Virus record (IMG/VR): IMGVR_UViG_3300024262_000229
Location: 1 to 24,456 of that record
Source of the DNA: a virus
DNA length: 24,456 nt
Strand: one strand, 5' to 3'
The notes beneath the pieces were generated by a model. It did not search any database. It saw only the letters and a program-made list of their open reading frames with translations, and was not told the DNA's origin. This document shows, piece by piece, positions 1-24,456 of the stretch. Made by a program: the position numbers and the translations under genes. The stretch's first letter is position 1; each line of letters opens with the position of its first letter.

Positions 1-38
1 AATAAACTTTCAGGAATCGTGCTTTCTTTTTCGGTCAT
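1..38 (-). CDS. Partial unknown CDS (5' end only)
   Basis: An ATG on the minus strand at 38 opens a frame (MTEKESTIPESL...) that runs off the left edge of the window. The evidence that it is real is positional: a strong leftward promoter (51-79) ends just upstream, and the predicted transcription start lies only about 6 bases before the ATG. Too little protein is visible to name it. Confidence 0.5.
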   Translation of the reverse strand, partial: MTEKESTIPESL

Positions 39-50
39 AAGAGGTTCTGT

Positions 51-79
51 ATTTTAGCGTAAGTTTGTTGTTTTGTCAA
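51..79 (-). promoter_or_regulatory. Sigma70-type promoter, leftward
   Basis: On the minus strand, TTGACA (79-74), a 17-base spacer and TAAAAT (56-51). Predicted +1 is near 44, giving a leader of about 6 bases before the ATG at 38. The -35 box contains the TGA stop (78-76) of the upstream dpdA-like gene. Confidence 0.75.
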
Positions 80-780
80 GCGGAATGTAATAATTCTAAT
101 TCTTTCTCCAATTTAGAAAAGTAACCTATTGTGTTTTTAAATTTTTCATAAACTGTCATTCCTTCTTTTGGATGAACCTGTTTGCCATTTTCATCTAAAA
201 TTCTTCCAACCTTTTGGGCGCACAACCATGTTGTAGAATCAACACTATAAAAAGGAAACTGTTTAATAATACTTGAATCCGTTACTCCCAATCCATGAAA
301 TTTATGATCAGGAAATCGAGAAAAAACACAATTAAAAAAATCTACTCTAACGCTTCTTTTTGATCCAACCGTCCCGCCCAAACATATATATTCGTATTTT
401 TCGATTAATTCATCTAAATGTTTCATATCTGAATTTAAGTGAAAAACCGGAATAGGAGAAGCTCCGAACCCTTCCATCCTCAACTGATTCTCTTTTGTTT
501 TTAAAGGATCTCCTATCCTGTCCAAATTTATATAGTTTTTAATATCGTGTTTTAACAAAAAACTAAAATATTCTTCTGGACATATTTCTATACCTCTATT
601 ATGCAGGGAAAAAGCTCCGCTATCAAAAAGAATTTCAAACCCCATCTCCTTAAATCGAGGCATTTGCTTATTATAAGATTTTGCTTCTGCGAACGTCAAC
701 ATTAATTTGTTCGCACCAAAATCCCTTAAATAATCTAACCTTTTTTTATTGCCCGAAATCCCCGCAAAGTATATTTTCAT
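76..780 (-). CDS. dpdA: DpdA-like DNA guanine transglycosylase (7-deazaguanine insertion)
   Basis: This is a 234-residue protein related to the tRNA-guanine transglycosylase superfamily. Phage and bacterial DpdA proteins exchange guanine in DNA for preQ0 or a derivative. Visible supports are FDSGAFSL (Asp53), which matches the TGT DSGGFQ catalytic segment, and YSVDSTTW (Asp181), which fits the second catalytic Asp. I do not see a clear TGT CxCxxC...H zinc site, and the protein is shorter than tRNA TGTs (about 370 residues). It is the last gene of a preQ0 cassette. Its ATG at 780 lies 35 bases inside the preceding DUF6884 gene, so translation is probably coupled. Family assignment comes from motif plus operon context; the DNA substrate is inferred. 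Confidence 0.8.
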   Translation of the reverse strand: MKIYFAGISGNKKRLDYLRDFGANKLMLTFAEAKSYNKQMPRFKEMGFEILFDSGAFSLHNRGIEICPEEYFSFLLKHDIKNYINLDRIGDPLKTKENQLRMEGFGASPIPVFHLNSDMKHLDELIEKYEYICLGGTVGSKRSVRVDFFNCVFSRFPDHKFHGLGVTDSSIIKQFPFYSVDSTTWLCAQKVGRILDENGKQVHPKEGMTVYEKFKNTIGYFSKLEKELELLHSA

Positions 781-1180
781 ATTTTAAATCTCTTAATCTC
801 TCTCCTATTCCCCTGCTCCCAAACGGCAAACTGTATTCTATTGAGTTTTCCTCAAACAGTTTAATTAAATTCTCGTAATAGTTTTTGCCGCAATAAAAAT
901 CGAAAACAACACCTTTTTTAATTTTGTCAATTTGGTTAAAAACCATTTTTGCCCAATCCTCCCTCTCTTTTTTTGTCATGGAGTTCAGCGTTAGATCATA
1001 ATTACTTATTTCTTGGTCTAGCTCCAATAAACCAAACTTAGCGGATAACACATAAATTTGAGAATATCTTTTTTCGCAAAAGGTTAATGTTTTTAAAAAA
1101 AGATCTGAGCAATAAACCTTTCTCGTTAGAGTTTCTTCGTTATTCTTGTTTTTGCAGCAAGAAATTAATGCGACTCTCAT
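746..1180 (-). CDS. DUF6884-family protein next to dpdA
   Basis: The protein has 144 residues and starts MRVALISCCKNK. Further blocks are VLSAKFGLLELDQEISNYDLTL (around residues 44-65) and a Gly/Tyr-rich segment near DFYCGKNYYENL. This pattern (small Cys/Lys-rich start, LSAKxGLL, pYDxTL) is what I know as DUF6884, a family of unknown biochemical role found in phages and bacteria. The ATG overlaps the folE stop (ATGA, 1180/1177), and its 3' end overlaps dpdA by 35 bases, so it is locked into the modification cassette. A role in preparing, transferring or recognising the 7-deazaguanine base is an inference from position only. Confidence 0.65.
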   Translation of the reverse strand: MRVALISCCKNKNNEETLTRKVYCSDLFLKTLTFCEKRYSQIYVLSAKFGLLELDQEISNYDLTLNSMTKKEREDWAKMVFNQIDKIKKGVVFDFYCGKNYYENLIKLFEENSIEYSLPFGSRGIGERLRDLKYENILCGDFGQ

Positions 1181-1707
1181 TTCGCTAATTGTAAAAACTC
1201 ATTTCTGCAAGACGGATCGTTTTTAAATACACCCTTCAGACAACTCGTTGTTGTCCAGATTTCATTTTTTCTAACGCCCCTCATCTCCATGCACGTATGT
1301 CTGGCTTTCAATAAAACAGCAACGCCTTTTGGTTCTAAGTTCTCGTTTAAAAAATCGGCAACCTGCATTGTTATTCTTTCTTGATTTTGCAATTTTCTTG
1401 AAAAAGTTTCTAAACATCTTGCCAACTTAGACAATCCTGCAATCTTTTTGTCTGGAATATACGCTATTACCCCGTAACCAAAAAACGGCGCACAATGATG
1501 TTCGCAAAGAGACTGGAACGAAATCGCCGACTCTATAATCATTTCATCATACCCCTCCGAATCAAACGTTGTAAAATTAAATTCTGGAGGCGAAAGAAAT
1601 TCTTTCAAGAAATTGACATATCTTTTAGGGGTTTCCAACAAACCCTCTCTCTCGACATCTTCGCCAAGATCTTTAAGTATTGATTTAAAATTTTCTTCTG
1701 AATTCAT
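1177..1707 (-). CDS. folE: GTP cyclohydrolase I
   Basis: The protein has 176 residues and should convert GTP to 7,8-dihydroneopterin triphosphate, the first step of 7-deazaguanine (and folate) synthesis. Zinc-site motifs are intact: SLCEHHCAPFFG (Cys68, His70, His71) and ARHTCMEMRGV (Cys139). Length fits phage FolE proteins. The start overlaps the queE stop as ATGA. The end of queE supplies AGGAGG three bases before this ATG, one of the few clear Shine-Dalgarno sequences in the window. The position between queE and the DUF6884/dpdA pair indicates it feeds preQ0 synthesis rather than folate. Confidence 0.93.
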   Translation of the reverse strand: MNSEENFKSILKDLGEDVEREGLLETPKRYVNFLKEFLSPPEFNFTTFDSEGYDEMIIESAISFQSLCEHHCAPFFGYGVIAYIPDKKIAGLSKLARCLETFSRKLQNQERITMQVADFLNENLEPKGVAVLLKARHTCMEMRGVRKNEIWTTTSCLKGVFKNDPSCRNEFLQLAK

Positions 1708-2354
1708 TTTCCTCCTAATGGCACTTCTTGTTTTGTATTTTTGTCTTCTTGATCAACAAGAAAAAGTTTATGTAATTGGTATCCCGCTCTAAAATTTAGA
1801 TTATTTTTAACAATTTCGTTGATTTTTTTTAAAACATCTTTGTCATTTCTTTTCGACCACTCTGGATTTAACCAAACCGTTTCCTTTTCCAAAATTTCTG
1901 GAAATTCGTTTAACCAAAATCTCACCGAATCTTCGTCCTCTACAATCAATTTAATTTCATTAGCTCTTTTAATATTTTCTTTAGTTGGGTTTTTTGATCT
2001 TTTTGGGGAAACTGTTATCCAATCAAAATCTCCTTTTATTTTAAATGATCCCGAAGTTTCTAGATGAACTGGTCTATCTTTTTTATTTGTAAATTCCGAC
2101 CAATCAAAAATTGTAGGTTCTCCACCCGTGATTACATAAAAATTAAAAACCTTGCCTTTGGTTAGATTTAGAATTTCTTCTGAATCTAATTTTTCTATAA
2201 ATTCAGGAATATAGTTTTTGCTCCACGTTCCGGCTGAATCGCACCAAGGGCATTTTAGTGGGCAACCGTAAGTTCTAATGAAATATGCTGATCTTCCAGA
2301 ATGAACGCCTTCTCCCTGCCATGCGTAAAAATGTTCATAAATTGGATACTTCAT
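1704..2354 (-). CDS. queE: 7-carboxy-7-deazaguanine synthase (radical SAM)
   Basis: QueE converts 6-carboxytetrahydropterin to 7-carboxy-7-deazaguanine. The chosen start at 2354 gives 216 residues beginning MKYPIYEHFYAWQGEG, the usual QueE opening. An upstream ATG at 2390 would add 12 residues unlike the family and overlap queD by 56 bases instead of 20. The radical-SAM cluster motif is CPLKCPWC (Cys31, Cys35, Cys38, spacing CX3CX2C). It is followed by a YVITGGEPTIF glycine-rich SAM-binding segment. It is co-directional and overlapping with queD and folE. Confidence 0.92.
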   Translation of the reverse strand: MKYPIYEHFYAWQGEGVHSGRSAYFIRTYGCPLKCPWCDSAGTWSKNYIPEFIEKLDSEEILNLTKGKVFNFYVITGGEPTIFDWSEFTNKKDRPVHLETSGSFKIKGDFDWITVSPKRSKNPTKENIKRANEIKLIVEDEDSVRFWLNEFPEILEKETVWLNPEWSKRNDKDVLKKINEIVKNNLNFRAGYQLHKLFLVDQEDKNTKQEVPLGGK

Positions 2355-2763
2355 ATTTTGCTGAATTCTTTTCGTCCTCCCAAATTTCAATTGAATTTAT
2401 TTTTACCCTATCTCCAATCTCTTTTTTAACAAGTTCGCTAAAAACTTCAAAAATTAATTTGCATAACCCTTCGCAAGAACAGTCTTCTACAACTAATAAT
2501 TTAAATAAATTTTTATCAAAATAATCAAGTTTTGGGTCTTCTTTATTTATTAAACAAGCGTGATCTAAATTTTCATCAATCCATTTCTTGAGAAACTTGA
2601 GTTTTCCGAAATCAACTACAAAATTATTTTCATCTCGCTCATCGCAACAAAATGTAATCCTGATTGACCAGTTATGCCCATGAATATAAGAGCAATGACC
2701 AATATGGTTATGTTGTCTATGCGCGAACGGTATATCTTTATAAATTTTTGAACATGTAATCAT
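2335..2763 (-). CDS. queD: 6-carboxy-5,6,7,8-tetrahydropterin synthase
   Basis: A 142-residue member of the 6-pyruvoyl-tetrahydropterin synthase fold. QueD turns dihydroneopterin triphosphate into 6-carboxytetrahydropterin. Zinc and catalytic residues are visible: His15 in PFAHRQH, Cys24 in GHCSY, and His28/His30 in IHGHNW. A conserved acidic SIEIWED segment lies near the C-terminus. The ATG overlaps the queC stop (ATGA), and the gene ends 20 bases inside queE. Confidence 0.92.
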   Translation of the reverse strand: MITCSKIYKDIPFAHRQHNHIGHCSYIHGHNWSIRITFCCDERDENNFVVDFGKLKFLKKWIDENLDHACLINKEDPKLDYFDKNLFKLLVVEDCSCEGLCKLIFEVFSELVKKEIGDRVKINSIEIWEDEKNSAKYEVSNL

Positions 2764-3413
2764 TTTTCGTATAATGTGTTGTCTTTTACTCCTGAAAGTT
2801 GTAATGCCTCAATTCTCTCTACGCATGTTCCACATTTTCCGCAATGTATTTCCTGCCCCTTGTAGCACGACCAAGTTTTTTCAATCTCAACATTAAGTTC
2901 TCCAGCTAATTTCGCAATATCAGTCTTTGATTTATTTACAAATGGTCTAATAACTTTTACAGGATGCCAATCAGCTAACTCTGCTGCTTGAGAAACGCAT
3001 TCAGCAAACTCTTCTCGACAATCTGGATAAATAGCATGATCTCCATTATGAGCTGCATAAGCAACATTATCAAATTTTTCATTAATTGCCCATCCAATAG
3101 CTAGTGAAAGCATAATCATGTTCCTATTTGGAACTACAGTCGCCTTCATGCTTTCCTCTTCGTAATGACCTTCGGGAACTTCCTGATCGGAAGTTAAGGA
3201 GCTAGACGATATAAGTTTTGTTATTCCAGAAAGATCAATACATTCGTGTTTGACATCTAGTTTTTTGCAAAAGTATTCAGCCGCACAAAGTTCTTTTTTA
3301 TGTTTTTGCCCATAATTTATAGACAAACATTTTACTTGATGACCTTTCGCGATCAAGTCGTAAAGAAGCGTTGTTGAATCCAATCCTCCTGAATAAATTA
3401 AAATAGTTTTCAT
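2760..3413 (-). CDS. queC: 7-cyano-7-deazaguanine (preQ0) synthase
   Basis: QueC makes preQ0 from 7-carboxy-7-deazaguanine, ATP and ammonia. The start at 3413 gives 217 residues beginning MKTILIYSGGLDSTT, the canonical N-terminus with the PP-loop SGGLDS at residues 8-13. A longer frame reaches 3446, but it would begin inside the promoter -35 box and adds residues atypical for QueC. Other family marks are VPNRNM, the AAHNGDHAIYPDCR segment, and a C-terminal Cys cluster (CYKGQEIHCGKCGTC) that binds zinc. The gene is plain QueC, without a fused amidotransferase-like Gat domain. It is the first gene of the six-gene cassette. Confidence 0.94.
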   Translation of the reverse strand: MKTILIYSGGLDSTTLLYDLIAKGHQVKCLSINYGQKHKKELCAAEYFCKKLDVKHECIDLSGITKLISSSSLTSDQEVPEGHYEEESMKATVVPNRNMIMLSLAIGWAINEKFDNVAYAAHNGDHAIYPDCREEFAECVSQAAELADWHPVKVIRPFVNKSKTDIAKLAGELNVEIEKTWSCYKGQEIHCGKCGTCVERIEALQLSGVKDNTLYEK

Positions 3414-3418
3414 TCTTA

Positions 3419-3446
3419 AATGTAACATGTTTTCTGGTTTTGTCAA
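3419..3446 (-). promoter_or_regulatory. Promoter of the preQ0 cassette, leaderless
   Basis: Minus strand: TTGACA (3446-3441), a 16-base spacer, and TACATT (3424-3419, four of six consensus bases). The queC ATG lies 6 bases past the -10 box, so the transcript should start at or next to the start codon. The TGA stop of the upstream gene (3445-3443) is inside the -35 box. Confidence 0.6.
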
Positions 3447-3880
3447 GTGATAATTTCTAGTTTCTTTAGCAGTTCTATATTTAATTCGTCATCCTCATAA
3501 ATCTCAATAAACCTAAACTTATTAAGTTCCGCCCATCTCATTTTAAAATCATCGCGGTATAATTGTTTTCTAAAGCATTCCTTATCTTTGTGCATCCAGC
3601 TAACCGAATTATGAAAATTTCCGTTCACTTCTATAGCTATCCCCTGAGTAATATTTACTATATCAATAGACTTGCCCCGTTGCCCCGATAAGGCCGGAAC
3701 AGGCATTTCCTCCAATACTACATCTTCTTCCCAAAAAGGCCGCAATAGACGTTTTACATCAAACTGAAATTTGCCAAAATTCTTTTTGCCGCCCCTTGTT
3801 ATTTTTTTATTCCAGTTAATTAAGTAATTCTGGACTTTTATATCAACTAATTTTTGGGAATCTAGAATTTTAAAGAGCAT
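3443..3880 (-). CDS. Predicted PD-(D/E)XK/Vsr-like endonuclease, paralogue A
   Basis: A 145-residue protein. It shares an ordered pattern with the gene at 4497-4898: a YLxxW segment, VKxxLRPxW, VxEExxVP, IDIVN...IAIEV, and a C-terminal RD...AEL/CxxxxFRFIEI block. The SIDIVN...IEVNG core, with Asp then Glu in beta-strand-like contexts, resembles small phage nucleases of the restriction-endonuclease fold, but a catalytic Lys is not obvious after the Glu here. Its stop lies in the queC promoter, and the start overlaps the YopX gene end. Nuclease function is an inference from the fold pattern; an inactive, DNA-binding relative is possible. Confidence 0.55.
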   Translation of the reverse strand: MLFKILDSQKLVDIKVQNYLINWNKKITRGGKKNFGKFQFDVKRLLRPFWEEDVVLEEMPVPALSGQRGKSIDIVNITQGIAIEVNGNFHNSVSWMHKDKECFRKQLYRDDFKMRWAELNKFRFIEIYEDDELNIELLKKLEIIT

Positions 3881-4247
3881 TAAATATATTTCCTACTACT
3901 TCTGCTCCTTTAATATCTCGCCAGCAAAAAGACCAATCAAATTGTTCTGTTTTATATTTTCCAAAAGACCATTCTCCATATTCTTCGTCAAACCAAACTT
4001 CGGCGTTTTGATAATCTTCTCTTTCTGGCCCATGAGTAATAGCGGGAATATAGAAATTAACCAAGTCGCCCTCGTAAATTTCTTTTCCATTAACGTCTTT
4101 GAATCCGGTAAATTGCTGGACAATACAATTGTCACGGGACATTTCTAACCCACAATATCCATCTCCTATAAATGTCTCAAATTCTCCCCATGTTTGAGCG
4201 TCTTCGTTCCAAACTCGAAAATTAAGCGTTCGTTGTAATTTGTTCAT
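3870..4247 (-). CDS. YopX-family protein
   Basis: A 125-residue protein with the typical YopX layout: FRVWNEDAQTW near the N-terminus, the central block IVQQFTGFKDVNGKEIYEGD, and a terminal VVGNIFNAL. YopX proteins are common in phages and prophages; their biochemical role is unknown. The gene sits between the two endonuclease-like paralogues and overlaps the downstream one by 11 bases. Confidence 0.85.
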   Translation of the reverse strand: MNKLQRTLNFRVWNEDAQTWGEFETFIGDGYCGLEMSRDNCIVQQFTGFKDVNGKEIYEGDLVNFYIPAITHGPEREDYQNAEVWFDEEYGEWSFGKYKTEQFDWSFCWRDIKGAEVVGNIFNAL

Positions 4248-4281
4248 ATTTAGTCGTTCGTATTAAATGTATGCTATCGCA

Positions 4282-4500
4282 TTAATCCTTGTCTCTAAAT
4301 CCATATCTGAATTTAAAAGGTTCCTTCTCAAACCAAAGCTCAACATCTTGGCATTCTTCCTCCAAGAATTTCTTAATCCTATTTGCTAACGTCAAACTTT
4401 CTCCGACACAATCTACAACGATCAAGTTGTTTTGTTTACATCCTATCGAGTAAACCCATCTCCCAAACCTTTCAGACCTTGTTACCCTAAATGTCTTCAT
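4282..4500 (-). CDS. Small unknown phage protein
   Basis: A 72-residue protein beginning MKTFRVTRSERFGRW. I do not recognise it. It is rich in aromatic and charged residues and has no membrane segment or signal peptide. The start overlaps the preceding stop as ATGA (4500/4497), which supports a real, coupled gene. It is followed by a short 34-base gap before the YopX gene. Confidence 0.65.
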   Translation of the reverse strand: MKTFRVTRSERFGRWVYSIGCKQNNLIVVDCVGESLTLANRIKKFLEEECQDVELWFEKEPFKFRYGFRDKD

Positions 4501-4898
4501 TCTTCTTTTAATACTTTGTTTACTATCTTTCCACTTTTCAGATCCTCGTCATTAATCTCCACAAATCTAAACCCGTTATTCTCGCACCATTCGGCTTTTG
4601 AAAGATCTCTTTTAACTGCCCTTCCAAAATTGGAGCGATTCTTGTTAAAGAATTCGTTATATTTATGACTGCCTTTCGGCGATACCTCTACTACTATTTT
4701 TAATGAGAAATTAATAAGATCAATCCTCATTTTAGAGCCGGGAACTCTAAATTCTTCGCATACTAATTGTCCTTGCCAGATTGGTCTTAATGCGTCCTTA
4801 ACCTGCTTTTGGGGTTTGCTAACTACGCGATCCCAATCTACTAGGTATTTTGTTACATTAACATTAACCTCGCGGCTATATATATTAAGAAGTTTCAC
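4497..4898 (-). CDS. Predicted PD-(D/E)XK/Vsr-like endonuclease, paralogue B
   Basis: A 133-residue protein with a GTG start overlapping the upstream stop (GTGA). It is paralogous to 3443-3880: YLVDWD, VKDALRPIW, VCEEFRVPG, then RIDLINFSLKIVVEVSPKGSH and a C-terminal NNGFRFVEINDED. The Asp (IDLIN), Glu (VEV) and nearby Lys (SPK) give a plausible PD-(D/E)XK active site, more complete than in paralogue A. A nicking or Vsr-like endonuclease role is an inference. The pair probably arose by duplication around the YopX and 72-residue genes. Confidence 0.6.
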   Translation of the reverse strand: MKLLNIYSREVNVNVTKYLVDWDRVVSKPQKQVKDALRPIWQGQLVCEEFRVPGSKMRIDLINFSLKIVVEVSPKGSHKYNEFFNKNRSNFGRAVKRDLSKAEWCENNGFRFVEINDEDLKSGKIVNKVLKEE

Positions 4899-5062
4899 AA
4901 TTCATCTCGTAAACCCATTAATCTGATGCGTTCATCAAGCGAGCTATTAATTTTATTCATCCAATTCGTTTTATCTACGCCTTTCGCCTCCGTCCAATTC
5001 TTGCGTAGAGTAGAAAGAAGTTTGTCGTGTTCTGATATTAGTTTAATATATTCTTCTTTCAT
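4895..5062 (-). CDS. Small unknown protein (55 aa)
   Basis: A 55-residue frame beginning MKEEYIKLISEHDKLL and ending MGLRDEL. It is linked on both sides: its ATG overlaps the stop of the 5059-5274 gene (ATGA), and its TGA overlaps the GTG of the next gene (GTGA). That double overlap is good evidence that it is translated. The sequence is charged and probably helical. Function unknown. Confidence 0.7.
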   Translation of the reverse strand: MKEEYIKLISEHDKLLSTLRKNWTEAKGVDKTNWMNKINSSLDERIRLMGLRDEL

Positions 5063-5274
5063 AACCGCCCTTCTTCTTTAAATCTTAACAATACTTCGTT
5101 AGAAATTCTCTGTCCGTCGTAGGTTAAATGTCTCAAAACATTATCGTCAAATCCTATTAAATATAAAAAATTATAAGGCGCGATTACCAACTTAGACAAT
5201 TCAAAAGCCGTAATATCTTCTAGCGGGTCAAGAATTAGTGTGCGGATTTTTTCTGGTTTCTTTTTAAAGAACAT
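5059..5274 (-). CDS. Small unknown protein (71 aa)
   Basis: Begins MFFKKKPEKIRTLILD and ends LRFKEEGRL. There is no recognisable domain and no membrane segment. It starts two bases after the recA-like stop and overlaps the following 55-residue gene as ATGA, so it belongs to the recA operon. Confidence 0.65.
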   Translation of the reverse strand: MFFKKKPEKIRTLILDPLEDITAFELSKLVIAPYNFLYLIGFDDNVLRHLTYDGQRISNEVLLRFKEEGRL

Positions 5275-5276
5275 AA

Positions 5277-6395
5277 TTACTCCTCTGTAAACATTTTAAG
5301 AAACTTCTTGTAAAGAAAATCTACGATTTCCGGATTCTGCTCAAGCCAATCTTTAAGTTTTGCGTCACCCTGAACTTGAAATGTATCTTCAATATCAAAT
5401 CCGCCAGTTTTTAAATCTGCCAAAAGATCTGGTGAAAAAGAAAGCCACGAACCTCTTTTTTCTACAAGCTCCCACTGAATAAGAAGATCTGCGATTTCCT
5501 TTTCAAGCCAAACAGACTTTCCTCCTTTCATTCTATGCCTAACTGGATATTCTACACGAACATCAATCTTTTCGTCAAGACCCTTGCTAACATCGATACA
5601 GCAATAATGTCCAATAATCTTTCCCTTTTCTTCGATATTTTTACTTTTACTTCTTCCTCTAAGGCTCCAAACCTGATTTGCGGCATGAATTGTGGCATTA
5701 GCCCCGCCTTTTCCTACTGAATCGTTGGGATTTGCCGCTTCGTATTGATTGATTTTTGGATGCGCCCGAACTTGATCTAGAACAAAAAGACAATGCCCTA
5801 ATTTGTTTAATCTTAAGTTAATCTTCTTAAAGAGGTTGGATGACAATGTTCCTGCTGCTGCTACTTTTTCTCCTTCTCCTACGCTCTTTTCAATATCATC
5901 TTTTCGGATAAGGCAATCAATGGAATCAATCCCCATGAAGTAAACGTTTTTATCAGGATTTTCTTTTGTCAACCTGTGGATTGCATCAAAAGCAACCTCG
6001 AAAACATTTGTTTCAAAAACAAAGCAAGTTCCGTAATCCCATTCTTCCGCTGAATAAACGAATTTAAGCGCCGTTCTTGCTTTTACTTTTTCATCAAGCC
6101 TTCCTTCGGGAACAATCCAAAATCCTTTTGATTTTGGAACTGTTTCAAGGCCATTTTTGATACATCCTAAAGACAGGTGAGTTTTCCCCGCGCTACTCGC
6201 CCCACAAACCTTATAAGCCCCCGGACCAAAACCGCCACCTTGAGCCGAGTCAAATAAAAGCGATCCTGTTGATACAGTCCAAGACACTTGTTTTTCAAAG
6301 TTTAAGTGGTCTGCTTTTGTTTCTTTTAGAAAACCTTGTAGCAACAATTTAGAATTGTCCTGACCTTCTACTTCTTCTGATTTTTGTTTTGCCAT
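5277..6395 (-). CDS. recA: RecA/UvsX-type recombinase
   Basis: A 372-residue DNA strand-exchange ATPase. Walker A is GASSAGKT (residues 65-72). Walker B is the hydrophobic strand VYFMGIDS (151-158, Asp157). An LFVLDQVRAHP strand matches the segment before loop L2, and KGGANATIHAANQVW fits the L2 DNA-binding region. The short N-terminus and divergent C-terminus look more like phage UvsX than host RecA. No Shine-Dalgarno is visible; the ATG follows the previous stop by three bases in A/T-rich sequence. Role: recombination-dependent replication and repair of phage DNA. Confidence 0.88.
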   Translation of the reverse strand: MAKQKSEEVEGQDNSKLLLQGFLKETKADHLNFEKQVSWTVSTGSLLFDSAQGGGFGPGAYKVCGASSAGKTHLSLGCIKNGLETVPKSKGFWIVPEGRLDEKVKARTALKFVYSAEEWDYGTCFVFETNVFEVAFDAIHRLTKENPDKNVYFMGIDSIDCLIRKDDIEKSVGEGEKVAAAGTLSSNLFKKINLRLNKLGHCLFVLDQVRAHPKINQYEAANPNDSVGKGGANATIHAANQVWSLRGRSKSKNIEEKGKIIGHYCCIDVSKGLDEKIDVRVEYPVRHRMKGGKSVWLEKEIADLLIQWELVEKRGSWLSFSPDLLADLKTGGFDIEDTFQVQGDAKLKDWLEQNPEIVDFLYKKFLKMFTEE

Positions 6396-6398
6396 AAT

Positions 6399-6638
6399 TT
6401 AATTAATACATACTGCGTTCAATTCATCTTCTGAATCGCCCATTTCTTCTTTCCATTCATTAAATTCTTCTTTATCAAAAAATGTCTCTTGATCTTTAAA
6501 TAAATGTCCAAAGGATGCTCCGCAAATTTTTACATATTTGCCTATTTGATATTCATAGTGAATGACATCACTGTCTTTTGCCTCTGGATTCTCCTTAACC
6601 AATTCGTTAAGGCCGTTAATATATTCTTCTAGTGTCAT
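6399..6638 (-). CDS. Small acidic unknown protein (79 aa)
   Basis: The start at 6638 (MTLEEYINGLNELVKENPEA) is chosen because its ATG overlaps the preceding stop as ATGA; a longer frame to 6686 would overlap by 52 bases. The protein is acidic, with a Cys-containing KICGASFGH segment and an FNEWKEEMGDSEDE tail. Function unknown. It lies directly upstream of the RecA-like gene, with a three-base gap. Confidence 0.65.
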   Translation of the reverse strand: MTLEEYINGLNELVKENPEAKDSDVIHYEYQIGKYVKICGASFGHLFKDQETFFDKEEFNEWKEEMGDSEDELNAVCIN

Positions 6639-6997
6639 AATTCTTCTAAAAATTCTCTCAGTCCTTTTCGTTTTGTTCCTTGCCAATCATCGCCTACTTT
6701 TTCTGTCCCTTCAATTATAGCATATTCTACTGGTTTGTAAAGGAATTCTTTTAACTTTTTTGTCAAATATTCTTTGCCGCTTTCTGAGAGAAAAAAGAAA
6801 CAGGAGTTGATCTTGAAATCTGGCTTCTTTACTTTATTTAAAAAATCAATGGGATATTGTTCGTAGATTTGTTTTGTTGCCGAAAGCTCTCCCGCCCATA
6901 CGGGTTTTGGGTTATCAACTAGCATTTTAACTGCAAATGCCTTTCTTTCTTTTCCCGTTGATTTCGGGATTTTTGGCTTAGTTGATTTTTTTCGCAT
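6635..6997 (-). CDS. Unknown basic protein (120 aa), first gene of the recA operon
   Basis: Starts MRKKSTKPKIPKSTGKERKAF, a Lys/Arg-rich N-terminus that may bind nucleic acid. It ends EFLEEL, overlapping the next gene by ATGA. No family recognised. It is the first gene after the promoter at 7100-7128, behind a leader of about 95 bases carrying a tRNA-like 3' half. Confidence 0.65.
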   Translation of the reverse strand: MRKKSTKPKIPKSTGKERKAFAVKMLVDNPKPVWAGELSATKQIYEQYPIDFLNKVKKPDFKINSCFFFLSESGKEYLTKKLKEFLYKPVEYAIIEGTEKVGDDWQGTKRKGLREFLEEL

Positions 6998-7004
6998 TTT
7001 AAAA

Positions 7005-7074
7005 TGGTTGCGGGATCGGAAGTCGAATCCGAATCTTAAGGTTATTCTGTGTCCTGCTATTTAAATTAATCCTT
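7005..7074 (-). other. tRNA 3'-half-like sequence (T-arm, acceptor strand, CCA)
   Basis: Minus strand: a perfect five-pair T-arm with a TTCGACT loop (7032-7016), then TCCCGCA, A and CCA (7015-7005), very like the 3' end of an initiator tRNA. No matching 5' acceptor strand or normal D arm lies upstream. Instead an imperfect stem AAGG(A)TTA/TAACCTT (7074-7067 with 7044-7038) encloses a 22-base loop. It could be a tRNA relic, an attachment-site core, or a tRNA-like structure in the leader of the 6635-6997 gene. Confidence 0.55.
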
Positions 7075-7099
7075 CAAATAACTCTTGACTCTGTAAGTA

Positions 7100-7128
7100 A
7101 TAATAACGCATTTTCTTTTAAATGTCAA
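7100..7128 (-). promoter_or_regulatory. Sigma70-type promoter for the recA operon
   Basis: Minus strand: TTGACA (7128-7123), 17-base spacer, TATTAT (7105-7100). Predicted start near 7093, leaving a leader of about 95 bases that contains the tRNA-like element before the ATG at 6997. Confidence 0.75.
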
Positions 7129-7169
7129 GTCTTTTTTGCTGCATGGGGTAATGAAGTGTGAAAATAAGT

Positions 7170-7733
7170 ATGGAATCCAAATCCCCTCAATCAAAAGGTG
7201 GTGCCGCTACTGGCGCAATTTTAAGAAAAAATGCAATAGAAAAATACATGATAAATCCAAACTATTGTCTTTTTTGTCACTCGATTATTCTTATAAAAGA
7301 CGGACAAAAACCAGCAGATGTAAGAGTAAAAAAATTTTGTGGACATTCTTGCTCTGCTAAATTTTCAAATTCAAAAAGATGGGCTAATCGTCAAAAAGAA
7401 GAGAAGCCAAAAAGAACACCCAGAACGCCAATAACAATAATTGACCGTTATAAAAACTTAACCAAGGTAGAACTTTTTGGAAAAAGTAAAAACTGGCAAT
7501 CTGCGCGATCACAAATATGCAAACATGCCAAAGCCGTTAAACCTTTAAAATCTCCTTGCCATAACTGCGGTTATAGTCATCATACAGAATTATGTCACAT
7601 TAAATCTGTTTCATCTTTTCCTGATGACTCTTTAATTGAAGAGATAAACGAAGAAGCTAATTTAGTTTACCTTTGTCCAAATTGTCATTGGGAGTTTGAC
7701 CATCAATTGTTGACTCTAATCGAACTCATCTAA
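7170..7733 (+). CDS. HNH endonuclease, probably a free-standing homing enzyme
   Basis: A 187-residue protein on the opposite strand to all its neighbours. The N-terminal half has Cys pairs (CLFCHS and CGHSC) that suggest a zinc ribbon. The C-terminal half is an HNH nuclease: CHNCGYSHHTELCHIK, then NLVYLCPNCHWEFDH, with paired CxxC knuckles around the His-Asn-His core. ATG 7170 is used; a GTG at 7158 would add four residues. Its 3' end overlaps the convergent dehydratase gene by 18 bases. Solitary, inverted HNH genes in phages are often homing endonucleases; that role is inferred. Confidence 0.82.
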   Translation: MESKSPQSKGGAATGAILRKNAIEKYMINPNYCLFCHSIILIKDGQKPADVRVKKFCGHSCSAKFSNSKRWANRQKEEKPKRTPRTPITIIDRYKNLTKVELFGKSKNWQSARSQICKHAKAVKPLKSPCHNCGYSHHTELCHIKSVSSFPDDSLIEEINEEANLVYLCPNCHWEFDHQLLTLIELI

Positions 7734-8744
7734 ATTTATTACCCCACCTTTATTCTTAGTTTCATGAAATAAACAGAGCCTTCCAATGTGGTCTTCAAAC
7801 GATAACCTCTTTGGATTCCACCCTAATTCTTTTTCAGCTAAACTGGAATCAGAAGTTAAAACATCAACTTCATTCGGTCTAACCAAATCTTTGTCGAACT
7901 CCACATATTTTTCCCAATCAAGATTAAAATATTTAAAGGCATTATCTAAATATTCTTCGCCGCAATGAGTTTCGTTAGTGCCGATAACGTAATCCTTTGG
8001 AGATTCGTTTTGCAACATCTTCCACATCATTTCAACTCCGTAGTCTGTCCAATGCTCGTCTCTAAAAAAGGAGAGATTTCCTAGCTTTACACTTGAAGCT
8101 AAACCTTGCGAAATATCTGCTGCCGCCTTGCAAACCTTGGCTACAAAAAAGTCCTTACTTCTGAAGAAATTACTATGGTTAAACAAGACCCCAAAACAAC
8201 AAAACAATCCATCTTCTTTTGATTCTCTGTAATATTTAATCCAATGCCCGCCTAATGCTTTCCCAATTGCATAAGGCGATTTTGGATGCCACAAAGATTG
8301 TTCATTAAATACTCCCGATCCAATGCCTCCAAATAATTCAGATGTTAATGCTCCATATACTTTTGTTGTCGGCGTTAAATCTTTAACCGCTTCTAGAAAA
8401 TAATAATAACTCTGCCCATTGGCCTGAATACAATATTCTTTTTGAGAGAAACTTGCCCCTACGTGGCTCATTGCCGCAAGCATATAAATCTCATCAATCT
8501 TCCCGTGGAATTCTGAAACATTTTTAATGCAAGTCCTGACACTATTCTGGTCTGTAATATCACAAGGTTCAAAAAAGATATTCTCTTTATTTTTAATCTG
8601 GGTTTCCTCTAACCAATCGCTAGTATTAAATAACGAATTGCGCCTATGAGTTAAAACAATATCATAACCTTTTTTCGAAAGGAATCTGGCAAGCGTCTTG
8701 GTGTCCATTCCATTCGCGCCTGTAATTAAAGCAAGTTTTCCCAT
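7716..8744 (-). CDS. gmd: GDP-mannose 4,6-dehydratase
   Basis: A 342-residue short-chain dehydratase that should make GDP-4-keto-6-deoxymannose, a precursor of fucose- or rhamnose-type sugars. The NAD(P)-binding motif is TGANGMDTKT (8-17). The catalytic set is TSELFG (Thr134, Glu136) and YAIGK (Tyr158, Lys162). GMD-specific blocks are LFNHSNFFR, KLGNLSFFRDEHWTDYG and DLVRPNEVDVL before a KELGWNP tail. Length is close to the family norm (about 340-370). It is the last gene of the glycan block. Its own promoter places +1 on the ATG. The 3' end meets the HNH gene head-on. Confidence 0.9.
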   Translation of the reverse strand: MGKLALITGANGMDTKTLARFLSKKGYDIVLTHRRNSLFNTSDWLEETQIKNKENIFFEPCDITDQNSVRTCIKNVSEFHGKIDEIYMLAAMSHVGASFSQKEYCIQANGQSYYYFLEAVKDLTPTTKVYGALTSELFGGIGSGVFNEQSLWHPKSPYAIGKALGGHWIKYYRESKEDGLFCCFGVLFNHSNFFRSKDFFVAKVCKAAADISQGLASSVKLGNLSFFRDEHWTDYGVEMMWKMLQNESPKDYVIGTNETHCGEEYLDNAFKYFNLDWEKYVEFDKDLVRPNEVDVLTSDSSLAEKELGWNPKRLSFEDHIGRLCLFHETKNKGGVINLDEFD

Positions 8745-8749
8745 ATAAG

Positions 8750-8778
8750 ATATTATGGAAATCTCTTTTTTTTATCAA
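8750..8778 (-). promoter_or_regulatory. Possible promoter, leaderless gmd
   Basis: Minus strand: TTGATA (8778-8773), 17 bases, TAATAT (8755-8750). The gmd ATG begins 6 bases past the -10 box. The -10 is weak, so this is a moderate call supported by the same geometry at other genes. Confidence 0.45.
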
Positions 8779-8779
8779 T

Positions 8780-8980
8780 CTAAAACGGACTATCTTCTTC
8801 CAAATCAAACCTTCTAACAAAATTATCTAAAAATTCATCTGGATTACTTTGCCAGCTATTTTCCCATCCCCAAGTTACTACTTCTTTATCATTCGCTTTT
8901 AAAACAAAATGAAGTTCGTATTTACTTGAATCATTTCTCAAGCACATCCACTTTTGGCCTCGTTTAATTTCTGCTTTCAT
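8780..8980 (-). CDS. Small unknown protein (66 aa)
   Basis: Begins MKAEIKRGQKWMCLRND and ends DLEEDSPF. Trp-rich middle (VTWGWENSWQSNPDEF). No family recognised. It starts three bases after the stop of the FkbM-like gene, so it is probably co-transcribed. Confidence 0.6.
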   Translation of the reverse strand: MKAEIKRGQKWMCLRNDSSKYELHFVLKANDKEVVTWGWENSWQSNPDEFLDNFVRRFDLEEDSPF

Positions 8981-8983
8981 TTT

Positions 8984-9838
8984 TTAAATCCACCAGTCAA
9001 GAACAAACTCTGGTCGTCCATCAAAATTCGGCTCATCAACAGACAAATCTGGACACCTTTGTTGACTTACTCCTATACTATCACAAATCCTTTTATTGAC
9101 ATAAGTTAATTCCAAAGAATCTGGAAAATCAACATATCGCGGCGCATGATTATTCCCGTGAATATGAAAAAGATAGAAGTGTTGGTTTAGTTTCTTAAAG
9201 AAATCAACCTTCTTTTGTAGGTTATTTTTAGCGTCTTGAATCGCTGGTTCAATAATCCAATCATCAGGAGTTTCCTCAATTAACCCGTGAACTTCTAGCG
9301 TAAATTGGTCAAATTTATTAGCGAGGATTTCTAAATTTTCATCTGTGAACCAATTATATTCATTGCCTTCAATATCCATCTTAAGAATCAAGACATTCGG
9401 GCGCGAAATGCCCGACATATATCCATCTCCTAATAAATCGGCCACATGATCTTTAAAATTATCTGGAGTCAGATGCTCTTTAAAAAACAAGGCGCTATCT
9501 ACTGCTGCTGGTAATTCGTCAATCGAACCATCATACATATTGATGATTAGACTTTTTGCGCCAACCTCGCTTAATGACTGTTCAAATGAAACGCCTAACG
9601 GGTCGTCACCCACGCCATAAGACAATACTGAAATAGACTCGCCATAAAAATTATCATCATAAAACGCCAAGACGTAAGACCCATCTCCTTTTCCAAATTT
9701 CTTTTTTTCATATTTAACATCTGGTAAATAAATAAGGTTGTGTGGCACTAATTCTTTTTTAAGCGCCGCATATTTATTGGGATTATTTTCGTCAAAAAAG
9801 AGCATGTCATCAACATCTATAAGTAACGTCACTGCCAA
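8984..9838 (-). CDS. FkbM-like methyltransferase
   Basis: A 284-residue protein with a SAM-methyltransferase layout of the FkbM/Methyltransf_21 type. Blocks are SYGVGDDPLGVSFEQSL (SAM-binding glycine loop), a YDGS acidic turn, and the diagnostic ILKMDIEGNEYNWF. A terminal FHIHGNNHAPR block follows. Such enzymes O-methylate sugars or lipids; the substrate here is unknown, and the neighbours suggest a glycan. The gene overlaps the upstream 80-residue gene by 29 bases. Confidence 0.75.
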   Translation of the reverse strand: MAVTLLIDVDDMLFFDENNPNKYAALKKELVPHNLIYLPDVKYEKKKFGKGDGSYVLAFYDDNFYGESISVLSYGVGDDPLGVSFEQSLSEVGAKSLIINMYDGSIDELPAAVDSALFFKEHLTPDNFKDHVADLLGDGYMSGISRPNVLILKMDIEGNEYNWFTDENLEILANKFDQFTLEVHGLIEETPDDWIIEPAIQDAKNNLQKKVDFFKKLNQHFYLFHIHGNNHAPRYVDFPDSLELTYVNKRICDSIGVSQQRCPDLSVDEPNFDGRPEFVLDWWI

Positions 9839-10052
9839 TAGTATTTGGCGCTAAAATAGGTTTTGACGGTCCATTATGAATAGCCTGAAGTTCTCCTGTT
9901 GGATCTGGAATTGACGGATCAATTTCATGTTTAAAAACAAGAGCAAGATGACGTTTAACAACATCTGTTTGATCTTTGGATAAAGACACCCCGTTAATTG
10001 GGGATATTTCAAAATAACCTTGTAACCAATAGCAAAAATCTCGGGAAGTCAT
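9810..10052 (-). CDS. Conserved phage protein of unknown function (80 aa)
   Basis: Begins MTSRDFCYWLQGYFEIS, an N-terminus that I recall as common in hypothetical proteins of marine phages. A central segment DQTDVVKRHLALVFKHEIDPSIPD is probably helical. No function is known. The ATG overlaps the glycosyltransferase stop (10052/10049). Confidence 0.7.
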   Translation of the reverse strand: MTSRDFCYWLQGYFEISPINGVSLSKDQTDVVKRHLALVFKHEIDPSIPDPTGELQAIHNGPSKPILAPNTIGSDVTYRC

Positions 10053-10804
10053 AGTCTTTTAGTTTTTGGTATATTTTCTCCCTTTAGTTTATAGTATTCT
10101 GCATTAAAAGTCAAGCCTTTTTTTTCATCCCATCCAAAAGAACACGAACCGCCAAAATGGGCAAGTTGATAATCGAGTTTTTTCTTACTTCTTTCATCAT
10201 TCATCCAAGTAAAATGATCAATCCAAGCGATTTCTCTTGGAATAGTGCTACAAATTAAATCTTGATAACTAACTCTTTGCCCCGATTTATTTAAATAAGA
10301 TATGTCGTTATCCCAGAAGAATGAAGGATGACTTAGTTCTTCTGTTTTTGTTCTAAAGATTCTAGGCGGGCAGAATGGTTCTTCTAAATAAGTTTCTTCA
10401 TCAAACACGAAATTCTTTAGAGATAATCTGAACCAAGTTATATCGTCAAATTCTTCTACATATTTAATGATTCTATCTACCTGTTCTTTCTGGTAAAGCT
10501 CGTCAGAATCAACCATCCAAATTATATCCACCTTATCTTTTTTCAATTCATTTAAAGCAAGATTCCGCGCCTCATGCTCTTTAATATACTTTGGAGAATC
10601 AACTAAATATTTAATGTCACCGACCTCTTTATGTCGTCTTAATAATTTTGTTGTCTGGTCTTCAGGAATGTCTTGATCTCTGTATTCTAAAAAGGGAACG
10701 GAGACGGCGGAAATAACAAATCGTGGGTCTTCTCTAAATGGTTTAAGAGAATCAAAAAGATATTCCTCTGTATTAAAGGCGCAATAAATTAAACCTATTT
10801 TCAT
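10049..10804 (-). CDS. Glycosyltransferase-like protein (GT-A type)
   Basis: A 251-residue protein with an N-terminal IGLIYCAFNTEEYL strand-loop typical of family-2 glycosyltransferases. It also has DIIWMVDSDELYQKEQ, a DxD-like metal and nucleotide-sugar site, followed by a region that ends in HFGGSCSFGWDEKKG. No membrane segment is seen. It probably adds a sugar within the glycan block; donor and acceptor are unknown. Confidence 0.7.
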   Translation of the reverse strand: MKIGLIYCAFNTEEYLFDSLKPFREDPRFVISAVSVPFLEYRDQDIPEDQTTKLLRRHKEVGDIKYLVDSPKYIKEHEARNLALNELKKDKVDIIWMVDSDELYQKEQVDRIIKYVEEFDDITWFRLSLKNFVFDEETYLEEPFCPPRIFRTKTEELSHPSFFWDNDISYLNKSGQRVSYQDLICSTIPREIAWIDHFTWMNDERSKKKLDYQLAHFGGSCSFGWDEKKGLTFNAEYYKLKGENIPKTKRL

Positions 10805-10805
10805 G

Positions 10806-11105
10806 TTAATTCTTCTTTAATTCAAACGGAGTTATTTTATTTAGATCCCCAATAGAATCTCCTGAATACTTTGACCGAAGATAAACATGGGGTTTTCTTC
10901 CTGAACAGTAATTAATTGTCTCCCAATTTGCAGTGAAAAATCTAGGTCCGTGCCCTTCCCCCTCTGTGTTCTGGAAGGTTAAAACTTCTTCTGTATAAAC
11001 TCCCTTTTTTCTTTGGGCGATTCCTAAATATTTCCCTTTATAAAGAAACATGCCGCAAGACTCCGTTACTTCATATACTTCTCCTACTTTAAGATCTTCA
11101 TTCAT
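10806..11105 (-). CDS. Unknown protein (99 aa)
   Basis: Begins MNEDLKVGEVYEVTESCGMF. The alternating hydrophobic pattern (KVGEVYEV, GKYLGIAQ, EEVLTFQN) suggests a small beta-barrel fold. No family recognised. One base separates it from the glycosyltransferase gene. Confidence 0.6.
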   Translation of the reverse strand: MNEDLKVGEVYEVTESCGMFLYKGKYLGIAQRKKGVYTEEVLTFQNTEGEGHGPRFFTANWETINYCSGRKPHVYLRSKYSGDSIGDLNKITPFELKKN

Positions 11106-11108
11106 ATT

Positions 11109-11351
11109 TTAAAATTCGTAAGATTCCGCGCTTTCTTCTGGCGCTAAATTATCAAAATATTCTTTAATTTCCTTCTCCCAAGGTTCATTTAATCTATCTA
11201 ATTCATCGGCAATCCATCTTAATTGATATGCGTGCATATATCCAAAATGGGTTGTAGGCCAAAAGACATAAAAACCATCGTCGCCTCTAACAATGTCTCC
11301 TCTGTCTTGATGGACCTTAAGATTTCTTTCTCTTTCTTCTTCTTTGGTCAT
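11109..11351 (-). CDS. Unknown small protein (80 aa)
   Basis: The start at 11351 (MTKEEERERNLKVHQDRG) is chosen because it overlaps the previous stop as ATGA; a TTG at 11366 is the alternative. Acidic and aromatic, with YGxMHAYQL-like and EKEIKEYFDN segments. Function unknown. Confidence 0.6.
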   Translation of the reverse strand: MTKEEERERNLKVHQDRGDIVRGDDGFYVFWPTTHFGYMHAYQLRWIADELDRLNEPWEKEIKEYFDNLAPEESAESYEF

Positions 11352-12226
11352 AATTTTAATTCCCAACTATTTTCTGTAGAGATAATATCATCCCAAACAT
11401 GGTTTAAAATGTGTTTGCGATAAAAATTTCTAGTAATATGGTTGCTGTTGATCCAGTTGCGTCCATTTTCGCGGGTTTGATCCTCAACTTCTTCTGAAGT
11501 AATCCAACGCATGAAATCCTCTAGTCCTTTTAAGTCCATTGAAAAACCAAGGAGGCGAGCCTGATCTCTTACATGTTTTCTGATAATTTCTAACCTTTGA
11601 TACTCTTCGATGTCGTTCTCCCTGCCTAACAAAAGATGATTGCTGCGACCATAATTCCAAATATATTTAGCTTCGTGATCAATTTTGTTGTCAATTGGTC
11701 TTCCCTCGTCTTCTCCGTCTAAAATTCGCCAAGTCCATTCTTTTCTTGTTTCATCGTGATAGTTTGACATTTCAATCGCTTTCGGTTGTGCGCCCTCTAA
11801 GCCGAAATGTGGACTTGAAACGAAGTATAAATGGTCTGCCCACTTAAACGCAAAAATCTTATTATAATTATATATTGTTCTAACTCCACCGAAATCAAGA
11901 GTCGAAATAAAATTACTCATTTTACTCGCCCATTCTGGATTGAATCTTTCCCTAGAGTCGCGACAAACGCACCAATCGCCTTCTTTTAAAACTCCAGAAT
12001 CTAGCAACCAATGATTCATTCCATAGTCGTGATGCCTCCGAAATGTTCTATGTAAAATAACGCCCTCTCCTTTTCTAGCTTCTAGAAGTTCCGCCGTTCC
12101 ATCTTCAAAAGCCCCATCGTCTACTACAAAAATCAAACCTGAAATATGTTCATAAATTGGATCTGTAAGAGCCTTGATATTATCAATCTCTTTTGAAGTC
12201 ATTCCGCATAAAAATATTCTAGACAT
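11348..12226 (-). CDS. Glycosyltransferase-like protein
   Basis: A 292-residue protein, using ATG 12226 (MSRIFLCGMTSKEIDNIK) rather than an in-frame upstream start at 12259 that overlaps the previous gene by 31 bases. The N-terminal half has a GT-A-like pattern: LIFVVDDGAFEDGTAELLE, then EGDWCVCRDSRERFNPEWA with Asp-Ser-x-Glu in the metal-site position. The C-terminal half is helical and charged with no clear match. It is probably a glycan-modifying transferase. Confidence 0.6.
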   Translation of the reverse strand: MSRIFLCGMTSKEIDNIKALTDPIYEHISGLIFVVDDGAFEDGTAELLEARKGEGVILHRTFRRHHDYGMNHWLLDSGVLKEGDWCVCRDSRERFNPEWASKMSNFISTLDFGGVRTIYNYNKIFAFKWADHLYFVSSPHFGLEGAQPKAIEMSNYHDETRKEWTWRILDGEDEGRPIDNKIDHEAKYIWNYGRSNHLLLGRENDIEEYQRLEIIRKHVRDQARLLGFSMDLKGLEDFMRWITSEEVEDQTRENGRNWINSNHITRNFYRKHILNHVWDDIISTENSWELKL

Positions 12227-12228
12227 AA

Positions 12229-12579
12229 TTATTTTTTCTCTGAAATAAGATTTGAACACCCTTTGACTTCAATCCAATCTACTTGAAATCCATCATCCTT
12301 CGGAGTTCTCTCCTTAACCGCTTTATGCTCCTCTAAAATTAATTCCTTGCCTTGCTCATCTGCGTTATCCCATCTCATTTTAGCTTCTGTAAAAACATCA
12401 CCAAATGTAGGAAATTTTACCTTCTCAATTGGTTGATTAACATTATTGCCAACAATAATCTTGCGCTGCCTAAAGATTTTAATCTTAATCCATTCTAAAA
12501 GAAAAACAAACCAGCCCCATTGTTTTGCTTCTTCCAGTTTTCGCGCCCGAAACTCTTCTGTTACTTTTGGCAGATACAT
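12229..12579 (-). CDS. Unknown protein (116 aa)
   Basis: Starts MYLPKVTEEFRARKLEEAKQ. One hydrophobic stretch (WGWFVFLLEWIKIKIF, residues 21-36) next to basic residues could be a membrane-associated helix; the rest is charged. No family recognised. It is followed after two bases by the glycosyltransferase-like gene. Confidence 0.6.
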   Translation of the reverse strand: MYLPKVTEEFRARKLEEAKQWGWFVFLLEWIKIKIFRQRKIIVGNNVNQPIEKVKFPTFGDVFTEAKMRWDNADEQGKELILEEHKAVKERTPKDDGFQVDWIEVKGCSNLISEKK

Positions 12580-12585
12580 AATTTT

Positions 12586-12978
12586 TTAAAACTCCAACCA
12601 TTCATACGGATCTTCTTGATCTTCTTTTTTACCATAAGACAACGGATACCTGCCATCAAAATCAAGGATTGCGAATTGCTGTTGCAAGGCTTCTCTGGCT
12701 TTTAATACCCACAAACTAGGTTGATTAACTCTTTCTTCTTCAAGTAGTTTAAGCGCCCGACCCAGCGCAATAGCAACTCCTGTCTTGCGGCAAAAGTTAT
12801 CTTGATCGCTACATTTTGCTTCCGCTTTTACATAAATACCTTCTGGCGAAGTAACTTCAATTTCTGTGCTACCCCCTTTTGGATTATGAAAATCTAAAGC
12901 GAATAAATCATTAAATTTTCTAAAATGATGAACTCTCACTTTATATCCAGACTGTCTTAGTTCTTTTACTGTTTTCAT
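12586..12978 (-). CDS. Unknown protein (130 aa)
   Basis: Begins MKTVKELRQSGYKVRVHHFR. A central segment AEAKCSDQDNFCRKTGVAI followed by ALGRALKLL is reminiscent of a family of small phage proteins whose function is not known. The AAGG two bases before ATG may be a weak ribosome site. It is located between the 117-residue gene and the possible membrane protein gene. Confidence 0.6.
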   Translation of the reverse strand: MKTVKELRQSGYKVRVHHFRKFNDLFALDFHNPKGGSTEIEVTSPEGIYVKAEAKCSDQDNFCRKTGVAIALGRALKLLEEERVNQPSLWVLKAREALQQQFAILDFDGRYPLSYGKKEDQEDPYEWLEF

Positions 12979-12997
12979 AACCTTGTTCTTTTATTAA

Positions 12998-13351
12998 TTA
13001 CCAATCTAATTCAAATGACCAAATAAATCTTTCCAAAACCTCTTCCTTAACTTTATTTAACTGCTCTTCGGTAGGCTCTTTTTCGCAATCAACTAATTCC
13101 TCTAAAATATTTTCTAAATAAACCGTTTGGTTTCTTGACTTGTAAAAATCATCGAACCACGAAACTTCTTCACCAAAAATTTCATTAATAGACTCAAAAT
13201 GTTGAATCCACCCTTCATTATTTCCCATTTTTGCAAAACAAAAAAGATCCCATCTTTCTGATAATGAATTATTTTTATCTTGAACGAACTGTTTCAATTC
13301 CTTCTGAAGTCGTTCTCCGTCTTCTTTATATTTTTGAATTTTATCTTTCAT
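12998..13351 (-). CDS. Unknown acidic protein (117 aa)
   Basis: Begins MKDKIQKYKEDGERLQKELKQF and is charged and helical throughout, with Trp-Phe pairs (SWFDDFYKSR) and an FIWSFELDW C-terminus. No family recognised. It follows a strong promoter (13370-13398) with a short leader of about 12 bases and no Shine-Dalgarno. Confidence 0.6.
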   Translation of the reverse strand: MKDKIQKYKEDGERLQKELKQFVQDKNNSLSERWDLFCFAKMGNNEGWIQHFESINEIFGEEVSWFDDFYKSRNQTVYLENILEELVDCEKEPTEEQLNKVKEEVLERFIWSFELDW

Positions 13352-13369
13352 ATATTTATTTGCAGCATT

Positions 13370-13398
13370 AATATACTCTTGCAGGATTCATTTGTCAA
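13370..13398 (-). promoter_or_regulatory. Sigma70-type promoter of the glycan block
   Basis: Minus strand: TTGACA (13398-13393), 17 bases, TATATT (13375-13370). Start near 13363, ATG at 13351. Confidence 0.8.
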
Positions 13399-13404
13399 GT
13401 CTTT

Positions 13405-14196
13405 TTAATCCCAACCTTGAACTTTAAATGAATGAGCTAGTTCCTGATTTGGAATTTTTCCATCGGGCCAAGATTGATTTTTTAATACATAGTCCCACTC
13501 TTCTTCATCTAGCTTGGGGTATGAGTGCCTTTCCCTAACGGGACCATTAACCAGCCATAATTGCTTTGTCGAAGGACGATGTTTCCATTGAGATTTATCA
13601 GGATTTTCTCTTACGCTCCATTGTCCGCAATCTAAAAAAGGAGGGTATTTACTCGTTTCGCTCTCAAAATAACACGAATAAAACTTTAAATCATTTTTCT
13701 TCATGTGGTTTTGAATTGATTCCTCAGACCACATTAAATCACACAACGGACCCGGACCTCCAAACTCAATTTTTGAACTAAAATAATTATTCTTACTAAT
13801 AAAGAATGGGCGCTCTGAAAATATTCCATTCCCTTGATTTCCCGCAACGTCGATATAAAAATAATCTCCAGATAGAATCATTTTTTTGAAATTATCTATA
13901 AGACCCTCTGAAAGATTAAAAAGAAGTTGATGGTCAACTTGAACATAAAATGCAAAATCAGATTCACACTGAGCGAATAATTGAACCGTTGCTGCGCCAC
14001 AACCAATATTAATAGAATTGTTAATAACTTTATCGCATAACCCTTCTTCACAAAATTCATCTGCATATCTTTCGCCACCATTATTTAATACAATAATTTT
14101 ATGTTCAAAGGAGCAATTTAACCTTAAAGACTTGAGGAGATTACGAAGTTCATCTTCTCTGTTAAAGTCAAGAACTAGAATTTCGGTAGGTTTCAT
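13405..14196 (-). CDS. Family-2-like glycosyltransferase
   Basis: A 263-residue protein with a clear GT-A N-terminus: EILVLDFNREDELRNLLKSL, KIIVLNNGGERY, NINIGCGAATVQLF, then DFAFYVQVDHQLLF as the nucleotide-sugar/metal segment (Asp-His instead of DxD). The C-terminal half is Trp-rich. The ATG overlaps the NlpC/P60-like gene stop as ATGA. The likely job is glycan transfer; the acceptor is unknown. Confidence 0.72.
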   Translation of the reverse strand: MKPTEILVLDFNREDELRNLLKSLRLNCSFEHKIIVLNNGGERYADEFCEEGLCDKVINNSINIGCGAATVQLFAQCESDFAFYVQVDHQLLFNLSEGLIDNFKKMILSGDYFYIDVAGNQGNGIFSERPFFISKNNYFSSKIEFGGPGPLCDLMWSEESIQNHMKKNDLKFYSCYFESETSKYPPFLDCGQWSVRENPDKSQWKHRPSTKQLWLVNGPVRERHSYPKLDEEEWDYVLKNQSWPDGKIPNQELAHSFKVQGWD

Positions 14197-14585
14197 GCTC
14201 GTCTTACTCCAATAATCTTGTTATATTTATAATTCAATCTACTAACCGCTTTTGATCGTGTTGGTCTATGAATAATTTGTTCATTTCCAACGTAAATTCC
14301 AATATGGTTAAAGCCGCCACTCGCGGCATAAATAACAATATCGCCTTTTTGAATACTGTCAACAGAAACTTTTTTGCCCCAATTTAACCAACTGGTGCAT
14401 TTTGCATATCCTTCTGGTGGTTTCTTGCCTGATTTGCTAACTACTGATCCAACAAAATCGGCGCATCTTGCAGTTTGCCCTTGTTTGTAATATTTACCTT
14501 CCCAACTTTCGGCGTTTAATGCAATATTGCTATTGTTTGAAAATGCAAAAAGAGAGAAGATGGTTGTGGCTGTAATTAGATTCAC
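14193..14585 (-). CDS. NlpC/P60-like cell-wall hydrolase with possible signal peptide
   Basis: A 130-residue protein from a GTG start. Residues 1-24 (MNLITATTIFSLFAFSNNSN...) are hydrophobic and look like a signal or signal-anchor segment. The catalytic Cys is in QTARCADFVG and the His in GGFNHIGIYVG, with a later RPTR segment, the order seen in NlpC/P60 and amidase papain-like peptidases of the peptidoglycan-cleaving type. It probably cuts peptidoglycan during lysis or entry. It is preceded by a leader of about 185 bases with a strong promoter, and the stop overlaps the next gene. Confidence 0.72.
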   Translation of the reverse strand: MNLITATTIFSLFAFSNNSNIALNAESWEGKYYKQGQTARCADFVGSVVSKSGKKPPEGYAKCTSWLNWGKKVSVDSIQKGDIVIYAASGGFNHIGIYVGNEQIIHRPTRSKAVSRLNYKYNKIIGVRRA

Positions 14586-14771
14586 TGTGTTTTATTTAAA
14601 TTAGTAGAAGCTTCTCGATGCTAGTCCTTCGGCTATAATATTCCAAGACTCCTCTTGCCTTTCTCAAGGGCAGGGTGATGGGTCAGAATATCGAAGTAAT
14701 CTAATTGTATATTCCGCGAGATACGGTATTCAAATTAAAAACCCCGAGAAAAACGTCTTATTGACGACTTC
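14586..14771 (-). promoter_or_regulatory. Structured 5' leader or small RNA
   Basis: From the predicted start (about 14771) to the GTG at 14585, with coding sequence only in the first 37 bases (end of the membrane gene). It holds a long imperfect stem: CTTCG and ATATTC (14697-14687) pair with GAATAT and CGAAG further down, around an inner UGCC(C)UU/AAGGCA hairpin. A palindrome AGAAGCTTCT lies near 14606-14615. No riboswitch class was recognised. Confidence 0.45.
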
Positions 14772-15073
14772 CTGCTAATTATAGCGGGCTTTTCTTTTTT
14801 TGTCAAGAACTTTTTTAGCTCAATTAACACCTGTGAAATCAAATCGCCAAACCAAGACACAATCGCCGCAATCGGCGGGATTAAAAACCAATCAATATCT
14901 TTATAAAGAAACGGAATAGAAAGCAAGCCAACCCAAGTTCCAATACATAAAGAACAATCAAAAAGAGCTTTTCCAAATTCATATTTTTGAAAAAAGTCAC
15001 GAATGAATTTAGTTGGGGCACCATATTTTAAAATGAAAGTGGAGCCAATAAAGAAGAGGGTAATCTCTGTCAT
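14735..15073 (-). CDS. Membrane protein with CxxC (DUF1360-like)
   Basis: A 112-residue protein with three probable membrane segments (about residues 2-17, 38-56, 60-84). CSLCIGTWVGLL lies at the start of the second, a pattern similar to DUF1360-type proteins. The C-terminus is basic (KKFLTKKEK...RRFSRGF). The small size and three segments would also suit a holin, and a cell-wall hydrolase gene follows, but no holin family was recognised. The promoter for the next gene is inside its 3' end. Confidence 0.6.
   Translation of the reverse strand: MTEITLFFIGSTFILKYGAPTKFIRDFFQKYEFGKALFDCSLCIGTWVGLLSIPFLYKDIDWFLIPPIAAIVSWFGDLISQVLIELKKFLTKKEKPAIISRKSSIRRFSRGF
14778..14806 (-). promoter_or_regulatory. 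Consensus sigma70 promoter inside a gene end
   Basis: Minus strand: perfect TTGACA (14806-14801), 17 bases, perfect TATAAT (14783-14778). Transcription from about 14771 covers the structured leader and the hydrolase gene. Confidence 0.85.
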
Positions 15074-15252
15074 CCTTTCTTCGCTTTTTGCTGCACCCCC
15101 TCGTGTGGGACATATTTTGAACGACTAGCAAAAGGTTTTGCTCTATAAACTCTCGCCCCATCGCTACGAACTCCGTTCATGTGATAAGTCGGGCGCTTTC
15201 TTCTTAAATGTTTTGATTCGTTATGTTTTAGCGTTCTTACTTGTGTTTTCAT
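15070..15252 (-). CDS. Small very basic protein (60 aa)
   Basis: Begins MKTQVRTLKHNESKHLRRKRP and is strongly Lys/Arg/His-rich, suggesting nucleic acid or ribosome contact. No family recognised. The stop overlaps the following membrane gene (ATGA, 15073/15070). Confidence 0.6.
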   Translation of the reverse strand: MKTQVRTLKHNESKHLRRKRPTYHMNGVRSDGARVYRAKPFASRSKYVPHEGVQQKAKKG

Positions 15253-15256
15253 AGTT

Positions 15257-15481
15257 TTATTTTAAATATTCTTTTAACCACTTCTCAAAGGCATCCCATA
15301 CTTTTTTATTTTTAGGAAATTGACATTCTCTAGGTTCTCCGTCCTTCTTTAAGAAAGTGGGACCAAGATAGTCATGGAATTCCCATTTCCAAATCTTGCC
15401 ATCAACTTCCGCTTCGCCATAAGCATCTGCGTAGTCAATAAAGCAAGGTAAGCCATTGATTGATGTTAAGTGTCCAGCCAT
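15257..15481 (-). CDS. Small unknown protein (74 aa)
   Basis: Begins MAGHLTSINGLPCFIDYADA and ends with a charged helix (KKVWDAFEKWLKEYLK). Beta-rich N-terminus, no known family. The ATG follows the 51-residue gene stop directly (TAAATG), so the two are coupled. Confidence 0.65.
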   Translation of the reverse strand: MAGHLTSINGLPCFIDYADAYGEAEVDGKIWKWEFHDYLGPTFLKKDGEPRECQFPKNKKVWDAFEKWLKEYLK

Positions 15482-15637
15482 TTAATTTTCCAATTTCTCA
15501 ATTTCAATCCTTAGTCTAACAGCTTTCATTAGGTCTTTATATGCTTTTGCGTAGGCTTGATGAGTCTCTGTCTTATAAACTGAATCGGTAATATAACCTA
15601 GAAATATGTTTGCTGCCTTTTGTTCTTTCTCGTTCAT
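15482..15637 (-). CDS. Small helical protein (51 aa) behind tRNA-Pro
   Basis: Begins MNEKEQKAANIFLGYITDSV and ends RLRIEIEKLEN. Its TAA is immediately followed by the ATG of the next gene. It lies 12 bases after the tRNA and probably shares its promoter. Mainly helical, function unknown. Confidence 0.6.
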   Translation of the reverse strand: MNEKEQKAANIFLGYITDSVYKTETHQAYAKAYKDLMKAVRLRIEIEKLEN

Positions 15638-15649
15638 AATATTAAAATA

Positions 15650-15723
15650 TCGGAAATGCAGGATTTGAACCTACGACCCGGTGTATCCAAAACACCTACT
15701 CTACCAGACTGAGCTAATTTCCG
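15650..15723 (-). tRNA. tRNA-Pro (anticodon UGG)
   Basis: A complete cloverleaf on the minus strand. Acceptor CGGAAAU pairs with AUUUCCG. The D-arm is GCUC/GAGU, and the anticodon stem GGUGU/ACACC carries loop UUUGGAU, so the anticodon is UGG. The T-arm is GUAGG/CCUGC with loop UUCAAAU, followed by discriminator A. C1:G72 is the bacterial tRNA-Pro hallmark. CCA is not encoded. A consensus promoter places transcription start at the first tRNA base. Confidence 0.92.
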
Positions 15724-15729
15724 TAAAAG

Positions 15730-15758
15730 AGTATAAAGCAACAAATCTCTTTTGTCAA
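15730..15758 (-). promoter_or_regulatory. Strong promoter for tRNA-Pro
   Basis: Minus strand: TTGACA (15758-15753), 17 bases, TATACT (15735-15730). Seven bases further lies 15723, the 5' end of the tRNA. Confidence 0.85.
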
Positions 15759-15774
15759 GGATTATTTTGCATCC

Positions 15775-16098
15775 CTATGAAACTACCAAAGAACCTTCAT
15801 CTTCTTTAATTTGAAAGAACATAAATTCATTCCCGCCCCTTCTGATTGTCGCGGCTATTTTATCTTCAAGTCCTTTTCTATATTCCTGATCCCAATCTTT
15901 AGTTGGTTTAACGCTCGACACAATTTCAATGGAACCGTTAACCATTGCGGCCAATACAAAATTACCTTCCCCAACTTTTTCCGCCGCAGATTCTATTCCA
16001 ACTAGAACTTCCTTTGCCAAAGATTCTGGTGTCGGTTCCTGTGAGCAAGAAGAGAATGAGAAGAATAGCGAGAGCAACAGAAGAAATTTAATCCGCAT
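15775..16098 (-). CDS. Predicted small lipoprotein
   Basis: A 107-residue protein with a lipoprotein signal: MRIKFLLLLSLFFSFSSC, with Cys18 in a lipobox-like FSSC and Ser-Gln-Glu after it. The mature part is soluble, with no further membrane segment and no recognised family. A phage lipoprotein could act at the envelope in exclusion or lysis; this is inference. It is preceded by a promoter (16107-16135) that puts +1 about two bases before the ATG. Confidence 0.7.
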   Translation of the reverse strand: MRIKFLLLLSLFFSFSSCSQEPTPESLAKEVLVGIESAAEKVGEGNFVLAAMVNGSIEIVSSVKPTKDWDQEYRKGLEDKIAATIRRGGNEFMFFQIKEDEGSLVVS

Positions 16099-16106
16099 AA
16101 CAAATG

Positions 16107-16135
16107 ATTTTAACCAAAAAGTTTAATTTAATCAA
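16107..16135 (-). promoter_or_regulatory. Possible near-leaderless promoter of the lipoprotein gene
   Basis: Minus strand: TTGATT (16135-16130), 17 bases, TAAAAT (16112-16107). Predicted start about 16100, ATG at 16098. Confidence 0.5.
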
Positions 16136-16139
16136 CCAT

Positions 16140-16520
16140 TTATTCTTCAATAATTTCTTCAACATCTAATTCCTTGAAATCTTCTTCAATTTCAGATTGC
16201 GGCCAAAAAGTATCACCGTCCCACTCAGTTAAATCTACTTCGACACAACAGGCCACTGAGGAGACTGGTTTGCTAGACCACATGCGGCAAGACCAATAGC
16301 CGGGAGTTGTCTTGTCTTTTTTCTGATCGCAATTATGCCTAGCTCGAAATGCTTTCTTTCTTTCTGGATCATCTCTCTTGATTTCCATATTTGGATCGCC
16401 AAATCTGACAATCTTAATATTACCGCTTTTTGGATCTTTTACATAAACGGCAAACTTCTTAGGACCACCGGGAGTTCTAAATGGTTTATTTAATTTCTTT
16501 CCTTTAGGTTTTTCGGACAT
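16140..16520 (-). CDS. Conserved phage protein with FGDPNM/FRARHNC motif
   Basis: A 126-residue protein containing KPFRTPGGPKKFAVYVKD, then VRFGDPNMEIKRD, FRARHNCDQKKDK and TPGYWSCRMW. I recognise this FGDPNMxIK...FRARHxC...YWSCxxW pattern from hypothetical proteins of marine tailed phages, sometimes fused to head or scaffold proteins. Conserved Cys residues may bind a metal. The tail is acidic (EEDFKELDVEEIIEE). No function is established. Confidence 0.7.
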   Translation of the reverse strand: MSEKPKGKKLNKPFRTPGGPKKFAVYVKDPKSGNIKIVRFGDPNMEIKRDDPERKKAFRARHNCDQKKDKTTPGYWSCRMWSSKPVSSVACCVEVDLTEWDGDTFWPQSEIEEDFKELDVEEIIEE

Positions 16521-16522
16521 GA

Positions 16523-16687
16523 TTAAATCAGTTCTTTAAGTGCTTTTGTAATTAATTCTGCCTCATTAATCTCCATTAGGACTTCGCCACCATAGTCATC
16601 TGTGATTTTGATTTTGCCATCAATTAGTTGGATAGAAGGGCAACCACTATTATTGCAGGGACAGAGTTTTATGATTTGAGATTCCAT
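16523..16687 (-). CDS. Small Cys-rich protein (54 aa)
   Basis: Begins MESQIIKLCPCNNSGCPSI and ends KALKELI, stopping two bases before the next ATG. The LCPC...GCP cluster could bind zinc, and ITDDYGGEV is typical of a beta-hairpin. It directly follows nrdA. Function unknown. Confidence 0.65.
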   Translation of the reverse strand: MESQIIKLCPCNNSGCPSIQLIDGKIKITDDYGGEVLMEINEAELITKALKELI

Positions 16688-16701
16688 AAAGGAATTTACA
16701 C

Positions 16702-18345
16702 TTATCCCTCACAACTGGAACATTGATTTAATTTTCTATAAAATGCTTGTGCGGCATTTACCGAATGCTGATAATACAAGGACTTAATGCCATTTTCGTG
16801 CGCGAAGATAATAAGGGAATTAATTTCCTTTGTAGAAGTCTCTGGTGGGACCATGAGGTTCAGGCTTTGCCCCTGACAGATATATTTTTGTCTTTGCGCG
16901 GCCTGAATTACCGTTTCCTTCGCACTAATTTCGGAAAATGTTCTAAATACATCTTTCTCATGTTGAGATAAAAATTCCAAATGTTGAACCGACCCATTAT
17001 TTTTTAAAATAGAGTCCCAAGTCTCATCCGTATCTTTTCCCTTTTCTTTTAAAACTTCTTTTAGATATGGATTTTTAAATGTATATTTAAATTTCGCAAG
17101 GTCTTTTACATAGTAGTTAGACTTGAAAGGTTCAATGGACTGCGATCCTTGTCCCAAGATAAAGGCAGAAGATGTATTCGGCGCGATAGCATGACGAGTT
17201 ACCCAACGCTCTCCGTATCCTTTTAACATTTCTGGTTCCCCCAATTCTTTAGCGGCCTTTTTAGAAGCTTCTAAAGACTGCTTATTCATTGTCTCAAAAA
17301 TTTCACAATTAAGCATTTGCGCTTCAAGCGACTCAAAAGGAATCATTTTGCTTTGTAATAAGGAGTGCCATCCTGTAGCGCCAATTCCAATAGCTCTTTG
17401 ATTTTCTGCAAACTTTACGGCTCGCTCCATAAAAGGAATTTCTCTAGCCTTATTAATGAATTCGGTCAAAACAGCATCCAAGAAATACGCCAGCAATTCA
17501 ACTGCATTTGTATCTTTCCATCTGTCATAATTAAGCAAATTCATTGAAGACAAGCAGCAAACAAACGACTCTTCTTCATTTGAAGATAGCATAATTTCAC
17601 TACAAACATTCGAACCATTGATTTTGCGCCCCTTATCCTTGTAAACTTGTGGGGCTTGATTATTAGCATTATCAGTAAAAAAGATATAAGGCATCCCTAC
17701 TTCTGATCTACTTTTTAATACTTTTGCCCAAACATCTCTTTTTCTTTTGTCTCCATCAATCATCCCCTTCATCCACTCATCCGTAACGCATACTCCTGTA
17801 AACAAATCTTGAATAGGGCTACCTTCTTGTTTAATTTTCAAAAACTCATCAATATCTCCATGATCAATAGGCAAATAACATCCCATTACTCCGCGACGGA
17901 TAGATGCTTGCTTGCATGTAATCATTGCTGTATCAAACAATCGCATGAAATTAACAACTCCATCTGATTTTCCGCCAGAAGAAATAGTTGCTCCACGAGG
18001 ACGTAGTTCTCCAAAATAGCCGCTGGTCCCTCCACCGTGCTTAGTCATTGTCGCTACTTCTGCAAGATTAAAAAGAATAGAATCCATCCTATCTGATAAA
18101 TAGGAGTTAAAACATGAAATAGGTAAACCTCTCTCTCTTCCGAAATTAGCCCAAACTGGCGTTGAAAACAAATAATCTCCGGCCTCAATATTTTCTAGAA
18201 ATTGATCGGCGTCCCAAAAGTCTCCCAAGATATTTTTTGCCGTTTTTACTAAATCTCCAATTCTAAATTCAGTCGATTCTCCTTCTTCTAAATATCCATT
18301 TTTAAGAAAAATTCTAGACGGTTTTGTAAGCCATTTGTAGTTCAT
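16702..18345 (-). CDS. nrdA: Class I ribonucleotide reductase, large (alpha) subunit
   Basis: A 547-residue catalytic subunit that reduces ribonucleoside diphosphates to deoxy forms. Active-site residues are present: ISCFNSY (Cys78, substrate-site cysteine), NGSNVCSEI (Asn246, thiyl Cys248, Glu250), FVCCLSS (Cys263/264, second redox Cys) and SLYYQHS (Tyr524/525, radical path). The C-terminal CSSCEG (Cys542, Cys545) is the redox shuttle pair. It is shorter than the E. coli enzyme (761 residues), and no ATP-cone is visible at the N-terminus, so activity regulation by dATP is probably absent. It lies downstream of nrdB with a three-base gap. Confidence 0.93.
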   Translation of the reverse strand: MNYKWLTKPSRIFLKNGYLEEGESTEFRIGDLVKTAKNILGDFWDADQFLENIEAGDYLFSTPVWANFGRERGLPISCFNSYLSDRMDSILFNLAEVATMTKHGGGTSGYFGELRPRGATISSGGKSDGVVNFMRLFDTAMITCKQASIRRGVMGCYLPIDHGDIDEFLKIKQEGSPIQDLFTGVCVTDEWMKGMIDGDKRKRDVWAKVLKSRSEVGMPYIFFTDNANNQAPQVYKDKGRKINGSNVCSEIMLSSNEEESFVCCLSSMNLLNYDRWKDTNAVELLAYFLDAVLTEFINKAREIPFMERAVKFAENQRAIGIGATGWHSLLQSKMIPFESLEAQMLNCEIFETMNKQSLEASKKAAKELGEPEMLKGYGERWVTRHAIAPNTSSAFILGQGSQSIEPFKSNYYVKDLAKFKYTFKNPYLKEVLKEKGKDTDETWDSILKNNGSVQHLEFLSQHEKDVFRTFSEISAKETVIQAAQRQKYICQGQSLNLMVPPETSTKEINSLIIFAHENGIKSLYYQHSVNAAQAFYRKLNQCSSCEG

Positions 18346-18348
18346 AAA

Positions 18349-19332
18349 TTAAAATAAATCGTCCGCTGTAATTGCTTTGTTTTTGCGGCTATAAGAGACG
18401 GGTCTTTGATGAAAGAAATCAAAATGAGCGTCACTGAATAATTCTTCGTCAAACCATTTTGTTTTATCTAGGATTTCCTTATCTGTTTCAAAGATCGGTT
18501 TAAACCCAATACCAGACAATGAAGCATTAAATCTATTTTTTACAAACTCTTTAACTTGAGCAACTTTAATAAAATCGGTATCGCCGTTATCAAAAACCCA
18601 ATCAATTACTTTCTCTTCTGCTATGAAAGCTTTTTGACAAAAAGTGGAAATCATTTCTTCCAACTCTTCTGTGAAGAATTCTGGATGCTCTTTGCGTAAC
18701 TCATTGATTATAAACGATCCAAATGCTCCGTGAATGGCTTCTTCTTTAGACGTTGCGGCTACTGCATTATTAATATCCTTGAGCATTTTTCTATGCTTAT
18801 TAAAAGACATAATAATAAAAAACTGACTAAACAATGAGACGTTTTCAATAAAAAGAGAAAACAAAATAATTGACCTTAAAAATCTTTCCTCCAACCTTGC
18901 ATTGGAAAACTCTTTATATTTCTTTAAATAATTATGTCTGTCAATTACGGCTGGAATATCATAAATCTTTTCAAACTCATCATTCAATCCAAGCAGTTCA
19001 AGTAAATGCGAATAAGCTCTTTCGTGCCTAACTTCACTTTCCGCGAACGTCGCGCCGACCATATAAATTTCTGGCTTTGGCAAATGATCCCCAAGTTTTA
19101 AGAAAAAGGTTTTAAGGGAAACTTCAATTTGAGAAATAAGGAGAAGACACTTTTTAATAACGCTTCTTTCATATTCTGTCAACTCTGTATGGAACTCTTG
19201 AACGTCAGTTGAAAATGACCATTCCTTATGGGTCCAATAAGATTCTCCAATTGCGTCACAATACTGCTCACATTCAGGATAATCAAACGGTTTAAAATGT
19301 TCTCTAGGCTCGAAAATGTCTCTTTGTTTCAT
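18349..19332 (-). CDS. nrdB: Class I ribonucleotide reductase, small (beta) subunit
   Basis: A 327-residue radical-generating subunit using ATG 19332 (MKQRDIFEPREHF). An upstream GTG at 19365 is rejected because the -10 box and predicted start lie between them. Metal ligands are Glu70, Glu100, His103, Glu163, Glu198 and His201 (ESEVRHERAY, FIENV, KEEAIHG). The radical tyrosine is retained as Tyr107. The first ligand appears to be Glu rather than the Asp of E. coli NrdB. The C-terminus ITADDLF is a plausible NrdA-binding tail. Confidence 0.92.
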   Translation of the reverse strand: MKQRDIFEPREHFKPFDYPECEQYCDAIGESYWTHKEWSFSTDVQEFHTELTEYERSVIKKCLLLISQIEVSLKTFFLKLGDHLPKPEIYMVGATFAESEVRHERAYSHLLELLGLNDEFEKIYDIPAVIDRHNYLKKYKEFSNARLEERFLRSIILFSLFIENVSLFSQFFIIMSFNKHRKMLKDINNAVAATSKEEAIHGAFGSFIINELRKEHPEFFTEELEEMISTFCQKAFIAEEKVIDWVFDNGDTDFIKVAQVKEFVKNRFNASLSGIGFKPIFETDKEILDKTKWFDEELFSDAHFDFFHQRPVSYSRKNKAITADDLF

Positions 19333-19348
19333 ATAAAATCCGCTCTCC

Positions 19349-19376
19349 ACTCTAACACATTCCACAAGTTTGTCAA
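19349..19376 (-). promoter_or_regulatory. Promoter of nrdB-nrdA
   Basis: Minus strand: TTGACA (19376-19371), 16 bases, TAGAGT (19354-19349). Predicted start near 19342, ATG 19332. The -35 includes the stop (19375-19373) of the preceding gene. Confidence 0.6.
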
Positions 19377-19678
19377 CCTAAAACTTCCAAAGTATAAACA
19401 CTATTATCTGTTTCAATTATTTTAAAATCGTCTTTCTCCGTAATTTTATTAACACAAGAAGATTGAAAAATCCCAAAACACTCTACTCCATTTCTTGTTT
19501 CCCTTTCTACTAAAATGCCCGCCCCGACTTCTAAACTACCTAGAAGTTCTCCGGTTAATTCATATTCAATTGGTAAGGAAATATCACCGTTATCTTGACC
19601 ACATTTATACTCTTCCCAATTTGCCGCTCTATATTTTGGTGCCGCCGCTTCTGAAATTTTCTTTAGTTTAATTTTCAT
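19373..19678 (-). CDS. Unknown protein (101 aa)
   Basis: Begins MKIKLKKISEAAAPKYRAAN. A segment AGILVERETRNGVECFGIFQSS followed by a NKITEKDDFKIIET tail suggests a beta-rich fold. No family recognised. The start overlaps the nuclease-like gene (19678/19675), and its stop is inside the nrdB promoter. Confidence 0.6.
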   Translation of the reverse strand: MKIKLKKISEAAAPKYRAANWEEYKCGQDNGDISLPIEYELTGELLGSLEVGAGILVERETRNGVECFGIFQSSCVNKITEKDDFKIIETDNSVYTLEVLG

Positions 19679-20148
19679 ACTTCATTTAATTCGCTGATTT
19701 GAAGGTTATGACAATCCGCTTTGACGGTATATCCGTTATCGCCATCCTGCTCTCCTTTTTTCAAAAACCGAGCCTTCTTAAAATATTCTTCTTTACTAAT
19801 CCTTCCCAACACCCACGCCTTATCCAATGTATTCTTCACCCTTACAAAACAATACTCATCACAATCCTGTTTCGTATTATAATTAGCTATTGAACAGTCA
19901 TAATAATCTTTTGGAGCAACACTTGTTTTTTTAGTCTTAACATCAACTTTGGTCCCGTCTTTTAATACTAGATCATATTCGTAGGTGTTTTTAACTCGGC
20001 CACCAATTACTTTTTGGGCAACTAATTCTCCAAGGAATCCAACAAGGTTTCCATCCCCCCGTTCGATTGAATTATTAATATGTCCTAGTTCTATTGCTTT
20101 GCGACGGGCTTTAATAAGCATGTCATCTGTAATCGTAACTTCAATCAT
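19675..20148 (-). CDS. Predicted PD-(D/E)XK nuclease
   Basis: A 157-residue protein with a restriction-endonuclease-type core: YEYDLVLKDGTKVDVKTKKTS gives Asp, then Asp-x-Lys (DVK) in the expected beta-hairpin. It is preceded by a helix with FLGELVAQKVIGG, typical of this fold. It could be a DNA-processing or host-DNA-degrading nuclease; the family is not named. It is the first gene of a short operon with 19373-19678. Confidence 0.6.
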   Translation of the reverse strand: MIEVTITDDMLIKARRKAIELGHINNSIERGDGNLVGFLGELVAQKVIGGRVKNTYEYDLVLKDGTKVDVKTKKTSVAPKDYYDCSIANYNTKQDCDEYCFVRVKNTLDKAWVLGRISKEEYFKKARFLKKGEQDGDNGYTVKADCHNLQISELNEV

Positions 20149-20216
20149 GGGTGTGCAAGAATTTTACACACAATGACGAAATTTATCTAGTGAATCTGGA
20201 AAATAAAAGAAGAAAG

Positions 20217-20411
20217 TTATTCTCTTTCTTTAATCATTTCATACAGTCCTTCTTCTCTCATTAAATCAAACAATTGCATTGAAGCGTTACTATATGCCGT
20301 TCTTGCTTGAACGTTGTTTGCGTCATGTTCAAATTCTTCAATCTCTTGAAGCCACCCCATATAAAAATCAATGGCCCGCCAAAGTTTCTCGTTTTGTTCT
20401 TTAGTTGTCAT
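20217..20411 (-). CDS. Small acidic unknown protein (64 aa)
   Basis: The start at 20411 (MTTKEQNEKLWRAIDFYMGW) is chosen since a frame to 20432 would begin inside the terminator hairpin. Helical and acidic, ending MIKERE. Function unknown. The ATG lies 9 bases after the terminator hairpin, so expression would need read-through or an unseen promoter. Confidence 0.55.
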   Translation of the reverse strand: MTTKEQNEKLWRAIDFYMGWLQEIEEFEHDANNVQARTAYSNASMQLFDLMREEGLYEMIKERE

Positions 20412-20419
20412 TTTAAATT

Positions 20420-20453
20420 GAAAAGGGGCCAAGATTTCTCTGGACCCCTTTTC
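20420..20453 (-). terminator. Hairpin terminator after the 67-aa gene
   Basis: Minus strand: GAAAAGGGG ... CCCCTTTTC with a long stem (one G-U pair and one mismatch) capped by a GAAA tetraloop, ending in TTTTC. It looks functional for leftward transcription, though the T-run is short; the A-run on the other side could allow rightward termination. Confidence 0.7.
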
Positions 20454-20478
20454 TCGATTACGCTCGCAACTGGCAAGA

Positions 20479-20682
20479 TTAAACCGAAATCTTTACTTTA
20501 AAGGTTCGTGCTTGATCCTGACTCTGAGATGCGCTATAACCTCGTTGAAGATTATAAGCTAGATCTTGTTTGTTATCAGGAATCCCAATGCCTTGCTTTT
20601 TAGCAATAGTTTTGAGATCGTTACGGGTGAAACCCATCCAAGTAGATAGGTCAATGTTGTGGTTTGTGGTGCTTAGTTGCAT
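20479..20682 (-). CDS. Small protein (67 aa) in a single-gene unit
   Basis: Begins MQLSTTNHNIDLSTWMGFTR. The middle (FTRNDLKTIAKKQGIGIPDNKQDL) resembles a SAP- or Rho-N-like helix-turn motif for nucleic acid contact, but I cannot prove it. It has its own promoter, which puts +1 on the ATG, and a terminator 25 bases after the stop, so it is monocistronic. Function unknown. Confidence 0.65.
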   Translation of the reverse strand: MQLSTTNHNIDLSTWMGFTRNDLKTIAKKQGIGIPDNKQDLAYNLQRGYSASQSQDQARTFKVKISV

Positions 20683-20687
20683 GTTGT

Positions 20688-20716
20688 AGTATAAAATTTG
20701 TGAGAAGAAAAATCAA
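20688..20716 (-). promoter_or_regulatory. Leaderless promoter of the 67-aa gene
   Basis: Minus strand: TTGATT (20716-20711), 17 bases, TATACT (20693-20688). ATG 20682 starts 6 bases past the -10. The stop (20715-20713) of the preceding gene is in the -35. Confidence 0.7.
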
Positions 20717-20874
20717 GTGGCTTTATCTTTTAGATATTGAATGTAGTTCTCCAAGCTCTCAATTCTGATGTTTAAATCTATAATTTCTTCTAACAAATTA
20801 TCGTCCGACAACTTTGAAATCTTATCGAGATACTGTCTAGATTGAAAAATTTCTTTTAACTCTTCTAATTCCAT
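20713..20874 (-). CDS. Small coiled-coil-like protein (53 aa)
   Basis: Begins MELEELKEIFQSRQYLDKI, continues with Leu/Ile-spaced helical sequence (LLEEIIDLNIRIESLENYIQ) and ends LKDKAT. The pattern suggests a short coiled coil. ATG 20874 follows the previous stop by two bases. Function unknown. Confidence 0.6.
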   Translation of the reverse strand: MELEELKEIFQSRQYLDKISKLSDDNLLEEIIDLNIRIESLENYIQYLKDKAT

Positions 20875-20876
20875 GG

Positions 20877-21629
20877 TTACTCAATCTTTCTTTTCTCCAA
20901 TAGTGAAATTAAGATCCTCGCTTCTTTAGCTGGAATATCTCCAAAATCCGACCACTCTTTTACTCCTTCATTTTTATAAGTCTTGTCGGTCCAGAATTCT
21001 TTCAAGACAGTCTTAAAGGATTCATAATCTTGAAAACCTAATTTGTGCGCCCGACTCTCCAAAGAACCTTGCGGAGTCAAAGATTTACTTGTTGCAACTT
21101 TTTTCTCTTTTTCTTCACCTTTTTCAGAGGTATCAATTTCATCTGCTCCAACAATATTGATATTAAGGAATCCGCGAACACAACGGACGAACGCACGATT
21201 CGCCGCGAAACATTCCAAGAACTTACTTCCAAACCCTGACACGTTATTAACCGTTGCATTCGCCACTTCTGAATAATGAACCCCATTTGGATTTTCGTAA
21301 TTTGGAGTAAAATCAATTGAGCATTTAATTGTGCATTCGTCTTCTTCTGTTTTTACAACTTCAAAATTTACATTATCATAACCCCGAATCTTGGCAAGTT
21401 CCCTGATTCCTCCAAGTTTAATAAGAAGTTGATTATCGTTTAATCCTTCAATCGAAGTCGGAACTTCCTTGCCCCATTTCTCAAAAGATTCTTTGTTGGG
21501 ATAAAGAAATTCATTAGAAACCATCTTGCGCCAATCAATCGCGCCTGATTCTAGAAATTCATAATCGACAGTTTTAAGTAAACCGCTACTGTCCCGTTGA
21601 TATTTTTCGATTGCCTCTTCTCTTGTCAT
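20877..21629 (-). CDS. Rad52-like single-strand annealing protein candidate
   Basis: A 250-residue protein. ATG 21629 (MTREEAIEKYQRDSSG) is used because the upstream TTG at 21662 precedes the predicted transcription start. The core LLIKLGGIRELAKIRGYDNV, a beta-rich SIDFTPNYEN block, and ECFAANRAFVRCVRGFLNIN resemble phage Rad52-type annealing proteins, whose conserved helix reads A..RAxxRxxRxFL. The C-terminal part (after a charged linker) is separate and may contact other proteins. It could pair with the RecA-like protein. No SSB-like partner was recognised in the window. The family call is by eye. Confidence 0.5.
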   Translation of the reverse strand: MTREEAIEKYQRDSSGLLKTVDYEFLESGAIDWRKMVSNEFLYPNKESFEKWGKEVPTSIEGLNDNQLLIKLGGIRELAKIRGYDNVNFEVVKTEEDECTIKCSIDFTPNYENPNGVHYSEVANATVNNVSGFGSKFLECFAANRAFVRCVRGFLNINIVGADEIDTSEKGEEKEKKVATSKSLTPQGSLESRAHKLGFQDYESFKTVLKEFWTDKTYKNEGVKEWSDFGDIPAKEARILISLLEKRKIE

Positions 21630-21639
21630 AATTAAAATC

Positions 21640-21660
21640 GCAAGTTGATTTGAAACTCGC
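21640..21660 (-). promoter_or_regulatory. 5'-terminal hairpin in the annealing-protein leader
   Basis: GCGAGTT, a 7-base loop, then AACTTGC on the minus strand (21660-21640): a seven-pair stem with one G-U, at the very 5' end of the predicted transcript (+1 about 21659). Might protect the mRNA end. Confidence 0.4.
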
Positions 21661-21665
21661 AATTG

Positions 21666-21694
21666 AATTTATCACCTTTTATTGTTTTTGTCAA
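21666..21694 (-). promoter_or_regulatory. Leftward promoter of the main minus-strand block
   Basis: Minus strand: TTGACA (21694-21689), 17 bases, TAAATT (21671-21666). It faces away from the rightward promoter at 22310-22338 and begins leftward transcription at about 21659. Confidence 0.75.
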
Positions 21695-22309
21695 GTAATA
21701 TTTTCTGTTAATTTTCACTATTAATATATAAGCGATATTTCTACTACGTTTTTAAATCGCAGGTAGTTAATCTATTATTAATTGCCCGTTGCTCTGAACA
21801 GTTTCTTGCGAAACTGAATTTAAAAAGAAGAAGGTTCCCATTAATTAAATACCTAATCTGGAAAATCCCATTTTCCAGTAGCGAGCTTGCGAGCGACAAA
21901 GTGATAATTTGGGGATTATCACTTAAAAATTAGTTGAGCTAAAGCTCAAGTTATTTTAACCTCATAAGCCAAGGCTTATTCGTGCAGGTAATCAAAGACT
22001 CCGTTCGCTTCGCTCTCTTCGCGTATTGCTTACCTGATTTCTTTTTATTAATTTGTTAATTACAAGTCAACTACCACTAGCTACGCTCAAATTAGTTGAT
22101 TGAAGTCACGTTCGCTGCGCTCACATTTATAGATTAACTTATTTTTTGAAAAGGTCAAGATACGTAATCGCGCCATGCGCCCACAACCCTTGCTACGCCT
22201 GACTTGTGGCGGGCATTTATTTTTCATCTTGCTTGACAAATCAGCAGACAATCCTAGCAAAACCACAAAATATGGCGCAAAATATTTGAAATTAACCTTG
22301 AAAAACCAC
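21695..22309. other. Gene-free divergent region with hairpin array (possible origin/control)
   Basis: No convincing gene is seen. Perfect stems include 21799-21816 (7 bp), 21858-21878 (9 bp), 21899-21924 (10 bp), 21934-21949 and 21964-21979 (7 bp each). Wider inverted repeats are 21985-21991/22030-22036, 22067-22073/22093-22099 and 22181-22186/22204-22209, each with GCTTCGC or GCTACGC at its centre. Another GCTGCGC is at 22114-22120, and a GCGC/GCGC hairpin at 22170-22180. Divergent promoters flank the region. No DnaA-box cluster or tandem iteron array was seen. Replication or control functions are inferred. Confidence 0.55.
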
Positions 22310-22338
22310 TTGACTTTTCCTTCTTTATCTTATATAAT
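22310..22338 (+). promoter_or_regulatory. Consensus rightward promoter, leaderless mazG
   Basis: TTGACT (22310-22315), 17 bases, TATAAT (22333-22338). The ATG at 22345 is 7 bases past the -10, exactly where transcription should start; no Shine-Dalgarno is possible. Confidence 0.85.
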
Positions 22339-22344
22339 CCTGAT

Positions 22345-22674
22345 ATGAGTTTTATTACAGAATTTAATGCCGTGTCGCAAGACGTTTACCAAACCGCAAA
22401 AGACAAAGGTTGGTGGGATAACGAACGGAACGATGGAGAAATGATTGCATTAATGCACTCGGAACTCAGCGAGGCTCTTGAAGCATTGCGTCATGGAAAT
22501 CCACCAGACGACAAGATTCCAGAATTTACTGGAGTAGAGGCTGAATTAGCAGATGTTGTTATTCGTATTATGGATTATTCCGCCGCTAGAAACATGAAGG
22601 TTGGCGATGCTATTATAGCAAAAATTGAAATGAATAAAACTCGTGCAAAAATGCACGGCGGCAAGAAATTTTAA
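22345..22674 (+). CDS. mazG: MazG-like nucleoside triphosphate pyrophosphohydrolase
   Basis: A 109-residue single-domain MazG-type protein of the all-alpha NTP-PPase superfamily. It carries the metal-binding ExxE...ExxD signature (Glu40, Glu43, Glu67, Asp70) in ALMHSELSEALEALR and VEAELADVVIRIMD. Phage MazG may hydrolyse (d)NTPs or signal nucleotides to adjust the host nucleotide pool. It is the first gene of the rightward operon, under a consensus promoter with no leader. Length is typical for the short form. Confidence 0.88.
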   Translation: MSFITEFNAVSQDVYQTAKDKGWWDNERNDGEMIALMHSELSEALEALRHGNPPDDKIPEFTGVEAELADVVIRIMDYSAARNMKVGDAIIAKIEMNKTRAKMHGGKKF

Positions 22675-22676
22675 TT

Positions 22677-23138
22677 ATGAAAAAAGATAGGGAATTTTGG
22701 TTAGACAGGGGAAAGAATGGCAAGCATATTGACGGATACATTTGCGTAGGATTCGGCGACACATATCTAGATTTAACCGTTCAATTAAAAGTTAAATCAA
22801 ATTTTCTTTTCGTCCGCAACGATAGAGACATGGACTGCGGTTATAACGGATCAGATCCATACACATCTTATTATTTAGAAGAGGACAAATTTAACGAACT
22901 ATTTCCAATCAAACAACACACTATGGACGAGCAAGCAGCAGAATATACAATCACTTTGCCACTTTCTTTTTTAAAGAAAGCAATCGACGCCCTTCAAGTA
23001 GGATTTGAAAATACCGAAGAAGTCTTTATTCTAAATGGTCAAAGAGCTACAAGGTCAGACCGGATGAATGCAGCTAGGATTGAAAATGAAATGGTTGGCA
23101 TTAGCAATATCATTACAGAGTTAAAGACCTTTCTATGA
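22677..23138 (+). CDS. Unknown protein (153 aa)
   Basis: Begins MKKDREFWLDRGKNGKHIDG. Contains a DMDCGYNGSDPYTSYY segment and a helical C-terminus (MNAARIENEMVGISNIITEL). No family recognised. The ATG is two bases after the mazG stop, and the stop overlaps the next start (23138/23135). Confidence 0.65.
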   Translation: MKKDREFWLDRGKNGKHIDGYICVGFGDTYLDLTVQLKVKSNFLFVRNDRDMDCGYNGSDPYTSYYLEEDKFNELFPIKQHTMDEQAAEYTITLPLSFLKKAIDALQVGFENTEEVFILNGQRATRSDRMNAARIENEMVGISNIITELKTFL

Positions 23139-23743
23139 GTCCAATTTTAGACAAAAAACTAATTGCTTTCAGCGGAGTGGCTAGGGTTGGTAAAAACTCG
23201 TTCGCTAATTCACTCCAAGAAACTCTTAAAGATTTTGCGCCGAATCTAAAAGTTCAGCAATTCTCCTTTGCAGAGTCGCTAAGACAAGAACTCTTTCATT
23301 TTATCAACGACAATTTCAATATTGATGTATTCACGGAAGACGAAGAGGAAAAGGCAATCATTCGTCCTATCTTAATTGCTTATGGAAACGCTAAGAGGGC
23401 GCAAACAAATAACCAATATTGGATCGAAAAACTTCACAAAAGAATTGAACGATCAGATTGTGACATTGCTATCATTACTGATTTAAGATATGCCGAAAAT
23501 GAAAAGGATGAACTAGGGTGGTTCAAAGAACAAAACGGCAAACTCTTCCATATTAAAAGATTCACCAAAAGTAAAAACGGCAAGTCTTATAAAAAAGCGC
23601 CAAATGAGTTTGAAAAACAAAATGATCCTAAGTTGGAAGCGGCGGCATTCAAGAAATTTGAGATTCCAATTGTAGATGATAAAGATGAATTCTTTAAGAT
23701 TATTAAAGACGAATGTGAGAGTTTAGTTGGTTTATTTTTATGA
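23135..23743 (+). CDS. Deoxynucleoside monophosphate kinase-like P-loop protein
   Basis: A 202-residue P-loop phosphotransferase. Walker A is SGVARVGKNS (residues 13-22). Central blocks are RPILIAYGNAKRAQTNNQYW and IITDLRYAENEKDELGWFK, similar to phage dNMP kinases, which phosphorylate dNMPs to dNDPs. It is grouped with MazG; RNR is on the other strand. It fits a nucleotide-supply role; exact substrate unknown. It overlaps both neighbours by 4 bases. Confidence 0.75.
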   Translation: MSPILDKKLIAFSGVARVGKNSFANSLQETLKDFAPNLKVQQFSFAESLRQELFHFINDNFNIDVFTEDEEEKAIIRPILIAYGNAKRAQTNNQYWIEKLHKRIERSDCDIAIITDLRYAENEKDELGWFKEQNGKLFHIKRFTKSKNGKSYKKAPNEFEKQNDPKLEAAAFKKFEIPIVDDKDEFFKIIKDECESLVGLFL

Positions 23744-24318
23744 TTCCAGACAACGAATTAGTGCGCCAGATTAAGGATACCGGGGATGAACGCGCCCTTA
23801 TGGAATTGGTCAATAGACATTCAGGCTTATATTATAAAACAGTAGCAAAGAACGCCCCCTTCTGTAGAATCGACGATATTACAGATGATTTCTATAGAAG
23901 AAAGGAAGCCGAAATCTTTAAGGCCGCAAATTCTTTTAATGAAAATAAAGGTGTCAAATTCTCTTCTTGGTTAGCAAATCAAACTAGATACTCCTGCCTT
24001 ACGGAAAGGACAATAGAAAAGAACGAACCATCATTCTTTGAATTTAAAGTTGAATACGGTGGGTGTTGTGAAGACACTCCAGAAACAGAAGCGTCCCAAA
24101 AAGATGAAGTAGCCAACATCCTTTCTTTTGTTGAGAATCATTTCGGCGAAAGAGTTTCAAGGGTTTTTAAATTAAAATGGTTCGGCAATGATGGACGGGG
24201 AATGAATTTTGAACAAATTGGAGAAGAAGAAGGAATTAGTTCACAAGCGGCGCATCAGAACTTCGCCATGGCCATGAAAAAAGTTAAAGAAGAATTTAAA
24301 GATAGTCACTTATGTTAA
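23740..24318 (+). CDS. Phage sigma factor-like protein
   Basis: A 192-residue protein with two regions matching sigma70-family logic. The first is region 2-like: ALMELVNRHSGLYYKTVAK, then KAANSFNENKGVKFSSWLA and NQTRYSCLTER. The second is a region 4-like helix-turn-helix, MNFEQIGEEEGISSQAAHQN, then FAMAMKKVKEEFK. It may redirect host RNA polymerase to later phage genes. No alternative promoter class was identified in this window. The start overlaps the kinase-like gene as ATGA. Confidence 0.75.
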   Translation: MIPDNELVRQIKDTGDERALMELVNRHSGLYYKTVAKNAPFCRIDDITDDFYRRKEAEIFKAANSFNENKGVKFSSWLANQTRYSCLTERTIEKNEPSFFEFKVEYGGCCEDTPETEASQKDEVANILSFVENHFGERVSRVFKLKWFGNDGRGMNFEQIGEEEGISSQAAHQNFAMAMKKVKEEFKDSHLC

Positions 24319-24456
24319 TCGATGCTCCTGTAAATAACCTTTCATTAGGCAATGTTTCCCTTAATATTGTTAGGGAATTAATCCGCCGCGAACATCCAAT
24401 TTCGGGGATTTTCCCTGTTGGAGATAATGCAGATTTTTCGGCCTATGATAAATTAG
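24312..24456 (+). CDS. Partial unknown CDS (N-terminus only)
   Basis: ATG 24312 opens MLIDAPVNNLSLGNVSLNIV and stays open to the right edge (48 codons). It overlaps the sigma-like gene by 7 bases. The N-terminal NNLSLGNVSxN pattern recalls some group-1 glycosyltransferase-like phage proteins, but too little is visible to be sure. Confidence 0.6.
   Translation, partial: MLIDAPVNNLSLGNVSLNIVRELIRREHPISGIFPVGDNADFSAYDKL

Follow-up and report, generated by a model that had tools for sequence, protein, structure and literature searches.

The uncultivated tailed phage contig analyzed here (the window, a linear stretch of 24,456 bases, probably a fragment of a larger genome) carries an array of hairpins that is real and lineage-specific, and that lies within a divergent region controlling genes of nucleotide metabolism. 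The heptamer core of this array is part of a small hairpin repeat that bacteria and phages carry in dispersed copies. As to its use, control of transcription by way of a structured leader, a short RNA or terminators would be the most likely, with passive filling of the spacer as the main rival.

The divergent spacer and its promoters

The whole array sits inside an intergenic spacer of 682 bp (21663–22344) with no gene-sized ORF, the sole large divergent spacer of the window, with minus-strand genes on its left and plus-strand genes on its right. It is flanked by a minus-strand ORF with its start at 21662, encoding a 261-aa protein, after which come a 157-aa protein, a short protein and then nrdB and nrdA, and by a plus-strand ORF from 22345 encoding a MazG-like pyrophosphohydrolase, followed by an uncharacterised protein, a dNMP kinase and a sigma-70-family factor. 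The 261-aa left neighbour gave no family match, and the GenBank phages searched with the window DNA and with this neighbour gave no match either.

Outward-facing sigma-70-like promoters are found at both edges and are kept in the relatives. The left-facing promoter of the window (TTGACA-17-TAAATT, with TG before the –10 element; minus strand, 21666–21694) is a 10/12 match with a score of 10.3, and the right-facing one (TTGACT-17-TATAAT; plus strand, 22310–22338) is an 11/12 match whose –10 element ends 6 nt ahead of the ATG. Five spacers were compared, those of the window and of four contigs in three lineages (L096/L089; L086; L090), and in all five the left-facing promoter ends 3–16 nt ahead of its gene. 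Since in each lineage the right-facing –10 element ends only 5–6 nt from the first start codon, the dut or mazG mRNA is predicted to be probably leaderless (22333–22345 in the window, with equivalents in L086, L090, L096 and L089). The right-facing matches of L096, L089 and L090 are weak, their scores of 7.1–7.5 falling under the median best match among shuffles, so that in these contigs conservation at this edge is mainly one of position.

In the same three contigs the strongest promoter of the spacer is at the dut side and is directed through the array towards nrd, with scores of 13.3–14.4 where the 95% point of the null is near 10. Within the window spacer the nrd-facing matches are weak (the best, 6.9, falls below the null), and L086 is likewise without a convincing internal promoter. 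The plus strand of the window has a 9/12 promoter match ending at 21778, which together with the closing of a fold near ATTTATTTTT is suggestive, and no more, of an RNA unit.

Heptamers, hairpins and folding of the spacer

The four GCTNCGC heptamers reported by the first-pass annotation (22007, 22080, 22114 and 22192) are all on the plus strand and all within the 682-bp spacer, where 0.27 would be expected; none of 2000 dinucleotide shuffles reaches four, and about 0.3% do so once every GC-rich heptamer class is allowed for. Across the whole window there are 8, against 3.6 expected. Three of the four had been described as centres of wider inverted repeats, which is correct for two of them: GCTACGC at 22080–22086 is the symmetric centre of the 7-bp repeat TCAACTA...TAGTTGA (22067–22099), and that at 22192 of the 6-bp repeat CCACAA-5-GCTACGC-5-TTGTGG (22181–22209), whereas GCTTCGC at 22007–22013 is enclosed by CAGGTAA...TTACCTG (21985–22036) with unequal spacers of 15 and 16 nt. 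The exact 5-base spacing also claimed is seen at 22192, and at 22080 it measures 6 nt, or 5 nt with an additional A-T pair included in the arms. For two of four heptamers to have symmetric arms of 6 bp or more, P is about 8e-5. The perfect stem immediately around each heptamer is only 2–3 bp long, and the heptamer-centred hairpins, compared with shuffles, have DNA fold z values of –0.64, –1.49, –1.60 and +1.45, with no extra stability. The mini-hairpin d(GCGAAGC) is known through structural work; the window cores resemble it in reading GCGNAGC on the minus strand, and differ from it in that nearest-neighbour folding gives them no excess stability, so that in the duplex context of the spacer it would be a putative structure.

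The further hairpins, of which at least six had been noted, were recovered: the spacer has six perfect stems of 6 bp or more where 1.43 would be expected, a number that none of 200 shuffles attains, and this excess has no equal in any other spacer of the window. Perfect hairpins are located at 21799–21816 (CAGTTTC-ttgc-GAAACTG), 21858–21878 (CTGGAAAAT-ccc-ATTTTCCAG), 21899–21924 (AAGTGATAAT-ttgggg-ATTATCACTT), 21934–21949 (TTGAGC-taaa-GCTCAA) and 21964–21979 (ATAAGC-caag-GCTTAT). On the plus strand there are also a tandem-GA hairpin-like element, GTAGC-GA-GCTTGC-GA-GCGAC (21878–21897), with the 14-mer GCGAGCTTGCGAGC in common with L090, and, as a pattern match only, a terminator-like stem followed by ATTTATTTTT (22189–22224).

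The window spacer folds with a z of –4.6 on the plus strand and –2.0 on the other, and the excess is located in 21784–22050, the part with three of the four heptamers (22040–22225) folding as RNA no better than shuffled sequence (z –0.85/+0.07). The plus-strand fold is closed by UGCCCG near 21783 with CGGGCA at about 22210–22215, just before ATTTATTTTT. Among nine control stretches the z was –1.8 to +0.7 in eight, and –3.7 on one strand in the ninth (20200). The array portions of the relatives have values of –4.1 to –6.7; both strands of L096 and L090 fold about equally well, as expected of plain palindromes, and in L086 the strand opposite to that of the window folds better. With such differences between the contigs, strand asymmetry was not decisive as a proof of RNA. 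Rfam, searched with the window and ten loci, returned nothing relevant and no known family; a sub-threshold match to the BjrC68 sRNA at 20415–20496 of the window (24.5 bits, gathering 39), partly within a small ORF, is probably due to chance.

The same junction in related phages

Searches with RecA and the 157-aa protein led to two close contigs, L084 and L098, probably of the same genus as the window phage, both of which end before the array, and a ribonucleotide reductase search led to L085–L090 and L096 (73–80% identity). L096/L089, L086/L087 and L090 have a divergent spacer with the 157-aa protein or nrdB on one side and dut on the other, and on the right dut, whose identity as dUTPase was confirmed, is followed by dNMP kinase or sigma genes. 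The window is unlike these relatives in having mazG in place of dut, a 261-aa gene inserted on the left and a spacer of 682 bp against 356–470 bp. The comparison with relatives called for by the first-pass annotation gave no support to its origin reading, as the array sequence of the window is absent from them; what they keep instead is position and style, that is, the same junction and sigma-70-like edge promoters with different inverted repeats. No 8-mer is common to the window, L086, L090 and L096 and no sequence can be aligned between lineages, the spacers compared being either near-identical or unalignable; the overlap of the window with L090 amounts to isolated pieces (GCGAGCTTGCGAGC, CGAAGAGAGC), and isolated pieces are also common to L096.

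The array of L096 and L089 terminates in ACGAGAAGAATGC...GCATTCTTCTCGT-TTTTTTT, a 13-bp stem with seven T, and this succession of promoter, array, stem and T is how a long leader or a short noncoding RNA would be laid out. Promoter, structure and terminator are thus found on one strand in L096 and L089, partly in L090 and not clearly in the window. TACGT is enriched in all five spacers, with 3 hits against 0.25 expected in the window, 11 against 0.59 in L096, 6 against 0.29 in L086 and 9 against 0.35 in L090; the three hits of the window, counted on both strands, fall in two places, one of them outside the heptamer half.

Some further features of these contigs may be recorded. At 9271–9360 of L096, and at the equivalent place of L089, the 14-bp sequence CGTATAGGTTACGT is repeated in tandem, one of the two contigs having six copies and its counterpart seven. 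G001, the contig of L090, has two further noncoding hairpin arrays at 689–1108 and 2026–2294 (L179), in which several hairpins recur in the same order and each of which closes with a strong G+C-rich or long stem, so that this is a duplicated array; an apparent 877-bp spacer of G001 was set aside, as by eye it resembles unrecognised coding sequence. The RecA-like gene of L084 (7829–10081) is a single ORF of 750 aa whose ends match the 372-aa RecA of the window and are separated by about 340 aa inserted in frame, a putative intein. The nrdA of L085 (10986–13715) and the nrdB of L097 (6578–8591) are each interrupted by about 1 kb, which suggests an intron, an intein or an insertion.

A dispersed hairpin motif and the use of the array

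On the minus strand, two of the four window heptamers belong to GAGCGNAGCGAAC; they are the copies of the dispersed motif GAGCGNAGCGA at 22003–22015 (GAGCGAAGCGAAC) and 22110–22122 (GAGCGCAGCGAAC). A pattern search for two cores within 40 bases found over 100 viral contigs and likewise over 100 of bacteria or archaea, the cores lying mostly in intergenic, low-GC positions. At 76 low-GC loci, with the stretches used for the search masked, there were 57 exact copies of GAGCGNAGCGA against 0–8 for each single substitution, and the sixth base was free among the exact copies (A 26, T 15, C 9, G 7), as would be expected because a GNA triloop predicts a free middle base. The loop is therefore conserved at 10 of 11 positions, the variable one being exactly the base left free in a GNA triloop. 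Individual bacterial genomes hold 760, 682, 155 and 127 copies, against 2, 91, 7 and 3 of the reversed control; among 60 Bacteroidota drawn evenly the totals are 712 and 361, a ratio of about 2, with several genomes above 10. Stems of at least 6 bp accompany 32 of 181 copies (4.1 expected), and adjoining stems of at least 4 bp accompany 8 of 47 unselected copies (1.2 expected). GAGCGNAGCGA thus occurs in many copies across genomes, the copies being hairpins, and it is often the loop of hairpins with differing arms, so that the loop is conserved and the arms are variable. The idea that the GNA-type cores are a genuine motif was borne out in this way, with GAGCGNAGCGA acting outside the window as a conserved hairpin loop with a free middle base, and that of a designed array became doubtful because many bacteria and other phages carry the same core in dispersed copies.

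There are bounds to this distribution. GAGCGNAGCGA is not enriched in the protein-selected relatives of the phage, GCGNAGC or GNA triloops show no general enrichment in related phages, and the copies have neither a preference for divergent spacers nor a consistent strand bias relative to adjoining genes. Bacteria carry dispersed small palindromic repeats, REP-like in a broad sense. The likeness to them consists in a short hairpin motif, mostly intergenic and in hundreds of copies in some genomes, and the difference in a conserved loop with varying arms and in the presence of only two copies in the phage contig. A literature search with the letters of the motif found no name or description of GAGCGNAGCGA. 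From nucleic-acid chemistry, stem-GA-GC-GNA-GC-GA-stem is a geometry in which tandem sheared G-A pairs could form beneath a GNA triloop. It is doubtful, although conceivable, that GAGCGNAGCGA defines an apparently unnamed hairpin family of bacteria and phages, in which variable arms lead through a tandem G-A/A-G mismatch and two G-C pairs to a GNA triloop, and whose single-strand shape is kept and used in phage control spacers. A loop conserved in this way, spread over several phyla and their viruses, would allow a direct test of whether the shape of a small DNA or RNA hairpin is read by cells or phages. A T4-like phage contig (L221; genes assigned by eye) has at 5070–6505 a 1.4-kb noncoding stretch with many hairpins and several copies of GAGCGNAGCGA beside a uvsW-like gene.

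The reading to which we give about an even chance takes the spacer for a divergent control region, flanked by two operons for DNA building blocks and with a fast-changing, probably transcribed filling of hairpins. The left operon, in the arrangement of the relatives, would be that of the ribonucleotide reductase genes nrdB-nrdA, and the right one that of dUTPase or the MazG-like pyrophosphohydrolase, followed by the dNMP kinase and the sigma-like factor, each served by a predicted sigma-70-like promoter at the spacer edge that nearly touches the start codon. Between these promoters, the inverted-repeat filling with its fast sequence turnover, which in the window includes, besides two copies of the dispersed motif with its GNA-loop hairpin, two heptamers related to it, would most likely act after transcription, as a structured leader or a short noncoding RNA and as terminators separating the two operons, position and structure being kept while the sequence of the filling changes. 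The recurrence of the same junction with a divergent spacer in four other contigs of three lineages argues for control, as do the placing of the edge promoters in all five spacers, the strong nrd-facing promoter of L096, L089 and L090, the stem with seven T of L096 and L089, the failure of sequences to align between lineages and folding far better than shuffles in all spacers (z –4.1 to –6.7; –4.6 on the window plus strand), and the back-to-back promoters at both edges of a noncoding spacer are those of divergent phage operon spacers with sigma-70 promoters, from which this one differs in an interior of inverted repeats, 4–7 SD above shuffles, with no sequence common to relatives. Against it, both strands of L096 and L090 fold alike, as plain palindromes do, neither the window nor L086 has a convincing internal promoter, and the left neighbour of the array in the window is the 261-aa protein and not nrd. 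With modest weight, the window spacer illustrates a control spacer that keeps its place and its hairpin style while its sequence turns over. The main rival, somewhat improbable in our estimate, holds that only the edge promoters matter and that tolerant noncoding DNA has accumulated small dispersed palindromic repeats, as in bacterial genomes, the hairpins serving themselves or nothing. The dispersal of GAGCGNAGCGA far above its reversed control in some bacteria (760 against 2), the over 100 viral contigs in which two copies of this type lie near each other, mostly in intergenic DNA, and the failure of relatives to keep the array sequence speak for it, but a hairpin-rich spacer is kept at the junction in all four lineages while most other window spacers are not hairpin-rich, and the dispersed motif is present in only two of the many hairpins of the window.

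A replication origin, in which hairpins and AT-rich flanks would serve strand opening and the binding of an initiator or primase, is unlikely. The iteron-like tandem 14-bp repeats of L096 and L089, six or seven with varying copy number, the excess of TACGT common to all five spacers and the lowest point of the cumulative skew, near 22 kb, speak for it; the GC-skew check proposed earlier, however, gave a flip at 22 kb that follows gene direction, because coding-strand skew is positive for the genes of either strand, and the skew of the window tracks the coding strand on both sides of the spacer and around the lone plus-strand gene at 7158–7733, which locally weakens it. The window spacer has no DnaA-box-like site and no iterons or tandem repeats, no initiator gene was recognised adjoining it, and its array sequence is missing in relatives, so the origin is unsupported. 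Still less probable is an array of sites at which a phage or host regulator would bind double-stranded DNA and act on both promoters through a shared operator containing TACGT: this pentamer is in excess in the spacers of the window, L096, L086 and L090, and two heptamers have symmetric spacers of 5–6 nt, but TACGT occurs at just two places in the window spacer, one of them beyond the heptamer half, a NrdR-box match is absent from the spacer and the only regulator gene identified is the sigma-like factor. The least credible reading, to which we attach hardly any weight, is that of N4-type hairpin promoters serving an injected virion RNA polymerase, as in Schitoviridae. The stem of an N4 promoter has a lower bound of 5 bp (range 5–7), and all four window cores have contiguous stems of only 2–3 bp. 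N4 early promoters share with the window a GC-rich heptamer of GCGNAGC type flanked by inverted repeats, with a 3-base loop that contains a sheared G-A pair, and they require a purine at the loop centre (–11) and have a stem of up to 7 bp (PMC4496689). In the window the centres on the GNA strand are A, T, C and T, a purine in one of four, and on this and on stem length the N4-type promoter was rejected; moreover, the genes already have sigma-70-like promoters at the spacer edges, and the ten larger proteins tested from G001, the nearest large relative contig (contigs may be incomplete), gave no RNA polymerase family match, its 1939-aa protein being a tape measure protein.

Apart from the spacer, the window holds at 76–3446 a run of genes that by eye resemble folE, queE, queD and queC, together with a queuine tRNA-ribosyltransferase-like gene (PHROG match), and these may possibly serve a 7-deazaguanine modification of DNA or tRNA.
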